A stretch of 64,000 bases of DNA from an uncultured Gemmatimonadota bacterium (GCA_902826615.1 CADEFN010000002.1:124001-188000), one strand, 5' to 3'; positions 1 through 64,000 are shown, counted from the stretch's first letter. Numbers and translations are program-made. Notes: a model not told the origin generated them from the letters alone.

Positions 1-1847
1 GCCGGCGGCAGGGCCGGAGCAAAGAAGAAGCCTTGCCCCAGCTCACACCCCAGCTCCTGCAGCCCGTCGCGCTGCTCGAGCCGTTCGATCCCCTCGGCGA
101 TGGTCTCGATGCGCAGCGTGCGGCCGAGCGCGATGATGGCACGCACCAGCACCGGGTCCGCATCGGCCAGCGCCACCGAATCGACAAAGGTCCGGTCGAT
201 CTTGAGGATGTCGATGGGGAAACGCTGCAGGTAGCCCAGCGACGAATACCCGATCCCGAAGTCGTCGATGGCGAGGCGTACACCTAACGACTTGAGCGCG
301 CGCAACGTGGTGAGCGTGCTCTCCGACTGCATCAGCACACTTTCGGTTATCTCCAGTGTGAGCGCGGAGGGCTCCAGCCCCGAGCGTTCGAGTGCCCCGC
401 GAACGTCGTCGAGCAGCGACGGCTCCTGAAAGTGGCGCCCCGAGAGGTTCACACTCAGCCGCAGTGATTCGGCGCGACGATGATCACGACGCCAGGCGCT
501 GGCCTGGGCACACGCCTCCTCCAACACCTGGCGCCCGACGGGAATGATGAGCCCCGTTTCTTCCGCTATGGCAATCAGCCGGGAGGGCTCCACCAATCCC
601 CGTTTAGGGTGACGCCACCGCACCAGCGCTTCCGCGCCATAGAGCCGGCCAGTGGCCAGATGGACGATCGGCTGATACGCGATGGCAATTTCGTTGGCAC
701 TGATCGCCGCCCGCAGGTCGGCTTCGAGTTCCATCCACTCCACCAGTTCCTGGTGCATGGTCGGCTCGTAGATGGCGTACCGGCCCTTGTGACGCGACTT
801 GGCGAAGTACATGGCGAGATCGGCGTTTCGCAGCGCCACTTCAGGCGACTGCTCCAGCCCTACCTCGGCAATGCCCACGCTGACGCCGACAAACACCTCG
901 CGACCCCGCACCGTGAACGAGGCGTTCACGGCGGTCGCGATGCGCTCGGCGATCTGTTCGGCGTCGGGCAGACCCGTGATCCCTTCGAGGAGCACCGCAA
1001 ACTCGTCGCCGCCAAGGCGCGCGATGGTGTCACCCGGGCGGACACTGGTGGCCAGCCGGCTGGCGCAGGCCACCAGCAGCTCATCCCCGGCAGCGTGACC
1101 TAACGAGTCATTGACCTTCTTGAAGCCGTCGAGATCGAGAAAGAGGACGGCCAGCTGCCGCCCACCACGGGGCGCCCGGGCAATGGCATGCGCCACTCGA
1201 TTGAGAAAGAGCGAACGATTGGCCAGGCGCGTCAGTGAATCGTGAAAGGCCTGATGCGTGAGCTGCGCTTCAAGCGACCGCCGCTCCGAAATGTCGCGGG
1301 AGGTGATGACGATCCCTTCGATTCCTGGTTCCTCACGAAGGTCCGTAGAAGTGTTTTCGGTCCAGATCCACTCCTCGGCGCGGCGCACCCGCCACTCGGC
1401 AATCACGGTTCCGCCCTCACTGGCGCCACGTACAAACCAGGTCAGGGCGCTGGTGTCCTCAGGGTGGACGTGGCCGCTCAGTGCCGACCCTACGACGTCC
1501 GACGCGCTCAGCCCGAGCAAGTCCTCCACCGAGGGACTCGCGTATGTGATGGTGCCGTCGGGCGAGAAGATCAGCGTAACGTCGTTTGACTGCTGAACGA
1601 GGGCACGGAATCGCGACTCACTCGACACCAGGTGGTCGACCTCACGCTGCACCGATGCCATACGCCGAATCAGCGTCAGCACGACAAGGGCAATCACCAG
1701 GAAACCGGCGAACGACTTGGGGCCCATGCTGGCCGCGTCGGTTGCCACCACGCCGCACGCCACCACCACAACCACCGCCGGCACGAGACCTCGTGCCACG
1801 CGCAACCGTGCCCCGGCCGGAGCCGGAGCTTCTTTCGCTGAGGGCAT
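1..1847 (-). CDS. PAS-GGDEF-EAL membrane protein (c-di-GMP turnover), 3' end outside window
   Basis: This gene runs off the left edge; about 615 codons are visible from an ATG at 1845-1847, with an in-frame stop upstream at 1878-1880. An N-terminal hydrophobic stretch (about residues 20-62, two probable membrane segments) is followed by a PAS domain, a GGDEF domain with an intact RLGGDEF signature, and an EAL domain. The EAL part keeps the GAEALVRW, NLSGRHF, EITES and DDFGIGYSSLGYL motifs and the late AEGIE glutamate region. Both catalytic halves therefore look competent: GGDEF makes cyclic di-GMP from two GTP and EAL hydrolyses it. In such tandem proteins the net activity cannot be read from sequence. 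It is divergent from ruvB with an 86-base gap. The sensed signal is unknown. Confidence 0.93.
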   Translation of the reverse strand, partial: MPSAKEAPAPAGARLRVARGLVPAVVVVVACGVVATDAASMGPKSFAGFLVIALVVLTLIRRMASVQREVDHLVSSESRFRALVQQSNDVTLIFSPDGTITYASPSVEDLLGLSASDVVGSALSGHVHPEDTSALTWFVRGASEGGTVIAEWRVRRAEEWIWTENTSTDLREEPGIEGIVITSRDISERRSLEAQLTHQAFHDSLTRLANRSLFLNRVAHAIARAPRGGRQLAVLFLDLDGFKKVNDSLGHAAGDELLVACASRLATSVRPGDTIARLGGDEFAVLLEGITGLPDAEQIAERIATAVNASFTVRGREVFVGVSVGIAEVGLEQSPEVALRNADLAMYFAKSRHKGRYAIYEPTMHQELVEWMELEADLRAAISANEIAIAYQPIVHLATGRLYGAEALVRWRHPKRGLVEPSRLIAIAEETGLIIPVGRQVLEEACAQASAWRRDHRRAESLRLSVNLSGRHFQEPSLLDDVRGALERSGLEPSALTLEITESVLMQSESTLTTLRALKSLGVRLAIDDFGIGYSSLGYLQRFPIDILKIDRTFVDSVALADADPVLVRAIIALGRTLRIETIAEGIERLEQRDGLQELGCELGQGFFFAPALPP

Positions 1848-1916
1848 ACGAGCATCGACGCGTGTGACGCAGGCCGGTCACAAGATGTGATCCCCTTTTT
1901 CGGGCTTCGTTCGGGG

Positions 1917-1922
1917 TATATT
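1917..1922 (+). promoter_or_regulatory. Possible -10 hexamer for ruvB
   Basis: TATATT lies 11 bases before the ruvB ATG. If it is a -10 element, the transcript would start only about 5 bases before the ATG, giving almost no leader. I see no convincing -35 hexamer at the usual distance. Confidence 0.4.
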
Positions 1923-1933
1923 CTTCCCACCTC

Positions 1934-2956
1934 ATGGCGCACGAGATCACCACCCCCGACGAGCTTCCGGAAGAAGGCCCGGTCGAGCTCTCGCTCCGCC
2001 CACAGCGACTCGCCGAGTTCATCGGGCAGGACAAGGTGAAGGAAAGCCTCCGCATCTCCGTGGACGCCGCCCTCGCCCGCCGCGAGCCGCTCGACCATCT
2101 CCTTTTCTTCGGTCCCCCCGGCCTCGGCAAAACCACACTCGCCGAGCTCATTGCCCGCGAGTTGGGGGTGAACATCCGCACCACGTCGGGACCCGCGCTC
2201 GAAAAATCGGGTGACCTCGTCAGCATGCTCACCAACATGCGTGAGGGAGACATCCTCTTCATTGATGAGATCCACCGGCTGCGCGCCGTGATCGAAGAGT
2301 TCCTCTACCCCGCCATGGAGGACTACAAAATCGACATCCGGTTGTCGGAGGGCCCCAAAGCCCAGACGATCACCATGCCGATCGAGAAGTTCACCCTGAT
2401 CGGGGCGACGACACGCCAGGGCATGCTGACGCCCCCCATGCGGGCACGTTTTGGCATCGTGCAGCGGCTCAACTACTACCCGGCCAGTGATCTCGAACAG
2501 ATCGTGCGCCGGACGGCGACGGTGTTGCAGGTGGACATCGACGACGCCGGCAGCCATGAAATTGCCCGCCGGTCACGTGGCACACCCCGAATCGCCAATC
2601 GCCTGCTCCGGCGCATCAGGGACTATGCGCAGGTGCGTGCCGACGGCGCCATTACCGCTGCCGTGGCAAACGATGCACTGCAGTTGCTGGATGTCGACGA
2701 GTTCGGGCTCGACGACATGGATGCGCGCATCCTGCGGGCCCTGATCGAGAAATTCAACGGCGGGCCAGCGGGTGTTGGCTCCATTGCCGCCTCGGTAGCC
2801 GAAGACGCGGGCACCATCGAGGAGGTGTACGAACCGTTTCTGGTGCAGAACGGGTTTCTGCAGCGCACCCCGCGCGGACGTGTCGCCACACCGCTCGCCT
2901 ACAAGCACTTCGGCTACACACCGCCGCGCGACGACACACAAGGCTCGCTGCTCTGA
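1934..2956 (+). CDS. ruvB: Holliday junction branch-migration ATPase RuvB
   Basis: RuvB is the AAA+ motor that, with RuvA, drives branch migration of Holliday junctions during recombination and repair. The 340-residue protein has the family's normal length. It shows Walker A GPPGLGKT (residues 60-67), Walker B with DEIH (111-114), the sensor stretch [18 protein letters not shown], and the C-terminal winged-helix end [17 protein letters not shown]. No ruvA or ruvC is in view. It is first in a long plus-strand run, and queA begins 4 bases after its stop. Confidence 0.98.
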
Positions 2957-2960
2957 GCCG

Positions 2961-3995
2961 ATGCGCGGGCTTCGCACCTCCGACTACGACTTCGAGCTCC
3001 CCCCGGACCGCATTGCCCAAACGCCCGATCCCAGGCGCGACGGCTCCCGGCTGCTGGTGGTGCATCGTGCGAGCGGTGCCATCGAACACCGGCACTTCCG
3101 TGATATCGTCAACCTGATTCCTGCGGGCGACACGATGGTGGTGAACACTACCCGTGTCATGCGAGCCCGACTGCTGGGTACGCGACCCTCCGGGAGTCCG
3201 GCCGAGATTCTCCTGCTGCGCGCACGCCCCGATGGCCGCTGGGAGGCCATGGTACGCCCCGGCTCAAAGCTGCGCCCGGGCCGTCGGGTCCACATCGCCG
3301 AAGGGTTCGACATCACCGTCGAGGAAGACACACCAAGAGGCACCCGTATCGTCTCGCTCCACACCACCCTCCCGGTCCACGAGGCGATCGAACGGTTTGG
3401 CCATGTGCCCCTCCCGCCCTACATCGAAAGAGCAGACTCACCGACCGACGCCGAGCGGTATCAGACCGTCTACTCGCGAGAAACGGGATCGGTGGCAGCG
3501 CCAACCGCGGGACTGCACTTCACCGATGAGGTGCTCGCGGCACTCGATGCGCACGGGGTGCAGCGCGCCCCTGTGTTGCTGCACGTCGGGGCCGGCACCT
3601 TTCGTCCCGTGGAAGTGGATGACCCGGCGCAGCACGAGATGCACGACGAGTGGTGCCAGGTGAGCAAGGAGACCGCGCAGACGATCGCCGCGACCCGCGC
3701 CCGCGGGGGAAAGATCTGGGCCGTCGGCACCACCTCGGTGCGGACCCTGGAAAGCATGGCCACATCACACGGCCTGGTCCGCGACGGCCATATGGAGACC
3801 CGCGCCTTCATCCGGCCACCATACACCTGGAAGGTGGTGGACCACCTCATCACCAACTTCCATTTGCCACGCTCAACCCTCATCATGCTGGTGGCCGCGC
3901 TGGCCGGATATGACCTCACCATGGAGGCGTATCACGTGGCAATTCGCGAAGGTTACCGCTTCTACTCATATGGCGATGCGATGCTCGTGGTCTAG
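2961..3995 (+). CDS. queA: S-adenosylmethionine:tRNA ribosyltransferase-isomerase QueA
   Basis: QueA transfers and isomerises the ribose of S-adenosylmethionine onto 7-aminomethyl-7-deazaguanine in tRNA, giving epoxyqueuosine. The product is 344 residues, the usual size. It opens with the family-like MRGLRTSDYDFELPP and contains PTAGLHFT, the conserved HVGAGTF region and NFHLPRSTLIMLV near the C-terminus. An in-frame ATG upstream at 2880 would extend the protein into ruvB; the ATG at 2961 fits both the family N-terminus and the 4-base spacing from ruvB. RuvB-QueA adjacency is common in bacteria. Confidence 0.97.
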   Translation: MRGLRTSDYDFELPPDRIAQTPDPRRDGSRLLVVHRASGAIEHRHFRDIVNLIPAGDTMVVNTTRVMRARLLGTRPSGSPAEILLLRARPDGRWEAMVRPGSKLRPGRRVHIAEGFDITVEEDTPRGTRIVSLHTTLPVHEAIERFGHVPLPPYIERADSPTDAERYQTVYSRETGSVAAPTAGLHFTDEVLAALDAHGVQRAPVLLHVGAGTFRPVEVDDPAQHEMHDEWCQVSKETAQTIAATRARGGKIWAVGTTSVRTLESMATSHGLVRDGHMETRAFIRPPYTWKVVDHLITNFHLPRSTLIMLVAALAGYDLTMEAYHVAIREGYRFYSYGDAMLVV

Positions 3996-4386
3996 TGCAG
4001 CGGCCCTTGGCCTGGTGGCCTGTGTTACCACCACCACGACGCGGATCTTCGTCCCGTCGCCGCAGAACCCCAGTTACCGGCCAAACCAGGCCGCGCCGGT
4101 CTTGTCGGAATACCTCCGGTTGCAGTGTCCGGCCTTCCGGCAGGCAAAGCTCCCCGACACCGGGACGGTACGTTTTTCCGTCGACGTGGACACTGCGGGC
4201 GTGGCGCAACGTGCCGAACTCAGGGCGGGCAGTGGCGACAAACTGATGGACGACGTGTTTGGCACGGTGGCGGCGCAGCTCACTTTTCCGCGTGACAGCG
4301 TCCCACGGCGCGCCAAACAGCGGGTCGAGCCCGTCCTGATTCATTACCAGTGCCGAGGAGACTCGGCCAGCGTCGTGGTCCGCTAA
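3970..4386 (+). CDS. Predicted lipoprotein with TonB C-terminal-like fold
   Basis: This small protein (138 residues) starts inside the end of queA, overlapping it by 26 bases in another frame. The N-terminus is a short lipoprotein signal with a lipobox-like GLVAC cysteine, so it is probably lipidated by Lgt, whose gene is at 11233. The remainder contains a segment of the type TGTVRFSVDVDTAG...LMDDVFGTVAAQLTF, which resembles the C-terminal domain of TonB-type energy transducers, where a carboxy end contacts a partner protein. No transmembrane or Pro-rich linker is seen, so it is not a full TonB. Partner and role are unknown. A second ATG at 3976 is an equally possible start. Confidence 0.7.
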   Translation: MAMRCSWSSAAALGLVACVTTTTTRIFVPSPQNPSYRPNQAAPVLSEYLRLQCPAFRQAKLPDTGTVRFSVDVDTAGVAQRAELRAGSGDKLMDDVFGTVAAQLTFPRDSVPRRAKQRVEPVLIHYQCRGDSASVVVR

Positions 4387-4435
4387 AAAGGGCCGATTTG
4401 AGGGCCGCCGGGCCCGCGCCGCCTTTCGCCGCACC

Positions 4436-4540
4436 ATGTACATTTCCCGATCCAACTCGCGTGCCACCTTCGTCGACAGGATCTTCCGTTCCTGGCCAGA
4501 CGATGCGTTGCGCCGGTTCGCCCCCCAAACGCAATCATGA
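4436..4540 (+). other. 34-codon open frame overlapping the yajC start (possible leader ORF)
   Basis: A 34-residue frame begins with ATG at 4436 and ends in a TGA that overlaps the yajC ATG as ATGA. It fills most of the 150-base gap between the lipoprotein gene and yajC. I recognise no protein family and see no good ribosome-binding site, so it may be chance. The exact ATGA junction is the only reason to list it. Confidence 0.2.
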
Positions 4541-4908
4541 CCGTGTTCACCATCGCGGGGTTCCCCCTGCTGCAAGCGGCGACCCCCACCGGTTCGCTCA
4601 CGCCGTTCCTGTTTCAGCTCGCGGCCATTTCGGCCATCATCTACTTCTTCATGATCCGCCCGCAGCAGAAACAGCGGAAGCAGCATGAAGAACGTCTCAA
4701 GAACCTCAAGCGCGGAGATCACGTGGTCACCGCGGGCGGGATCGTGGGCGAAATCGTGCACATGAAGGAAGCCACCACCGATGGTGGCCCGACCAAAACC
4801 ATGGACGACCACATCACCATCAAGTCCGCCGAGTCGCGCCTGATCGTCGAACGCGGCCGTATCACACGGGTCATGGGTGATGGCGGCACCACCAATCCCG
4901 CTGCGTGA
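4537..4908 (+). CDS. yajC: Preprotein translocase accessory subunit YajC
   Basis: YajC is the small membrane subunit that associates with SecDF-SecYEG in protein export. The 123-residue product has a single hydrophobic segment (about residues 20-40) ending in the family hallmark FMIRPQQK, followed by a basic region and the cytosolic core KRGDHVVTAGGIVGEI. The C-terminal tail is slightly longer than in short homologues. Its stop overlaps the GTG start of def by 4 bases. No secD or secF follows here, unlike in many genomes. Confidence 0.95.
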   Translation: MTVFTIAGFPLLQAATPTGSLTPFLFQLAAISAIIYFFMIRPQQKQRKQHEERLKNLKRGDHVVTAGGIVGEIVHMKEATTDGGPTKTMDDHITIKSAESRLIVERGRITRVMGDGGTTNPAA

Positions 4909-5465
4909 GCCTCCTTCCGATCCACGTCCTCGGCTCTCCCATTCTTCGCGAGGAGACGACGGTCGTTACCGAGGTCACCGATGAGATGCGTACGCTCATC
5001 GATGACATGTACGAGACCATGTACGCGGCCAGCGGCATCGGGCTGGCCGCACCGCAGGTCGGGCGTTCCGAGCGCATTGCGGTGGTGGATGTCGAGGGGC
5101 AGAAGTTCGCTCTGATCAACCCAGAAATCGTCGAACGCGATGGGAAGGAACGCGCCGAAGAAGCCTGTCTCTCGATTCCCGAGATCTACGGGCACGTGGA
5201 GCGCGCCAAACGGGTGGTGGTACAAGCCATCGATCGCGACGGGAAGCCATACGAGATCGAAGCACGCGGGCTCCTGGCACGCTGTTTCCAGCACGAGATC
5301 GATCACCTGCATGGCCGGTTGTTCATCGACTATCTGAGTTATCTCAAGCGGCGCGGCGCCATGAATGAGTGGGAGGAGCTGAAGGCGCAGTATCCCGGCA
5401 ACATCCGCCATCTCATTCCCGGTCAGCACGAAACCGACGCGGATCATCCTGAAGCGGAGATGTAA
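4905..5465 (+). CDS. def: Peptide deformylase
   Basis: Def removes the formyl group from N-terminal formylmethionine on new proteins. All three metal-site motifs are visible in this 186-residue protein: GIGLAAPQVG (residues 44-53), EACLS with the metal-binding cysteine (86-90; family consensus is EGCLS), and QHEIDH (129-134). The start is a GTG overlapping the yajC stop, so translation is probably coupled. It sits directly before fmt, the enzyme that adds the formyl group, the classical def-fmt pairing. The G-to-A change in motif 2 is tolerated in some homologues. Confidence 0.97.
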   Translation: MSLLPIHVLGSPILREETTVVTEVTDEMRTLIDDMYETMYAASGIGLAAPQVGRSERIAVVDVEGQKFALINPEIVERDGKERAEEACLSIPEIYGHVERAKRVVVQAIDRDGKPYEIEARGLLARCFQHEIDHLHGRLFIDYLSYLKRRGAMNEWEELKAQYPGNIRHLIPGQHETDADHPEAEM

Positions 5466-5498
5466 CATGCCGCCCGTCGGGCAAGGCTGAATCCGGAT

Positions 5499-6431
5499 AT
5501 GCGCATTCTCTTTTGGGGCACACCGGAGTTTGCCACTCCCGCCTTGCGCGCCATGCTCGGCGAAGGGCATGACGTCGTGGCGGTGGTCACCCAGCCCGAC
5601 CGTGCGCAGGGACGCAGCCGTTCGGTGCTGGTCCCGTCGCCGGTGAAAGTTGTGGCGCAGGAAGAAGGCATTCCGGTGTTGCAGCCAGACAAACCACGTG
5701 GTGAAGACTTTCTCGCCGAGCTCAGGGCACTCGCGCCCGATCTCTCCGTGGTGGTGGCCTATGGGCACATCCTCATCCGCGAGGTGATCGACCTCCCGCC
5801 GATGGGCACCTGGAACATCCACGCCTCGCTCCTGCCTCGCTGGCGGGGCGCTGCCCCCATCGAGGCCGCCATCCTGGCGGGCGACACCGAAAGTGGCGTT
5901 GCCATCATGCACCTGGTGCCCAAACTCGACGCCGGCCCGGTGATTCTCTCGGTCCCCACCCCCGTCGCGCCAGACGAAACCGGGGGTGAACTCACCGAAC
6001 GCCTCGCTGAACTCGGGGCGTTAGGCATCATCGAAGCGCTGGCCCTGGCATCGTTAGGTGCGCCGGTGGCTGGCACACCGCAGGACGAGTCCCGGGTGAC
6101 CTATGCTCCAAAGATCGGCCGCGAACAGGCACGCATTGACTGGACCCGTGACGCCGTGCAGGTGGCCCGCACCATCCGGGCGTTTGACCCGCGACCCGGG
6201 GCCTGGAGCACTCTCCGCGGTGTCGACACCAAACTCTCCGGTGTAGTCGTGAGTGAGGGCGTTGCGGGCGCCCCCGGCAGTGTGCTGGCCATCGACGAGC
6301 AGGGCATGCTGGTGGGCTGTGGTCGCAATGCCGTCCGCATTGCCTACGCCCAGATCGCCGGCAAACGCCGCATGGCCGCCCTCGATCTGGCCCAGGGACG
6401 TCAGATCGTGGCCGGAGAAGCGTTCGCGTGA
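5499..6431 (+). CDS. fmt: Methionyl-tRNA formyltransferase
   Basis: Fmt transfers a formyl group from 10-formyltetrahydrofolate to Met-tRNAfMet for translation initiation. The 310-residue protein has the N-terminal Rossmann start MRILFWGTPEFA, the folate-site motif SLLPRWRGAAPI, the catalytic Asn-His-Asp region (WNIHAS, LDAGPV), and the C-terminal tRNA-binding OB domain beginning near APKIGREQARIDW. It begins 33 bases after def and ends in a 4-base overlap with the next gene. Two TTA-GG codon pairs occur near 6020 and 6052. Confidence 0.97.
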   Translation: MRILFWGTPEFATPALRAMLGEGHDVVAVVTQPDRAQGRSRSVLVPSPVKVVAQEEGIPVLQPDKPRGEDFLAELRALAPDLSVVVAYGHILIREVIDLPPMGTWNIHASLLPRWRGAAPIEAAILAGDTESGVAIMHLVPKLDAGPVILSVPTPVAPDETGGELTERLAELGALGIIEALALASLGAPVAGTPQDESRVTYAPKIGREQARIDWTRDAVQVARTIRAFDPRPGAWSTLRGVDTKLSGVVVSEGVAGAPGSVLAIDEQGMLVGCGRNAVRIAYAQIAGKRRMAALDLAQGRQIVAGEAFA

Positions 6432-6874
6432 GCGAGTCTCACCAGGAGCTGCACCAACGGATCGCCTCGTCGTTCGCGCGCCAGACCTTCATGGCACATC
6501 TGGGCGCCGCCCTCGCTCGTGTGGAGCCCGGTCTCGTGGAAATCACCCTGTCGGCTCGCGACACGCTCAAGCAGCAGCACGGCTTCCTGCATGCCGGGGT
6601 GGTCACATCCATCGTCGATTCGGCCTGCGGATATGCCGCCCTGACCACCATGCCGGCGGATGCTGGAGTCCTGAGCGTTGAGTTCAAGATCAATCTGGTC
6701 GCCCCGGCAGCAGGTGAGCGCTTCCTGGCTCGCGGAACGGTCCTCAAGGCAGGTCGGTCCATGGTCGTGTGTCGGGGAGAGGCCTTTTGCCTCGATACCG
6801 CCGAACCGCGGCTCATCGCCGCCATGCAGGCCACGATGATGGTCATGAAAGACCGGCCGGGGGTGGCAGACTAA
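6428..6874 (+). CDS. Hotdog-fold thioesterase (PaaI-like)
   Basis: A 148-residue single hotdog domain. The signature HGFLHAGVVTSIVDSACGYAA matches the PaaI/YigI-type acyl-CoA thioesterase pattern, where the HG motif and following Asp lie near the active site. It probably hydrolyses a short-chain or aromatic acyl-CoA; the substrate cannot be told from sequence. The GTG start overlaps the fmt stop by 4 bases, so it is translated with the formylation genes, although no functional link is evident. Confidence 0.88.
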   Translation: MSESHQELHQRIASSFARQTFMAHLGAALARVEPGLVEITLSARDTLKQQHGFLHAGVVTSIVDSACGYAALTTMPADAGVLSVEFKINLVAPAAGERFLARGTVLKAGRSMVVCRGEAFCLDTAEPRLIAAMQATMMVMKDRPGVAD

Positions 6875-6891
6875 GCCCTGCGCGGGGCGGC

Positions 6892-6897
6892 TATCTT
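6892..6897 (+). promoter_or_regulatory. Possible leaderless -10 hexamer before rsmB
   Basis: TATCTT ends 6 bases before the rsmB ATG at 6904, in the 29-base gap after the thioesterase gene. Spacing and sequence match other hexamers in this window (17754, 17699, 32058, 38076), suggesting an internal promoter for a leaderless transcript. No -35 element is evident. Confidence 0.4.
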
Positions 6898-6903
6898 TCC
6901 CGT

Positions 6904-8265
6904 ATGGTCGCCCCACCCGCCCGCCGTTTTTCGCCCCGCGCTGTCGAAATCACCCCCTCCCGCATCGCCGCTGGGGCAATCCTCGCCGAGATACGCGACG
7001 GACGCCTGCTGGACCAGGCGCTGGATCAGCACACCGGGGCGCTCGACCCACGCGACAAACGCTGGACGCGGGAACTGGTCTCCGGACTCCTGCGCGAGCG
7101 CGGCCGCGTTGACGCCTGGATTGGGGCCCGTGCCACAGGGGGCATCGCCCGACTGGATGTCGATCTGGTTGACCTGTTGCGCCTGGGAGTCTACCAGCTG
7201 CTCTTCATGGATTCGGTCCCTGCCTATGCTGCCATCGGGCAGATGGTGGAGCTGGTCAAGACTCGGCATGGCATCGGGGCCAGCAAATTGGCCAACGCCA
7301 TTCTGCGCCGCATCGACCGTGAGCGCGACTCGTTGCACGACGAGATCGATGCCCTTGGCACGGACACAGCCGACTATCTCGCGACCCGATATTCGCATCC
7401 GGCCTGGCTGGTCGCGCGGTACATCGAACGGCTGGGGCACGACGCCACCCGCGACCTCCTGATCGCCAACAACAGCGAGGCCTTTCCCTCGCTGCGACCC
7501 TGGGGCGTCGACGCCGAGGCGCTGCGCACAGCGCTCCGCGAGGCCAATTTGCCCTACGATCATCATCCCCTCGATCCTGAGTGTGTGCCGCTGAGCGGGT
7601 CGGCGTCGGTGCCATCACTCCCGTGGTTTGAGGAAGGACGCTTTTTTGTGCAGGACCCGGCGGCCACGCTGGTCACTCGTTATGCGGCCGTGCCCACTGG
7701 CTCGCGGGTGCTCGATCTCTGCGCCGCTCCGGGCGGCAAGGCCATCGAACTCTCACGCACGGCGTCCCAGGTGATCGCCGCCGATCGCTCCGCCGCCCGG
7801 CTCGAGCGGGTGAAAGAGAATCTGGCGCGACTTCGCGTGACCAACGTGCAACCGATGGTCGCTGACGCGATCACCGCGACCTTCGAAGCTGCAGACGCCG
7901 TTTTGGTGGACGCCCCGTGCACTGGCACTGGCACCTTTCGCCGGCACCCCGACGCACGCTGGCGCCTGCGCATCTCGGACCTCCATGTCTCGGCGGCGCT
8001 TCAGCGCGACATTCTGACCAACGCGGCACGCGCCGTTTCGCCCGGTGGTCTCCTCATCTACAGCACCTGTTCGCTCGAGCCCGAGGAAAATGACGAGCAG
8101 GTCACCTGGTTCCTCGACAGCCATCCAGAGTTTGTCCTCGAGGCCCCTCCGGTGGGTGTGGTGCCGGAGTCCGTGATCAGCGAAGGACTCCTCAAGGTGC
8201 TGCCGCACCTCCACGCCAGCGATGGCGCCTTTGCGGCGCGCTTCCGCCGCCGGGAGATCGACTGA
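6904..8265 (+). CDS. rsmB: 16S rRNA (cytosine-967-C5) methyltransferase RsmB
   Basis: RsmB methylates C967 of 16S rRNA using S-adenosylmethionine. The 453-residue protein has the two-part architecture expected: an N-terminal NusB-like RNA-binding region (about residues 15-150) and a C-terminal Rossmann methyltransferase. Visible motifs are VLDLCAAPGGKA for SAM binding, the motif IV cysteine in DAPCTGTGTFRRHPD, and the catalytic cysteine in YSTCSLEPEEN. An upstream in-frame start would run into the thioesterase gene; ATG 6904 gives the normal N-terminus. Its stop shares one base with the next start (TGATG). Confidence 0.95.
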   Translation: MVAPPARRFSPRAVEITPSRIAAGAILAEIRDGRLLDQALDQHTGALDPRDKRWTRELVSGLLRERGRVDAWIGARATGGIARLDVDLVDLLRLGVYQLLFMDSVPAYAAIGQMVELVKTRHGIGASKLANAILRRIDRERDSLHDEIDALGTDTADYLATRYSHPAWLVARYIERLGHDATRDLLIANNSEAFPSLRPWGVDAEALRTALREANLPYDHHPLDPECVPLSGSASVPSLPWFEEGRFFVQDPAATLVTRYAAVPTGSRVLDLCAAPGGKAIELSRTASQVIAADRSAARLERVKENLARLRVTNVQPMVADAITATFEAADAVLVDAPCTGTGTFRRHPDARWRLRISDLHVSAALQRDILTNAARAVSPGGLLIYSTCSLEPEENDEQVTWFLDSHPEFVLEAPPVGVVPESVISEGLLKVLPHLHASDGAFAARFRRREID

Positions 8266-8993
8266 TGCCTCCGAGTACGAAGGCGCGAAAGTGGCTCCCA
8301 TTTGTCGTGGCGGCGACGTCGGGATTCCTCCTGGCGTTTGCCCTCGTCGCGCTCTTCCTTTTTCCGGCCGACGACGCCCCGCAGGAAGTGCGTGTGCCCA
8401 GCGTGGTTGGGCTCCCCTTTACCGATGCGGAACGCCGACTCAAGGCGCTCGGGCTGGTGGCCTCGTTAGGTCAGGAGCGTCCATCGGGTGATCTGCCGAA
8501 AAACGCCGTCGTCGCCCAAACGCCTGTGGCGGGTGAAACGGTCAACAATGGCGCCGAGATTGTCCTGGACGTGAGCGAGGGGGTGGCGCGTGCCGCTGTG
8601 CCGGCCCTGCTCGGGCTCGCTCGCGACGACGCGGAGCGCGCACTGACCGCCGTCGGACTCGCGCTTGGCGATGTCACCGAACAGCCCAGCGACAGTGCCC
8701 GTGGCATTGTGCTCGCCGCCACCCCCGCGACTGGCGTGGCGGTGCCAAAGGGCACACGGGTCGCCGTGGTGCTCAGTGCGGGGCCGGGCGAGCTCTCGCT
8801 CCCCGATGTGATCGGTCGTGACATCGACAGCGCCAGGGGACTCCTGGAACAGCTCGGCCTCACGCTCGCCCCAGCCGAGTACGACTCTTTGTCCTCGCTC
8901 CCGCGGGGCACCGTGATTGGCCAAACACCCGCAGCAGGCGCCTCCATCACCAGTGGCAGCACCGTCACCCTTCGTATTGCCGGACGCCCATGA
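8265..8993 (+). CDS. Membrane-anchored protein with three PASTA domains
   Basis: The 242-residue protein has one N-terminal membrane segment (about residues 11-33) and then three consecutive PASTA repeats of about 65 residues. Each begins with a pattern like VPSVVGLPFTDAERRLKALGL and ends near QTPVAGETV. PASTA domains bind peptidoglycan fragments or mediate cell-wall contacts, usually attached to a Ser/Thr kinase or a penicillin-binding protein. Here neither catalytic part is present, so it is probably a periplasmic adaptor or wall-binding protein. It sits between rsmB and rpe with 1- and 4-base overlaps. Confidence 0.9.
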   Translation: MPPSTKARKWLPFVVAATSGFLLAFALVALFLFPADDAPQEVRVPSVVGLPFTDAERRLKALGLVASLGQERPSGDLPKNAVVAQTPVAGETVNNGAEIVLDVSEGVARAAVPALLGLARDDAERALTAVGLALGDVTEQPSDSARGIVLAATPATGVAVPKGTRVAVVLSAGPGELSLPDVIGRDIDSARGLLEQLGLTLAPAEYDSLSSLPRGTVIGQTPAAGASITSGSTVTLRIAGRP

Positions 8994-9655
8994 CCGTTCG
9001 TATCGCTCCCAGTATTCTCAGCGCCGACTTCGCGCGGCTTGGTGACGACATCGCCATGTGTGTGGAGGCCGGCGCGGACTGGATCCATGTCGACGTCATG
9101 GACGGCTGCTTCGTGCCCAATCTGACCTTTGGTGCCAAGGTCATCGAAACGGTGCGGCGCCTGACGACGTTGCCCGTGGACGTTCACCTGATGGTGGTGG
9201 AGCCCGAGAAATACTTCGATTCGTTTGTGAAGGCCGGTGCCGACCTGCTCACCATACACCAGGAAGTGAGCCCGCACCTGCATCGCCAGCTGACACGCAT
9301 TCGCGAGCTTGGGGCAAAGGCCGGCGTGTCGATCAACCCGTCAACACCGGTCCACACCCTCACTGACGTGGCGGGCGATCTGGACCTCCTTCTCATCATG
9401 TCAGTCAACCCGGGCTTCGGTGGACAGCGCTTCATTCCCGGCGCCCTCGAGAAGATCCGGCAAGCCCGCGCACTGCTGAATGCCGCCGGGAACAGCGCGG
9501 CCCTCGAGGTCGACGGCGGAGTCGCTCGCGACACCATCACCTCCTGCTGGCGCGCCGGCGCCGACACCTTTGTGGCCGGCAACGCCATTTTTGCCGCAGC
9601 GGACCCGCGCGCCGAGGTGGGTGCTCTCCGTCGTTTGTGTTCGGAAGCCGCCTGA
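8990..9655 (+). CDS. rpe: Ribulose-phosphate 3-epimerase
   Basis: Rpe interconverts ribulose 5-phosphate and xylulose 5-phosphate in the pentose phosphate pathway. The 221-residue TIM-barrel protein shows the expected start APSILSADFARLGD, the metal/catalytic region HVDVMDGCFVPNLTFG, then VHLMV, the MSVNPGFGGQRF loop, and the phosphate-binding EVDGGV and GADTFVAGNAIF segments. Length and motifs are normal. It overlaps the PASTA gene by 4 bases. Confidence 0.97.
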   Translation: MTVRIAPSILSADFARLGDDIAMCVEAGADWIHVDVMDGCFVPNLTFGAKVIETVRRLTTLPVDVHLMVVEPEKYFDSFVKAGADLLTIHQEVSPHLHRQLTRIRELGAKAGVSINPSTPVHTLTDVAGDLDLLLIMSVNPGFGGQRFIPGALEKIRQARALLNAAGNSAALEVDGGVARDTITSCWRAGADTFVAGNAIFAAADPRAEVGALRRLCSEAA

Positions 9656-9666
9656 GATTGCTCGTG

Positions 9667-10179
9667 ATGCGCCGGCTCCTCGTGTTCGCTGTCAGTGCGC
9701 TCTGGATCGGCTGCACGCCGTCGTCCACCGTGAGCATCGGGTCGAATGCCCCGGACTTCCGGGCAGCCGTCATTGGCGAACCCGAGCGCTTCAAGGGCAT
9801 CGCTGACTACCGTGGAGAAGTGGTGCTCATCAACCTCTGGGCCACCTGGTGTGTGCCCTGCGTGACGGAGATGCCGAGCATTCAAGCTCTGTACGACAAA
9901 CACGCCGCCAATGGTTTTCGCGTCGTGGGCATTGCCGTTGACGATCCCCCATTTGCCGATCGGGTTGCGACGTTTGTGAAGGAGCACAACCTGACCTTTG
10001 AAATTCTTCACGAGGGGTCGGGGAAGGTGGAGGAGGACTATCGCGCGCGCGGTATCCCCGCCACGTACATCATCGGACGCGATGGTCGCATCCGGGTGAT
10101 CCGCCAGGGCGCCGCCGACTGGGACACACCGGCCAACTCGGCGCTTGTTACCCGCCTTCTCGCCGCGCCGCGGCCGTGA
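9667..10179 (+). CDS. TlpA-like thioredoxin lipoprotein
   Basis: A 170-residue thioredoxin-fold protein of the TlpA/ResA group. A short signal ends in a lipobox-like WIGC cysteine, so it is probably anchored by lipid and faces the periplasm. The redox active site is WCVPC within NLWATWCVPCVTEM, and a cis-proline region GIPATYIIG follows. Such proteins reduce disulfides, for example in cytochrome c maturation. The GTG at 9637 lies inside rpe; the ATG at 9667 gives a proper signal peptide. It overlaps tsaD by 4 bases. Confidence 0.9.
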   Translation: MRRLLVFAVSALWIGCTPSSTVSIGSNAPDFRAAVIGEPERFKGIADYRGEVVLINLWATWCVPCVTEMPSIQALYDKHAANGFRVVGIAVDDPPFADRVATFVKEHNLTFEILHEGSGKVEEDYRARGIPATYIIGRDGRIRVIRQGAADWDTPANSALVTRLLAAPRP

Positions 10180-11222
10180 CGCTGGTCCTCGGTATCGAGA
10201 CGTCGTGTGACGAAACCTCGGCGAGTGTGGTCGAACGCCGCGGCGCCGAGGTGGTGCTTCGCTCCCTGGTGATCCTCTCGCAAGACGTGCATCGCATCTT
10301 TGGCGGAGTAGTCCCCGAAATCGCCTCGCGAGCCCATCTCACCTCCATTGTCCCGATGGTGCAGCGTGCGTTAGGCGATGCCGGACTGGCGCCTAGCGAT
10401 ATGGACGCCGTAGCGGTTACCCACGCCCCCGGCCTGGTGGGCGCGTTACTGGTGGGCGTTGGATATGCCAAGGGGCTCGCCGCTGCATCAGGCAAAGCGC
10501 TGGTTGGGGTGCACCACATGGAGGGGCATCTCTTTGCCACCTCTCTGGACCAGCCTGACGCTGTTCCGCCCTTTGTGGCCCTCCTGGTTTCGGGGGGGCA
10601 CACGATGCTCCTGGATGTACCGGACTGGGGCACGTATCACCTGCTTGGCACCACTCGGGACGACGCCGCCGGAGAGGCATTCGACAAGGTCGGAAAACTG
10701 CTCGGGCTGCCGTATCCCGGGGGGCCACATGTCGAACGGCTCGCGGCAACCGGAGAGCCAAGGCGATTCCGCTTCACCCGCCCCATGCTCCGGCGCGACC
10801 AGCAGCCCGCAGACCCGGACTTCTATGACGTCTCCTTCAGCGGGCTCAAGACGGCCGTCCGTCTCGCCGTCCAGGACAGCGCCAATCTCGCGGATGACCG
10901 GGCTCACATCGCCCGCGGATTTCAGGACGCCCTCATAGACACCCTGGTCGCCAAGACCATGCGCGCAGTAAAGCGCCATAACCGCCCTCGCATTGTGCTG
11001 GGCGGGGGCGTGGCGTGTAACACCACGCTGGTGCGTGCCATGCAGGCCGCCGCCGATTCGTTAGGCGCCCGGGTGTTCGCGCCCTCCCCCCGCCTGGCCA
11101 CCGACAATGCTGCCATGATCGCCCGCGCCGGGTTGTTCCACTTCGAGCGTGGTGTCCGCGATCCACTCGACCTGAGCGCCTTCGCCCAGCGCCCAATTCC
11201 CGGACTGCAGCCGAGGGACTAA
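10176..11222 (+). CDS. tsaD: tRNA N6-threonylcarbamoyladenosine transferase TsaD
   Basis: TsaD transfers the threonylcarbamoyl group to A37 of ANN-decoding tRNAs, working with TsaB, TsaC and TsaE. The 348-residue ASKHA-fold protein starts with the family N-terminus LGIETSCDETSASVV, has the metal-binding HHMEGHL motif, and shows ALLVSGGHT and GGGVACNTTL. The GTG start overlaps the thioredoxin gene. Partner genes tsaB, tsaC and tsaE are not in the window. Two TTA-GG pairs lie at about 10370 and 11060. Confidence 0.97.
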   Translation: MTLVLGIETSCDETSASVVERRGAEVVLRSLVILSQDVHRIFGGVVPEIASRAHLTSIVPMVQRALGDAGLAPSDMDAVAVTHAPGLVGALLVGVGYAKGLAAASGKALVGVHHMEGHLFATSLDQPDAVPPFVALLVSGGHTMLLDVPDWGTYHLLGTTRDDAAGEAFDKVGKLLGLPYPGGPHVERLAATGEPRRFRFTRPMLRRDQQPADPDFYDVSFSGLKTAVRLAVQDSANLADDRAHIARGFQDALIDTLVAKTMRAVKRHNRPRIVLGGGVACNTTLVRAMQAAADSLGARVFAPSPRLATDNAAMIARAGLFHFERGVRDPLDLSAFAQRPIPGLQPRD

Positions 11223-11232
11223 GCTTCGCCTC

Positions 11233-12081
11233 ATGCCCACCACGGTCCTTCCCTTCGAGATCCCACTCGGCCCCCTCCCCCTCACGGGGTTCGGGATCGC
11301 CGTGTTCATGGGATTCGCCATTTCGCAGGTCATTTCGCAGCGCGAATTGATGCGCCGCGGGCACTTGTCCGACGCCGAAGCCATGCCGGACCTGATCCTG
11401 GCGGCGGTGATCGGTACCCTGATTGGCGGAAAGCTCTACTACTCCGCTGTAGTCACCAAGGACTGGAGCGACCTGCTCAGCCGCGCCGGTTTTGTCTTCT
11501 GGGGCGGCTTCATGGGGTCGGTGCTTCTTTGCTGGCTCTTTATCAAGTGGAAGAAGCTCTCCTTCCCTCGCTTTGCCGACGTGTCGGGCGTTGCCATCGC
11601 CGCGGGGTATTCGGTGGGACGAACCGGCTGCTGGGCGGTAGGTGATGACTATGGCCGCCCCTGGGATGGCCCACTCGCCGTGATGTTTCCTCAGGGCGCT
11701 CCGCCTAGCACCGCGTTTCATATGAACCGGAGCTTTGGTGTGCCCATCCCCGAAGGGGTCTCACCCGAGACCGTGCTCGCTGTGCACCCCACGCAGTTGT
11801 ACGAGACGGCGCTCGGGTTTGTGATGTTTCTCATCCTGTGGCGCCTGCGAGACCACAAACATGCAGAAGGCTGGCTGTTTGGTGTCTACTGCGTTCTCGC
11901 GGGACTCGAGCGCTTTTTCATCGAGTTCTTCCGCGCCAAGGATGACCGCTTCTTCGGTCCACTCACGGCCGCACAGGTGATCGGCCTTACCATCATGGCG
12001 ATTGGTGTTGTGCTGATGGTGGTGCGCCGTCAAACCGGTCCGGGGCGCCCGGGCATCTACGCGGCCACGGCTCAGGCCTGA
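11233..12081 (+). CDS. lgt: Prolipoprotein diacylglyceryl transferase Lgt
   Basis: Lgt attaches diacylglycerol from phosphatidylglycerol to the lipobox cysteine of prolipoproteins at the inner membrane. The 282-residue protein has several hydrophobic segments, the GRTGCWAVGDDYG stretch at the position of the Lgt signature (canonical GRxGNFxN, so divergent here), HPTQLYE, and the late ERFFIEFFR arginine region. It is smaller in the loop after the signature than proteobacterial Lgt but complete. A TAAGCT hexamer 7 bases before its ATG overlaps the tsaD stop and could be an internal promoter. Confidence 0.9.
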   Translation: MPTTVLPFEIPLGPLPLTGFGIAVFMGFAISQVISQRELMRRGHLSDAEAMPDLILAAVIGTLIGGKLYYSAVVTKDWSDLLSRAGFVFWGGFMGSVLLCWLFIKWKKLSFPRFADVSGVAIAAGYSVGRTGCWAVGDDYGRPWDGPLAVMFPQGAPPSTAFHMNRSFGVPIPEGVSPETVLAVHPTQLYETALGFVMFLILWRLRDHKHAEGWLFGVYCVLAGLERFFIEFFRAKDDRFFGPLTAAQVIGLTIMAIGVVLMVVRRQTGPGRPGIYAATAQA

Positions 12082-12116
12082 CCACTCAGTAGCTGAGTGG
12101 CCTTGAGGCCACTCAG
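12082..12116. terminator. Alternative-hairpin terminator between convergent genes
   Basis: Three complementary arms occur in a row: CCACTCAG (12082-12089), CTGAGTGGCC (12093-12102) and GGCCACTCAG (12107-12116). The middle arm can pair with the left arm (8 bp, 3-base loop) or with the right arm (10 bp, TTGA loop), but not both at once. There is no U-run on either side. It lies between lgt and the FTR1 gene, and the right arm covers the FTR1 stop codon. Confidence 0.65.
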
Positions 12117-14296
12117 CTGTGCTCCTCCACCACGAGCGACTGCTCCATCTCCTGGACTTTGCGCTCCAGGGCGTCGACACGCGAGTCGAGTACGGTATCG
12201 GTGCCCGAGGTAACGGGCGGCACCGCGGGGACAGTCTGTACAATCGTTGGCAGCGCGACCGACCGGGTGGGCCAGAAGGTCTTGAGGAGCGCAAAGGCCA
12301 GCAGCAGCACCAGCACCGCCTGAGCCAGTAACGTCTCCACACTCGGATAGAGGCCCATCGCTTCCACATGTGGCCAGCCGGGAAGCACCGTGATGGACAT
12401 GACGTTGCCCTCCTGCAGCTCGCGGACGCCCTTCCCCATGAACACGAAGGCCATGTAGTACAGGAGCCCGGAGGTCACGGCAAAAAACGGCCGCAGCGGC
12501 AGCCGCACACCGTACCGGTAGAAGAGCATGAAGACAATGGCCAGCGCCCCGAAGCCGGTCAGCATGCCTAACGAAATGGGGAGTCCGGTGCCCTCGCGCA
12601 GCAGAGCCTGATAAAATAACGCCGTCTCCGCCCCTTCACGATACACGGCCAGGAACGCCACCACCGTCAGGGCTCGCCCGCCCCCGCGCTGCAGTGCGTC
12701 GTTGACCTTCTCGCGGATGAACTGCTGCCACTTGGCCGCCTCCACCTTGGAGATGAGCCAGTAACTCACACTGAAGAGCACGGCCACGGCCACCAGCATG
12801 GTGGCCCCTTCGATGATCTCGCGGGTCGCCGGCAATGCGCGCAGGATGGTGGCCAGCACCACCGCCGACACACCACTCGCCACCAGCGCGGCCCCGACAC
12901 CAATCCAGATGGACCGCAGCCGCTCACGATGTCCCGTCTTGATCAGGAAGGTGACCACGGCGCCGATCACCAGAATGGCTTCGAACCCCTCGCGCAGGAT
13001 GATGAGGAACGACTGGAAGAAGTTGCCCCAGAAGCCGCTGGCCGGCTGGACGAGTTCCAGCACCTGCGGCATCCCGGCTTCGATGGCGTTACGCGCCCGT
13101 TCGGCGGAGCGGGTATCAGCCGCCTTGACCGCTCCCTTGAAGTCGGCGAAGAGCCGTTCCAGGCTCGCCACTAACCCGGGATTGCGTGCGCGGGCCGGTG
13201 TCTCCAGCGGCTCGAACGCGATGTACGCGTCAAAGGCGCGATCCCCGGCCTCGTTGCGGCGCCCCGTGCGCGCGGCGTTGAGCGACTCGTCGAGCAGCGC
13301 CATCACCCGCGCCGCCACGGCCGGTGCATCGCTCGCGTCAGGCGCGGTAACGGCAGTGGGCACATCGTTGAGCGCCAGTGTGCGCACATGTGCCACCAGA
13401 TGCATAACATCACTCGCCGAGAGATCGCGGCTTGGCGGCATGGCGGTGCCAATCACTCCATCACGAATGGCAGCCGCGATTTGCGCATCGCTCCGCTCCA
13501 CCTGCCAGGTGAGGGACTGCAGCTCAACGGGAATTTTTGCGAGCGCGGCAGTGAGTGCACCATCGGAGGCACCAAGTGATCCGTGACACCCGGCGCAGCG
13601 CTGCAAGTAGAGCCCCTGCCCCGGTGCGACGTTGGAAGGCGCGCGCAGTGAGTTGATGTACGCCACGAGATTCCAGCGCTGATCGGGCGAGAGATTCGCT
13701 GCCCATCCCGCCATGGACGTCCCGGCAATCCCTACCGAAATGATGCGATACATCAGGGCCGGTGTCGCATCGATCATTGCCGTGGCGTCACCGACCGGCG
13801 CCGGGGGTGGATTGAGTCCTGCCGCCTGCGGACCATCGCCCTTGCCCTGTGCTCCATGGCACGAGGCACAGTTGGCCTCATACAACACCCGACCGGCCGA
13901 TGGATCGAGACGCTGGGTGGGCATCTCCAGCGCCGCGTCGGCGCCTAACGCTTGCACAAAGCGTCCGTGAATCTCCCGGAGGCCCGATGGCGCCATCTGG
14001 GCCGACACCGCCTGCGAAAGGGTATCAAGCAACGCCTGGAGCAGCGGTACACGGGGTCCACTCAACCGCGACGCCACATCGCGCGCGTCGGCCAGGAAGG
14101 TCACCGCCTCTTCATACTCGATGTCCGAGACCAGCTTTCCCGCTTCGTCCACCGCCAGCCCATACTCCGCCACCGCCACGCTGACGATGCTCGCCACCCG
14201 CTGCGCAGGTCGCTCCTGAGCACCTGATGCCCCCCCCGTAAGCGCGACGCAGACCCCTGCGGCCACGCCCATCCAATAGATGCGGGAAGCTCTCAA
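12113..14296 (-). CDS. Cytochrome c-FTR1 fusion, iron permease
   Basis: A 727-residue fusion. After a signal peptide (about 1-26) and a helical region come two c-type haem sites, CASCH (143-147) and CAGCH (234-238), with probable axial methionines in GTSMAG and GTAMPPS. A second helical linker leads to an FTR1-type permease with about seven membrane segments from residue 425 on. The permease carries the paired iron-binding motifs REGFE (435-439) and REGAE (553-557). FTR1 proteins import iron coupled to oxidation; the attached cytochrome probably takes the electron from ferrous iron. The TTG start is chosen because GAGG lies 6 bases upstream; an ATG at 14272 is the alternative. Confidence 0.9.
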   Translation of the reverse strand: MRASRIYWMGVAAGVCVALTGGASGAQERPAQRVASIVSVAVAEYGLAVDEAGKLVSDIEYEEAVTFLADARDVASRLSGPRVPLLQALLDTLSQAVSAQMAPSGLREIHGRFVQALGADAALEMPTQRLDPSAGRVLYEANCASCHGAQGKGDGPQAAGLNPPPAPVGDATAMIDATPALMYRIISVGIAGTSMAGWAANLSPDQRWNLVAYINSLRAPSNVAPGQGLYLQRCAGCHGSLGASDGALTAALAKIPVELQSLTWQVERSDAQIAAAIRDGVIGTAMPPSRDLSASDVMHLVAHVRTLALNDVPTAVTAPDASDAPAVAARVMALLDESLNAARTGRRNEAGDRAFDAYIAFEPLETPARARNPGLVASLERLFADFKGAVKAADTRSAERARNAIEAGMPQVLELVQPASGFWGNFFQSFLIILREGFEAILVIGAVVTFLIKTGHRERLRSIWIGVGAALVASGVSAVVLATILRALPATREIIEGATMLVAVAVLFSVSYWLISKVEAAKWQQFIREKVNDALQRGGGRALTVVAFLAVYREGAETALFYQALLREGTGLPISLGMLTGFGALAIVFMLFYRYGVRLPLRPFFAVTSGLLYYMAFVFMGKGVRELQEGNVMSITVLPGWPHVEAMGLYPSVETLLAQAVLVLLLAFALLKTFWPTRSVALPTIVQTVPAVPPVTSGTDTVLDSRVDALERKVQEMEQSLVVEEHS

Positions 14297-14327
14297 GCGG
14301 TACCTCGAACCGGAAAATGGAGGCTGG

Positions 14328-14333
14328 AAGATA
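14328..14333 (-). promoter_or_regulatory. Possible -10 hexamer for the FTR1 gene
   Basis: TATCTT on the minus strand, about 31 bases before the TTG start at 14296. It would give a leader of roughly 25 bases containing the GAGG ribosome-binding site. I see no clear -35 hexamer. Confidence 0.3.
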
Positions 14334-14353
14334 GCCGAGTGTTTCTATCGGGA

Positions 14354-14752
14354 CTAGAGAGGATCTGGAAGACGTTCGGCGATTGCGGTGGCGATGGCTG
14401 ACGTATCTCCATGTGTCATCGAGAGATGGACTTTGGTCACACCCAGCACCGCCGCCCGCGCCCGGGCGCGGCCATGGAGCACGAGCATTGGGCGGCGGTG
14501 TTCGTCGTGCGCCACTTCCATCTCCCGCCAGCCGATCGCACGGGCCTCGAACGAACCCGCCAGGGCCTTGAAGGCAGCCTCCTTGGCGGCCACGCGGGCA
14601 GCAATGTGCCGAACGGGGTCCCGCATTTTCAAGCAGTAATTCTGCTCATCCTTCGTAAGCAGCCGCTCGCAGACCCGGGCGACGCCGAGCCTGTCCAGCA
14701 TGCCCCGGATCCGCTCCAGGTCCACAATGTCTACACCAAGCCCGACGATCAT
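14354..14752 (-). CDS. acpS: Holo-[acyl-carrier-protein] synthase
   Basis: AcpS moves the 4'-phosphopantetheine arm from coenzyme A to acyl carrier protein. The 132-residue protein shows both family motifs: GVDIVDLERI with the magnesium-binding Asp near residue 8, and AAKEAAFKAL with the Glu/Lys pair around residues 57-62. The C-terminal strand VHLSMTHGDTSAIA is also typical. It is the last gene of a minus-strand operon and overlaps the preceding hypothetical gene by 4 bases. No acyl carrier protein gene is nearby. Confidence 0.95.
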   Translation of the reverse strand: MIVGLGVDIVDLERIRGMLDRLGVARVCERLLTKDEQNYCLKMRDPVRHIAARVAAKEAAFKALAGSFEARAIGWREMEVAHDEHRRPMLVLHGRARARAAVLGVTKVHLSMTHGDTSAIATAIAERLPDPL

Positions 14753-15447
14753 CCTGACGTGAGGTGGGGCGCCATGGCATGCCAGGCGCGGTCGGCCTCA
14801 AGGAAAACCCTCCGCAACCGGTGCGTCCAGCCGCGCCAGGCCAGGAATCTCGAACCATCCGCCGCGCCTAGCAGTGCCTCGGCGGCGGAATCGAGCTCGG
14901 CAAGGCGAGCGATCAGCCCTTCGGCGCCCTCTTCCAGATGCGCCTCGAGGGCTCGGCGACGTGGTGGCGAATCGGGGTGGCGCTGGGCCGCCCATTGCTG
15001 AATGCTCAACTGGAGCCGATCGGCCATTTCGGCCGCGTTGAGTTGCGTGACGCGACGCTCGGGAGCATCGGGCTCTTCCACCCGTCGTCTCGCCGCGAGG
15101 AGGGGACCGAGAAAGCGGGTTTGCCACTCCGCCGCCGGCCCTGCCTGTGGACGGAGAGACCGCAGTCCTCGCGTCACCTCGGGTACGGGACAGGCATGTT
15201 CGACGATCATGGCCCACACCCTCGGCAACTCGGTGCTGCCATGAAGGACCAGTGCGTCTGGCGTGCGGTACAGGACCAGTTGCTCTCGCGTGAGGGTGGC
15301 GTCGCTGAGGGAGCGCCAGGCAATTTCGGCGTTGTCCAACTCGATGCCGTCAGCATGCAGGATCAGGCGGGCCACCCCCCTGACATCGCGCCCGGCCCAT
15401 CGACCCATCACCGTGACGTCCGGTACGGTGATCAGGACGTCAGGCAT
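14749..15447 (-). CDS. Hypothetical protein with PH-like N-terminal domain
   Basis: The 232-residue protein was not assigned to a named family. Residues 1-90 alternate strand-like stretches (RGVARLILHADGIELD, AEIAWRSLSDATL, QLVLYRTPDALVLHGS) and end in a helix, as in bacterial PH-like domains; this is a guess from pattern only. The rest is helix-rich and basic (RRRVEEPDAPERR, LEAHLEEGAEGLIARL), with no membrane segment or signal peptide, so it is probably cytosolic. Its ATG overlaps the CYTH gene by 8 bases and its end overlaps acpS by 4, so it is co-translated with both. Confidence 0.75.
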   Translation of the reverse strand: MPDVLITVPDVTVMGRWAGRDVRGVARLILHADGIELDNAEIAWRSLSDATLTREQLVLYRTPDALVLHGSTELPRVWAMIVEHACPVPEVTRGLRSLRPQAGPAAEWQTRFLGPLLAARRRVEEPDAPERRVTQLNAAEMADRLQLSIQQWAAQRHPDSPPRRRALEAHLEEGAEGLIARLAELDSAAEALLGAADGSRFLAWRGWTHRLRRVFLEADRAWHAMAPHLTSG

Positions 15448-16033
15448 CGTCGAGTTTGTATGTGGACACCGCCGCGAGTTCCCTGGCACACAAGGCCGCG
15501 CGTTGTCCGGTGCGGGCCTCGAAGCGGAGGGCGAAATCGGAGAGTCGTTCGGTGGTGAAGCCGGCACGCGGGAGACCGAGTACCGCGATGGCGTGTTCGA
15601 TGGCGTCGGGCTCCCCTTCCACTTCGGCGAGGACATCCATGCGTGGATACCACTCCAGCCGCACCATGGCGGCGCCGAGCATGAACACCTCGACCTCACG
15701 CTCGATTTCGCGCGTGACCACGTAACCTAACGACAGCAGCATCCGGTGGATGACATCGGCATCGGCCACTTCGGTGCCGATTTCCTCTCGCACCTTGAAG
15801 CCATCGGGGTAGCTGGTGGGTCCCTTGAAGTCGAGCTGCGCGCTGGCCCGCACGCGGTCGTCGAGGAGCCGCAACCGCAGCACTTCGTCGCGCTGGCGCA
15901 AGGCGTACCCCGGGGTGTCATACCGCCGGTCAACCATGGCACCGCGAAAGGCACGCGTGGCTCCTGCGCGTTCCAGCAGCACACGCGCCGCATCCGGATC
16001 GGCTATCACACCCTTGAGCTCCACCTCACGCAT
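15440..16033 (-). CDS. CYTH-domain protein (class IV adenylate cyclase/ThTPase-like)
   Basis: The 197-residue protein starts MREVELKG, containing the ExExK motif that gives CYTH enzymes their name, and then alternates charged strands (RYDTPGYALRQRDEVLRLR, LDFKGP, KVREEI, VEREVEVF-like, LEWYPRMDVLAEVEGEP). CYTH proteins bind triphosphates within a beta tunnel and act as class IV adenylate cyclases, thiamine triphosphatases or inorganic triphosphatases. The CyaB-like length fits here, but the substrate is not decidable. It overlaps the HAD gene by 8 bases. ATG 16033 is preferred over longer frames that enter the HAD gene. Confidence 0.88.
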   Translation of the reverse strand: MREVELKGVIADPDAARVLLERAGATRAFRGAMVDRRYDTPGYALRQRDEVLRLRLLDDRVRASAQLDFKGPTSYPDGFKVREEIGTEVADADVIHRMLLSLGYVVTREIEREVEVFMLGAAMVRLEWYPRMDVLAEVEGEPDAIEHAIAVLGLPRAGFTTERLSDFALRFEARTGQRAALCARELAAVSTYKLDDA

Positions 16034-16718
16034 CGTCGATCGCCTGCATGATCGCCATGGTATCGATGAGCGTTGGAAAGACCGCTGCCGGGCTGTGGGC
16101 CTCCAGATCGCTGACGCTGTAGTGACCGGTGGCCACGGCAATGGCACGGGCCCCGACGTCGCGACCACAATGGATATCGGCCGGTGTGTCACCGATGATG
16201 ATGACCCGGTCACCCGGCACGTCAACACCTAACGACTCGCCCGCCCGCTGCATGGCGATGGCAGGCAGTGCGGGCCGATGTTCGTGATCGGAGCCATACG
16301 CCCCGAGCCGGAAACGCTCCGGCGCCACCTGGACCGCGCGCAACTTTTTGTTGGCCCCCTCCACCACGTTCCCGGTGAGGAGCCCGATTACGCGATCGCT
16401 GCGTTCCTCGAGTGCCGCGAGCAATTCGAGAACCCCGTCGTACCGGAAGACGGCTCCTCCCGGCGCCTCCAGCTCGGCGTTGAGCCGGTCGAGATATTCA
16501 CGCAGCACCGCGGGAAGACGCGCGTCGATGTCCGCGTCCGCCACGCCACATTCCCGCATCGACTCGCGGACAATCTGCACGTCGGTTTTTCCATCGTAGC
16601 GATACGACGGTGGGCCAGCAGCCCCGAAGTGCGCGACCAGGGCCCCCTCCATCGCCCGGCGGCCCGCACCGGTGGTCCAGAGGATCGTGCCATCAATATC
16701 AAACAGTACCAGTTTCAC
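16026..16718 (-). CDS. HAD-superfamily phosphatase (phosphoglycolate phosphatase-like)
   Basis: The 230-residue protein shows a full HAD core: motif I LFDIDGTIL with both aspartates, motif II LLTGN, a lysine-bearing motif III region, and motif IV IIIGDTPADIHCG. The cap between motifs I and II is the alpha-helical C1 type. It probably hydrolyses a small phosphate ester; phosphoglycolate phosphatase is the nearest well-known activity, without proof. It lies 18 bases after the EamA gene in the same operon. A second, atypical HAD protein is at 42669. Confidence 0.88.
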   Translation of the reverse strand: MKLVLFDIDGTILWTTGAGRRAMEGALVAHFGAAGPPSYRYDGKTDVQIVRESMRECGVADADIDARLPAVLREYLDRLNAELEAPGGAVFRYDGVLELLAALEERSDRVIGLLTGNVVEGANKKLRAVQVAPERFRLGAYGSDHEHRPALPAIAMQRAGESLGVDVPGDRVIIIGDTPADIHCGRDVGARAIAVATGHYSVSDLEAHSPAAVFPTLIDTMAIMQAIDDA

Positions 16719-16736
16719 GCATGCGCTCCGGTCTCG

Positions 16737-17687
16737 TCAGGCTTCGGCAGGTTCGGCGGCCGACCGCGTGGTCAGCAGCCCGGTTATGATCAGAACAGCA
16801 CCGGCCAGCTGCGCCGATGTAGGCCTTTCGCGGAGCAGTCCCCAGGCCACGGCCATCGCGATGATGGGCTGCAGGTTGGAGTACATCGCGGTACGCGTGG
16901 GGCCGAGCACTTTCAGGCCCCGGTAGTAGAAGAGGTACGCCACCACCATCGCGATGAGGCAGGAATACGTCAGCGCGAGGTACACGGTGCCCGGGATGGT
17001 GCTCCATTCGATGCGCAGGATCGCCGGAATGCCGACCGCCACCGCCACCACCGCGCCGCCCGCCATGGTGTAGCCCCCGAGATGCCAGGGCTCGATATGG
17101 TCCGAGTATCGCTTGATGTTCACGGCGTACACCGCCCAGCTCATCGCGCCAAGCAGAATCAGAATCACACCGGCCACGCTGTCTTCGCCGGCCGAGGCGC
17201 TGACCGCGCCATAGGCCACGATGGCGCACCCGCCAATCTGCAGCGCCACGCCAAGCCACTGCCGCGTCGTCAGAATCTCGGTGCGCATCATCCGGCCGAG
17301 GATGGCCACAAAGGCCGGGGTCGACGCGACGAGCAGGGCCGCGGTGGCCACACGCGCACGCACCAGACCCATGATGAAAAAGGTCTGGTACACCCCGTTT
17401 CCTAACATTCCGAGGATGATGAGTTCCCGGATTTCCTTGCGCGTGGGAGGCGTCGTGCGCAGGGCACGCGCCACCCCGAGCTGCGCGGCCGCCGCGCCGG
17501 GAATACGCAAGCCGTTGATCGCCAGCGCCCCGATGAACCCCGACGTGTACTTCAGCACGGAGAAGTTGAGCCCCCACAGGAGGGCCATGAGCATGAGGAG
17601 CACATCGGTGTGCCAGCGCGTACGATCCGGCGCCCGGTCCTGGAGCGAAGCTGCGGAGGCGGGCACCGCCTCGGAAGTCACTGACAT
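16737..17687 (-). CDS. EamA-family (DMT) inner-membrane transporter
   Basis: A 316-residue protein with ten predicted membrane helices arranged as two EamA repeats (about residues 30-160 and 175-305). Typical marks are ALLWGLNFSVLKY at the first helix and LTYSCLIAMVVAYLFYYRGLKVLGPTRTAMYSNLQPIIA in two blocks of the second repeat. Drug/metabolite transporters of this type export amino acids, nucleobases or drugs; the substrate is unknown. It heads the five-gene operon ending in acpS and is divergent from the gene at 17766. Confidence 0.92.
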   Translation of the reverse strand: MSVTSEAVPASAASLQDRAPDRTRWHTDVLLMLMALLWGLNFSVLKYTSGFIGALAINGLRIPGAAAAQLGVARALRTTPPTRKEIRELIILGMLGNGVYQTFFIMGLVRARVATAALLVASTPAFVAILGRMMRTEILTTRQWLGVALQIGGCAIVAYGAVSASAGEDSVAGVILILLGAMSWAVYAVNIKRYSDHIEPWHLGGYTMAGGAVVAVAVGIPAILRIEWSTIPGTVYLALTYSCLIAMVVAYLFYYRGLKVLGPTRTAMYSNLQPIIAMAVAWGLLRERPTSAQLAGAVLIITGLLTTRSAAEPAEA

Positions 17688-17693
17688 GCGCGA

Positions 17694-17699
17694 AAGTTA
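17694..17699 (-). promoter_or_regulatory. Possible leaderless -10 hexamer for the EamA operon
   Basis: On the minus strand TAACTT ends 6 bases before the ATG at 17687. It faces a TATCTT at 17754-17759 for the divergent gene, so the 78-base gap may hold two leaderless promoters. Confidence 0.4.
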
Positions 17700-17753
17700 C
17701 GCGTTCTCGACCACGCATTGCACCGCATCTCTTATCCACAGGCGCCAACCAGG

Positions 17754-17759
17754 TATCTT
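17754..17759 (+). promoter_or_regulatory. Possible leaderless -10 hexamer for the DUF6941-like gene
   Basis: TATCTT ends 6 bases before the ATG at 17766. This matches the arrangement before rsmB base for base in the hexamer and in the spacing. Confidence 0.4.
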
Positions 17760-17765
17760 TGGGTC

Positions 17766-18194
17766 ATGATCGTCTCGTTTGCCATGTTCGCCGACGCCGC
17801 GAACATATCCCAGGAAGGAAAGCTCAACATCCTTGGTGTCTTTGACGCCGTGCAAGTCGCCGGTGTGCCAACCATGCACCCGCGTGCACATCTCGTCGTG
17901 CGTTTCAAGGGGACCGCCGAGGACATCGGCACACACCAGGTGTCCCTTCGCTGGGTGAATCCCGGTGGCGTCGAACTCTGGTCGTCCGACGGCCAGGTTG
18001 AGCTGACCACACCGCCACCCGGGGTCGCGGAGATCGATATTCCACTCATCGCATCGATCGATCTCCCGCTCGATCTCACCGGGGCGTACACCATGCGCGT
18101 GTTCGTCAACGGGCAACAGCGCGGGGAAGTGCCGCTCTATGTCCGCTCGGCGCCACCCACATTTGTCGCCCCCCCCACCGGGATGATGTCGTAG
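17766..18194 (+). CDS. Small DUF6941-like protein
   Basis: The 142-residue protein begins MIVSFAMFADAANISQEGKLNILGVFD, a pattern I associate with the DUF6941 family (a short beta-sandwich protein of unknown function whose members start with a 'no/low signal, ADxANV..GKLNxLG' block). It is predicted soluble, without a signal peptide, and is strand-rich throughout. It stands alone, divergent from EamA and convergent with the P1 peptidase gene, 10 bases from its end. A longer frame from 17718 lacks a sensible N-terminus. Confidence 0.75.
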   Translation: MIVSFAMFADAANISQEGKLNILGVFDAVQVAGVPTMHPRAHLVVRFKGTAEDIGTHQVSLRWVNPGGVELWSSDGQVELTTPPPGVAEIDIPLIASIDLPLDLTGAYTMRVFVNGQQRGEVPLYVRSAPPTFVAPPTGMMS

Positions 18195-18204
18195 GACGTG
18201 GGCC

Positions 18205-19179
18205 TTACTTCTCGCGACCGGCGTCGGCCATGCCGGGAATGCCGTCGCGACCCGTTGCGAGACGCACGCTTCGTTCGATGGCCTGCTCCATGGCCTGCAC
18301 CGCCAGCGTCTCCACCGCGACCAGGGATGCCGTGATCCCTTCGGTCGGTCCAAGCGCGAACAACGTGTCGCCATCGTATTGCGTCGCGCAGGGTGTGATG
18401 CGCCGGTAGTACGCGGCGGTGGCCGCTTGCGCGAGCTGGTGCAGGTCTTCGCGGGAGAGCAGCACATTCGTCATCACCGCCCCGATGGTGGTGTTCATCC
18501 CGCTCGGCGCGTCGTCGTCGCCACCACGACGAGGCCCACCCCCTGTGAGAATCTTCGTGGCATCGAGGAACTTGCCCCCGTCGCCACGTGCCCCGGCAAT
18601 GATGGCACCCGACGCGTCGCGCACATCGCCCACGGCGTTGGTCACCACTGCCGCCCCCACCACAATTTCGCCCGAGCGCACAACGAAGGCACCGAATCCT
18701 CCCTTCATGGCCCGTTGTCCACCAGCGGCCTTGCCCACGGTGGCCCGGGTTCCCGCGCCGACACTGCCTTCTGCCGGCGTGTCACCCGCACCTGCACACG
18801 CGGCGTAGGCCGTATTCGCGTCCGGGCGGGTGCCGAAGGGACCCAGCATTCCGAGGTCGAAAATGGCGGCGGCGGGCACGATGGGGACTACACCACCGGC
18901 GATGGGAAACCCGCGTTTCTGTTCCTCCATCCACCGCATCACCCCCGCGGCTGCATCCAGTCCGTAGGCCGATCCGCCAGTGAGCAGCACGGCATCGATG
19001 CGATCGGTGGAATGTGAGGGGAGGGCTACCCCGAACTCACGCGACGCGGTGGCGCGGCCCAGCTGCACGCCGCCACACCGCATGGCGCCCTGTGCACGGC
19101 GGATCACGGTACACCCCGTCACCCCGGACCCGTCCCGGGCGTGACCGATCACGATGCCTAACGGCGAGAAGTCCGGCAC
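18205..19179 (-). CDS. P1-family (S58, DmpA-like) peptidase
   Basis: The 324-residue protein belongs to the P1/DmpA family of self-cleaving N-terminal-nucleophile aminopeptidases. Visible marks are the early DAVLLTGGSAYGLDAAAGVMRWMEE block, the glycine-rich GSVGAGTRATVGK, and GMNTTIGAVMTN, where the processing site and nucleophile Ser/Thr of the family fall. These enzymes release N-terminal residues or cleave beta-peptides and D-residues. No signal peptide is seen, so it is probably cytosolic. The GTG start lies 4 bases after the zinc-ribbon gene; it is the last gene of the long minus-strand operon. Confidence 0.9.
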   Translation of the reverse strand: MPDFSPLGIVIGHARDGSGVTGCTVIRRAQGAMRCGGVQLGRATASREFGVALPSHSTDRIDAVLLTGGSAYGLDAAAGVMRWMEEQKRGFPIAGGVVPIVPAAAIFDLGMLGPFGTRPDANTAYAACAGAGDTPAEGSVGAGTRATVGKAAGGQRAMKGGFGAFVVRSGEIVVGAAVVTNAVGDVRDASGAIIAGARGDGGKFLDATKILTGGGPRRGGDDDAPSGMNTTIGAVMTNVLLSREDLHQLAQAATAAYYRRITPCATQYDGDTLFALGPTEGITASLVAVETLAVQAMEQAIERSVRLATGRDGIPGMADAGREK

Positions 19180-19183
19180 CGTG

Positions 19184-19360
19184 TCAGCTCGCCGCTACGG
19201 GAGGTTTGGCCGCACACGTTTTGCACAACGTGACCCCCTTCATGTTGCAGATCACGCAGATAAAGGTGCCGCAGTCGGCACACGGATACCCTTCTGACGC
19301 GCGCTCCTCGTTGCCGCAGGCGCGGCACTGCATGGCGTCGTGTTCCTTGAGTTCGGTCAT
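19184..19360 (-). CDS. Small zinc-ribbon protein (58 aa)
   Basis: This short gene has an ATG at 19358-19360 and a TGA at 19184-19186. The product carries four paired-cysteine knuckles: CRAC, CADC, CVIC and CKTC, enough to bind two zinc ions as a double zinc ribbon. The first knuckle begins at residue 12. There is no membrane segment. Gaps of 6 bases to the NtrC-like gene and 4 bases to the peptidase gene place it firmly in the operon. Such small ribbons often act as protein adaptors or nucleic-acid binders; the function here is unknown. Confidence 0.8.
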   Translation of the reverse strand: MTELKEHDAMQCRACGNEERASEGYPCADCGTFICVICNMKGVTLCKTCAAKPPVAAS

Positions 19361-19366
19361 GATCTC

Positions 19367-20722
19367 TCAGGTGCTGCCCGACGGCAGCGCCGCCAGACCG
19401 TAGTCACGAATTTTCTTGATCAGCGTGGCGCGTGAAATACCCAGCACCCGCGCCGCCTGCGAGCGGTTGCCACGCACGGCGCGCAGCGTTCGGGTGATGT
19501 GATCACGTTCCACGTCCTCCAGACTGCGCATTTCCGAGCGCGTACCATCGTCGGCGCTCGCGCCCCGCGCGCGAAACTCCACGGGCAGCGACTCCATATC
19601 CAGCGTCTCCCGGCCTCGCGCCACCAGCATGGCACGCTCGAGCACATTGCGCAGCTCACGGATGTTGCCCGTCCAGGTGTGGCGCAGCAGACGATCAAGC
19701 ACTGCGTCGTCCACATGACGAGGCGCCGCCGGCAGCTGGGGTGCGAGTTCGTCCATGAGACGTGCCACCAGCTCCACGAGATCCTCACGCGAGCGATCGC
19801 GTAAGGGCGGGAGCCGTACGGGCATCACACTGAGCCGGTAGTACAGGTCTTCCCGGAACCGCCCGGCGTTGACGAGCGCGATGAGATCACGCGAGGTCGC
19901 GGCGATCAACCGCACGTTGCACACTACATCGCGTGTGCCGCCAGCGCGCCGCACGGGCCGCCCCTCCAGCAGCCGCAAAAGACGCGGCTGCAGTGCCAGG
20001 GGCAAATCCCCGATTTCGTCCAGAAAGAGCGTGCCACCTTCCGCCACCTCGACCAGCCCGGGACGTGGATCGCCCGCCCCGGCATCCTCGAGACCAAAGA
20101 GCTCCGCCTCCAGCGCCGACTCCGAAACACCACTGCAGTGTGCCTCGGTAAAGGGGCCCGATGCCCGAACACCGTCCGCATGAATCAGCTCGGCAATACG
20201 GCCCTTGCCGGTCCCGGTCTCGCCGAGAATGAGCACCGCGGTGCGATCGGTGGCGGCCAGCAGCTCCACCTGCGCCGCCAGCTCCCGCATGGCAGGCGAC
20301 GAGCCTAACGCCACACGACCCGTACTGCTGCGGCGTTCGTTCACATACCGCGTGAGCAAGCGCAGGCGCACGGTTTCGAGCGCCCGCTCAATGGCAATCT
20401 CGAGATGATTCAGGTCGACCGGCTTTGTGAGGAACGTCTCGGCGCCCTCCTGCACCGCGCGCACCGCCATCGGCACCTCGGCGTGCCCCGAGATCATCAC
20501 GACCACCGGGCGTTCTCCCTTCAGCCGATCGAACACGTCGAAGCCCGACATATCGGGGAGGTTCACGTCGAGCAGCAACACGTCGGGCCGTCGATCCGCG
20601 AAACGCGCGAGAGCTTCGGCGCCTGTGGAGGCCACCCGCACCGCGTGCCCGCGCCGGGTGAAAAATCGCGCGTAGTTCTCGGCCAGCATTTCCTCGTCGT
20701 CCACGATCAGCAAGTCACCCAC
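19367..20722 (-). CDS. NtrC-like response regulator lacking the GAFTGA loop
   Basis: The 451-residue protein has a receiver domain (about 1-120; phospho-acceptor D52, K100), an AAA+ domain (about 137-370) with Walker A GETGTGKG (167-174) and Walker B LFLDEIGD (232-239), and a Fis-type helix-turn-helix (NRSQAARVLGISRATLIKKI). In sigma-54 activators loop 1 carries GAFTGA right after ELFG. Here the segment after ELFG (207-210) reads LEDAGAGDPRPG, so the contact for sigma-54 is absent. It may therefore act with sigma-70 or as a repressor. It overlaps the GAF-GAF-PAS sensor gene by 8 bases. Confidence 0.93.
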   Translation of the reverse strand: MGDLLIVDDEEMLAENYARFFTRRGHAVRVASTGAEALARFADRRPDVLLLDVNLPDMSGFDVFDRLKGERPVVVMISGHAEVPMAVRAVQEGAETFLTKPVDLNHLEIAIERALETVRLRLLTRYVNERRSSTGRVALGSSPAMRELAAQVELLAATDRTAVLILGETGTGKGRIAELIHADGVRASGPFTEAHCSGVSESALEAELFGLEDAGAGDPRPGLVEVAEGGTLFLDEIGDLPLALQPRLLRLLEGRPVRRAGGTRDVVCNVRLIAATSRDLIALVNAGRFREDLYYRLSVMPVRLPPLRDRSREDLVELVARLMDELAPQLPAAPRHVDDAVLDRLLRHTWTGNIRELRNVLERAMLVARGRETLDMESLPVEFRARGASADDGTRSEMRSLEDVERDHITRTLRAVRGNRSQAARVLGISRATLIKKIRDYGLAALPSGST

Positions 20723-22178
20723 TGGCTGTCGCTCCCACGAGTTCGAAGGTTATTACGGCACCACTATCGAGGTGCGGCACTGCCACGATGTCGAACCACC
20801 GTTCCCCATCCGCGTGCAGGCAACGCGCCCGCAGCCGGGAGCCGTCGCTGATGGCCGACTTCACCGGATCATCACCCTCCGGTGCCTCGCGTCCCAGCAC
20901 CGCCTGGTAAAACGACCGGCCCAGCAGTCCGAAGGTTGTTTCATCACCCGCCAGCTGTCGCGCGCGCACGTTGCAGCGCAACACCCGCCCTTCATCGTTG
21001 ACCACCGCCATCCCGACGCCGATCGCGTCAAAGGTCGACTGCCACTCCCGGGTCGATTCCTGGATATCGGCAAAGAGGCGCGCATTCACAATGGCCACGG
21101 CCACCTGGTCCGCCAGACGCTGCAGGATGCGGGCATCGGACGCATCAAACCCGGGCTCGCGGTTCATCACGCCAAGGGTGCCCACCGTGCCCCGCACGGT
21201 GCGCAGCGGGACAATCACGGTCTGCCGCAACGCCACCAGCTGCAGCGTGCGGGGATTCACGTCGGGCTCGGTGGTCACCGTATTGCTGATCACGGCCTCA
21301 CCACTTTCCACCACCTTGCCGGCCAGACTTCCCTTGAGCGGCAGGACAACTCCCGCCAGCACGTCACAGGCTCCACTGGCCGCTTCGATGTTGAGGTACT
21401 CCCCATCGCGCACCGAGATGCAGGCGCCCTCGGCTCGCAGCAGTGCCATCGCATGTCGCAGGATGAGCCGCTGCACCTCGGTCACGCGCAGCGATTCACC
21501 GGCGGCGCGCGCCACCTCCGCCATGGCATCTGACTGCCGTCGTTCGCGCTCACTCTCCGCGTAGAGACGCGCCGTGCGCAACGCGGCACCGGCGGTCGCC
21601 GCCAGCGTCATGGCGAACTCGGCCGACTCCACCTCAAAGGCATCGCGCGACGGACCGTAGGCCACCAGTGCCCCGAGCAACTTGCGCCCTTGCATCATCG
21701 GGGCGACGAGCACGGCGTCCACACTCCCAACAAACTGCTGCAGGTGATCGAGGGCACTCACGTCGCCCTCGTGGTCGCGCGACAACCGCTGCGCCGAGCC
21801 GGACAACAACCCTTCCGCCAGCGCCGGCGCGTTGTGCGGAATGCTCAACAGAGGGAGATCGCCCGTCGGACCAAGGTGCACCCGTGCCGTGAGTGTTGGC
21901 GGGTCTCCCTGCACTTCGAGCACCATCACTCGCGCGTCATCCATTCCGCGAGCCAGGGCGCGCGCCACCTCGGAGAGAATCACTTCCTCGTCCACGGTGC
22001 GCGAGAGGGCAGTCGCGACCTGCTGCAATTGCTGCAGCGCAGCGGCCCGTCGTTCCCCGGCATCAATCAGTGCCCGCGTCGCGGCTGCGGTCAGCGGGTC
22101 CAGCCGCTGAGACAGAAGCGCAACCAGCGGCTCCTCGGCGCCCTTCCCGGGAGGGGTGAGCGATCGCGCCGACGTCAT
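20715..22178 (-). CDS. GAF-GAF-PAS sensory protein without kinase domain
   Basis: The 487-residue protein has an N-terminal helical region, a first GAF domain (about 60-205), a second GAF domain (about 225-375) and a PAS-like domain (about 385-480). It ends right after the PAS domain: no histidine phospho-acceptor box and no HATPase motifs are visible. No membrane segment is seen, so it should sense a cytosolic signal. It is translationally coupled to the NtrC-like regulator, which would normally suggest a two-component pair. Without a kinase it may act by direct binding, or another kinase may serve the regulator. Confidence 0.88.
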   Translation of the reverse strand: MTSARSLTPPGKGAEEPLVALLSQRLDPLTAAATRALIDAGERRAAALQQLQQVATALSRTVDEEVILSEVARALARGMDDARVMVLEVQGDPPTLTARVHLGPTGDLPLLSIPHNAPALAEGLLSGSAQRLSRDHEGDVSALDHLQQFVGSVDAVLVAPMMQGRKLLGALVAYGPSRDAFEVESAEFAMTLAATAGAALRTARLYAESERERRQSDAMAEVARAAGESLRVTEVQRLILRHAMALLRAEGACISVRDGEYLNIEAASGACDVLAGVVLPLKGSLAGKVVESGEAVISNTVTTEPDVNPRTLQLVALRQTVIVPLRTVRGTVGTLGVMNREPGFDASDARILQRLADQVAVAIVNARLFADIQESTREWQSTFDAIGVGMAVVNDEGRVLRCNVRARQLAGDETTFGLLGRSFYQAVLGREAPEGDDPVKSAISDGSRLRARCLHADGERWFDIVAVPHLDSGAVITFELVGATASG

Positions 22179-23056
22179 GCCGGCACCAGCAGGCGCGCGG
22201 TGAGCGGACGCACGGTCACTTCCATCGGCGTCATACCCAACAGCTCACCGTCGGCCTGAACGCGCCGGGGTGGAGTGGTCTCCAGCCGAATCGTGCGACC
22301 CTTCAGAAAGTGCATTCCGGGCATCCCGCGAAAGTCGCCGCGCACCACACGCCATCCCATCGCAATGGCGTCGCCCACAGACTCTGGACAAAACACGCAC
22401 AGGTCGAGCCACCCATCGTCAGGCGCAATCTCCGGCCCCAGGGTGATCATCCCGCCCAGCACCGATCCGAAGTTGGCAACGAACGCCGTGGTGGCCTGAA
22501 ATGTATGTGTCACGCCGTCCACCGTAGCGTGCAACGCAAAGGCCTCGCGCGCCAGCACTGCGCTCACCGCCGGTGTGACGTAGGCCGCAACACCAAGCCG
22601 GAGCTTCTGCTCTCGTGACGCACCCTCGAGCATGGCGACATCCACACCTACCCCCGCGGCGAAAGCGAATGAGTGGCCTCCTTGCACCTCGCCAAGGTCG
22701 AATCGGCGCTCCGTTCCCTTGAGCAAGGCACGGACGGCACGGGACACACGGAGTGGGATGTTGAGCGCTCTCACGATGAGATTGCCGGTACCGCCAGGGA
22801 GCACTCCGACCGGCATGCCCATCGCGCTGGCGTCGGGAATCACCTCCATGGCCGTCCCGTCGCCCCCCAGCGTGAACACGGCGTCGAACTCCGCTCCTCT
22901 CGCCAGCACCTGACGACGGGCATCACCCGGCCCAGTCGTGCGGACGAGCTCGGTGTGGACGCCAAGCGCATCAAAGGCGTGGCAGGCATGGCGCTCCGCA
23001 GCCTGCGCACTCCTTGCAGCAGGGTTCACCACCAGCAGCGCCCGGCGGATGCTCAC
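22175..23056 (-). CDS. Diacylglycerol/sphingosine kinase-like lipid kinase
   Basis: The 293-residue protein starts with ALLVVNPAARSA, the usual opening of the DAGK catalytic domain, then TLGGDGTAMEV (the GGDGT nucleotide motif) and PVGVLPGGTGN. The C-terminal half is the beta-rich domain of the DgkB/YegS group, ending ...RVQADGELLGMTPMEVTV. It probably phosphorylates diacylglycerol or a related lipid with ATP. A longer frame exists, but the GTG at 23056 overlaps the tamB stop as GTGA and gives the family N-terminus. It overlaps the sensor gene by 4 bases. Confidence 0.9.
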   Translation of the reverse strand: MSIRRALLVVNPAARSAQAAERHACHAFDALGVHTELVRTTGPGDARRQVLARGAEFDAVFTLGGDGTAMEVIPDASAMGMPVGVLPGGTGNLIVRALNIPLRVSRAVRALLKGTERRFDLGEVQGGHSFAFAAGVGVDVAMLEGASREQKLRLGVAAYVTPAVSAVLAREAFALHATVDGVTHTFQATTAFVANFGSVLGGMITLGPEIAPDDGWLDLCVFCPESVGDAIAMGWRVVRGDFRGMPGMHFLKGRTIRLETTPPRRVQADGELLGMTPMEVTVRPLTARLLVPA

Positions 23057-26000
23057 CAGCGCCAGGTGCGGAAGAGATCGAGAGACCACTGCGCGCCACG
23101 ATTCGCAGCAAACCCGATCGCGTTTTCGTTGCACAACATCGCCGCAAGCGGCGGCTCACGACTCACCGACACGCCGAGCCCTGAACGAATGGTGTATTCG
23201 ATTGAGCCGCCGATCGTGTCGGCCGCGCGGATGGTCGTGGTGCCTGCCACGCCACCGCCGGTGAACTGCTGGAGCGGGCAAAGCCCCGTGGTCAGGTTGA
23301 TGAAGGTGCGATCGTTCAGCTGCTTGCCCACACCGATCTGCGTGGTGAAGAGTGCGTCGAAGAGGGTGCTGCTCAGCGCCTGGTTGGTTTGCTCGGCTCC
23401 GCCAGAGGCGGCCTGCAGCTGGAAGTAGTCAAAGAACTGCCCGGAGAAGCGCGCCGAAATACTCGAACCAACTGTCGTGAGCAGGAAGTCGCGGGCATAC
23501 GAGGTGCTCAGACCACCGATGTCGGCGCTCGGGCGCCCCGTCAGCAGGTAGGCAATCAGGTCGCTGTCGGAGAGTTGCAGCGAGTCGGCGCTTTCAAAGA
23601 CCAGGCGCGGCTGGACAAGGGTGCCCGCCAACCGCGCGCGAATGCGTATCGTGTTGTTGCTGTACAACTGATTGCGCTGACGCACCGTGTACAACGTGCT
23701 GATGTTCAGCGTCGGGTTGAAGTCCGCTTCGTCGTAGAATCGAATCTCACCCCCCTCGATGGTGAAGAGGCGCTGCAAGAAGTCGCTGAAGCGGATGTTG
23801 AAGGTGCCACGTTCGGTGCGGAGCGCGCCGTCGACCGCCAGTTGCGGCACGCCGGAGGCCGTGAGGCCACTCGCGCGGCGCAGACTCACCGAGCCACCGA
23901 GCTTGATGTTGGCCTCGGACGATCGCAGACGCACATCGGGACCCATCGCAATCCCGACATCGCGCACCGTCAACCCCTGCAAGAGGCGCGGCAGCCTGGG
24001 AAGGAGCGCCCGGTTGGCGGCGAGTGTGGTATCGACAATCGACGCGAAGTCGGGATCGTTGAGCGACACCACCTCTTTCGACGACAACTCCGGGATCACG
24101 ATGTAGCCATTGTCGACCGTCACACTCCCGGTAAGCTCCGAGGTGCTCTCGCGTCCACGGAAGCGGAGCCCGGCGCTGACATTCAGATCGCCGGTCCGCC
24201 GCAGGTCGATCACGTGGAACTCGCGCGCATCGAGCCGGAGGTCAAACGCCGGATCGTCGGGGGTGTCAAATGACACAAAGCCACCTAACGACAAGCGATT
24301 TGCCGTCGTGGGCCCGCTGACCATCCCGAACCGGTCGATGTGCACGGTGTCGCCCGACGCGCGCAGGTTGGCGTTGAAATCGCGAACCTTCACGCCAAGG
24401 TTGGTGACGAACCCCCCGGCACTATCCACCCGCACATACCCCGCCAGCACCTCGCTTCCGCGTTTCCCCGAGATCGACATGTCGGCGTTCAGACGGCCGC
24501 TGGCATCCGAAATAGCGGGGGTGAACGACTCCACCAGCTTGAGGTCGACGTCTCGTGATTGCACCGTCACGCGGAGCGTGTCGTCGAGAAGCCGTCTGCT
24601 GCGGGAGCCCACAGCAACATCCACTGGAACACTGGCCCGCAGACTCAGCACGGTGGTGTCGTTCCGCATCACCTGCAGACCGCCCAGAAATCGGCGATTG
24701 CGCACCGCACCATTGATGGCGGTCTCAGCCAGTGTCACCTGACCAACCTTGGTCCCCAGCAGCGAGCCGCGCAGATCGAGCTCCGGGTTCTCGCGATCGC
24801 CGCGCATATCAACCGTCACACCAAGTGAGCCCGAGAGCGCCACTTTCGACTGGGCCAGCGACGCCAGATCCTCGAGTGCAAGGCTGTCTCCCGAAATTCG
24901 CAACGCCACGCCCGTGGCGCTGTCGGCGCCTCCGGTCAGGTCCATGTGCCCCCCCGAACTTCCCACGAGCCTGAGCGAGTCCACCAAGAAACCCTGCGGC
25001 CACCAGGTGATCCGAGACGGACGGGCCAGCTTCCAGTCGTGTGTGTCGAGACCCACACGCGCCTCGCGCATCGTCACCCGGGTCGTGTCGCCAGCTATCC
25101 CGACCCCGCCCGACGCGGTCAGCATCGGACCATTAGTCATCTCGGCGCGCATCTGCACATCGAGTGAGTCGCTGCGACGCACCTGCGCATCGAAGGCGCC
25201 ATTCTTGAAGGCAATGGTGGAAAGGCGCAGGCTGTCGGCCGTCACCGACGCCACCCCGCGCGCCGAATCGCTCAGAACATTCGCCACGTCAATCTTGAAA
25301 CGCCCGCGCTTGGCGGCCGTCGCATACGCATCCACGTCGGTCGCGTCCACCACACCGCGCACACCGAGGGTATCAATCGACCCCGACAACACCACAAAGC
25401 CAGTGAGGGCGCCATGCAACGAGTCCTCCTCGACCGCAGCCAGTGCCACCGAATCCACCGCCAGCCGGCGGAAGTAGGGACGCCACCCACCTAACGAATC
25501 CGCCGAGAGTCGGAGCGTGAGTGAATCGCGAAACTCGGGTCGCAGCCCCAAGCCGCCCTGCCCGATCACGGAGCCCGCCACGGTCTCCACGATCACCGTG
25601 TCCACCTTCAGGGCCCCATCGAGAAACCGCAGCCGTGCCAGCGCGCCGTCGTACACACGGGTGCTGTCGATCGTCGAGCGTTGGAGATCCAGGGCCACAC
25701 TGCCTCGGTAGTTGAGCACCGAATCTCCAACGAGATCAAGCAGGGCTGTTCCGTTGAGTGACGTGACCGGCATCGACACGGTGTCATACAACGCACGCAG
25801 GTTTGCGTTGGCAAACCGCAACGTGCCATGGTATCCGTACCCGCCGACGGAGTCGATGTCCACGCGACCATCGAATCCATAAATCCCCTGCGCCCCCGAC
25901 ATCTGCGTGGCAACCTCCAGGTCCTCCGCGGTCCCCTGCAGACGCACCGGACCCGTGAGTGTCCCACGCTGCTGCAGCAGGAGTTCTGGCCATGCTTTCG

Positions 26001-27606
26001 CAATCGTCGTGAGCTCCAGCGGCTGGGCGTCGAGCGCGACGTCATAGGTGAGCAACTTCTCGCCGATCGTCACCCGACCCGCGCCAGTCGCACGGCTCGG
26101 CGGCTCGTCCATGAAGCGATGGGTCATGTCGGCGTTGCGGAACCGCACGTCGGTCCACACCGAGTCCAGTGTCGCCTTGCCATTGATGCTCCCGTCGAGT
26201 CGCGGGAAGAGCGGGTTGAGGAACTGGATCGTGGCCAGATCGAAGTGGTCCACTTCGACATCAAATCCCTTGAACTTCGTGAAGGCCGGGAAAAGAATGT
26301 CGAGTTCCCCACGTGCGCGTCCCCGCGCCGTCGCTCCGCGCACATTGCCATCGACCATATCGAACGATGACTGCTCGATTCGGAACGCATTCACCGGCCC
26401 GCCACTCGCCTTCACCTCTGCCGTGATCGTGCCCTTCCAGGGATAGGGCAACGGTTCACCGGTCAGGTCCTCGATCAGTTCCCAGTCAATCGGCTCGGCC
26501 TTCATGTCGACGTCCTTCACAATCAGCACCGGCCCACCAACCCCGAACGTCATGGCGCCGCGCAGGCGTGAGCCCACGGTGCGCACGTCCATCTCGCTGA
26601 GTGCGTAGTCGAGGATCTTGAGGTCTTTCTGATTGCGCACACGCAGGTCCATCGTCCCACCACCCGTCGTCGGAAGAGTGGGATAGACCCACGCCACGTC
26701 CTTCATGGCCACCGAATCGCCATGAATGAGCAGGTCGTAGCGCGTGGGAAGGTCACTCCCCCACCAGACTTTGCCTTCGGCGCGTCCGCGAGAACCCGGT
26801 AGCTCGAAGTGCGCAAAGTCCGCCCATAACGAGTCCTTCACGATCTTCACGGTCCCGCGCGCATTGGCAATCTGCATCGGCGGGTCGAACTCGTCGGCGC
26901 CAAGCCCCGCCACGTCGAAAAAGCGCCCGGCGGTATCGGGATGGGCAATCCGTGCGTAGGGAATCGTGGCGCGCCCTTTGGTCCAGTGACGGGTCATGAC
27001 AAACTGACCACTGGTTCCAACGCGCCTGATATCCTTGTCCTTTCGGTTCAACCCGAAGGTGATCGCCGAGTCGCGCCGAGTCGCCTTGAGCGAGTCGGCA
27101 GGACGCCACGGCATGGTCAGGTGAAACTCGCCATCGCGCATCGTGGCGTTTGTCACAACAATGAAGTCGCCAAAGCTGCGCGTCGTCTTGGGCGGCCCTG
27201 GTGGACCCGACGGAAAGATCTTCCGGTAGTTCCACTTGCCCAGGCTGTCCTGGCGCACATGCACCACGGGATGTTCGATGTTCACCGCCTGCACCAGAAT
27301 GCGGCGGTCCCACAGGTCCCGCGGGCTGAAGCGAACGCTCACCGGTCCCGTCGAGATGAACAGGGAGTCGTTCGGCTCGCGAATGGCGAACGAGTCCACC
27401 GTGAGATCGGTGAACAACGATCCGGAGAGAGTGCCGAGATGCCACTTCGCCCGATCGTTCCGGTTGAGAAAGCCGGCGACATAACTCCGGATCTGCTCGC
27501 GACCCCAGGCCGTGCGCGTTGTCATCCCGACCGCCAGCACAACCAACGCGCCGAGCGCGAAGATCACACCAGCACTGATGAGGACCACGGCTCGGCGGCG
27601 TGACAT
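23053..27606 (-). CDS. tamB: Translocation and assembly module protein TamB (DUF490)
   Basis: At 1517 residues this is the largest gene in the window. One N-terminal membrane anchor (about residues 6-30) is followed by a very long, strand-rich repeat-like region with recurring 'LxVDSVxLxGxx' blocks. The C-terminal DUF490 domain includes the stretches AVDGALRTERGTFNIRFSDF and ARLAGTLVQPRLVFES. TamB forms a hydrophobic groove across the periplasm and moves lipids and/or helps outer-membrane protein insertion together with TamA. The gene starts 3 bases after tamA. Two CGTTAGG heptamers lie inside, near 24284 and 25490. Confidence 0.93.
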   Translation of the reverse strand: MSRRRAVVLISAGVIFALGALVVLAVGMTTRTAWGREQIRSYVAGFLNRNDRAKWHLGTLSGSLFTDLTVDSFAIREPNDSLFISTGPVSVRFSPRDLWDRRILVQAVNIEHPVVHVRQDSLGKWNYRKIFPSGPPGPPKTTRSFGDFIVVTNATMRDGEFHLTMPWRPADSLKATRRDSAITFGLNRKDKDIRRVGTSGQFVMTRHWTKGRATIPYARIAHPDTAGRFFDVAGLGADEFDPPMQIANARGTVKIVKDSLWADFAHFELPGSRGRAEGKVWWGSDLPTRYDLLIHGDSVAMKDVAWVYPTLPTTGGGTMDLRVRNQKDLKILDYALSEMDVRTVGSRLRGAMTFGVGGPVLIVKDVDMKAEPIDWELIEDLTGEPLPYPWKGTITAEVKASGGPVNAFRIEQSSFDMVDGNVRGATARGRARGELDILFPAFTKFKGFDVEVDHFDLATIQFLNPLFPRLDGSINGKATLDSVWTDVRFRNADMTHRFMDEPPSRATGAGRVTIGEKLLTYDVALDAQPLELTTIAKAWPELLLQQRGTLTGPVRLQGTAEDLEVATQMSGAQGIYGFDGRVDIDSVGGYGYHGTLRFANANLRALYDTVSMPVTSLNGTALLDLVGDSVLNYRGSVALDLQRSTIDSTRVYDGALARLRFLDGALKVDTVIVETVAGSVIGQGGLGLRPEFRDSLTLRLSADSLGGWRPYFRRLAVDSVALAAVEEDSLHGALTGFVVLSGSIDTLGVRGVVDATDVDAYATAAKRGRFKIDVANVLSDSARGVASVTADSLRLSTIAFKNGAFDAQVRRSDSLDVQMRAEMTNGPMLTASGGVGIAGDTTRVTMREARVGLDTHDWKLARPSRITWWPQGFLVDSLRLVGSSGGHMDLTGGADSATGVALRISGDSLALEDLASLAQSKVALSGSLGVTVDMRGDRENPELDLRGSLLGTKVGQVTLAETAINGAVRNRRFLGGLQVMRNDTTVLSLRASVPVDVAVGSRSRRLLDDTLRVTVQSRDVDLKLVESFTPAISDASGRLNADMSISGKRGSEVLAGYVRVDSAGGFVTNLGVKVRDFNANLRASGDTVHIDRFGMVSGPTTANRLSLGGFVSFDTPDDPAFDLRLDAREFHVIDLRRTGDLNVSAGLRFRGRESTSELTGSVTVDNGYIVIPELSSKEVVSLNDPDFASIVDTTLAANRALLPRLPRLLQGLTVRDVGIAMGPDVRLRSSEANIKLGGSVSLRRASGLTASGVPQLAVDGALRTERGTFNIRFSDFLQRLFTIEGGEIRFYDEADFNPTLNISTLYTVRQRNQLYSNNTIRIRARLAGTLVQPRLVFESADSLQLSDSDLIAYLLTGRPSADIGGLSTSYARDFLLTTVGSSISARFSGQFFDYFQLQAASGGAEQTNQALSSTLFDALFTTQIGVGKQLNDRTFINLTTGLCPLQQFTGGGVAGTTTIRAADTIGGSIEYTIRSGLGVSVSREPPLAAMLCNENAIGFAANRGAQWSLDLFRTWRW

Positions 27607-27609
27607 GAG

Positions 27610-29889
27610 CTAAAACGCCTGTCCGATGGAGAAGTTGAACGTCACCCAACGAAAGAGCCCCGTGCGTGGCGGCGGCCGGAAGGCGGATGGGCAGGTGCCT
27701 GCCTCCTGACGCTGGGCGCCTCCACCAACATCGGTAACCTTGAGCAGATTGCCGGGGCTCACGCAGTAGACCTGCCCGAAGTTGGGGTTGGCCACTCGCT
27801 GATTGGCGCGGTCGATCTGCGCGCGCCGGTCGATGAAGTACACCGGACCATCAGGGAGCTTCTGCGGCGCAAGCGCCACGTCCATCCGAAGCGGCCCGAT
27901 TGGCGAGAAGATGCGAACGCCGATACCTGGTGTTGTCTTCAGCTGCCTAAGCGGCGCGCGAATGCTCGTCGCGCGCTGGTTCCACACCTGCCCCGCATCG
28001 ACAAAGGCAGCCAGCTGAACGAGCTCGGGGTACAGCGGGCTCCTGAATCGCAGTTCCGCATTCAGCACGACCACGTTGTCACCGCCCGTGGGCCGGTCTG
28101 GCGTGATACGCTGTGCAGCTGAATCCACCTGGTAGTAGGTGTCACCACCCACCGTGACCACGTTGAAAGCGCCGTTCTCCACCTCGTAAACCAGCGCCCC
28201 CAGCTGGTTCGGACCAACGCCACGCACCGAGTTCGGGCCACCGGCATAAAGCCGCTCCTGAGGCGGAATGAATCGCTGACCGCCGGCCAGTCGTTGCTCC
28301 GTGAACACGGATCCCGCGCGTACTCGCAGAACCACGCGGCCATTGCCCGGCAAGGCCCGATACCATGCCGCATCGACCGAGCCACGGGTGAACTCGACAA
28401 ACGGGTCGGAGCCGACACCAGGCGAGGCGTGACGAAACTCCATCTGCACCACGGAGCCCGACGACGGGTCGGCCAGGTTGTTGGCCGTGCTGCGGACAGC
28501 GGAGAACCCGAGCACCGCCGTGCGTCGCGCCACATCGGAGAGCTGCGTGAAGGTCTCGGGGTCGCAGACGTTGAAGACGCTGCAGAAGTACGCGCGCTCC
28601 GCCCGTGTTGAGCCGTACTCCAGCTGATAGCTGAATGACAGCGGAATCCGGGCCCCGGTCCGCAGCGCCGCCTGGGCGCCGATCCGGGTGTCCTTGAGAT
28701 AGGTGAGGAACTCGGAGCGCCGTTCACTGAAGAGGGTAAACGTCGGAAACACACGACGTCCAAAGAGCGGTGGCTGCGAATACGTGGCGCCGCCGTAGTA
28801 GTTGAGTTCCCGGGACAGCGGGTCGTCGCGCACCCGGCCGGGACACAAACTGCGAAAGGCGTCAAACGGTTCGCCCGCCCCGATCCGCGAGATGCGCGCG
28901 GTGGCGTCCACTCGACGCAGCCCCCCGAGAAAATTCACCGTCGAGGCATTCACCTGGGCGCGCAGACAATCGTAGTTACCCCACCCCACCGACGCCCGTG
29001 CCCCGTGCAGATCGCCCTCGCGCAGGGTCACATTGACATTCACCAGCGAGTCGGCTGCGTCCGAGAGGCTGGCGGTGTCCACCGATACGTCCACGTGCTG
29101 GAAGGCCTCGGTGAGATAGAGACCACGCTTCACACCTTCCAGCTCGCGCTCGCTGAACAGGTCACCCGGGCTGATGCCTAACGTGGAGCGCACGCGGCCG
29201 GGATGCACCCCCGTTTTCTCGCCCTCGCCGCGCCCCCGTTGCACCTCGATGGGAATGCTCCCGATACGCATGCGGGGACCGGGACTGGCCTCGTACCAGA
29301 CAATGGCCCGCAGCGTCGCGGTATCGGTATCGATGTTCTGGAACACCTCGGCCGTCGGATAGCCGTTGTCGCGCAGCCGATGGGTGATCGTATCACGCAT
29401 CGCGTCGAGCCGTGCGCGATCCATCCGGTCGCCGGTCTTCAGCGGAAGATTGCGCATCACCCGATCCCGTACCGGCACGTCGTCCAGCCCATTCACCGCC
29501 AGACTGTCAACAAGCAGCTCACGCCCTTCGCGAATCACAAAGCGGACGTGCACCGCCTTCGGCCCCATCGCCGTCACCTCGTGACGAGCCGTGGTGCCAC
29601 GAAAGCCCTGTGCGCGATAGAAAAGAAGGAGACGGCTGGCATCGGCCTGCACCACCGTCGAGTCGAAGCACAGCTTCTGACCAAACACGCGAAGCAGGCG
29701 GCGTGCCACCCCCGATGGCGAGGTGACGATGCGCAGAGCCAGCTGATCGTCGCGGAAGCGCTCGTTGCCGGTAAAGTCGAGCTTGCGGACTTCGGGAAGA
29801 TCGCGGTCGCACAGCACCTGCTGTGCATGCATCGGAGCCGCCAGAACCAGCACCACACCCGCGCAGGCAGCGACGATCCCGCGTCGCAT
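27610..29889 (-). CDS. tamA: BamA/TamA-type outer-membrane protein (POTRA repeats plus Omp85 barrel)
   Basis: The 759-residue protein has a signal peptide (about 1-23, ending MHAQQ), roughly three POTRA domains (about 30-290) and a 16-strand Omp85 barrel. Barrel marks include SVGWGNYDCLRAQV, GGPNSVRGVGPNQLGALVYE (the conserved RG loop, VRGVG) and the final aromatic residue F in FNFSIGQAF, the usual outer-membrane signature. Position next to tamB favours TamA over BamA. The TTG at 29907 would overlap the preceding gene's end; ATG 29889 gives a clean signal peptide and a 4-base spacing. Confidence 0.9.
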   Translation of the reverse strand: MRRGIVAACAGVVLVLAAPMHAQQVLCDRDLPEVRKLDFTGNERFRDDQLALRIVTSPSGVARRLLRVFGQKLCFDSTVVQADASRLLLFYRAQGFRGTTARHEVTAMGPKAVHVRFVIREGRELLVDSLAVNGLDDVPVRDRVMRNLPLKTGDRMDRARLDAMRDTITHRLRDNGYPTAEVFQNIDTDTATLRAIVWYEASPGPRMRIGSIPIEVQRGRGEGEKTGVHPGRVRSTLGISPGDLFSERELEGVKRGLYLTEAFQHVDVSVDTASLSDAADSLVNVNVTLREGDLHGARASVGWGNYDCLRAQVNASTVNFLGGLRRVDATARISRIGAGEPFDAFRSLCPGRVRDDPLSRELNYYGGATYSQPPLFGRRVFPTFTLFSERRSEFLTYLKDTRIGAQAALRTGARIPLSFSYQLEYGSTRAERAYFCSVFNVCDPETFTQLSDVARRTAVLGFSAVRSTANNLADPSSGSVVQMEFRHASPGVGSDPFVEFTRGSVDAAWYRALPGNGRVVLRVRAGSVFTEQRLAGGQRFIPPQERLYAGGPNSVRGVGPNQLGALVYEVENGAFNVVTVGGDTYYQVDSAAQRITPDRPTGGDNVVVLNAELRFRSPLYPELVQLAAFVDAGQVWNQRATSIRAPLRQLKTTPGIGVRIFSPIGPLRMDVALAPQKLPDGPVYFIDRRAQIDRANQRVANPNFGQVYCVSPGNLLKVTDVGGGAQRQEAGTCPSAFRPPPRTGLFRWVTFNFSIGQAF

Positions 29890-29893
29890 GCCC

Positions 29894-30820
29894 TCAGACT
29901 CCGTCAAAAAGCAGCCCGCCCGGTCCCAGCTGCTTGGCCTTCCGCTTCGCCTCGGCGGCGCGCTGACCCAGACTGGCCAGGTCCACCCAGTTGTCGGTCC
30001 GCACCTGCATCACCGCGGCCGACACGCTGGCCAGCGGAAACTCGCGCAGATGCCCATCGCGGTCAGGACCCATGTACGAACCCCGCGACGCCGCATCCCC
30101 ACCCACCGCACGGGCGACTACATCCCGGCAGCGCACCGCACACTCCTGCACAAAGGGCTCGGAACGCGCGAGCTCCGTCACGATGATGAAGTCGTCACCG
30201 CCGATATGCCCGACGAAATCATGATTGGCCGGACCATTCACCAGCGTCGAGGCATCACGGATCGCTGCCCCGAGCCCGCGAATCACTTCGTCGGCGATGG
30301 CGAACCCGAAGGTGTCGGCGAAGGGCTTGAAGTTGTCGAGATCGAGATACGCCACGGCAAACGCTTCGCGGCGTTCCACGCGACGCAGGATTTCGGCGTC
30401 AATCGCCCGACCGCCCGGCAGTCCGCTGGTAGGGTTGCGATCTCCTTCGCGCTGCACCAGACGCAACAACGCCTGCACACGAACGCGCAGCTCGCGCGGA
30501 TCAAAGGGCTTCGCCAGATATTCGTCGGCACCAGCGGTGAATCCCTCGACCTTGTTCTCCACGCCGCTCTGCGCCGTGAGCATCAGCACCGGAATACGCG
30601 CGGTGAACGGATTCTCCTTGATGGCGCGACACACCTCGAGCCCCGTCATGTTGGGCATGGAGTTGTCGAGCACTACCAGATCGGGCTCCCGCTCCTTGAT
30701 GGCCGCCAGGGCCTCGAGACCGTCAGCGGCCACAGCCACTTCATGCCCCGACGACCTGAAAAGATCGCGGAGCATCAGACGCATGTCTTCGTTGTCGTCC
30801 GCAACCAGCAGAAAGCTCAC
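29894..30820 (-). CDS. Response regulator with degenerate GGDEF domain
   Basis: The 308-residue protein has a receiver domain (about 1-120; D52 in VLDNSMPN, K104 in LAKPF) and a GGDEF-like domain (about 128-300). The signature reads GGDDF (207-211). The upstream substrate helix is LDLDNFKPFADTFGFAIADEV, where the usual ND...GH..GD residues are altered. It is therefore probably inactive as a diguanylate cyclase, or has altered substrate use. It is the first gene of the tamA-tamB operon and begins with GTG. Confidence 0.88.
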   Translation of the reverse strand: MSFLLVADDNEDMRLMLRDLFRSSGHEVAVAADGLEALAAIKEREPDLVVLDNSMPNMTGLEVCRAIKENPFTARIPVLMLTAQSGVENKVEGFTAGADEYLAKPFDPRELRVRVQALLRLVQREGDRNPTSGLPGGRAIDAEILRRVERREAFAVAYLDLDNFKPFADTFGFAIADEVIRGLGAAIRDASTLVNGPANHDFVGHIGGDDFIIVTELARSEPFVQECAVRCRDVVARAVGGDAASRGSYMGPDRDGHLREFPLASVSAAVMQVRTDNWVDLASLGQRAAEAKRKAKQLGPGGLLFDGV

Positions 30821-30987
30821 GAATCAGGACAGGTGACGGCGTGTAAAGTGAAGCGCCACAGTAAGTTCGCCGATCCGTGCATACCCTGTCAACGGCGCCT
30901 TGATCCCCTGTGACCGATATCACCTCTCTCCCCTGCCGCCCCTATACGTGCTTCCCGTGCCTCTCGTGCCTCTCGTGCTTCTGCTCC
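30821..30987. other. 167-base gap between the REC-GGDEF gene and the reductase gene
   Basis: This gap should hold the promoter of the long minus-strand operon. On the minus strand TTGACA (30887-30892) resembles a -35, but no good -10 occurs at 16-18 bases, so the promoter is not fixed. The end near the reductase gene is a tandem repeat. Confidence 0.4.
30947..30982. repeat. Four tandem 9-base repeats
   Basis: Four copies of a 9-base unit follow one another: CGTGCTTCC, CGTGCCTCT, CGTGCCTCT, CGTGCTTCT. The array ends 5 bases before the stop end of the reductase gene on the minus strand. It is too small and imperfect to be a CRISPR array. Confidence 0.7.
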
Positions 30988-32007
30988 TCAGTCGTCCTTC
31001 TGCCCGAAGATCTCCATGTTCGAGCTATGCCCAGGCGCCACCTTCCGCTCGGGATAGATCCAGTGCACCGCCTGGTTGACCGCCGTGGCCGCTTCGGCAA
31101 ACCCTGCTGCGATCAGTTTGAGCTTTCCCGGGTACGTCGTCACGTCACCCGCTGCGTAGATCCCGGGACGACCCGCTTCCATCTGTGAGTTCACCAGGAT
31201 CTCGTCCTTCTCCAGGGTCAGTCCCCAATTGAGCAGGTCGCCCAGATCACTGACGTAGCCCAGCATGGGCAGCACCACATCACAGGCGACTTCCCGAGTC
31301 TCTTTGGTCTTCGTGTTGCGCACCTGAACGCCAGACAATCGGTCCCCTTCAGAACGCACATCCGCCAGCTCGTGGAAGGTGAAGAGATCAGCACTGCCGG
31401 CCGCCACGGCCGCTTCAACGGCGGCCACCGTCGCCCCATGGGCGCGAAAGCGATCGCTGCGGTGCATCAGGGTCACATGCGCGGCAATACCCTGCAGCTG
31501 ATGCGCCCAGTCGAACGCCGAGTCACCCCCACCGATGATCACCACTCGCTTGCCCCGATACTCTTCAGGCGTAGTCACCACGTCGTGCACGCCGTGCCCG
31601 TACCAGGGTGCAGCACAGGCCTGGGGAAGGCGGCGCGGTGAAAAGGCGCCAATCCCTGCCGCGATCACAATCGAACGCGTCGGAAAACGATCGGTTTCTG
31701 TCACCAGCACCAAGTGGCCATCGCCTTCCTCGAGACCCACTACCCGCTGATTCAGATGTTCGCGTGCGCCAAACTGCGCCGACTGCTCGGCCAATGAGCG
31801 CACCAGGTCCTTGGCCAGCACCTTGGTGAAGCCGGCGACGTCGAAGATGTATTTCTCGGGATACAACGCGGTCAGCTGACCGCCGAGTTGCGGTAACGCG
31901 TCAACTATCTGGCTGCTGGCGCGGCGCATACCCGCATAAAAACGCGCAAAGAGGCCCGTCGGACCCCCGCCGATGATCGTGATGTCGACCAGGTCGTGTG
32001 AGTGCAT
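30988..32007 (-). CDS. Ferredoxin/flavodoxin-NADP+ reductase, thioredoxin-reductase-like type
   Basis: The 339-residue flavoprotein has an FAD-binding IIGGGPTG near the N-terminus, an NAD(P)-binding VIIGGGDSAFDWAHQL in the middle, and the late GIYAAGDVTTYPGKLKLIAAGFAEA block. The CxxC redox pair of thioredoxin reductases is absent, which is the mark of the type-2 ferredoxin-NADP+ reductases found in Bacillus YumC and Chlorobium FNR. It would move electrons between NADPH and ferredoxin. ATG 32007 is chosen over a longer frame, since MHSHDLVDITIIGGG is the normal N-terminus. Confidence 0.9.
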   Translation of the reverse strand: MHSHDLVDITIIGGGPTGLFARFYAGMRRASSQIVDALPQLGGQLTALYPEKYIFDVAGFTKVLAKDLVRSLAEQSAQFGAREHLNQRVVGLEEGDGHLVLVTETDRFPTRSIVIAAGIGAFSPRRLPQACAAPWYGHGVHDVVTTPEEYRGKRVVIIGGGDSAFDWAHQLQGIAAHVTLMHRSDRFRAHGATVAAVEAAVAAGSADLFTFHELADVRSEGDRLSGVQVRNTKTKETREVACDVVLPMLGYVSDLGDLLNWGLTLEKDEILVNSQMEAGRPGIYAAGDVTTYPGKLKLIAAGFAEAATAVNQAVHWIYPERKVAPGHSSNMEIFGQKDD

Positions 32008-32012
32008 GCCCC

Positions 32013-32018
32013 AAAGTA
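32013..32018 (-). promoter_or_regulatory. Possible leaderless -10 hexamer for the reductase gene
   Basis: On the minus strand TACTTT ends 5 bases before the ATG at 32007 (or TTACTT with 6 bases). It lies back to back with TAGCTT for pduO in a 63-base divergent gap. Confidence 0.35.
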
Positions 32019-32057
32019 ATCGCGCCACCCAAGGGAACGAGCCTGCACTCCTCGCGT

Positions 32058-32063
32058 TAGCTT
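32058..32063 (+). promoter_or_regulatory. Possible leaderless -10 hexamer for pduO-aroB
   Basis: TAGCTT ends 7 bases before the ATG at 32071. No ribosome-binding site of normal spacing and no -35 hexamer are seen, which fits a leaderless transcript. Confidence 0.4.
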
Positions 32064-32070
32064 AGAGACC

Positions 32071-32622
32071 ATGACTCTCAAGATTTACACGAAGACCGGC
32101 GATGACGGTCAAACCGGTCTTTTTGGCGGGGGACGCGTCGAAAAAGACGACCAGCGCGTGGACGCCTACGGCGAAGTCGATGAGCTGAATGCCGTGCTGG
32201 GAATGGCTCGCGCCGTCGAACTCATGCCACGCATCGACGAAGTGCTGGTGCCGGTGCAGCGTGATCTCTTCAGCATCGGCGCACTGCTCGCCACACCCGA
32301 TCATGCGAAAATGCGCGAGCAGCTGGACAAAGCGCGCATAGATGGTGAACGGATCGGGCAGCTCGAACGGGCCATCGACGCCTGCGAGCAGGAACTCGAA
32401 CCGCTGACGGCGTTCATTCTCCCCGGGGGCACCCCCAAGTCCGCAGCGCTCCATGTCGCCCGTACGGTTTGCCGACGCGCCGAACGACGGGTGGTGGCGC
32501 TCAAGCGCGAAGTTCCGGTCCCCGAGCTGGTCGTCATCTACCTCAACAGGCTCTCCGACCTGCTCTTCATGCTGGCCCGTGTCGCCAACAAACGCGCGGG
32601 GGCTGGCGAGGTGACATGGTAG
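32071..32622 (+). CDS. ATP:cob(I)alamin adenosyltransferase, PduO type
   Basis: The 183-residue four-helix protein adds the adenosyl group of ATP to cob(I)alamin to make coenzyme B12. The ATP-binding N-terminal motif is TKTGDDGQTGLFGG, followed by VDAYGEVDELNAVLG, and the C-terminal signature is CRRAERRVVALK...YLNRLSDLLFMLAR. All are typical of the PduO/MMAB family. No other B12 gene is in view. Its stop overlaps the aroB start region. Confidence 0.95.
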   Translation: MTLKIYTKTGDDGQTGLFGGGRVEKDDQRVDAYGEVDELNAVLGMARAVELMPRIDEVLVPVQRDLFSIGALLATPDHAKMREQLDKARIDGERIGQLERAIDACEQELEPLTAFILPGGTPKSAALHVARTVCRRAERRVVALKREVPVPELVVIYLNRLSDLLFMLARVANKRAGAGEVTW

Positions 32623-33755
32623 GGCCGCCGACGGGACCGGCCCGTTCGGTCCCCGTCTTCGGCGCTACGGTCGAGCTGTCGCCCTGGCTCCTCGACCAGG
32701 TCGGGGCGATCGCGCATCGTGCGGCCCCGGCGCATGTCTACGCGGTCATCACGGACGACAACGTGGGCCCCATCGCCGCACCGCAGGTGGTGGGCTCACT
32801 GCGTCACTTTGCGCCCCACGCGCGTGTACTCCTGCGTGCCATCGCTGCTGGTGAGGCGCAGAAAACCCGCGAGAGCTGGGGCGCACTCTCCGACTGGTTG
32901 CTGGGCGAGCGTTGCGGCCGCGATACCACCATCATCGCGTTAGGTGGAGGTGTGGTGGGCGACCTCGCCGGTTTTGTTGCTGCCACCTTCATGCGAGGCG
33001 TGCCAGTGATCCAGGTGCCCACCTCCCTGCTGGCCATGGTTGATGCCAGCGTTGGCGGCAAGGTCGGCGTGGACACCACTCACGGAAAAAACCTCATCGG
33101 CGCCTTTCACCAGCCCGCTGCGGTCGTGATCGACCCGACGGTGCTCCAGACCCTCCCGCGCGAAGTGCTGCGCGCCGGCTTCGCCGAGGTCATCAAACAC
33201 GGCGTCATCGCCGACGCCAGCTACTTCGCCCACGCCGCCGAGCTGGGCCGGCGGCTGCTCAGCACCCCACCAGCCGAAGTCTCGTGGCAGAGTGAAGAGG
33301 TGCTCGACCTTGTGGCTCGAAGTGTTGCCATCAAGGCTGAGGTGGTGCAGGCCGATGAGCGCGAAAGCGGCCGACGCCAGATCCTCAACTTCGGCCACAC
33401 GGTCGGCCACGCTATCGAAGCCTGCCTGGACTTCGGGATCATGCATGGTGAGGCCGTCTCGATAGGCATGGTCGCCGAGGCTCGCATCGCGGCCGCACTC
33501 GGGCTTGCCCGCCCCGCAGTGGTGACCGAGTTGGTTCAGGTGCTGACCTCGCTCGGCCTGCCCGTCCATCTGCCCCAGGGGCTTGGTGCACCCGCGACCC
33601 TCTCCGCCATGAGCTCCGACAAGAAGGCCAAGCGGGGTCGGCTGGTTTTTGCCCTCCCGGTTGCCATTGGATCCATGGCGGGCGCGGAGTCCCGATATGG
33701 CATTCCGGTGGACGATTCCGTCGTCATCGAGGCCCTGGAGGCCACCAGGGTATGA
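32616..33755 (+). CDS. aroB: 3-dehydroquinate synthase
   Basis: AroB converts the heptulosonate DAHP to 3-dehydroquinate, step two of the shikimate pathway, with bound NAD+ and a divalent metal. The 379-residue protein has the NAD-binding ALGGGVVGDLAGFVAAT, the QVPTSLLAMVDASVGGK stretch, and metal-site residues in AEVIKHGVI and NFGHTVGHAIE. A longer frame starts inside pduO; ATG 32616 overlaps the pduO stop by 7 bases and fits family length. No other aro gene is adjacent. Confidence 0.95.
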   Translation: MVGPPTGPARSVPVFGATVELSPWLLDQVGAIAHRAAPAHVYAVITDDNVGPIAAPQVVGSLRHFAPHARVLLRAIAAGEAQKTRESWGALSDWLLGERCGRDTTIIALGGGVVGDLAGFVAATFMRGVPVIQVPTSLLAMVDASVGGKVGVDTTHGKNLIGAFHQPAAVVIDPTVLQTLPREVLRAGFAEVIKHGVIADASYFAHAAELGRRLLSTPPAEVSWQSEEVLDLVARSVAIKAEVVQADERESGRRQILNFGHTVGHAIEACLDFGIMHGEAVSIGMVAEARIAAALGLARPAVVTELVQVLTSLGLPVHLPQGLGAPATLSAMSSDKKAKRGRLVFALPVAIGSMAGAESRYGIPVDDSVVIEALEATRV

Positions 33756-33942
33756 CCGGCAGGTCGTAACGGATTGCGCACAAACGGTCCTGTAAGGCGT
33801 TGAGTTTTCCACACGGATGCCGGGCTTTGTTCGGAATACTAGAGCGGGCTCATGATGCTGAATGTGCCAGTAATCACACTGCGAAAAAACACGCAACGTG
33901 TTGTGGCTTCAGCATATGGTGCCCGAATAACCCCCTACTGCA

Positions 33943-33950
33943 CCACGTGG
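33943..33950. repeat. CCACGTGG palindrome, possible operator
   Basis: A perfect 8-base palindrome whose last base is 15 bases before the -35 hexamer of the sigma-gene promoter. Its position would suit an activator or repressor site. No binding protein is identified. Confidence 0.35.
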
Positions 33951-33965
33951 CACCAAAATTGGCTG

Positions 33966-33994
33966 TTGACGGACTCGGAACCTTTTCTTACTGT
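33966..33994 (+). promoter_or_regulatory. Sigma-70-type promoter of the sigma gene
   Basis: The -35 hexamer TTGACG (33966-33971) is separated by exactly 17 bases from TACTGT (33989-33994). Transcription should start near 34001, giving a leader of about 67 bases with GAGAGG before the ATG at 34068. This is the best consensus promoter in the window. Confidence 0.7.
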
Positions 33995-34067
33995 GCCCGC
34001 CCACTTCCCCCCTACGTCACGATGTTGTTTCACGCGTGACGACACGTAGTTCGGTGCAGAGAGGCCT

Positions 34068-34973
34068 ATGCCGCAAGCGACTGAGACACGGGTACGGACC
34101 ACCACGAAGTCGTTCGTTCGCGCAGCTCCAGCAACCGCTTTCGACCAGTATCTCCTCGATATTCAGAAGCTTCCTCTCATAACCGATCCACTCGAAGAGA
34201 GGCGGTTAGCGAGGCGCGCCCAGCAGGGCGACGAGACCGCAGCTGAGCGGCTGGTGACAGCCAACCTCAGATTTGTGATCTCGTACGTCAAGAAGTATCA
34301 AGGGCACGGTCTCGACCTGAGCGAGCTGGTCGCTATCGGTAATGAAGGCCTCCTCAAGGCCGTCAGAAAGTTCGATCCGGATCAGGGGGTGAAGTTCATC
34401 TCCTACGCGGTCTGGTGGGTCCGCCAGGCCGTTCTGAAGGCACTCGCGGAGCAGACTCGCTCGGTCCGCATCCCGCTCAACCAGAACTCGCAGCTCATTC
34501 GGCTCTCCCGCGCCGAGACCATCCTTTCGCAGGTCCTCCGTCGCGACCCGAGCGACGACGAAATCGCCCGCCTCGTCGGCGACACCCCGGAAAGTGTTCG
34601 CGCCGCCAGGCAAATGACCTCCACCGAGGTCTCGCTCGACGCCCCAATCGACCGCAGCGACCGCGAAGCGTCGACGCTCGGCGAACGGTTCTCCGGCGTC
34701 GATGGCACCGAAATCGAAGACGTTACCGACTTCAAGCTGATGCGCGAGTTCATCGGCAAGGTCTTCCAGAAGTACCTCACGTCACGCGAGCGCAAGATCC
34801 TCAGCCTGTACTACGGGCTCGAGGAAGGTTCGGAGGCCATGACCCTCGAGCGAATTGGAGCACTGCTCGGCGTCACCCGCGAACGAATCCGCCAGATCCG
34901 GGAGCGCGCCTTTGAGAAGCTCCGGGAATCACCCGATGGCCGCGCCCTCGCCGGGTTCTGGACCGCAGCCTGA
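34068..34973 (+). CDS. RNA polymerase sigma factor, RpoD/SigA family
   Basis: The 301-residue sigma-70 protein contains regions 1.2 to 4.2: FDQYLLDIQKLPLIT (1.2), the core-binding LVTANLRFVISYVKKYQGHGLDLSELVAIGNEGL (2.1-2.2, written in parts), KFISYAVWWVRQAV (2.3-2.4), a region 3 with SDDEIARLVG, and the 4.2 helix-turn-helix GALLGVTRERIRQIRERA. Region 1.1 and the long insertion of large primary factors are missing, so this may be a short principal factor or a group 2 factor. It stands alone with its own promoter and terminator. Confidence 0.93.
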   Translation: MPQATETRVRTTTKSFVRAAPATAFDQYLLDIQKLPLITDPLEERRLARRAQQGDETAAERLVTANLRFVISYVKKYQGHGLDLSELVAIGNEGLLKAVRKFDPDQGVKFISYAVWWVRQAVLKALAEQTRSVRIPLNQNSQLIRLSRAETILSQVLRRDPSDDEIARLVGDTPESVRAARQMTSTEVSLDAPIDRSDREASTLGERFSGVDGTEIEDVTDFKLMREFIGKVFQKYLTSRERKILSLYYGLEEGSEAMTLERIGALLGVTRERIRQIRERAFEKLRESPDGRALAGFWTAA

Positions 34974-34990
34974 CCGGACACAACTCAGAA

Positions 34991-35030
34991 AGAGCGGACG
35001 GGCCCTCGGGTCCGTCCGCTCTTTTTTTTT
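34991..35030 (+). terminator. Rho-independent terminator of the sigma gene
   Basis: The arms AGAGCGGACGG (34991-35001) and CCGTCCGCTCT (35012-35022) form an 11-bp G+C-rich stem, followed by an uninterrupted run of nine T (35022-35030). It begins 18 bases after the sigma-gene stop. Confidence 0.93.
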
Positions 35031-35123
35031 CGCCACGGGTGACAATACGAACAACTACACGATGCGCTGACTGGCAACGTGTTGCATCTTTCGTTTCATG
35101 CATACGCGCCTTGACGTGCCGAG

Positions 35124-35564
35124 ATGAGCGAGACTCCTGGCTCGCCTCCCGCTCACCGGGTCCTGCTCATCGACGATGAGCTCACCATCCGGCTGGCGCT
35201 CCGTCGCTTTTTTGCCCGAATGGGTTGGCGCGTCGACGAGGCCACCAACGGGGAAAGTGGCTATGCGATGATTGTGCTCGACCAGCAGCAGCGCTCCACC
35301 CCGCCCTACGCCGTCATCATTTCCGACTTGCGAATGCCGGGGCTCAACGGCATCGAGTTGCACGCCCGTATTGTCGAGCAGCTGCCCCACATCCTGCCGC
35401 GCCTCATCTTCTCCACGGGCGACATTGTCTCGCAGGAGGCGGCTGAGTTCGTGCAATCCACCAGCTGTGTGGTCATCCAGAAGCCATTCGAACTGGCCGC
35501 GTTGCGCGAGACGGTACAGCGCATCGCTGAACAGGCTCCAGCGGACCCGGGCCCTACATCCTGA
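35124..35564 (+). CDS. Orphan single-domain response regulator
   Basis: The 146-residue protein is a receiver domain alone. It has the acidic pocket LLIDDE, the phospho-acceptor Asp in IISDLRMPG (about residue 69), the switch Thr in IFSTGD and the Lys in VIQKPFEL. No output domain follows, so it would act by binding a partner, as CheY or Spo0F do. No histidine kinase is adjacent. It follows the sigma gene's terminator and its end overlaps the convergent DUF5916 gene by 11 bases. Confidence 0.9.
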   Translation: MSETPGSPPAHRVLLIDDELTIRLALRRFFARMGWRVDEATNGESGYAMIVLDQQQRSTPPYAVIISDLRMPGLNGIELHARIVEQLPHILPRLIFSTGDIVSQEAAEFVQSTSCVVIQKPFELAALRETVQRIAEQAPADPGPTS

Positions 35565-37905
35565 AAAGGTACGACATCTTCAGGAAGAACTGGTTCCCCG
35601 TCCGCAGCGTCTGGTGCCGTTCAACGACGGGATGATCGTACTCCTGCATCAAGTCGTTGTAGCCGGCAAAGAGGAATGAGGCAGGAGCCAGTTCATAGGT
35701 GACCAGCAGGCTCGAGGCATAGCGAATTCCGCGCTGGTTGACCGGATTGCTCACCAGGGTGTTCAGCTGGTCCGAGTACTCACCGATGAGCCGTGCGCCC
35801 AGCCGTCGTGTGAGCTGATAGGTGCCGCGGAGACGCAGGATCTTTGCATCATCGACCAGCGTGCCACCCCACGACTCGTAGTGGTTGGAGCGCTGCCCGC
35901 GCACCTCCAGGCTCGCCTGCGGCACCGGACGTACCGTCACACGCAGGTTGCCGAAGATGCCCTTGCTGACTCGAGGATTGGCAGGATCGAAGAGTTCGCG
36001 ATCCCCCGTGTACAAAAACCCGCCAAACTGTACAAAGCGTGAGCTTTCAAGCCGGAAGTCTGCAAACACGCCGCGCTGGTGCAGCGGCACGCCCAGGATG
36101 GCCTGTCGCTCGATCATGTAGCTCATGTTGAACGCCGCGCGTTGCCGGAACGTGACCTCGAACCGCGGCGAGATGGAGTAGTCCAGGAGCCCGGCACCAA
36201 ATGCGTTCGTGCGGCTCACGCTCAGGCTCTGGGACACCTTCTGCACGACTCGACCATTGGGATATTGGTCGAAGGCGGCACGCCCCGAGTACGACTCGAC
36301 ACCGACGCGGGTGTATCGGCCCAGCTGGTTGCGGAAATCCGGTGACAGCCCGGCCGCCGACAGCGACCAGTTGAAGTTGCGTCCCGACTGCGCGAGGCGG
36401 CTCGTGTAGTACGCGCCACTGCGCTGGTCTCCGTCAAATACCTCCGAGAGAGACGGCTCGTCGGGCTCCCGTTCGTCCGACACTGCACCCTCGGCCGAGA
36501 ACACCAGAGTGCCTCGACGAAGCGAGAAGTCGCCCTCTGCGACCGCGCCATGAGATGACCCGGCTCGGCGACCCAGAAAGCTCGCCCCGATCCACGAATC
36601 ACTCAGCACGTCATGGCGAAGACGCGCCACCACCGCGTCACCGCGAGCGCCCACGCTCGGCACAACACCGCTCGACTCGTATCCATCGTAGTGGAACCAC
36701 GCCGGCTGGTCGTCACGGGCATAGAGCACCCCGTACTGCGTCGCGCCAACCTTTCCCGTCAGGCGACCACCAGCAGAAGGGTCGACAATGGCGCGTGTAT
36801 ACAGGAGCTGTCCGCCTGCACCGTCGCCGCCGCCGCCCCCTCCGCCACCGCCGTCTCCCGTCCGCGACACATCAAAAACATCGCGGCTTTCCAGAAAGAA
36901 GGGTCGTCGCTCCTGAAAGAAGAGCGCAAACCGCTGATTCACGCGCACCTGCTCGTCGTCAGACTCCACCTGCGAAAAATCGGGATTGAAGGTGGCGTTC
37001 AGCGTGGTGGACGGTGTGAGCGCCACACGCACGTCGCCACCGATCGCACCAGATGGGTTCTGCATGTCAAAGCCGACGGGCGCTTGTGTGGGCCGGAACG
37101 CACCACCCACGAAGGCGGAATCGGAGCGGAATAACCGCGACCCCACTTCTGTTCCAGAGATGTAGGGCAGGAGGTCCACGGTGCGGCGCAAGTTCACATC
37201 ACGAATGCCCGTCACGGTGCCCTGCTGGCAGATGTCGCACGGGTTGCCGCGACGCCTCGGAGACCAGGAGCTTCGTGTGCCCGCCTTTCCGTGATACCGC
37301 ACGAAGTCAAAGCCGAAGTCGAGGGAGTCCCGCGGGGGAAGACGCAGGGAGGCAAAGGGTATTTGCACCTCCACCACCCAGCCCTCGTCGTCGACACGGG
37401 CCGCCGAATACCAGACAAAGTCCGGCGTGTCATCCGTGCGCTGGCCTTCGGTTTTCACCCCGTCGAATTGCAGATTCGCCGGGGAAACGCGAAAGACATA
37501 GGTGCGCCGGTTGTCGTTATAGGTGTCGACCGAGATGGCGACCTTGTCGTCGAGTTCTCCACCGCGTTCCCGCGGATGAACCGTTGCGCGAATGTCCCTT
37601 CGGTCGGGCTCGTAAGCCCGGAACGCGACGTAGAGGTTCTGGGCGTCGTACGCCACCCAGCCGACGCTCTGATGCGGAGGCAATACCGCGTCGACCGGCT
37701 CGTACTGAACAAATCGGTTGAGCGGCGTGGATTTCTTCCAGAAAGCCTCATCCAGACGACCATCAAGGACAGGCTTTTGATCGGCGCGCTGCAGCGGAAT
37801 TCGAATCTCGTCCGGCCGCTTGTACACCACTACCGAATCGGGCGCCCCGCGTTTGAGAGAGTCCGTCGACAACGCGAGGGCGGACAACAGCATCAGGGCG
37901 AACAT
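35554..37905 (-). CDS. DUF5916 outer-membrane protein with CBM9-like domain
   Basis: The 783-residue protein has a short N-terminal hydrophobic segment, then a carbohydrate-binding-family-9-like domain (about 40-240; DGRLDEAFWKKSTPL and YVAFRAYEPDRRDIRA). The DUF5916 core follows, with the strongly conserved LTPSTTLNATFNPDFSQVESD and FFQERRPFFLES. The rest is strand-rich and ends in an aromatic-methionine tail (KMSYLFRM), like an outer-membrane barrel. A run of nine glycines lies at about residue 350. The function is unknown; the family is frequent in Bacteroidota and Gemmatimonadota-type genomes. The signal peptide is unusually short, so the start is uncertain. Confidence 0.88.
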   Translation of the reverse strand: MFALMLLSALALSTDSLKRGAPDSVVVYKRPDEIRIPLQRADQKPVLDGRLDEAFWKKSTPLNRFVQYEPVDAVLPPHQSVGWVAYDAQNLYVAFRAYEPDRRDIRATVHPRERGGELDDKVAISVDTYNDNRRTYVFRVSPANLQFDGVKTEGQRTDDTPDFVWYSAARVDDEGWVVEVQIPFASLRLPPRDSLDFGFDFVRYHGKAGTRSSWSPRRRGNPCDICQQGTVTGIRDVNLRRTVDLLPYISGTEVGSRLFRSDSAFVGGAFRPTQAPVGFDMQNPSGAIGGDVRVALTPSTTLNATFNPDFSQVESDDEQVRVNQRFALFFQERRPFFLESRDVFDVSRTGDGGGGGGGGGDGAGGQLLYTRAIVDPSAGGRLTGKVGATQYGVLYARDDQPAWFHYDGYESSGVVPSVGARGDAVVARLRHDVLSDSWIGASFLGRRAGSSHGAVAEGDFSLRRGTLVFSAEGAVSDEREPDEPSLSEVFDGDQRSGAYYTSRLAQSGRNFNWSLSAAGLSPDFRNQLGRYTRVGVESYSGRAAFDQYPNGRVVQKVSQSLSVSRTNAFGAGLLDYSISPRFEVTFRQRAAFNMSYMIERQAILGVPLHQRGVFADFRLESSRFVQFGGFLYTGDRELFDPANPRVSKGIFGNLRVTVRPVPQASLEVRGQRSNHYESWGGTLVDDAKILRLRGTYQLTRRLGARLIGEYSDQLNTLVSNPVNQRGIRYASSLLVTYELAPASFLFAGYNDLMQEYDHPVVERHQTLRTGNQFFLKMSYLFRM
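36821..36856. repeat. CCG-rich simple repeat coding a glycine run
   Basis: A CCG/CCC/CCA triplet tract that, on the minus strand, encodes about nine glycines inside the DUF5916 protein. It could vary in length by slippage but stays in frame in triplet steps. Confidence 0.7.
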
Positions 37906-38075
37906 GCAGGTGCGGCGCGGGGATAGGGACGAGAAAGGCCACCCCGGTCAGAGGGCAAGCCGCCGGGAAAGTACGCCTCTCCAATGGAAAGCGCTGATGA
38001 GCCCCGGGCACAAGACTGTCCGGTTCAACCGCCGAGCGGTGGCCCTGGCAGCTCCCTCACGCCGGACAGGCATGG

Positions 38076-38081
38076 TAGCTT
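38076..38081 (+). promoter_or_regulatory. Possible leaderless -10 hexamer for the glycolate operon
   Basis: TAGCTT ends 5 bases before the GTG at 38087. It lies inside the longer frame that begins with ATG at 38072, and supports the GTG as the true start of the LON-domain gene. Confidence 0.4.
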
Positions 38082-38086
38082 GGGAG

Positions 38087-38758
38087 GTGACCTCATCGAT
38101 CCCGCTCTTTCCGCTCCCCCTGGTGCTATTTCCGGGCGCGGTTCAGGCGCTCCACATCTTCGAGCCGCGTTATCGGCGCATGCTCGCGGACTGTCTCGCG
38201 GCGCACCGACCATTCGGCGTCATCTGTGTGCTCCCGGGGCAGAGTGAGCGCGCACTCCCCCCCGGCACCGTCGGTTGCCTGGCCCACATCGAATCCTCCC
38301 AAATCCTTTCCGATGGGCGCTCCAACATCATGGTGCTCGGTGAGGGGCGCTTCAGCCTGGTGGGTTATGCCGAAACCGACACGCCATATCTGACTGCCTT
38401 GGTGGAGGGCTTCGAGGACAGCCCGGAGGCCGGCGAGGAAGCGGGACTTGCCGCGCTGGCCGGGGAAGTGTCGACGCTCTTTGCGCGGGCCGGGCAGGCC
38501 GCTCGCCAAATCCAGGATGAGTCGGCGCCGCTGCCCGAGCTTCCCCTGGATCCGGGGGCGCTCTCGTTTGCGGTGGCGCAGTACCTCGACCTCGAGTTGG
38601 ATGCGCGACAGCATCTGCTGACACTCCAGTCGCCACAGGCACGGCTCAGCAGATTGCGGGCGATGCTGGCCTCCCTCATCGAAGGGCTCGAAGCACGGGC
38701 GGCAGTGCACGCTGGTGCCAAGCGGAACGGGCACGGCCCGCACACCACGTCGGCGTGA
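38087..38758 (+). CDS. LON substrate-binding-domain protein
   Basis: The 223-residue protein is the N-terminal LON domain alone: IPLFPLPLVLFPGAVQALHIFEPRYRRML is the characteristic opening (given in parts here), followed by GVICVLPG and GCLAHIE. The ATPase and protease parts of Lon are absent. Such stand-alone proteins are of unclear role, probably binding unfolded or specific partners. I prefer the GTG at 38087 to the ATG at 38072, because the family starts near SIPLFPLP and a TAGCTT hexamer lies just before. It overlaps glcD by 4 bases. Confidence 0.88.
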   Translation: MTSSIPLFPLPLVLFPGAVQALHIFEPRYRRMLADCLAAHRPFGVICVLPGQSERALPPGTVGCLAHIESSQILSDGRSNIMVLGEGRFSLVGYAETDTPYLTALVEGFEDSPEAGEEAGLAALAGEVSTLFARAGQAARQIQDESAPLPELPLDPGALSFAVAQYLDLELDARQHLLTLQSPQARLSRLRAMLASLIEGLEARAAVHAGAKRNGHGPHTTSA

Positions 38759-40167
38759 TTCCGCTCGCACGGGAGCTGCAGGACATCGTTGGCGCCGGCT
38801 GGGTCAAGTCGGGCTCCTCCGACCTCCTGGCCTACACCTCCGATGGGCTCCCTGGTTACCGCCGTGACCCGTTGCTCGCGGTCTTCCCGGGCTCGCGAGA
38901 CGAAGCGATCGCGGTGGTGCAGCTCCTCGCCAAACGCAATGTCTCGTTTGTCCCACGAGGGGCAGGCACCGGTCTGAGTGGAGGCGCCCTTGCCGACGGC
39001 AGTGTGCTCATCGGCATGCAGCGATTGCGGCGAATCATTGAGCTGGACGCAGAGAACCGCACGGCGAGGGTGGAGCCGGGTGTGGTGAACGTGCATCTCA
39101 CCCGTGCCGCGACGCCGCATGGACTGCACTACGCGCCCGATCCGTCGAGCCAGTCGGCGTGCACCATCGGGGGGAACGTCGCCGAAAACGCCGGGGGGCC
39201 GCACTGCCTCAAGTACGGAGTCACGACCAACCACGTGCTGGCCCTCACGGTCGTCCTTCCCGATGGCGTGGTGGTGCAACTCGGCAGTGCCACGCAGGAG
39301 ACCGAGGGTTATGACCTGCTTGGGACCTTTGTTGGTAGCGAAGGATGTTTCGGGCTCGTCCTCGACGTCACGGTGCGCCTGACGCCGAACCCCGAAGCCG
39401 TTCGTACCATGCTGGCGGACTTCACCACCATCGATGCCGCAGCGCGTGCCACGTCCGACATTGTGGCGTCGGGTATTGTTCCGGCCGCGCTCGAGATGAT
39501 GGATGCGCCGACCATCCAGGCCGTGGAGTCGTCGATCTACGCGGCGGGGTATCCCGTGGATGCGGCGGCGGTGTTGCTCATCGAGCTCGACGGATCGGCG
39601 GCGGGTATCGAGGCCGACGCCGAGCGCGTGGTCGCACTCTGCCGCAGCGCTGGGGCCCGTCGCGTGGAGGTGGCGGCGGATGAGACACAGCGACAGCGGC
39701 TCTGGCAGGGACGCAAAAAGGCCTTCGGAGCGATGGGGCGGGTGTCGTCGCATCTGGTGGTACAGGATGCGGTGATTCCCCGCACGCAGCTCCCGGCCGT
39801 GCTGCGCGAGATTGCCGCAGTGGCGGCCGAAGAACGACTCACGGTGTGCAACGTGTTTCATGCGGGAGATGGCAACCTGCATCCCAATATTCCCTACAAC
39901 GCGAATGATCCCGACGAGAGTGCGCGGGTGCACCGGGCGATGGGGCGGATCATGCAGGCGTGCGTGGCAGCTGGCGGGAGTGTGACCGGGGAGCACGGGA
40001 TCGGGCTCGACAAACTCGACTACATGCCGCTGATCTTCTCGGACGAGTCGCTGGCGGCGATGTGCCGGGTGCGGGAGGTCTTTGACCCGGGTCGTCGGGC
40101 GAACCCGGGGAAGGTGATTCCGGTGCGGGCGTGCCGGGAGTGGGCGCTGGCGCCCGCGGCTCGTTAG
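38755..40167 (+). CDS. glcD: Glycolate oxidase subunit GlcD (FAD-linked)
   Basis: GlcD is the catalytic FAD subunit of the GlcDEF glycolate dehydrogenase, oxidising glycolate to glyoxylate. The 470-residue protein has an FAD-binding PCMH fold (FVPRGAGTGLSGGALADG; CTIGGNVAENAGGPHCLKYG) and the C-terminal oxidase domain with VFHAGDGNLHPNI and GSVTGEHGIGLDKL. Length fits the family. Its GTG start overlaps the LON gene's stop. The stop context is CGT-TAG-G, the same heptamer found in many TTA codons of the window. D-lactate dehydrogenases of the same fold are an alternative, but glcE and glcF follow. Confidence 0.93.
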   Translation: MIPLARELQDIVGAGWVKSGSSDLLAYTSDGLPGYRRDPLLAVFPGSRDEAIAVVQLLAKRNVSFVPRGAGTGLSGGALADGSVLIGMQRLRRIIELDAENRTARVEPGVVNVHLTRAATPHGLHYAPDPSSQSACTIGGNVAENAGGPHCLKYGVTTNHVLALTVVLPDGVVVQLGSATQETEGYDLLGTFVGSEGCFGLVLDVTVRLTPNPEAVRTMLADFTTIDAAARATSDIVASGIVPAALEMMDAPTIQAVESSIYAAGYPVDAAAVLLIELDGSAAGIEADAERVVALCRSAGARRVEVAADETQRQRLWQGRKKAFGAMGRVSSHLVVQDAVIPRTQLPAVLREIAAVAAEERLTVCNVFHAGDGNLHPNIPYNANDPDESARVHRAMGRIMQACVAAGGSVTGEHGIGLDKLDYMPLIFSDESLAAMCRVREVFDPGRRANPGKVIPVRACREWALAPAAR

Positions 40168-40207
40168 GTGCGGTATGCGTGATTCTGGTACGATCGCGAA
40201 GGAAACG

Positions 40208-41371
40208 ATGATGGAGGGGACGGCGAACGGGCCTATCTTTCAATCGGGGGGGGGCCCCCGGACCCTCGAACGACACGAGCCACAATCGTCCGCCGAAGTC
40301 GCTGACATTGTCTCCCACGCCCATGCCTCCCGCACCCCTCTCCGTATCGCTGGTGCCGGCCACTGGCTCGCCGCCGGACGTCCGGTGCGGGCCAGCAGCA
40401 CACTCTCCCTCGGCCGCCTGGAAGGAATCGTGGAGTACGTTCCCGGCGACCTCACCATCACCGCGCGGGCTGGCACTCCACTCTCGGACATTGCCGCTGC
40501 AACCCGCGAACATCGGCAATGGCTCCCCCTCGATCCAGCCGGCTCTGCCAACGGCACCATTGGCGCCACCCTTGCGACCGCCAGCTGCGGTCCCCTCGCC
40601 GGTGCCATCGGACATCCGCGTGACCTCGCGTTAGGCATGGAGGTGGTCGATGGCCGCGGCACAGTGATCCGCGCCGGTGGGCGGGTCGTCAAGAATGTGG
40701 CGGGCTTCGACCTCGTGCGCATGCAGATCGGTGCCTGGGGAACCCTGGGCGTGATCACCGAAGTGACCGTCAGACTCCGCGGCCTGCCTGAGACCGCGCA
40801 AACCCTCTGGTTCGTCCCACCACTCCAGGCTTTGTCCGAGTGTGTGCGCACGCTGCGATCGCTGGCCGAAGCGCCCCTGACCATGGAACTCGTCAACGAG
40901 TCTCTGGCCCGGCACCTCGGTCTCCCGCAGGCTGTCGGTGTCCTCCTGCATCTCGGCGGCAACGCAGGAGCGGTGGGCAGCGCGATTCGCTCTCTTGCCA
41001 AACTTGGCGACGCCATCCCGATCGCAGATGACGTCTGGCGCGCGCTCGCCATGTCGGAGCCCGCCGATGCAACCGTTCTTCGCCTCTCCGTTTCGCCGGC
41101 CACACTCGGCACGTTGTGGAACTCGGCGCTGGCGATTTGCGACGGACAGACTCGTCTGCAGGCCACGATTGCGCGTGGTGTCCTGAGAGTGGTCCTTCCG
41201 GAACATGGCGACCTGCCTCGCTGGACCACGCTCGCGCCCTGTATTGTCGAGCGGACCAGCGCCACCCAGTGGTCGGCGATACCACCAGCAGCAGATGATC
41301 GGTTGTCTCGAGGCCTGCGTGCGGCTATGGACCCGCTCGGGATTCTCAACCCCGGTCTCATGGGCACATGA
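40208..41371 (+). CDS. glcE: Glycolate oxidase FAD-binding subunit GlcE
   Basis: GlcE is the second flavin-fold subunit of glycolate dehydrogenase. The 387-residue protein carries a PCMH-type FAD domain: ASRTPLRIAGAGHWLAAG, GSANGTIGATLATASCGPLAGAIGHPRD, and VVKNVAGFDLVRMQIGAWGTLGVITEV in blocks. It lacks the C-terminal catalytic motifs of GlcD, as expected. Start choice is uncertain: GGAAACG precedes the ATG pair at 40208 and 40211, while another ATG exists at 40175. It overlaps glcF by 4 bases. Confidence 0.9.
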   Translation: MMEGTANGPIFQSGGGPRTLERHEPQSSAEVADIVSHAHASRTPLRIAGAGHWLAAGRPVRASSTLSLGRLEGIVEYVPGDLTITARAGTPLSDIAAATREHRQWLPLDPAGSANGTIGATLATASCGPLAGAIGHPRDLALGMEVVDGRGTVIRAGGRVVKNVAGFDLVRMQIGAWGTLGVITEVTVRLRGLPETAQTLWFVPPLQALSECVRTLRSLAEAPLTMELVNESLARHLGLPQAVGVLLHLGGNAGAVGSAIRSLAKLGDAIPIADDVWRALAMSEPADATVLRLSVSPATLGTLWNSALAICDGQTRLQATIARGVLRVVLPEHGDLPRWTTLAPCIVERTSATQWSAIPPAADDRLSRGLRAAMDPLGILNPGLMGT

Positions 41372-42672
41372 GCCACTCCGCAACACACACCACCGCGCGC
41401 ACCACTGCCCTTCCCGGCTCGCCACTCGAACAGGCCGCGTCCGGGCTCGACATGTGTGTGCATTGCGGCTTCTGCCTGCAGGCCTGTCCGACCTATCTCG
41501 CGCTCGACGATGAGAACGATTCCCCCCGCGGACGACTCGTCCTCATGCGTGGCCTTCTCGAAGGCGAGCTGAACCCGGCCGACCCCGACGTGGGCACGCA
41601 CATCGATCGCTGCCTCGGCTGCCGAGGATGCGAGAGCGCATGTCCCTCCGGTGTGCCGTACGGGCAGCTCCTCGAGGCCACACGCGCTACACTCGCGCAG
41701 CATCGGCCAATCCCGCTGATTGCCCGCGTCATCCTTGCCGTCTTCAGGAATCCGGCGCTGCTCGCCCTCGCGCTCGGAGCCGCGCGACTGCTCCGAGCGA
41801 CCGGACTCACACGGCTGCTCGCCAGACTTCCCGGACGGCCCGGATTCCCATTTGCCATGGTCGAGTCCACCCGGCCGCTGCACACACCGACTCGTTATGC
41901 AAACGATGTGTCTCCATCCGGAACAACCTTCACGCTGCTCACCGGTTGTGTCATGGAGGGGCTCTTCGCGCACACCAATCGCGCCACGGAGCGCGTGCTG
42001 GAGGCCAACGGGTTCGGGCGGCAGGACACCGCAAACCAGGGCTGCTGCGGCGCACTTCATGCGCATGCAGGAGACCTCGCCAGTGCGCGGGCGCTCGCCC
42101 GCCGCAACATCGCTGCCTTCGAGCGCTCTTCCGCGGACCTGATCGTCACCAACTCGTCAGGGTGTGGTGCCATGTTGCGGGAGTATCCCCATCTGCTCGC
42201 CGACGAGCCAGCATGGACCGAACGCGCCTCCCGCGTCGCGGCACGGGTGAGAGACGTCAGTGAGCTGCTTGCGGCGCGCGGGCCGCGCCCGGGAGCAGCA
42301 ATTCCCTGGCGTGTGACCTACGACGCCCCCTGTCACCTGCAGCATGCCCAGCGCATCGTAGCGCAGCCGCGAGCCGTCCTCTCGGCCATTCCTCAGCTCG
42401 ACCTCGTGCCCCTCGCCGACAGCGATCAATGCTGCGGGAGCGCCGGGATCTTCAACCTCGTTGAACCCGACGTGTCCGAGCGCGTACTCGAGACAAAGCT
42501 CCGAAACATCCAGGCCACACGCGCAACACTCGTGGCAACCGGCAACCCCGGGTGTCTCATGCAGATCGGAGCCGGACTGATCCAGGCGAAGAGTTCCGCG
42601 CGCGCCATCCATCCCGTGGAACTGCTGGACGCCTCGTATGCTGCCCAGGCACAACATCGGGCGGACCCATGA
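41368..42672 (+). CDS. glcF: Glycolate oxidase iron-sulfur subunit GlcF
   Basis: The 434-residue protein carries two 4Fe-4S clusters in the motifs CVHCGFCLQACP and CLGCRGCESACP near the N-terminus, and two cysteine-rich CCG domains downstream (QGCCGALHAHAGD; SDQCCGSAGIF). It passes electrons from the flavin subunits to the quinone pool. Length and motif order match GlcF. A hydrophobic stretch lies around residues 120-160, which might aid membrane contact. It overlaps the next gene's start by 4 bases. Confidence 0.94.
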   Translation: MSHSATHTTARTTALPGSPLEQAASGLDMCVHCGFCLQACPTYLALDDENDSPRGRLVLMRGLLEGELNPADPDVGTHIDRCLGCRGCESACPSGVPYGQLLEATRATLAQHRPIPLIARVILAVFRNPALLALALGAARLLRATGLTRLLARLPGRPGFPFAMVESTRPLHTPTRYANDVSPSGTTFTLLTGCVMEGLFAHTNRATERVLEANGFGRQDTANQGCCGALHAHAGDLASARALARRNIAAFERSSADLIVTNSSGCGAMLREYPHLLADEPAWTERASRVAARVRDVSELLAARGPRPGAAIPWRVTYDAPCHLQHAQRIVAQPRAVLSAIPQLDLVPLADSDQCCGSAGIFNLVEPDVSERVLETKLRNIQATRATLVATGNPGCLMQIGAGLIQAKSSARAIHPVELLDASYAAQAQHRADP

Positions 42673-43355
42673 GGATCGGCGCCATCCTCGTGGAGTTCGA
42701 CGGTGTGGTGGCCGACACCGACCCGCTGCGCCGCGAGACCCTTTCGCAGGTGCTTAGCGTCGCAGGGATTCAACTCACCGACGAGGAGTACTGGGAGTAC
42801 TGCGCGGGGGCGACACTGGCGGGCGGCATTCGCGCGGTTGTCGCCGGGCGGAACTCCCGCCTCGACGAGACCGACCTCGATCTCCTCGCCCACCGCGCCG
42901 AACAACGCTTCACCTCACACGTGGGCAAGGGTGTCACTCTGGTGGACGGCGCCCGCTCCACACTCGAGCGGCTGGCGGCGCATACCCGTCTCGCCGTGGT
43001 CACGCGATTGCGTCGCCAGGACGTCGAGGCCATCACGACCATGGGGAGGCTCGATCACCTCTTCTCGTTTGTCATCGGCGCCGAGGACGCAAACCCACCC
43101 AAACCGCACCCCGCGCCTTACGAGGCGGCCATTCGGCGTCTCGGCCGGTATCGCGGTAACACACAGGATGTCGTCGTCGCGCTTGAAAACGGCCTCGAGG
43201 GCATACGCTCCGCGCGTGGAGCGGGCCTGCACTGTGTGGCCGTGGGAACCCAGCCCGCGCATGTCGTGTTGGAAGCGCAAGCATGGACGCAGAGCATCAC
43301 AGGGCTCGATGCCGCGTCGCTCTCCGCCCTCCTCGACTCTCCGGGAAACTCGTGA
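42669..43355 (+). CDS. HAD-like protein with altered catalytic residues
   Basis: The 228-residue protein has the fold pattern of beta-phosphoglucomutase/CbbY-type HAD enzymes. Motif I reads LVEFDGVVAD, so the position of the nucleophile Asp is Glu9, while the second Asp (D11) is kept. Motif II is VVTR (T112), motif III Lys is K145, and motif IV reads ALENG (E173-N174), where ED is expected. Two of the key acidic positions are thus replaced. It may be a non-catalytic or altered relative. It sits in the glycolate operon, where a phosphoglycolate phosphatase would fit, but the residues argue against simple activity. Confidence 0.88.
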   Translation: MRIGAILVEFDGVVADTDPLRRETLSQVLSVAGIQLTDEEYWEYCAGATLAGGIRAVVAGRNSRLDETDLDLLAHRAEQRFTSHVGKGVTLVDGARSTLERLAAHTRLAVVTRLRRQDVEAITTMGRLDHLFSFVIGAEDANPPKPHPAPYEAAIRRLGRYRGNTQDVVVALENGLEGIRSARGAGLHCVAVGTQPAHVVLEAQAWTQSITGLDAASLSALLDSPGNS

Positions 43356-44326
43356 TGGATACAGCTTCCGCCCGCACACGCGGTGCACTGCTTTTTGCGC
43401 GCCCTGACCGGCGTGTGATGCTCTTTCCCGGCCCCAAGGCCGCCGACGTCATCAATGGTCTCATCACCAATGAAGTCGTCGCCCTCGCACCGGGGAGCGG
43501 GTGTTACGGTGTCGCGCTCACCCCGAAGGGCAAAGTCATCGCCGATGTCGTGGTACTGCGTCGCTACGACGATCTCCTCGTGTGTGTGCCCGAAGCTGCA
43601 TTCGCGGGTTGGGGCGGCATGATCCGCAAGTACGTGAACCCACGGCTCTCGCGATACGAAGACCGTTCCGAACACATCGCGAGCCTCGACATCGCCGGCC
43701 CGGATGCTGGACGCTTGCTGAAGGCGGCCGGCGCCGACCTCCCTGCCGGTGAGGAGCCATACGCGCATAACGAGACATCGATCGCTGGACATGCCGTCAC
43801 GCTCGTGCGTCTTCCAGACCACGGCATCGGGGCGTTTGCCATCCTCGCACTGCCCACCGACCTCCCGGCGATCCAGGATGTGCTTGCCGGCGCGGGAGCT
43901 ACCGTAGGGGCAGAAGAGGAGCGCGAGGTTCTGCGTGTGGAAGCAGGGCGCCCGCGTTGGGGCATGGACATGGACGAGAACACCCTGTCGCAGGAGGCCA
44001 ACATGGATGACCTCCACGCCATCTCCTACACCAAGGGGTGTTACACCGGCCAGGAAACGGTCGCCCGTCTCCACTTTCGCGGGCACGTGAACAAATTCCT
44101 TCGTGGAGTGCGCCTTTCGGCAGTTGGTGTCCCGCGGGGCGCGACTCTGCTTGCAGAGGGCAGCGCGGGTGTCGGAGAGATCCGGTCGAGTGTTGTCTCT
44201 CCGCGCCTGGGCCCCATCGCCCTCGCGATGGTGCGGCGCGAGGTGGCAGATGGCGCCCGGCTCCGTGTGCACTGGGAAGGCGGCGAAGCCGACGCCGAAG
44301 TGGTGGCGTTACCCTTCCAAGGTTAG
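43355..44326 (+). CDS. ygfZ: Folate-binding YgfZ-type protein
   Basis: The 323-residue protein belongs to the GcvT/YgfZ family. The YgfZ signature KGCYTGQE is present at about residue 228, with its conserved Cys. The N-terminal half has the PGPKAADVINGLITNEV folate-domain opening. YgfZ helps the maintenance or repair of certain Fe-S proteins in a folate-dependent way. Position after glcF (an Fe-S protein) makes that role plausible here. Its ATG overlaps the HAD stop by 1 base (TGATG). The gene ends the operon. Confidence 0.93.
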   Translation: MDTASARTRGALLFARPDRRVMLFPGPKAADVINGLITNEVVALAPGSGCYGVALTPKGKVIADVVVLRRYDDLLVCVPEAAFAGWGGMIRKYVNPRLSRYEDRSEHIASLDIAGPDAGRLLKAAGADLPAGEEPYAHNETSIAGHAVTLVRLPDHGIGAFAILALPTDLPAIQDVLAGAGATVGAEEEREVLRVEAGRPRWGMDMDENTLSQEANMDDLHAISYTKGCYTGQETVARLHFRGHVNKFLRGVRLSAVGVPRGATLLAEGSAGVGEIRSSVVSPRLGPIALAMVRREVADGARLRVHWEGGEADAEVVALPFQG

Positions 44327-44397
44327 GGACCGGCGCCTCTGAGCGTCGCGGTCACACGCGCGCGGCCACCAACTGCGCGACCGCGTTCACATTGCCA

Positions 44398-44781
44398 TCA
44401 CCTGTCGCTCGCTGGCCGCTGCTCTGCGATATGCCAGAGCGTGCCAGTCGGATCACTCATGTAGAGCACACGAATCCCCCAGGGCTGCATGGCCGGCGCC
44501 CGAAGCATGATGTCGGGGTACTTCTCCCTCAGTCCGATGCTCTGAATATGCCGCCACCAGGCGTCCGCGTCCTCGACGCCCAGGCTCATCATGAAGTTCT
44601 CGGCGTGCTCCTTCACATAGAATCGCTGGAGCAGGAAACGAAACGAACCAATCTGCATTTCCGCGGCGTCTTCATATGCCCAGTTTGTCCTGAAGCCGAG
44701 GAGCGAGTAGAACTCGATCGACTTGGCCAGGTCTCTGGACGGCACAAACGCCTTGATGTCGAGCACGCTGGGACTCGTCAA
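44398..44781 (-). CDS. VOC/glyoxalase-fold protein
   Basis: The 127-residue protein shows a vicinal-oxygen-chelate pattern: LDIKAFVPSRDLAKSIEFYSLLGF at the N-terminus (in parts) and IRVLYMSDPTGTLWHIAEQ at the end. Such proteins are glyoxalases, dioxygenases or drug-binding (bleomycin-resistance-type) proteins; several metal-ligand positions are not clear here, so it may be of the binding type. The TTG at 44781 has no ribosome-binding site; a GTG at 44766 (next to LDIKAFVPS) is a likely alternative start. It is convergent with ygfZ. Confidence 0.85.
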   Translation of the reverse strand: MTSPSVLDIKAFVPSRDLAKSIEFYSLLGFRTNWAYEDAAEMQIGSFRFLLQRFYVKEHAENFMMSLGVEDADAWWRHIQSIGLREKYPDIMLRAPAMQPWGIRVLYMSDPTGTLWHIAEQRPASDR

Positions 44782-44842
44782 CTGAATAGGTCGCCGAAGG
44801 TTGAAGGTGGTGAGGGCCGCTCTCGCGGGGCACGGCCCGGAC

Positions 44843-45661
44843 TCAGGTGATGCGCTCAGGCTCCATCACACGTTCGCTCGCACGCCCACCAGTTGCACTC
44901 ACGTAGTACACCTTGGCGGCCGCGCGCGTCGAGACCACACGCTTCACTTCGTTGTCCTCGAAGTAGATGCCGGCATCGTTATCACAAGCGTAGCCGGGTT
45001 TCATCTTGCCTTCGCCAATCAGCTTCTGGTACAACGGCCGACGACCAGGCTCCGCGTCGTAGTGCGGCGAGTGACTCCCTTTGATGAACCCCATGCACTG
45101 CACGATGCTGAGTTCTTTTGGGCGCGAATCGGTGGTCCCCTCTTCGAACCAGCAGAGCGAGCCCGCGCTGGCACCGCCAAGGACAATCCCTCGGTCCCAG
45201 GCCTCGCGAAGCACGACATCAATCCCCTGCGCTTTCCAGATCGCCTGTTGATTCAGGGTGTTGCCGCCTGACACCACAATCCCGTCCATCGACAGGAACA
45301 CCTCATCCCATCCGCGGTTCTGGCGAGTGCTGGCAATAAAACTCTCCTGCACATGGGCCTCGACATTGAGCGGGGCACAGTTGCGAAAGAACGAAATGGA
45401 CCCGTCGGCTCGGTCGGCCGAGGCCGTGGGCAAGTAGCAGATCCGCGGACGCGGTTTCCCGGTCAGTTCGGCCATGTACCGGATGAACGCCGTGCCGAAC
45501 CCACCTCCGGCGATCAGGATCTTTCGTGTGGCCATAGCCGAGGGGGGACGCATGGGCGCCTCATCCTGCGGGCCGGTGTCGAATTCGCCGAGTGGAAGGC
45601 TGGCGGCTCCCACACCAAGGGTACCAATCGCCGATGACATGAGGAAATCTCGTCGTTGCAT
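44843..45661 (-). CDS. Tat-exported S51 (cyanophycinase/peptidase E-like) hydrolase
   Basis: The 272-residue protein begins MQRRDFLMSSAIGTLGVG, a twin-arginine signal, so it should be exported folded to the periplasm. The mature part is a class-I-glutamine-amidotransferase-like S51 peptidase: ILIAGGGFGTAFIRYMAEL, ICYLPTAS, IVVSGGNTLNQ, and the nucleophile elbow GGASAGSLCWF with the catalytic Ser. S51 members cleave aspartyl dipeptides or cyanophycin; which applies here is unknown. GGAGA lies 9 bases before the ATG at 45661. Confidence 0.9.
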   Translation of the reverse strand: MQRRDFLMSSAIGTLGVGAASLPLGEFDTGPQDEAPMRPPSAMATRKILIAGGGFGTAFIRYMAELTGKPRPRICYLPTASADRADGSISFFRNCAPLNVEAHVQESFIASTRQNRGWDEVFLSMDGIVVSGGNTLNQQAIWKAQGIDVVLREAWDRGIVLGGASAGSLCWFEEGTTDSRPKELSIVQCMGFIKGSHSPHYDAEPGRRPLYQKLIGEGKMKPGYACDNDAGIYFEDNEVKRVVSTRAAAKVYYVSATGGRASERVMEPERIT

Positions 45662-45744
45662 GATGCCGGTCTCCGGAGGGTGGCTGCGTACCAACCCAAC
45701 TTGCCCGCTGCACCAGGGCTCGGCAATCCGCGGGTGAGGAAAGC

Positions 45745-45772
45745 AAAAGGGCGCGCTCCTGAGAGCGCGCCC
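45745..45772 (-). terminator. Rho-independent terminator of the Met/His-rich lipoprotein gene
   Basis: GGGCGCGCTC (45749-45758) and GAGCGCGCCC (45763-45772) form a perfect 10-bp stem with a 4-base loop. On the minus strand it is followed by TTTT. It lies 25 bases beyond the lipoprotein gene's stop. Confidence 0.85.
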
Positions 45773-45796
45773 TGCCAAACCGGTCGGGAGACCGAT

Positions 45797-45994
45797 TTAG
45801 TGCTTGGTGGTGTCCTTGGCCATCGAGTCGTGGGCCATGCCGCTGTCCATCATCATCATCGAGCCGCTGTCAGCGGCCGGGGCGACGGCGGGAGCGGGAG
45901 CAGCCGGGGCAGCGGTGTCGGCGGCCGGGGCTTCTTCCTTCGCGGCGCAAGCGGCGAAGGCGATCATCGAGGCAACAAGGGCGATGCGCTTCAT
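45797..45994 (-). CDS. Small Met/His-rich lipoprotein (65 aa)
   Basis: The 65-residue product has a lipoprotein signal with the lipobox FAAC (cysteine at about residue 16), an Ala/Pro-rich linker, and a C-terminal tail rich in Met, Asp and His (SGSMMMMDSGMAHDSMAKD, TTKH). After lipidation only about 50 residues remain. The tail could bind soft metal ions such as copper, by analogy with Met/His-rich chaperones; this is inference. AGGAG lies 10 bases before the ATG, the best ribosome-binding site I found. The gene has its own promoter and terminator and codes nothing else. Confidence 0.85.
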   Translation of the reverse strand: MKRIALVASMIAFAACAAKEEAPAADTAAPAAPAPAVAPAADSGSMMMMDSGMAHDSMAKDTTKH

Positions 45995-46079
45995 TGTGGT
46001 AAACTCCTGGAACGGGTACGGTGAGGGTGCGGGGCTGAAACTGGTGCGGGGCACGATCAGCGAGACCGGTCCGCAGTAC

Positions 46080-46117
46080 TGATCGACCTGCGCTCGCGTG
46101 CCGTCTTTGATCGACCT
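46080..46117. repeat. Direct repeat TGATCGACCT, two copies
   Basis: Two exact 10-base copies start at 46080 and 46108, 28 bases apart, inside the long leader of the lipoprotein gene. The first copy overlaps the right arm of an inverted repeat (CGATCAG / CTGATCG). They could be binding sites for a regulator. Confidence 0.5.
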
Positions 46118-46190
46118 ATTGGCTCTCGCCGAACAAGAACGCGGCATCGCGACGCCGATCTTTCGGATCCACACGGCGCGATACGGACGA

Positions 46191-46218
46191 AATTTATGGG
46201 TTCGAGCATGACTGTCAA
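46191..46218 (-). promoter_or_regulatory. Sigma-70-type promoter of the Met/His-rich lipoprotein gene
   Basis: On the minus strand TTGACA (46218-46213) is a perfect -35, followed after 16 bases by TAAATT (46196-46191). Transcription would start near 46184, about 190 bases before the ATG. Confidence 0.6.
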
Positions 46219-46340
46219 GCCTGCGGACCGCCTCAAGTCGTTTAATCCCAACGCTTTCGCTACCGTTTGGTCCCAGTGGTCCCACCGCCTGACTCCCCGG
46301 CGCCCCCCGGCCCATATTCAGGCACCAGCACCGACCTGCC

Positions 46341-48446
46341 ATGGCCTCCCTTATCGACCCCACTGAAACCGCCACGACCCCGGATCTCACACGGGTCCGT
46401 GGTGCCTGTCCGCATGACTGTCCGGACACCTGCTCGACCATTACCACGGTGCGCGAAGGGCGGGCAATCGAGATACGAGGCGATCCCGATCACCCCGTTA
46501 CCCAGGGATTCCTCTGCGCCAAGGTCAATCGGTATCTGGAGCGCACGTACCACCGCGACCGCCTGCTTCATCCGCTCAAGCGGGTAGGCCCAAAGGGCAC
46601 AGGCACGTTTGTCGAGGTGGGCTGGGACGAAGCCCTCGACGACATCGCCAGCCGCCTCACCGGCATCGTGGCTAACCATGGCGCAGAGTCGGTTCTGCCG
46701 TACTCGTATGGCGGCACGATGGGCCTCGTGCAATCCGAATCCGTGGACCGGCGATTTTTCAACGCCCTCGGCGCCTCACGACTGCTGCGCACCATTTGTT
46801 CGAGCGCCGGTGGCGAGGGGCTGGTCATGACCAACGGCGTGCGCTTTGGTGCCGACAGCGAAGCCCTGTCGCAATCCGACCTCGTCATCCTCTGGGGCAC
46901 CAACACCCTCACGTCCAATCCGCACCTCTGGCCCTTCGTCCTCGAAGCGCGCAAAAATGGCGCGCCCGTGCTGTGTATCGATCCCATTCGCACCCGCACC
47001 GCCGAACAGTGCGACGAATGGCTGCCGATTCGGCCGGGCACCGATGCCGCGCTGGCACTGGCCATGATGCACGTGCTGTTTGAAGAAGGGCTGCAGGACG
47101 ACGACTATCTCGCCCGCTACACACTGGGAGCCGACGCGCTCCGCGCGCGAGTCGCTGAATGGACGCCGGAACGCGCTGCACCCATTACCGGTCTGCCGGC
47201 CACGCGTATTCGCCAGCTCGGTCAGCAATACGGCCGCGCCAAGGCGGCCTTCGTACGCATCAACTACGGACTGCAGCGGCATGCAGGCGGCGGGATGGCG
47301 GTGCGCACCATTGCCTGTCTCCCCTCCATTACCGGACATTGGCGGCGCCCCGGTGGCGGCGTGCAGCTCTCCACGAGTGGCAACTTCCAGTTCAATCGCG
47401 CCGCCCTCCAGCGTCCCGACCTCGGCGCTACCGCCCGCTCGGTGAACATGTCGCAGCTCGGGCATGCCCTCACTCGCCCCGACGCCGGGGTCGGCGGACC
47501 ACCGGTGAAGGCGTTGGTGGTCTACAACTCCAACCCGGCCGACGTGGCCCCCGATCGCCGGATGGTCCTGCAGGGACTCGCGCGCGACGACCTCTTCACC
47601 GTCGTGCTCGAGCACTTCCAGACCAACACGGCGGACTATGCCGACTATCTGCTCCCAGCCACCACACAACTCGAGCACTGGGATGTGCACTTCGCGTATG
47701 GCCACAACTACGTGACGCTCAATCGACCAGCCATCGAACCGCTGGGAGAGTGCAAACCCAACAGCGAGATTTTCCGGCAGTTGGGGAGACGTATGTCGCT
47801 CCCCGCCGAGTTGTTTGCCGACGATGACATGGAACTGATCCGCCAGGCACTCGACACGGCGTACCCGGCGTTCACTGGAGTGTCGTTCGACCTGCTGACG
47901 GAGCGCGGCTGGGCACGGCTCAACGTGCCGAGTCCCTACCTTCCCTTTGCCAAGGGGGAGTTTGGCACACCGAGCGGCAAGTGCGAGTTTGTTTCATCGC
48001 GCATGGAGGCGCTCGGTCTCGACCCGCTCCCGACCTACACCCCACCACGGGAACTCCCGGAGACTGCCCCCGAACTGGCGGCGCGATATCCACTTTCCCT
48101 CATCTCGTCACCGCGGCACTACTTCCTCAACACCACCTTCGTCAACATCGAGTCGCTGCGCAAACAGGCGGAGCCTGAGTGTGTGATGCATCCGCATGAC
48201 GCCGAGCGGCGTGGGCTGCCTGCCGGCGCCCGCGTTGTGATCCACAATGATCGTGGTCACTTCACCGCGACGCTGCGGGTGGAAGACAGCGTGCGTGAAG
48301 GTGTGGTGTGGGCCCCCTCCATCTGGTGGGGCAAGTTCGCGGCCGACGGCCAGAACGCCAACGCCGTCACATCGCAGGAGCTGACCGACCTGGGTGGCGG
48401 CGCCGTGTTCTACGACGTCCTTGTCGAGGTCAGCGCGGCAGACTGA
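46341..48446 (+). CDS. Molybdopterin-containing oxidoreductase (DMSO reductase family)
   Basis: The 701-residue protein has an N-terminal 4Fe-4S site C23-x3-C27-x3-C31...C59 (ACPHDCPDTC; GFLCAKV), then the Mo-bis(MGD) domains. TICSSAGGEG may hold the Mo-ligand cysteine. Further motifs are VILWGTNTLTSNPH, ALVVYNSNPADVAPD and the C-terminal molybdopterin-binding PHDAERRGLPAGARVVIHNDRG. No signal peptide is visible, so it is probably cytosolic. No partner electron-transfer subunit is adjacent, and the substrate is unknown. This resembles the single-subunit YoaE-type group. Confidence 0.92.
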   Translation: MASLIDPTETATTPDLTRVRGACPHDCPDTCSTITTVREGRAIEIRGDPDHPVTQGFLCAKVNRYLERTYHRDRLLHPLKRVGPKGTGTFVEVGWDEALDDIASRLTGIVANHGAESVLPYSYGGTMGLVQSESVDRRFFNALGASRLLRTICSSAGGEGLVMTNGVRFGADSEALSQSDLVILWGTNTLTSNPHLWPFVLEARKNGAPVLCIDPIRTRTAEQCDEWLPIRPGTDAALALAMMHVLFEEGLQDDDYLARYTLGADALRARVAEWTPERAAPITGLPATRIRQLGQQYGRAKAAFVRINYGLQRHAGGGMAVRTIACLPSITGHWRRPGGGVQLSTSGNFQFNRAALQRPDLGATARSVNMSQLGHALTRPDAGVGGPPVKALVVYNSNPADVAPDRRMVLQGLARDDLFTVVLEHFQTNTADYADYLLPATTQLEHWDVHFAYGHNYVTLNRPAIEPLGECKPNSEIFRQLGRRMSLPAELFADDDMELIRQALDTAYPAFTGVSFDLLTERGWARLNVPSPYLPFAKGEFGTPSGKCEFVSSRMEALGLDPLPTYTPPRELPETAPELAARYPLSLISSPRHYFLNTTFVNIESLRKQAEPECVMHPHDAERRGLPAGARVVIHNDRGHFTATLRVEDSVREGVVWAPSIWWGKFAADGQNANAVTSQELTDLGGGAVFYDVLVEVSAAD

Positions 48447-48604
48447 CGCAGGGCGGACCCTTCTGGCCAGCACAGTCAGCCTTCGGACCCGCGGTCTGAC
48501 GGAGCGCATCTGGCCGGGCACGTTGCGACAGCGACGGCGGCAGCGTTTGTTTCCCTTCTGGGGAGCGTCGCCGCTCCCGTCGTCCTGTTTCTGCGAGGCA
48601 TTCG
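48447..48604. other. 158-base gap with a hairpin
   Basis: The gap contains GGGAGCG (48561-48567) and CGCTCCC (48572-48578), a perfect 7-bp stem with a TCGC loop, followed by only a short T-rich stretch. It could be a weak terminator for the oxidoreductase gene. I see no clear promoter for the next gene. Confidence 0.4.
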
Positions 48605-50074
48605 GTGTCAGCACTACCTCTCACGCTCGGCGCGCTCAAGGCGCATCCCAGTGGCGATCGCCGCCGCGTTCTTCGATCGGTGAAGGACGAGATGCGCGAG
48701 AATCTGCTGGCAAAGCTCCGGCAGCCCGGACCACTGTTCGAGGGAGTGCTGGGCTACGAAGACAGCGTGATGCCGCAGATTGTGAATGCGCTGCTTGCCA
48801 AGCACAACTTCATCCTGCTCGGGCTGCGTGGTCAGGCCAAGTCGCGCATCCTGCGCGCGCTCACGACACTCCTCGACGAACACCTGCCCATTGTCGCGGG
48901 CAGCGAAGTCAACGACAACCCGTACGCGCCTATCTCCAAGTATGCGCGACAGCTGATTGAAGCGCAGGGCGACGACACCCCCATCGCCTGGGTGGGTCGT
49001 GATGCCCGGTACGTCGAGAAACTCGCCACTCCCGATGTCACGATCGCCGACATCATTGGTGACGTCGATCCAATCAAGGCCGCACGTGGCGGGCACATGC
49101 TGTCCGATGAGCTCACCATCCACTACGGGATGCTCCCGCGGGCCAACCGCGGAGTGTTCGCGCTCAACGAGCTCCCCGACCTGGCCGGCAAGGTTCAGGT
49201 AGGTCTGTTCAACATCATGCAGGAAGGGGATGTCCAGATCAAGGGATATCCTGTGCGCCTGGCCCTCGATGTGCTGCTCTGCTTCACCGCCAATCCCGAG
49301 GACTACACGGCGCGCGGCAAGATCATCACCCCGCTCAAGGACCGCATCGGGAGCGAAGTCATCACGCACTATCCCGAGACCGTGGAACTCGGGATGCAGA
49401 TCACGTCGCAAGAGGCGTGGACCGATCGCGGCGGCTTACCCGTGCGTATTCCAGAGTTTGTCAGCGAAGTCATCGAGCGGGTGGCGTTCGAGGCGCGCAC
49501 CGACAAACGCATCGACCGCCGCTCGGGGGTGTCGCAGCGACTGCCGATTTCGGTGCTCGAAAGTGTGGTGTCCAACGCCGAGCGACGCGCGGTGATGATG
49601 GGCGATCGCGAGATTGTACCGCGCCTGTCGGACCTCTACGCGGCCCTGCCGGCGATTACCGGCAAGCTCGAGCTGGAGTACGAAGGGGAGCTGGTGGGCG
49701 CTGCCGCGATTGCGCGGGAGCTGATCCGCCGCGCTTCGGACGCCACCTTGCGTGATCGTGTCGGCCAGATCGACTCCGATGCCGTGGTGCTCTGGTTCGA
49801 GCAGGGGTCGGCGTTGCAGGTGACCGATGACGTGGCCAGCAGCGCCCTGCGAAAGGCCTTTGACACGGTCCCGGGCCTCCTCGACATGGTTGCATTGGTC
49901 GGTTTGGCCGCGGCGAAGGACGAGCCGGTGGAAGTCGCCGCCTGTGAGCTGATTCTCGAAGCCCTGGTGGCACGCCGCAAGTTGTCGCGCAGCGATGGTG
50001 GCGAGTACGCTCGCGCGGCGCATGAACCGCGTCGCCGGCCAGGCCAGGAGTATGGCGGCGGGATGTCTGCCTGA
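48605..50074 (+). CDS. MoxR-type AAA+ ATPase
   Basis: The 489-residue protein has an AAA+ core of the MoxR/magnesium-chelatase-I type. The P-loop reads LGLRGQAKS (about residues 73-81), an unusual Walker A lacking the GKT/GKS form but with K-S in place. The Walker B area is [13 protein letters not shown], where the usual DE is replaced by NE. Sensor and helical parts follow ([23 protein letters not shown]). MoxR proteins usually chaperone complex assembly with a von Willebrand A partner, which is not adjacent here. Start is GTG. The GNAT gene begins 3 bases after its stop. Confidence 0.87.
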
Positions 50075-50077
50075 GAG

Positions 50078-50554
50078 ATGACCACGCGCGCCGATCGGGT
50101 GACCATCCGGCTGGCGCGCGCCGGTGACCTCGAGGAACTCTCGCTGCTGCGTTCCGAGCTGCGGAGGGAAGAACGCGCGGTGGCCCTTGATCCAACCGAC
50201 GAGGAAGGTGGCAAGGTGCGTGCGCTCACACGGCGGCAGCTCGCGGGACCGCAGCAGGTGTTTTTTGTCGCCGTGTCTGAAGACGCGATGATTGGGATGG
50301 TGCGATGTGCACTCTGGTCATCGCCGGATGGCGGGAGCGTCGCCACCCTGACCACGGCGTACGTCCGCCCGGCGCATCGGCGGCGTGGCATCATGCGGCA
50401 GCTGGTCGAGGCGGCCACGACCTGGAGCCAGGAGCGAGGAGCAAGTGACCTCCGGCTGCGGAACCACGTGAGTAACTCCGCCGCGGGCGCGGTGTGGGAG
50501 TCGTTAGGCTTCGAGGTGGTGCAGGTGGTGCGCCGCCGGACCCTGCCCCGCTGA
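50078..50554 (+). CDS. GNAT-family N-acetyltransferase
   Basis: The 158-residue protein is a single GNAT domain. The acetyl-CoA-binding motif A is visible as TTAYVRPAHRRRGIMRQLVEAA (R/Q-x-x-G-x-G/A type: RRRGIMRQL), with a preceding strand and the C-terminal NSAAGAVWESLGFEVVQ typical of the family. It acetylates an unknown amine. Close linkage to the MoxR and kinase-like genes (3 and 1 bases) suggests one transcription unit. Confidence 0.9.
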   Translation: MTTRADRVTIRLARAGDLEELSLLRSELRREERAVALDPTDEEGGKVRALTRRQLAGPQQVFFVAVSEDAMIGMVRCALWSSPDGGSVATLTTAYVRPAHRRRGIMRQLVEAATTWSQERGASDLRLRNHVSNSAAGAVWESLGFEVVQVVRRRTLPR

Positions 50555-50555
50555 C

Positions 50556-51173
50556 ATGCCGGCCGTCACCATTTCCCGCATGTTCGGCTCCGGCGGATCG
50601 GAGGTGGCCCGCCGGGTGGCCACCGAACTGGGGTGGACGTTGCTCGACAATGCCTTTGTCGAGCGAGTGGCCACACGTCTGCACACGACGCCTGCGTCGG
50701 TTGAGGCCATCGAGGAGCGCGGGCCGACGCTGGCGCAGCGTATCGCCACCATGCTGGCCTATGGCGCACAGGAGCCCCTGTCGACGCCGCTATCGGCACC
50801 GCTCCCGCTGGATGAGGAGCGTGTCCTGGCGGTGACGCAGCAGGTGATCGACGATGCGGTGGCGCGCGGCCCGGTGGTGTTTGTCGGGCGCGGCGCGCAG
50901 GTCTGCCTCGAACATCGCATCGATGCGTACCACGTCCTCTGCACTGCGCCGCGCGACCAGCTCATCGCCCGGGTGGCCGCCCGCGAAGCCTTAAGCGCGA
51001 GCGATGCGGCGCGCCGGGTGGACGAGGAAAACCGCCGGCGCGGGCAGTATGTGAAGCGCAACTTCAGCCGCGACTGGCTCGACGCGTCGCACTACCACCT
51101 CTGTGTGGACACGTCGAGACTGGGTATCGAAGGCACGGCGTCGCTGATCTGTCGTCTGCTCGCGACGAAGTGA
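50556..51173 (+). CDS. Cytidylate kinase-like P-loop protein
   Basis: The 205-residue protein starts MPAVTISRMFGSGGSEVARRVA, a P-loop variant (FGSGGSEVA) like the cytidylate-kinase-like family, and continues with GWTLLDNAFVERVA and GRGAQVCLEHR. The LID region NRRRGQYVKRNFSRDW is basic. Members are described as putative (cytidylate) kinases with unclear substrate; the true CMP kinase of the cell is probably elsewhere. The P-loop lacks the usual GKS/T lysine, which is common in this group. It ends convergent with the Asp-box protein gene, with adjacent stops. Confidence 0.8.
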   Translation: MPAVTISRMFGSGGSEVARRVATELGWTLLDNAFVERVATRLHTTPASVEAIEERGPTLAQRIATMLAYGAQEPLSTPLSAPLPLDEERVLAVTQQVIDDAVARGPVVFVGRGAQVCLEHRIDAYHVLCTAPRDQLIARVAAREALSASDAARRVDEENRRRGQYVKRNFSRDWLDASHYHLCVDTSRLGIEGTASLICRLLATK

Positions 51174-54100
51174 CTACGAAATAATCGCGTTCGGGATGTT
51201 GCGCGACCGGAGCAACTGCCGGAACGCCTCGACATCCGTCTTCATCACCTGGTCAAAGAGGACACGGACTCGTTTGAGTTCTTCCTTGAGGATCGTCTGG
51301 ACCTCGCGATGCTGCGCTGTGGGTGCGTAGTCTGAGCCAGTCACGCTCTGGCCGAGGTAGATGAGCTGCTCCCCGAGCTTGAAGGGGTAGCGGATCTGAT
51401 CCTGCCCCCGTCCCGTGGTGCGCGTCTGGAAGAGCTGATCCTCCACCTGGACGAGCTGTCGGTCGAGCGAGTCGACCCGGGCACGGATGTCAGCCGTCTT
51501 GCCGTCATCACCTAACGAAGCCTTGAGCGCGGCGATCTGCCCGCGGACGACCTCGAGGGCGTTGATCATCGAGACGGTGGTGTCGATATCCGCCGCGAGA
51601 TCCATGGCCACACTGGTCTGCGCGCGGATCTCCTCCTCACTGCCTCCCGACGCGGGATCCTTGCGCACGATCAGCTGGCGACTCTCTTCGCGGCCAGCTG
51701 CGGTGAGTTTGATGGTGTAAGTGCCTGGTGGCACCAGCATGCTGAAGCGCCCGACTCCCGGCGCATTGGCGCCCTGTGTGGCATACCGTGTCTCCGGGTG
51801 GTACGGATTCACGGCGCGGAGTGTGGCCTGTCGTGTGGGTTCGTTGCGCAGATCCCAGTAGAGCCGGTTCACGCCAGCCTTGCCCTGGTGGGCGAGTTTC
51901 CGCACCTCCCGCCCGGCGGCGTCGCTGATGGTGAGACGCACCGAGTCTTTCTGGTCCGCCTTGAGCCAGACGTGGAGCGCGGCCCCGTAGGTGGGGTTGG
52001 TGCCGTTGACCGGGTCGTCAAAGTCGAAGAAGGGTGTTTCGACACCCAGGAATCGGTACGCCGCCCGTGGCTCGAACAGATGCGACTCCTTCGCCACCAC
52101 GTCCGTGCCTAACGTGCGCAGTGGCGTGATGTCGTCGAGGATCCAGAAGCCTCGGCCGTAGGTGGCGATGACGAGATCATTGAAGTGCGGCTGGACCTCG
52201 ATCCAGTAGACCGGAGCATGCGGCAGGTTGTTCTGCAGGGGTTGCCAGTGCTCGCCATCATTGAACGAGACGTACATCCCGTTTTCGGTGCCGGCGTAGA
52301 GCAGCCCGCGACGCACCGGATCCTCGCGCACGACGTGGGCATACGACAGCGGCGAACGGGGAATGCCGTTCACAATCAGCCGCCAGCTCTTGCCGAAGTC
52401 CGTGGTCCTGTAGATGAAAGGATCGCGATTGTTGGACTGATGGGCGTCGATGCTCAAGTACGCCGTGCCTTCGTCATACTTGGACGTCTCGATGTTCGAG
52501 ATCGTGCCCCAATCAGGAGCGCCGGGGAGGTTGGCCGTCAGGTCGGTCCAGGTACGCCCGGCGTCCTGAGTGATGTGGAGCTTGCCGTCGTTTGTTCCGG
52601 CGTAGATGAGCCCCTTGCGGAGACGGGACTCGTTGATGGCGAACACCACGCCCGAGTACTCGACGCCGATGTTGTCGGGGGTGAGCCCACCTGAGCGGAT
52701 CATCCGCGACCGGTCGTTGCGTGAGAGATCGGGCGAGATCACACGCCACGAGCGACCACCATCGGTGGTGGTGTGCACGTGCTGCGACCCCACGTACACC
52801 TGATTGTGAGCGTGTGGCGACAGGTGCACCGGGAAGGTCCAGACAAAGCGGTACTTCACCTCATCGGCGGAGTGCCCAATGGTGCCCTGCGGCCAGACCT
52901 CGACGGCGGTGGAGTATTTGGTGCGGATATCGAAGCGTGAGACAATTCCTCCTACCGATCCGAAGCCTGAAGCACTGGACCAGACGAGATTGCTGTCCAC
53001 CGGGTCCGGTTGTGCCCACCCCGACTCACCACCCCCGACGGACGACCAGAGACCTCTCGGGATGCCGGCGTCCCCGAAATAACTCGCCATCTTGCTGTTG
53101 GACGGCCCCATGGTGGAGGGACCATCCTGCCGGTTGCCGTACACGTTGTAGGGCACCCGGTTGTCGACGGCCACGTGATACATCTGCGCGATGGGCAGGG
53201 CGATGCGGCGCCAGCTCCTGCCGCGATTTTCACTGATGGAGATGCCCCCATCGTGACTCACCCCGATGCGACTCGGCGCGCTTTCGTCGATCCAGATATC
53301 GTGGTGATCACCACCCGGTGTTTCGGCGTTCGGCGGATCGGTAATCGTGCGCCCGCCATCGACGGTCTTTGCCCACGACGCCGTGAGGAAGTAGGCCTCA
53401 TCGGCGTTGTCGGGCATGGCCGCCATGCGGTTGTAGTAGTGCGTGCGGCCCGCCACCTGCTGGTCATAACTCACCACTTGCCAGTTTGTCCCGCCATCAT
53501 CGGAACGCCACAACCGTCCGCGTGACGTCTCCTTGACGTTGGTGGCCGGGAGTCCATCACCCGCTTCGATGAGTGCATAGAGGCGCTGGGAGTTCGCCTT
53601 CGACATCGCCAGACCGATCTTCCCGACCTGTGTGGTGGGCAGCCCGTTGCCGGCGAGACGTTTCCAGGTGGTCCCACCATCGCGTGACATCCAGATGCCA
53701 CTTCCCGCGCCACCCGAGAATCGCCCCCAGGTGTTGAGCTGCACCTGCCACATCCCCGCAAAGAGAATACGCGGATTGTTCGGGTCCATGACCAGGTCCG
53801 ACGCCCCGGTGGAGTCATTCACGAAGAGGACCTTCTCCCAGGTCTTGCCCCCGTCCATGGTGCGGAAGATGCCGCGATCCGGTTGCGGACCATACGCATG
53901 GCCTAACGCGGCCATGTAGACGATGTCTGGATTGGTGGGGTGGATGACAATCCGCGAAATGCGACCCGTCTGGTCGAGCCCCATTTTCGTCCAGCTCTTG
54001 CCGGCGTCCGTTGACCGGAACATGCCCCAGCCCACCGAGATGTTGGACCGAATGAAGGGCTCGCCCGTTCCCACCCAGACCACGTTGGGGTCCGAAGGGG

Positions 54101-54440
54101 CCGTGGCCACCGACCCGATGGAGGACACCGGCTGATCGTCAAAGAGGGGGCGCCAGGTATTACCGCCATCGCTGGTCTTCCACAAACCCCCCGATGCGGC
54201 CCCGGCGTACCAGGTGGCCCGATCACCGGTGACCCCCGCCACGGAGGTTACCCGATTCCCCTCTGGTCCGATGTGCCGCCAGCGCAGCCCGGCGTACCAG
54301 GCGCTGTCAACACCGGAAAGGGAGGATGGCGCCGGGGATGCTGCAGGTCTTCGTTGGGCTTGGGGCTGATCCCAAATCGGGACGAACAGTACGATCGTGG
54401 TCAGGGAGCGCCAGACTGCTGGCCACAGGAGACTTGTCAT
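51174..54440 (-). CDS. Large secreted Asp-box (BNR/VPS10-like) repeat protein
   Basis: The 1088-residue protein has a signal peptide (about 1-29) and two or more beta-propeller blocks. About ten Asp-box repeats of the S/T-x-D-G-G-x-T/S-W type are visible: SDGGNTW, TDAGKSW, MDGGKTW, RDGGTTW, DDGGTNW, ENRGRSW, TDGGRSW, QDAGRTW, TDFGKSW and a weak NDGEHW. The C-terminus has a strand-rich FlgD-like segment and a helical tail. Such sortilin/VPS10-like exoproteins are abundant in these bacteria; they are annotated as glycosyl hydrolases, but catalytic residues of a sialidase are not evident. ATG 54440 is chosen over 54485, which lies behind an inverted repeat. Confidence 0.9.
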   Translation of the reverse strand: MTSLLWPAVWRSLTTIVLFVPIWDQPQAQRRPAASPAPSSLSGVDSAWYAGLRWRHIGPEGNRVTSVAGVTGDRATWYAGAASGGLWKTSDGGNTWRPLFDDQPVSSIGSVATAPSDPNVVWVGTGEPFIRSNISVGWGMFRSTDAGKSWTKMGLDQTGRISRIVIHPTNPDIVYMAALGHAYGPQPDRGIFRTMDGGKTWEKVLFVNDSTGASDLVMDPNNPRILFAGMWQVQLNTWGRFSGGAGSGIWMSRDGGTTWKRLAGNGLPTTQVGKIGLAMSKANSQRLYALIEAGDGLPATNVKETSRGRLWRSDDGGTNWQVVSYDQQVAGRTHYYNRMAAMPDNADEAYFLTASWAKTVDGGRTITDPPNAETPGGDHHDIWIDESAPSRIGVSHDGGISISENRGRSWRRIALPIAQMYHVAVDNRVPYNVYGNRQDGPSTMGPSNSKMASYFGDAGIPRGLWSSVGGGESGWAQPDPVDSNLVWSSASGFGSVGGIVSRFDIRTKYSTAVEVWPQGTIGHSADEVKYRFVWTFPVHLSPHAHNQVYVGSQHVHTTTDGGRSWRVISPDLSRNDRSRMIRSGGLTPDNIGVEYSGVVFAINESRLRKGLIYAGTNDGKLHITQDAGRTWTDLTANLPGAPDWGTISNIETSKYDEGTAYLSIDAHQSNNRDPFIYRTTDFGKSWRLIVNGIPRSPLSYAHVVREDPVRRGLLYAGTENGMYVSFNDGEHWQPLQNNLPHAPVYWIEVQPHFNDLVIATYGRGFWILDDITPLRTLGTDVVAKESHLFEPRAAYRFLGVETPFFDFDDPVNGTNPTYGAALHVWLKADQKDSVRLTISDAAGREVRKLAHQGKAGVNRLYWDLRNEPTRQATLRAVNPYHPETRYATQGANAPGVGRFSMLVPPGTYTIKLTAAGREESRQLIVRKDPASGGSEEEIRAQTSVAMDLAADIDTTVSMINALEVVRGQIAALKASLGDDGKTADIRARVDSLDRQLVQVEDQLFQTRTTGRGQDQIRYPFKLGEQLIYLGQSVTGSDYAPTAQHREVQTILKEELKRVRVLFDQVMKTDVEAFRQLLRSRNIPNAIIS

Positions 54441-54452
54441 GGAGGGGCTGGA

Positions 54453-54483
54453 GAGAGGGCAACTGAGGCGAATTTGCCCTCTC
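54453..54483. repeat. Perfect 10-bp inverted repeat before the Asp-box gene
   Basis: GAGAGGGCAA (54453-54462) and TTGCCCTCTC (54474-54483) with an 11-base loop. The repeat ends 13 bases before the ATG at 54440 (minus strand), so it falls in the untranslated leader or operator area of that gene. There is no T-run, so it is not a terminator. Confidence 0.6.
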
Positions 54484-54635
54484 ATTCCGAGTCGCGGAAG
54501 CCGACCGGACGGCCTTCGGAGCGGAGGTTTTCCTGCTGTTGTTGCCCCTTGCGGACGAAAAATCTCGGCGTGGCGATCGTGACCGGGCGGACCAGCGCCA
54601 CACTATTGCTGAGCTCGTACCGCACTCGGCGGTGT

Positions 54636-55694
54636 TTAGACCCCGGCTCCGCTCTTGTCCTTTCGTCCCGCCCGCGTGGGACGTTTGGCGCCTTCTCGCG
54701 AGCTCGAGGCGCTGCGCGCGGCGACGTCGACCGTGGTGGTCGGCGCGCGACCACCGAATCTCTCCCGAAAGTAGCCCGCCGCGTACGCCGCCTGGGTGAC
54801 GCCCGCGAGGAAGATCATCAGGGGTGCTTTCAGTCCGTGCCCGCCCCGAAGGGGATGCAGGAGGAGCCTTCGATAGAAGCGGAGCGATTCAAGGCGCGGG
54901 AGGTCGGCGCCTCGCCTGGTGCGGGCCGAATGGAGATAGAGCGCGCCGCGGCCATAGGTGTAGTGCTGCCGAACAAAGCCGAAGAAGTTCATCGCATGCG
55001 CATGTCGCACGACCACATCTTCGAAATAGGTCAGCCGCCATCCCTTCTCGAGCCACCGATCGCAGAGGTCGCGGTCTTCTGCGGCCGCCAGCGGAAACGA
55101 TGTGTCAAACCCTCCCATTTCCAGAAAGCGGTCTCGGGGCAGGGCAAGATTATTCGTCGTGAAGAAGCGTCCTTCGCCGGACGGCCGATTGTAGTACTCG
55201 TACAGGAACTCCAGCAGCTCCTGACTTGCCTGCGAGTATGGATCGCCTGCCAGCTCGTTGATCACGTAGCCCCCGATCCCGGTCAGTGGGTCGCGGGTGA
55301 AGTGGGATTCGAGGCGCGACAGCCAGTTGGGCGCAGGACGGCAGTCGTCGTCCACGAAGCAGAGATACGCACCGCGTGCGTGTGTCGCTCCCGTATTGCG
55401 CGCCGTCGCAGGACCAGCATGCTGCTGTGCGATCATCCTGACCTGGAGCCCGGGAGCGCCGGCACTCGCCAGGTTCTCGAGACGCCCGCCGCCGTCATCG
55501 ACGACCACGACCTCAAACTGATCGCGCGGCATGTCCAGATCACGGATCGACTCGATGAGTCTCCGGAGTTGCTCGGGACGGCGGTATGTTGGTACGATGA
55601 CGGAGAAACGGATCACGCCAGCCAGACGCTGCGGGGAGGGACGAACGCGGGGGGTATGGCGAGGGTCAGCCGGGACACTAAGGGCACGAAACAT
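54636..55694 (-). CDS. Glycosyltransferase family 2
   Basis: The catalytic GT-A domain is clear: FSVIVPTYRRPEQLRRLIES at the N-terminus, the nucleotide-binding VVVVDDGGG, ATARNTGATHARGAYLCFVDDDC (with the DxD-like metal site in VDDD), and TTNNLALPRDRFLEMGGFDTSF with ED (AAEDRDLCDRW) near the catalytic base. The C-terminus is a short hydrophobic patch and a basic tail. The start is uncertain among TTG 55751, ATG 55694 and GTG 55616; only about 15 residues precede the domain in the shortest form. It is divergent from the exporter genes, but it belongs to the same locus by function. Confidence 0.85.
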   Translation of the reverse strand: MFRALSVPADPRHTPRVRPSPQRLAGVIRFSVIVPTYRRPEQLRRLIESIRDLDMPRDQFEVVVVDDGGGRLENLASAGAPGLQVRMIAQQHAGPATARNTGATHARGAYLCFVDDDCRPAPNWLSRLESHFTRDPLTGIGGYVINELAGDPYSQASQELLEFLYEYYNRPSGEGRFFTTNNLALPRDRFLEMGGFDTSFPLAAAEDRDLCDRWLEKGWRLTYFEDVVVRHAHAMNFFGFVRQHYTYGRGALYLHSARTRRGADLPRLESLRFYRRLLLHPLRGGHGLKAPLMIFLAGVTQAAYAAGYFRERFGGRAPTTTVDVAARSASSSREGAKRPTRAGRKDKSGAGV

Positions 55695-55809
55695 GCCAAT
55701 TTTCTCATGTGCCCGAGCCTTGCTGACGCAGAGCTGACGCCGGGCGACCAACGATCCTGACAGTCGGCCTGACGGTCGGCGGTGACACCCTCAATCGCCT
55801 CCCCTTCTT

Positions 55810-56580
55810 TTGCTGACTGACATCTGGAAACACCGCGAACTGCTGCGTCGGCTGGTCTGGCGCAACATTGCGGTCCGCTATCAGCGATCAGTCCTCGGTT
55901 TATTCTGGGCCCTGCTGAATCCCTTGCTCGCCATCGCCCTGCTGGTCGGCGTCTTCGGGTTCATCGTCCGCATCCAGGTTGCCTCGTACTGGGCCTTTTT
56001 GCTCAGCGGGTACTTCGTGTGGGTGTACGTGGTGCACACCCTCACCGCATGCGCCACCGTGCTGAGCGAACACGCCTCCATGGTCAAGGGGCTCAAGTTC
56101 CCAACCGAGCTGCTGGTCATTGGCCAGGCGTTGTCCCGCCTGCTCGAGTTCTGTGTCGAACTGCTCCTGGTCGTCGGTGCCCTGGTGCTCTTCCGGCACC
56201 ACGGTCTGCCCTCGTCGCTCATCCTCCTCCCGCTCCTGGTAGCGGCGCAATTGCTGCTCGTGGTTGGGCTCGCTTTGCCAGCGGCCGCGCTCGCGGTCTT
56301 CTTCCGGGACGTGCAACACGGGCTGCCAGTCGCGCTCACCATGGCGGGCTATCTCTCGCCGGTGTACTACCCCATCACCATGGTTCCCGCAGGCGCGCTG
56401 ATCCTGTACCGGCTCAACCCCATCGCGCGCCTGCTCGAGCTCTACCACGTCACGCTGTATGACGGAAAGTGGCCACCGATTGGCGACGTGGCCGTCGTGC
56501 TCATCTTTGCCCTCCTCGTGGCCGGGCTTGGCGGTCTCGCCTTCCGGAAGCTGCGCCCCACTCTTCCTGAGGTGATCTGA
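55810..56580 (+). CDS. ABC-2 type polysaccharide export permease (Wzm-like)
   Basis: The 256-residue protein has about six membrane helices and the ABC-2 permease signature in the sequence YQRSVLGLFWALLNPLLAIALLVGVF and the late YLSPVYYPITMVP. It is the membrane part of an exporter that moves lipid-linked polysaccharide (O-antigen, capsule or teichoic-type glycan). The partner ATPase follows with one base between stop and start. The start is TTG with no clear ribosome-binding site, so the N-terminus is uncertain. Confidence 0.92.
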   Translation: MLTDIWKHRELLRRLVWRNIAVRYQRSVLGLFWALLNPLLAIALLVGVFGFIVRIQVASYWAFLLSGYFVWVYVVHTLTACATVLSEHASMVKGLKFPTELLVIGQALSRLLEFCVELLLVVGALVLFRHHGLPSSLILLPLLVAAQLLLVVGLALPAAALAVFFRDVQHGLPVALTMAGYLSPVYYPITMVPAGALILYRLNPIARLLELYHVTLYDGKWPPIGDVAVVLIFALLVAGLGGLAFRKLRPTLPEVI

Positions 56581-56581
56581 G

Positions 56582-57343
56582 GTGACGCCATCCGTCCAGC
56601 CGGTCGTCGAGTGCCGCGGGGTGGCCAAACAGTTCTATGCCTACACCCACCGCACCACGTCGCTGCAAGAGGCGGCCCTGCGGCTGCTGCGTCGCAGGCC
56701 ACTCCACGTGCGACAGGCAAGTTTCCAGGTCACCGATCTCACACTCACCGTCGCGAAGGGGGAATCGGTGGCCCTCGTCGGTGCAAACGGGAGTGGGAAG
56801 AGCACCGCGCTGCGGCTGATGGCCGGCATCTACGCGCCCACGAGCGGCGACGTGGTGAGCCGCGGACGTGTGGTCGCGGTTATCGAGCTGGGAGCGACCT
56901 TTCACACGGACCTTGCCGGGCGCGAAAACGTGGAGCTGTATCTTGCAGCACTCGGTTTGTCGCGTTCCGCCATTGCCGAGCGGCTGCCCGATGTTCTCAC
57001 CTTTGCGGATCTTGGCGACTTCATCGAGGAGCCCCTCAAGTACTACTCCTCCGGCATGCGGGCTCGCCTCGCCTTTGCGGCGGCGGTGTGTGCCGATCCA
57101 GACGTGCTGCTCCTCGACGAGGTCCTCGCAGTGGGGGACGCGCGCTTTCGAGAACGGTGCCTGGAACGGCTGCGCTCTTTTCACGCCCGCGGGGGCACGC
57201 TGGTGGTGGTCTCGCATGACACCGACCTGCTGCGCGCCCTTTGCTCTCGTGCCTTCTGGCTCGACGGAGGCCGCGTCGTTGCGAGTGGCACCCCGGACGA
57301 TGTGATACAGGCCTACCTTGGCGCCGAAGGCGCGCACAACTGA
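56582..57343 (+). CDS. ABC polysaccharide exporter ATPase (Wzt-like)
   Basis: The 253-residue ATP-binding protein has Walker A ALVGANGSGKST, a YYSSGMRARL signature-helix (the SGG/Q position is SSGM), Walker B VLLLDEVLAVGD and the switch His in VVSHDTD. GRENVELYL before the signature is typical of the Wzt/TagH/RfbE group. It drives export with the permease encoded just upstream. It lacks the C-terminal carbohydrate-binding domain found in some Wzt proteins. The GTG start lies 1 base after the permease stop. Confidence 0.93.
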   Translation: MTPSVQPVVECRGVAKQFYAYTHRTTSLQEAALRLLRRRPLHVRQASFQVTDLTLTVAKGESVALVGANGSGKSTALRLMAGIYAPTSGDVVSRGRVVAVIELGATFHTDLAGRENVELYLAALGLSRSAIAERLPDVLTFADLGDFIEEPLKYYSSGMRARLAFAAAVCADPDVLLLDEVLAVGDARFRERCLERLRSFHARGGTLVVVSHDTDLLRALCSRAFWLDGGRVVASGTPDDVIQAYLGAEGAHN

Positions 57344-57346
57344 TCC

Positions 57347-58903
57347 GTGCCTGTTCTCGCTGCCGTCGCGCGGCTTCGCGCCCCCATCCGCCTCGCTGAA
57401 CTCGAACTGGCGTCATGCGTGCCGGGGCAACCACTTCCGAGTGGCGACCGTCCAACCGTGCTTCTCGTGAGGTGGCGTGGCCACCCCCTGGGGGTGGCCA
57501 TCCTCGGCAACAATGGGCGCGGCATCGATGGAGAGCCGGCATGGGCAGCGATCGCGCGAGGCTGCAGTCGGCAGCTAGTCCACCAGCTGGCCGTGGAAGG
57601 GGTGCTCGATCCCGACGCGATAGGCCTGACGCTCGGGCACCGTCTTGCCAGAAGCCAGACAACCGCCGCGGCCGCGAGTGTTACCGTCGCGGTTTGCACA
57701 CGCGATCGGCCCGCCTTGCTTCGCAATTGTCTCGACAGTCTGGTGACGTCCACGACGCGCCCGGCAGACATCCTCGTGGTCGACAACGCCCCGGCCACCG
57801 ATGACACACGCCAGCTGGTGAGCACCGCGTATCCCTCCGTTCGCTATGTTCGCGAGGAACGACCCGGGCTCAACCACGCACGCAATCGCGCCGTGGAGGA
57901 GGCACAGACCGAGGTCATCGCCTTCACCGACGACGACTGCGAGGTGGATGCATTCTGGGCAGGGGCCATCGACGCCTGTTTCACGCGGAACCCCGACGTC
58001 ACGGCGGTGACTGGCCTGGTCATTCCGGTTGCCCTCGACACCGAGGCGCAGCGGCTTTTTGAGGTGTACGGCGGGTTCTCGCGCGGAGTGCAGCGCCGCT
58101 GGGTGCTGACGGAGGCCGGGCAACGATCCATCGCGTGGGCACACGCCAACACGGGAAAGCTGGGCACCGGTGCGTGTATGGCGTTCCGCCGCCAGACCCT
58201 GCAAGCGATGGGAGGCTTTGACCCAGCGCTCGACGTCGGCACACCCACGGAGGGTGGCGGCGACCTGGAGGTGTTCTTTCGCACACTGAAAGGGCGTGGG
58301 CTACTGGTCTATGAGCCCGCAGCGCTCGTCAGGCATCGCCACCGCACAACCCGCGCAGAACTCGACCAGCAGCTGCGCGGGTGGGGCCTGGGCATGTCCG
58401 CGCACCTGGCTCGCACCGCCCACCGCTTTCCGGAGGAACGACCGGCGATTGTTGCCCTTCGTGTATGGCTTCTGGCGTCGTGGTTCATGCGCCGACTGGC
58501 AAGCACGGTCGTCCGTGAGCCCTTTCCGCGCGAGCTGATCCTTCACGAACTCGGCGGGTCGTTCGGCGGTGCCGCTCGCTATCGCCAATCACGAGTGGAC
58601 AATCCGTCGTCGCCTACACCGCTCCCCTCCATCCCGATTGGCGCCCGCTCGGCAGCCCACACCGTAACGCTGGGCGCACCACTTCGCGCCATCGAGCGGC
58701 TCGACGGCGTCTCGAGCGTCGACGTCTCGGTCATACAGGGCACGCGCACGCTGGCCACCTTCGGCATCGCGCCCGCACGCGGCTGCATAGGGATGGATCG
58801 CCTGGCCGACGCGGTCGCCGCACATTGCGCCGATGCCCTGCTTGGCATGCCGCGCGCCGAGGCCGAGCGCCAGCTTCGCGCCATGCTCGAGACGCGTCCA
58901 TGA
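57347..58903 (+). CDS. Glycosyltransferase family 2 with extra N- and C-terminal domains
   Basis: The 518-residue protein has three parts: an N-terminal extra domain (about 1-108) with VLLVRWRGHPLGVAIL; a GT2 domain (about 111-400) with VAVCTRDRPALLRNCLDSL, the metal site FTDDDCEVD, GTGACMAFRRQTLQAMGGFD and EGGGDLEVFFR; and a C-terminal extra domain (about 439-518) with VDVSVIQGTRTLATFGIA that resembles the N-terminal one. It is the first of three tandem paralogues. The GTG start lies 3 bases after the ATPase stop. Donor and acceptor are unknown. Confidence 0.9.
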   Translation: MPVLAAVARLRAPIRLAELELASCVPGQPLPSGDRPTVLLVRWRGHPLGVAILGNNGRGIDGEPAWAAIARGCSRQLVHQLAVEGVLDPDAIGLTLGHRLARSQTTAAAASVTVAVCTRDRPALLRNCLDSLVTSTTRPADILVVDNAPATDDTRQLVSTAYPSVRYVREERPGLNHARNRAVEEAQTEVIAFTDDDCEVDAFWAGAIDACFTRNPDVTAVTGLVIPVALDTEAQRLFEVYGGFSRGVQRRWVLTEAGQRSIAWAHANTGKLGTGACMAFRRQTLQAMGGFDPALDVGTPTEGGGDLEVFFRTLKGRGLLVYEPAALVRHRHRTTRAELDQQLRGWGLGMSAHLARTAHRFPEERPAIVALRVWLLASWFMRRLASTVVREPFPRELILHELGGSFGGAARYRQSRVDNPSSPTPLPSIPIGARSAAHTVTLGAPLRAIERLDGVSSVDVSVIQGTRTLATFGIAPARGCIGMDRLADAVAAHCADALLGMPRAEAERQLRAMLETRP

Positions 58904-60147
58904 GGGCGTCTGCGTTGCGCTTCCGGATGGTCGACATCGACATCACCCAAGAGCTTCCAACAGTTTGTCTGAGTGATGAGGAGGGCGGCGTAGGCCTCAT
59001 CGTCCGGCGCGCCGGCGTTCCCGTGGGCTTTGCCATGCTCCCCAGTGCGCCGGGAGCGGAGGTTGACGCGCGCGAGCTGCGTGACGCCGCAGCGCGTGCC
59101 AGTGCGTCGCACATTGTGGAAGCGGCGCTGCGCGACGAACTCCAGCGGGAGCCACCTGCGCCAACCACCCACACCGTATCGGTGGCCGTGTGCACCCGCG
59201 ACCGTCCCGAGGTCCTTGCGCGATGCCTCGCGTCACTCGACGCCGTGCGTGCCCGCTCCGCGCACCGCGACACGCTCCGCGAAATCCTGGTGATCGACAA
59301 CGCACCGTCCGATGATCGGACGCAGAAGGTGGTTGCGTCATTTCCCGGCGTGCGGTATTTCACCGAACCCTGCGCCGGTCTCGACTTCGCCCGGAATCGC
59401 GCATGGCGTGAGGCCCATGGCGACCTGGTGGCCTACATCGACGATGACGCGGTGGTGGATGATGGCTGGCTCGATGGCCTGGCCCACGCGATCGCCGTAC
59501 ACCCTGATGCGGGTGCCTTCACCGGGCTCATCCTCCCGCTCCGCCTCGATACGGAGGCGCAACGGCTCTTTGAGAAGCGCGGGGGCTTCCGGCGCGGGTT
59601 TCGCCCGTGGCGCTATGCGCGGACCAGCCCGGCGCACGGTCCCTTGTACCCGGCAGGCGCGGGCATCTTTGGCGCGGGATGTAACATGGTCGTGCGACGC
59701 GACCTGCTGCAGACACTTGGCGGTTTCGATGAAGCGCTCGACACCGGCGCGCCACTCCCCGGCGGTGGCGACCTCGACATCTTCTATCGGGTCGTCACAC
59801 ACGGGGCGCCCCTGGTCTATGAACCCCGGGCCCTGGTGTTTCACGAACATCGCACGACCCTCCGGGGATTGCGGCGCCAGTACTATACCTGGGGACTGGG
59901 CTTTCTCGCGTTTGTCAGCAAGACATGGCGCACCGAACCGGCGATGCGTCCTCGACTCTCCGGACTGGTGCGCTGGTGGTGCGCCGATATGGCCCGCAGT
60001 ATCGCGGCCTCCCTTCGCGGAACGGGACACACACCGGCGCACTTTCTCCTCGGCGAGCTGTGGGGTGGGGTGGTAGGATTGCTCGGCGAATATCCGCGAT
60101 CGCGTCGCCGTGTCGCAAAGATCAAGCAACAGGCGGGGACGGCATGA
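58900..60147 (+). CDS. Glycosyltransferase family 2 with extra N-terminal domain
   Basis: The 415-residue protein has the extra N-terminal domain (about 1-90; GLIVRRAGVPVGFAML) and a GT2 domain (about 95-380) with VSVAVCTRDRPEVLARCLASL, YIDDDAVVD, GAGCNMVVRRDLLQTLGGFD and GGGDLDIFYR. It is similar to both neighbouring paralogues. ATG 58900 overlaps the previous stop (ATGA). A longer frame from 58825 would run into the previous gene. Confidence 0.9.
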   Translation: MRASALRFRMVDIDITQELPTVCLSDEEGGVGLIVRRAGVPVGFAMLPSAPGAEVDARELRDAAARASASHIVEAALRDELQREPPAPTTHTVSVAVCTRDRPEVLARCLASLDAVRARSAHRDTLREILVIDNAPSDDRTQKVVASFPGVRYFTEPCAGLDFARNRAWREAHGDLVAYIDDDAVVDDGWLDGLAHAIAVHPDAGAFTGLILPLRLDTEAQRLFEKRGGFRRGFRPWRYARTSPAHGPLYPAGAGIFGAGCNMVVRRDLLQTLGGFDEALDTGAPLPGGGDLDIFYRVVTHGAPLVYEPRALVFHEHRTTLRGLRRQYYTWGLGFLAFVSKTWRTEPAMRPRLSGLVRWWCADMARSIAASLRGTGHTPAHFLLGELWGGVVGLLGEYPRSRRRVAKIKQQAGTA

Positions 60148-61448
60148 GCGGCTTTCGTCCCTGGCGTGTGGTGCACTACCACCTCGATCGCGCGGGGGAG
60201 GGCTTGTGCGCCGACGCCGGGACGGCGGGTGCGCTGGTGGTGTTCTGGCATCGCGACACGCCACTTGGGCAGGCGCTGCTGGCCAACGACGAACTGCCAC
60301 TAACGGCAGCGGCCATGTCTGAACGCGCCGCAGCATCTGTCGCGCCGGCGGTGGGCTGGCGCGTGGTGGGACAGGGATTCGAGGCTCCGCTTCCGGTACG
60401 TCGTCCAGCGCCTGCCGGGCTCCCCAACTTCGGCGCTTTAGCCAGGCTCGCGGCGCCTCTGCAGACCCCCGCCCTCGCAGCGGAACACGCAGAGACGGTC
60501 TCCGTCGTGATCTGCACACGACACCGGCCGAGCGCACTCGAACGCTGCCTGCAGTCACTGCAAGCATGTGACGAACAACCGCTCGAGATCATTGTCGTCG
60601 ACAACGGGGTAGACGACCCGGCCACGCGTGCAATCGCTGAGCGGTTTGGTGTGCGCTGGGTTGCCGAGCTCCGTGTGGGGTTGTCATTCGCCCGGAACAC
60701 CGGGATCCTGGCGAGTCGTGGTTCGGTGGTGGCCTTCACCGACGACGATGTGATGGTGCATCACACCTGGATTACACGCCTGCAGGCCGCCTTTGGTGAC
60801 CCGGAGGCGGCCGGGGTGACCGGCCTCGTGCTCCCCGCCTCACTGACGACCGAGGCCGAATGGGCCTTTGAACACACGCTGGGTGGCTTTGGGCAAGGCT
60901 TCCGGTCGCTGCGGTTCGGGCCGGAGTTTTTCTCAACCCTGCGCCCGTGGGGCGTGCCGGTCTGGCGCATTGGCGCAGGCGCTTGCATGGCGGTGCGTCG
61001 GGAGGTGCTGTCGCGCGTTGGAGGGTTTGACGAACGACTCGGCGCCGGGACGTCGGGATGCAGCGAGGACTCGGAGCTCTGGTATCGCATGCTGGCCGCA
61101 GGGCTTACCTGCCTCTACGATCCCGCGGTCGTGGTGCACCATCATCATCGCGGCAGCGTGCACGATCTGGAGCGGCAGATGGAGGCCTACGCCCGTGGCC
61201 ATGTCGCCGCGCTCTGTGTGCAGCTGGAGCGGCATGGCGACTGGGGCAATCTCTATCGCCTGCTGGTCGCGATGCCGGCTTACTACCTTCGGCTGTTTGT
61301 GCGTGACGCACTCACAGCGTGGCGTACACGCACCCCAGGGTTGCTGGCCCAGGTGCGCGGATATCTCATGGGAGCGGTGTACTACCTCGAGCACCGCCAC
61401 GACGGCGGCGCCCCGGCGATACCTGCGCTGCGCCCGGAGCAGCCATGA
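60144..61448 (+). CDS. Glycosyltransferase family 2 with extra N-terminal domain
   Basis: The 434-residue protein is the third of the tandem set. The extra N-terminal domain (about 1-85; ALVVFWHRDTPLGQALL) is followed by a proline-rich linker and a GT2 domain (about 118-400) with VVICTRHRPSALERCLQSL, FTDDDVMVH, GAGACMAVRREVLSRVGGFD and SEDSELWYR. The C-terminus has a hydrophobic helix. ATG 60144 overlaps the previous stop (ATGA). Confidence 0.9.
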   Translation: MSGFRPWRVVHYHLDRAGEGLCADAGTAGALVVFWHRDTPLGQALLANDELPLTAAAMSERAAASVAPAVGWRVVGQGFEAPLPVRRPAPAGLPNFGALARLAAPLQTPALAAEHAETVSVVICTRHRPSALERCLQSLQACDEQPLEIIVVDNGVDDPATRAIAERFGVRWVAELRVGLSFARNTGILASRGSVVAFTDDDVMVHHTWITRLQAAFGDPEAAGVTGLVLPASLTTEAEWAFEHTLGGFGQGFRSLRFGPEFFSTLRPWGVPVWRIGAGACMAVRREVLSRVGGFDERLGAGTSGCSEDSELWYRMLAAGLTCLYDPAVVVHHHHRGSVHDLERQMEAYARGHVAALCVQLERHGDWGNLYRLLVAMPAYYLRLFVRDALTAWRTRTPGLLAQVRGYLMGAVYYLEHRHDGGAPAIPALRPEQP

Positions 61449-61461
61449 CAGGGCGTCGTTC

Positions 61462-62739
61462 ATGGTCAAGGGCTCGACGGGCGCACACCTCGTTATCAGA
61501 GACGGACACGTGCGGCCCACGGTAGCCCTGCTCCCCTGGGGTGATGTCTTCGAAGACTACCTCGACGACATCGGCCTCGACCTCGAGGCCTTCGCCACCA
61601 GAATGAGTGGTGGCTGGATGTTCGGGTATGTCGAAGCGCTGGCCACCGCAGGAATCGACGTGATGATCGTGGTCTTCTCGCGCACCGTCACACGTCGCAC
61701 CGAGTGGCACCCCCCAGTGAGCCCATGCCGCATCATCGCGCTGCCGTCCCCCAGCGCAGTCCAGTGGTTTCGGCGCGCCCCACAGCCCCTTGCACGACTG
61801 GCGCCATGGTGTGCCACCAATCGGCGTGACCTCGCAGAGGTCCTCGCCCAGTATCAATGCCGAGCCATCCTCGTGCAGGAATATGAAGACGTCAGATTCG
61901 ATGTGGTGACGCGGATGGCCAACGGGCTTCCCGTGTTTGGGGTATTCCAGGGTGGGAGCGTCTCTCCTGACGGGCTGGCAAGACGTGTGCGCCGTGGGAG
62001 CATGCGAAAGAGTGCGGGACTCGTGATCGCGAGTGCCGCGGAACGGTCGCGGGTTGCGGCGCAGTACGGCGCGAACCTTCCACCCCTTGTATCCATCGGC
62101 AATCCGGTTGACACACGGCTCTGGCATCCCGACGCGCGCGACCTGACGCGAGAACACCTAGCCGTCGCCGGCAGCGAACGCCTTGTCATCTGGCACGGAC
62201 GTGTCGACGTGCAGATCAAGGGACTGGACCTGTTACTGAAGGCGTGGACGCATGTGCGAGCCAGCGAGCCGGGGAGAGGCGCGCGGCTGCTCCTGATCGG
62301 GACGGGCGTCGACGCCGAACGATTCGGGAAGATGGTGGCAGCCGAAGGTGTAAGCGGCGTGACCTGGATCAACGAATACGTCCTCGATCGGATGCGCATG
62401 CGTCAGCTGCTCTCGGCCGGAGACCTCCATGTGTTGTCGTCGCGTCGAGAGGGTTTTCCCGTCGCGCCCATGGAGGCCATGGCCTGTGGGCTGCCGGTGG
62501 TTGCAACAGACGTCTCAGGCGTTCGAGACCTGCTCGGCGACGATAACAGCTGCGGACGTGTGGTGGCCGTTAACGACCCCACGGCGCTTGGGGAGGCCAT
62601 GGCGAACCTGCTGGCCGATCCAAAGCGGCTTGTGACCATGGGCTCGGCGGCGCGCGAACGCGTCACACGCCTGTACTCATTGGAGGCCGTGGGACGACAG
62701 CTCGCAGCGCTCCCGGGAATGCCCGGTGCACGTACCTAA
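61462..62739 (+). CDS. Glycosyltransferase family 4
   Basis: The 425-residue protein has a GT-B fold of the GT4 type. The C-terminal half shows ERLVIWHGRVDVQIKGLDLLLKAW, ARLLLIGTG, the C-terminal LHVLSSRREGFPVAPMEAMACGLPVVATDVSG (given here as the EGFPVAPMEAMACG core), and the late SLEAVGRQLAAL. It would transfer a sugar from a nucleotide donor with retention of configuration. ATG 61462 is the first start in frame after the previous gene. The stop overlaps the convergent gene's stop. Confidence 0.92.
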   Translation: MVKGSTGAHLVIRDGHVRPTVALLPWGDVFEDYLDDIGLDLEAFATRMSGGWMFGYVEALATAGIDVMIVVFSRTVTRRTEWHPPVSPCRIIALPSPSAVQWFRRAPQPLARLAPWCATNRRDLAEVLAQYQCRAILVQEYEDVRFDVVTRMANGLPVFGVFQGGSVSPDGLARRVRRGSMRKSAGLVIASAAERSRVAAQYGANLPPLVSIGNPVDTRLWHPDARDLTREHLAVAGSERLVIWHGRVDVQIKGLDLLLKAWTHVRASEPGRGARLLLIGTGVDAERFGKMVAAEGVSGVTWINEYVLDRMRMRQLLSAGDLHVLSSRREGFPVAPMEAMACGLPVVATDVSGVRDLLGDDNSCGRVVAVNDPTALGEAMANLLADPKRLVTMGSAARERVTRLYSLEAVGRQLAALPGMPGART

Positions 62740-64000
62740 CGCGAAGCCGAGGCGGGTGGGAGGTTGGCCCGACACCAGGGCTCGGACATCCCCGGGTTGA
62801 TCCTGTCCCAGGACATCGTGATCGCGGGGAGTGCCGAGAGACGGTAGACGCGGAAAGTCGCGTTCTCGAAGACTGACGCAGCAAAGGCGGGAAAGTCCAG
62901 CGGCACACGGTTCACCACACGCTGGAGACAGGTGCTCAGGTCATCGCGTTGCCACACGATGTGCGTGATCCCGGCCTCGCGCCAGGCGGCCAGCTGTCCT
63001 GCCCCTGTCCGACCCAGTGGACCCATGGCCGGATGACCGGTCATGAGGGTGAAGAGGCGCGGGTTCGGGGCCACCAGGCGGGCGCCGCGAAAGGCATCAC
63101 TCGTGAGCGCGGCAACCAGGGCCGCACCATCTCCGGTTTGGTAGGTAAAGGCCGGCGGCTTGCGCCGCAACTCGCGCGCAGACGCCAGGAGGAGCACCGC
63201 AGCCAGGAGCCCGGTCGTCGTGCGTTGTGCCATCGCACTGGGCACTCGCAGTAGTCGCCATACGGCATCGAGCCCCATGCCTAACGCCACGGCGCCAAGC
63301 GGGAAGAACGGCCAGAGATACCGCGGCTCGGCCACCTGCACACCAGCGAGCATCAGGCCGTAACACAGCAATACCCAGGGCAGGAGGTGGCGACGCGCAG
63401 CAGCCACCAGCAGCACCAGGCCCAACGCCGCAGCCAGCACCCCCGCCACATGGTAGACATCGTCTACCGTGTTGCCCCCAAAGGGATACAGCAAGGTCTC
63501 GAGCAGTGTCTGCGCGTACATGCCGCCGATGTAGCCGAGCCAGTACCGAAGTTCCCCCGGAGCCGTGAGAATACCAATGCCCGGGCTGGCGATCATCCAG
63601 ACAGCAAGAGCCGCGACGATCAACGAGGCAAACACCGCGGCCCCTGCCCGGGGACGGCGTAGTGCCCACGCCATCAGCAGGTAGAGACCAAACGCCAGCA
63701 GCAGCGCTGCACCAGCTTGCCGGAAGGCCAGTGACACCCCCAGAATCGCCGCGACCCCCGCGGCACGCGGCGTCGAGAAGCGCGAATCCGGCGGCACGAT
63801 CAGCAGCAGGGCCCAGACACATGCCGTAAAGGGAGGATCCGAGAGCGGAATACGTGTCCCGGCAACGGCCTCGATGGCCACGGCCGTGAACCCCGCACCA
63901 AGCGCCGCTCGAACCGGGCTGGTGTACCGGCGCAACACGAGGAATGCCAGCCAGCACGCCAGCGCCACGGCAAAGAGCGACCACCCCCGGATGAGTGGCG
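62736..64000 (-). CDS. Multi-pass membrane GT-C-like glycosyltransferase, 5' end outside window
   Basis: This gene runs off the right edge; the frame stays open to position 64000 without a stop, so the GTG at 63968 is probably not the true start. The visible part (about 420 codons) has roughly nine membrane helices and a C-terminal soluble region. The visible loop PLSDPPFTACVW and the late GNTVDDVYHVAG fit a GT39/ArnT-like polyprenyl-phosphate-dependent transferase, but the catalytic N-terminal loop with its Asp-Glu pair is not in view. It is convergent with the GT4 gene, and the two stop codons overlap. Confidence 0.78.
   Translation of the reverse strand, partial: PLIRGWSLFAVALACWLAFLVLRRYTSPVRAALGAGFTAVAIEAVAGTRIPLSDPPFTACVWALLLIVPPDSRFSTPRAAGVAAILGVSLAFRQAGAALLLAFGLYLLMAWALRRPRAGAAVFASLIVAALAVWMIASPGIGILTAPGELRYWLGYIGGMYAQTLLETLLYPFGGNTVDDVYHVAGVLAAALGLVLLVAAARRHLLPWVLLCYGLMLAGVQVAEPRYLWPFFPLGAVALGMGLDAVWRLLRVPSAMAQRTTTGLLAAVLLLASARELRRKPPAFTYQTGDGAALVAALTSDAFRGARLVAPNPRLFTLMTGHPAMGPLGRTGAGQLAAWREAGITHIVWQRDDLSTCLQRVVNRVPLDFPAFAASVFENATFRVYRLSALPAITMSWDRINPGMSEPWCRANLPPASASR

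Follow-up and report, generated by a model that had tools for sequence, protein, structure and literature searches.

The window, that is, the whole 64,000-nucleotide stretch of DNA that was analysed, contains an operon of the cell-surface glycan type with the gene order Wzm, Wzt, W1, W2, W3, GT4 (Table 1). Pfam matches place the permease and ATPase genes directly upstream of W1, as in a Wzm/Wzt ABC transporter-dependent locus. The glycan-binding domain Wzt_C occurs in some Wzm/Wzt systems only; Pfam did not find it in the operon's 253-aa Wzt, unlike the Wzt encoded at another locus, L050 (471 aa), in which it is present. Since the W1/W2 and W2/W3 junctions are ATGA overlaps, translation of the three GT2 genes is probably coupled.

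Table 1. Genes and domains of the operon in window coordinates
Feature	Coordinates	Strand	Evidence and remarks
Wzm-like ABC-2 transporter permease, at the start of the operon	55810..56580	+	Pfam ABC2_membrane 1.4e-12
Wzt-like ABC ATPase, 253 aa	56582..57343	+	Pfam ABC_tran 1.3e-21; no Wzt_C match
W1, D1-GT2-D2 glycosyltransferase, 518 aa, GTG start	57347..58903	+	Pfam, D model, AlphaFold
W1 N-terminal D, D1 subtype, beta-beta-beta-alpha	57383..57610	+	D model match; D1 minus D2 score +11.8
W1 GT2 (GT-A) catalytic domain, DDD motif	57680..58435	+	Pfam PF00535 4.8e-18
W1 C-terminal D, D2 subtype	58646..58855	+	D model match; D1 minus D2 score -16.9
W2, D-GT2 glycosyltransferase	58900..60147	+	ATG 58900 overlaps W1 stop (ATGA); alternative ATG 58927
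W2 N-terminal D, D1 subtype	58924..59136	+	D model match; D1 minus D2 score +31.7
W3, D-GT2 glycosyltransferase	60144..61448	+	ATG 60144 overlaps W2 stop (ATGA)
W3 N-terminal D, D2 subtype	60162..60374	+	D model match; D1 minus D2 score -10.7
GT4-type glycosyltransferase after W3	61462..62739	+	Pfam Glyco_trans_1_4 9.6e-31; ATG 61462 read from sequence

Pfam and NCBIfam annotated the GT2 part of W1, W2 and W3 only. Scores against PF00535 were 66.1, 64.9 and 79.8 bits, respectively, all above the gathering cut-off of 23.3, with Pfam ranges covering residues 113–208 or further in W1, 85–261 in W2 and 121–293 in W3; the N-terminal 83–120 residues of the three proteins gave no Pfam match. The acidic DDD motif at W1 residues 195–197, of the DxD metal/nucleotide type, was invariant in an alignment of 10 proteins including W2 and W3, and the W1 model matched GT-A enzymes with Z up to 21 over residues about 105–415, indicating a GT-A fold. 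The best NCBIfam match to the GT2 parts was the mycofactocin glycosyltransferase MftF (TIGR03965), and GT2 profiles of the two kinds aligned at 99.9%. The TIGR03965 scores of 108.6 (W1), 121.3 (W2) and 142.9 (W3) bits nevertheless fell below the equivalog cut-off of 280 bits and identification of W1–W3 as MftF was rejected. The exopolysaccharide glycosyltransferases HpsE, HpsN and EpsD likewise have a GT2 core in common with W1–W3, with scores far below cut-offs; matches to their models begin at the GT2 domain and the additional domain described below, D, therefore lies outside them.

The first-pass annotation had proposed that the three tandem GT2 proteins share an extra domain within some 85–110 residues preceding the GT2 fold, and that W1 carries a second copy at its C-terminus. 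Both proposals are borne out: at the sequence level one uncatalogued domain of ~70 residues, named D here, accounts for all four segments. The proposed length needs a small correction for W3, in which about 119 residues precede the GT2. W1 homologues were gathered from relatives and their alignment was used to query genome contigs, yielding 80 named loci elsewhere, whereas a single-protein query of genome contigs found no homologues. An iterated D model detected all four copies in the window, including all three N-termini, each with E below 1e-3, the threshold for family membership. As this model was seeded with the window's four copies, independent support comes from comparison of N- and C-terminal profile sets built apart, for which hhalign gave probabilities of 94.9–96.6 (E 1e-8 to 6e-10) against at most 0.3 in column-shuffled controls (n=3). 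The D1 and D2 sets from fused proteins (see below) matched at 98.9% (E 2.4e-17; shuffled controls at most 10.9%). Among decoys consisting of reversed or shuffled frames the best D-model E was 0.77 after iteration 1 and 1.9 after iteration 2. HMMs built from a single set detected the opposite set weakly, with the W1 C-terminal copy found by the N-terminal model at E 0.11, a decoy-level value, so that linking the N- and C-terminal copies requires profile-profile comparison or pooled models. A literature search found no description of D.

The D consensus is DIELSQPL...VR.HG.PLG, and the features common to its two subtypes are, roughly, [DE]-[IV]-[ED]-[LV]-[ST]-Q-P-[LF], a hairpin with a G-x-P-[LI]-G-type turn and then a helix. 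When modelled alone by AlphaFold, the W1 N-terminal copy (pLDDT 84) formed strands at residues 5–10, 27–33 and 36–43 and a helix at 52–77. In the full-length W1 model (pLDDT 90.3, pTM 0.92) the corresponding strands were at 14–20, 37–43 and 46–53 with a helix at 62–87, and those of the C-terminal copy at 434–441, 455–464 and 467–474 with a helix at 483–499. The shared fold expected by the first-pass annotation was thus recovered for the two copies of W1, the ones modelled, as a common beta-beta-beta-alpha order, and the scores of the full-length model, of which pTM is no more than a statistic of the model, suggest that both would hold a firm position with respect to the GT2 core. The annotation had also been unable to name the domain, and no library searched (Pfam, NCBIfam, PDB sequences) assigned it to a known family: among 114 copies scanned there were stray weak Pfam and NCBIfam matches only, and the D profile gave chance matches only against PDB sequences. 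A fold search with isolated D against the PDB and viral models returned nothing with E below 0.001 (best Foldseek E 0.21, best Z 2.7), a result which does not imply a new fold; PvuII-like and similar weak matches (Z up to 2.7) were not credited as relatives. The N-terminal region of MftF was also rejected as a relative, hhalign giving 0.1–0.2% for D against MftF N-termini.

The D family numbers 195 copies, carried by 130 open frames at loci of at least 13 phyla, and D precedes GT2 well beyond the window, a result that the first-pass annotation had named as supporting. D-GT2 accounts for 63 of the frames and D-GT2-D-GT2 for 48, the latter, with D before each half of a fused D1-GT2-D2-GT2 protein, being the commonest multi-copy form; the others are GT2-D-D (7), D-GT2-D (6), GT2-D (3) and three further architectures at one each. 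Two of the D-GT2-D frames (L051 and L054) reach a contig end and are probably truncated fused proteins. One frame called GT2-D by the model (L041) has an N-terminal D that is below threshold yet visible in the alignment, and at L062 two D2-type copies occur in a row. In L043 and L107 GT2-D-D is followed by a NodS-like methyltransferase and a polysaccharide deacetylase, and in L205:1569-4511 by a deacetylase without the methyltransferase, whilst three cyanobacterial proteins have the arrangement sulfotransferase-D-D-deacetylase with no GT2. The D-D pairs of these deacetylase proteins showed no clear D1/D2 split with the subtype models. Since D is also found on enzymes lacking a GT2, it is a general module of glycan enzymes rather than part of the GT2 fold.

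A Wzt-like ATPase was encoded at 62 of 81 loci, a count that includes ABC exporters of ~600 aa such as that of L107, and a Wzm-like permease at 37 of 81; these loci were picked by similarity to the query and the counts do not measure frequency. Spread was surveyed in evenly drawn genome samples that included the centre genome, single matches with E above 1e-4 being regarded as doubtful. D was found in 15 of 194 genomes of Cyanobacteriota, 16 of 201 of Chloroflexota (four with E above 1e-4), 9 of 200 of Gemmatimonadota (again four), 2 of 195 of Verrucomicrobiota, 2 of 198 of Bacteroidota (one doubtful) and 1 of 299 of Pseudomonadota, this being the centre genome itself. The distribution is wide and patchy and would fit surface-glycan loci moving between lineages.

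D falls into two subtypes, D1 before the first module of fused proteins and D2 before the second, which HMMs assigned correctly in 95 of 95 cross-validation cases; the calls for the window's copies are given in Table 1. In a tree of 162 GT2 domains, the W1 GT2 fell in the first-module clade (47 fused first modules and 7 D-GT2-D proteins; SH-aLRT 95) and that of W3 in the second-module clade, which included 47 of 47 fused second modules (SH-aLRT 98). The W2 GT2 belonged to a separate clade of 17, mostly single genes (SH-aLRT 100), related to single first-type genes. Together with three D-GT2-D proteins from its own family (same genus and another genus), W1 formed one clade (98), which L045 could join without rejection (p-AU 0.80). 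L041, whose N-terminal D scored below the model threshold, is one of these four proteins. As W1 combines a first-module GT2 with a C-terminal D of the second-module subtype, it is the second GT2 that is missing; W1 resembles a D-GT2-D-GT2 protein lacking the second GT2, and W2 and W3 resemble the two modules of such a protein encoded as separate genes. The D-GT2-D-GT2 relatives resemble the dual GT-A polymerases K4CP (chondroitin polymerase) and PmHS2 (Pasteurella heparosan synthase) in being dual-GT chains, and these two enzymes were matched by the W1 GT2 with Z 20.5 and 18.9. W1, W2 and W3 each carry one GT2, unlike K4CP- or WbdA-type enzymes with two GT domains per chain; the D copies of W1 were unmatched in K4CP and PmHS2, and W1–W3 are not known to have polymerase activity.

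Where a locus has two separate D-GT2 genes, these carried opposite subtypes in 24 of 34 cases and did not in the remaining 10. With near-copies removed, 20 of 30 were opposite compared to 13.2 expected by random pairing (p 0.004), which shows that first-type and second-type modules, as classified by the subtype models, travel together. This pairing follows from shared module descent and by itself does not prove contact; a mutual-information test for D1–D2 contact lacked power, with 50 effective sequences and a silent hairpin control.

Comparable fusion and separation of modules is known from ABC transporter-dependent O-polysaccharide systems. In Klebsiella O4, O7 and O12 and in E. coli O9 WbdA/WbdD, GT modules are fused or split depending on the organism, as are D-GT2 modules, and Wzm/Wzt-type export genes are adjacent both there and in the W1–W3 operon. 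The polymerase modules of Klebsiella O4 and O7, variably fused or separate, interact in two-hybrid tests, and GT modules form complexes in the cases studied (PMC11231755). The available text of that report describes no D domain for these systems, which use a coiled-coil ruler and a chain terminator; the likeness of W1–W3 to them is one of module and export-gene pattern.

The reading that we tentatively put first, whilst holding it somewhat short of probable, is that pairs of D serve to dock enzymes that work together, or to orient them, and so order sugar addition beside the Wzm/Wzt exporter. D1 and D2 would form a matched pair fixing two GT2 catalytic domains side by side, within one chain when fused and between chains in the case of W2 and W3, and W1 would have retained the pair in one chain though its second enzyme is gone. 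The resulting GT2 assembly would be membrane-associated, add successive sugars in order and feed the exporter; we infer D-D contact, complex formation and this coupling to export. The first-pass annotation had offered either linking of the enzymes into an ordered complex or binding of the lipid-linked acceptor, and the former fits better because subtypes follow the module, because W1 has kept D2 without a second enzyme and because D lies between unrelated catalytic domains. Counting against it are the 10 of 34 two-gene loci lacking opposite subtypes, the D-D pairs of the deacetylase proteins with their unclear D1/D2 split, and the consecutive D2-type copies of L062. A broader version is more conjectural and itself doubtful: in many bacterial phyla D would act as a heterotypic docking domain, with D1/D2 recognition bringing GT2, sulfotransferase, methyltransferase and deacetylase enzymes together in ordered complexes, and W1 would be a hub that kept its docking pair after loss of the second enzyme.

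Acceptor binding is a doubtful alternative. D would then be a small module that binds the glycan or the lipid-linked acceptor and keeps the lengthening chain close to the active site, and it would recur wherever an enzyme works on that glycan. This would account for D on proteins that have just a glycan substrate in common (GT2, sulfotransferase, methyltransferase and deacetylase), and for tandem D-D, which looks like tandem binding modules. However, D matched no carbohydrate-binding family in Pfam and no PDB fold convincingly, and its subtypes track module order rather than enzyme chemistry. It is about as doubtful that D is instead a structural cap stabilizing the GT2 fold with no docking role, with the D2 of W1 packed against the C-terminal helices of the GT2 in the same chain. 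The confident modelling of this D2 (pLDDT 94–98 in the full-length model, in addition to the pTM given above) and a GT2-to-D2 spacing that is alike in fused and D-GT2-D proteins (about 73–88 residues) would suit a cap, but many GT2 proteins, including others in the window's genome, have no D, and the sulfotransferase proteins have D without a GT2. It is improbable that the C-terminal D of W1 has no function and is left over from a second module since lost: its second-module subtype, the first-module clade of the W1 GT2 and the missing second GT2 are as such a loss would leave them, but the copy has been kept in four related D-GT2-D proteins, and perhaps in L045, and amongst the four the conservation of D2 is similar to that of D1 (25–36% and 19–46% identity, respectively), which argues against a dead remnant. 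Chance resemblance among unrelated Ala-rich beta-helix stretches, to which the pairwise identity of just 14–24% to the first copy (19-sequence set) might point, was rejected on the hhalign results with shuffled controls, the decoys and a family of 195 members.

D merits a family entry of its own, and its subtypes would let many proteins now described as 'glycosyltransferase family 2' be annotated by module type. As a domain paired by subtype in both fused and split enzymes, D offers a testable handle on how GT modules are ordered in ABC transporter-dependent glycan pathways.

With only 253 aa, the Wzt-like ATPase encoded in the window operon (56582-57343) is short; it has no Wzt_C domain, which Wzt of some relatives does carry. 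Short Wzt proteins also occur in L041, L070 and L088, loci from other genomes, adjoining D-GT2-D or split D-GT2 genes, D being the ~70-residue domain of glycan-assembly enzymes. Immediately upstream of Wzm, on the opposite strand, lies a further GT2 gene without D (54636-55751, minus strand), with a similar gene in the matching position in L041 and L042. The gene at 51174-54485 (minus strand) encodes a secreted-looking protein of 1103 residues with repeated SxDGGxTW motifs, presumably resembling sortilin/BNR beta-propeller proteins.

Proteins of ~1150-1230 residues with the order GT2-D-D-NodS-like methyltransferase-NodB-like deacetylase were found in L107, L108, L109, L112, L113 and L043. Most neighbour split D-GT2 pairs and an ABC exporter of ~600 aa, whereas that of L043 adjoins a fused D-GT2 pair. 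In the Brocadia locus L062 (4326-6664) D-GT2-D-D is followed by D-D in another frame, possibly reflecting a frameshift or D expansion. The cyanobacterial sulfotransferase proteins match, in their C-terminal part, deacetylase proteins that begin with GT2 in other loci.

Coordinates of multidomain proteins carrying D-D
Protein	Locus	Position	Strand
GT2-D-D-NodS-like methyltransferase-NodB-like deacetylase	L107	8704-12309	
GT2-D-D-NodS-like methyltransferase-NodB-like deacetylase	L043	4725-8405	-
Sulfotransferase-D-D-polysaccharide deacetylase, cyanobacterial	L206	2300-5053	-
Sulfotransferase-D-D-polysaccharide deacetylase, cyanobacterial	L208	9583-12069	+
Sulfotransferase-D-D-polysaccharide deacetylase, cyanobacterial	L209	9938-12442	+
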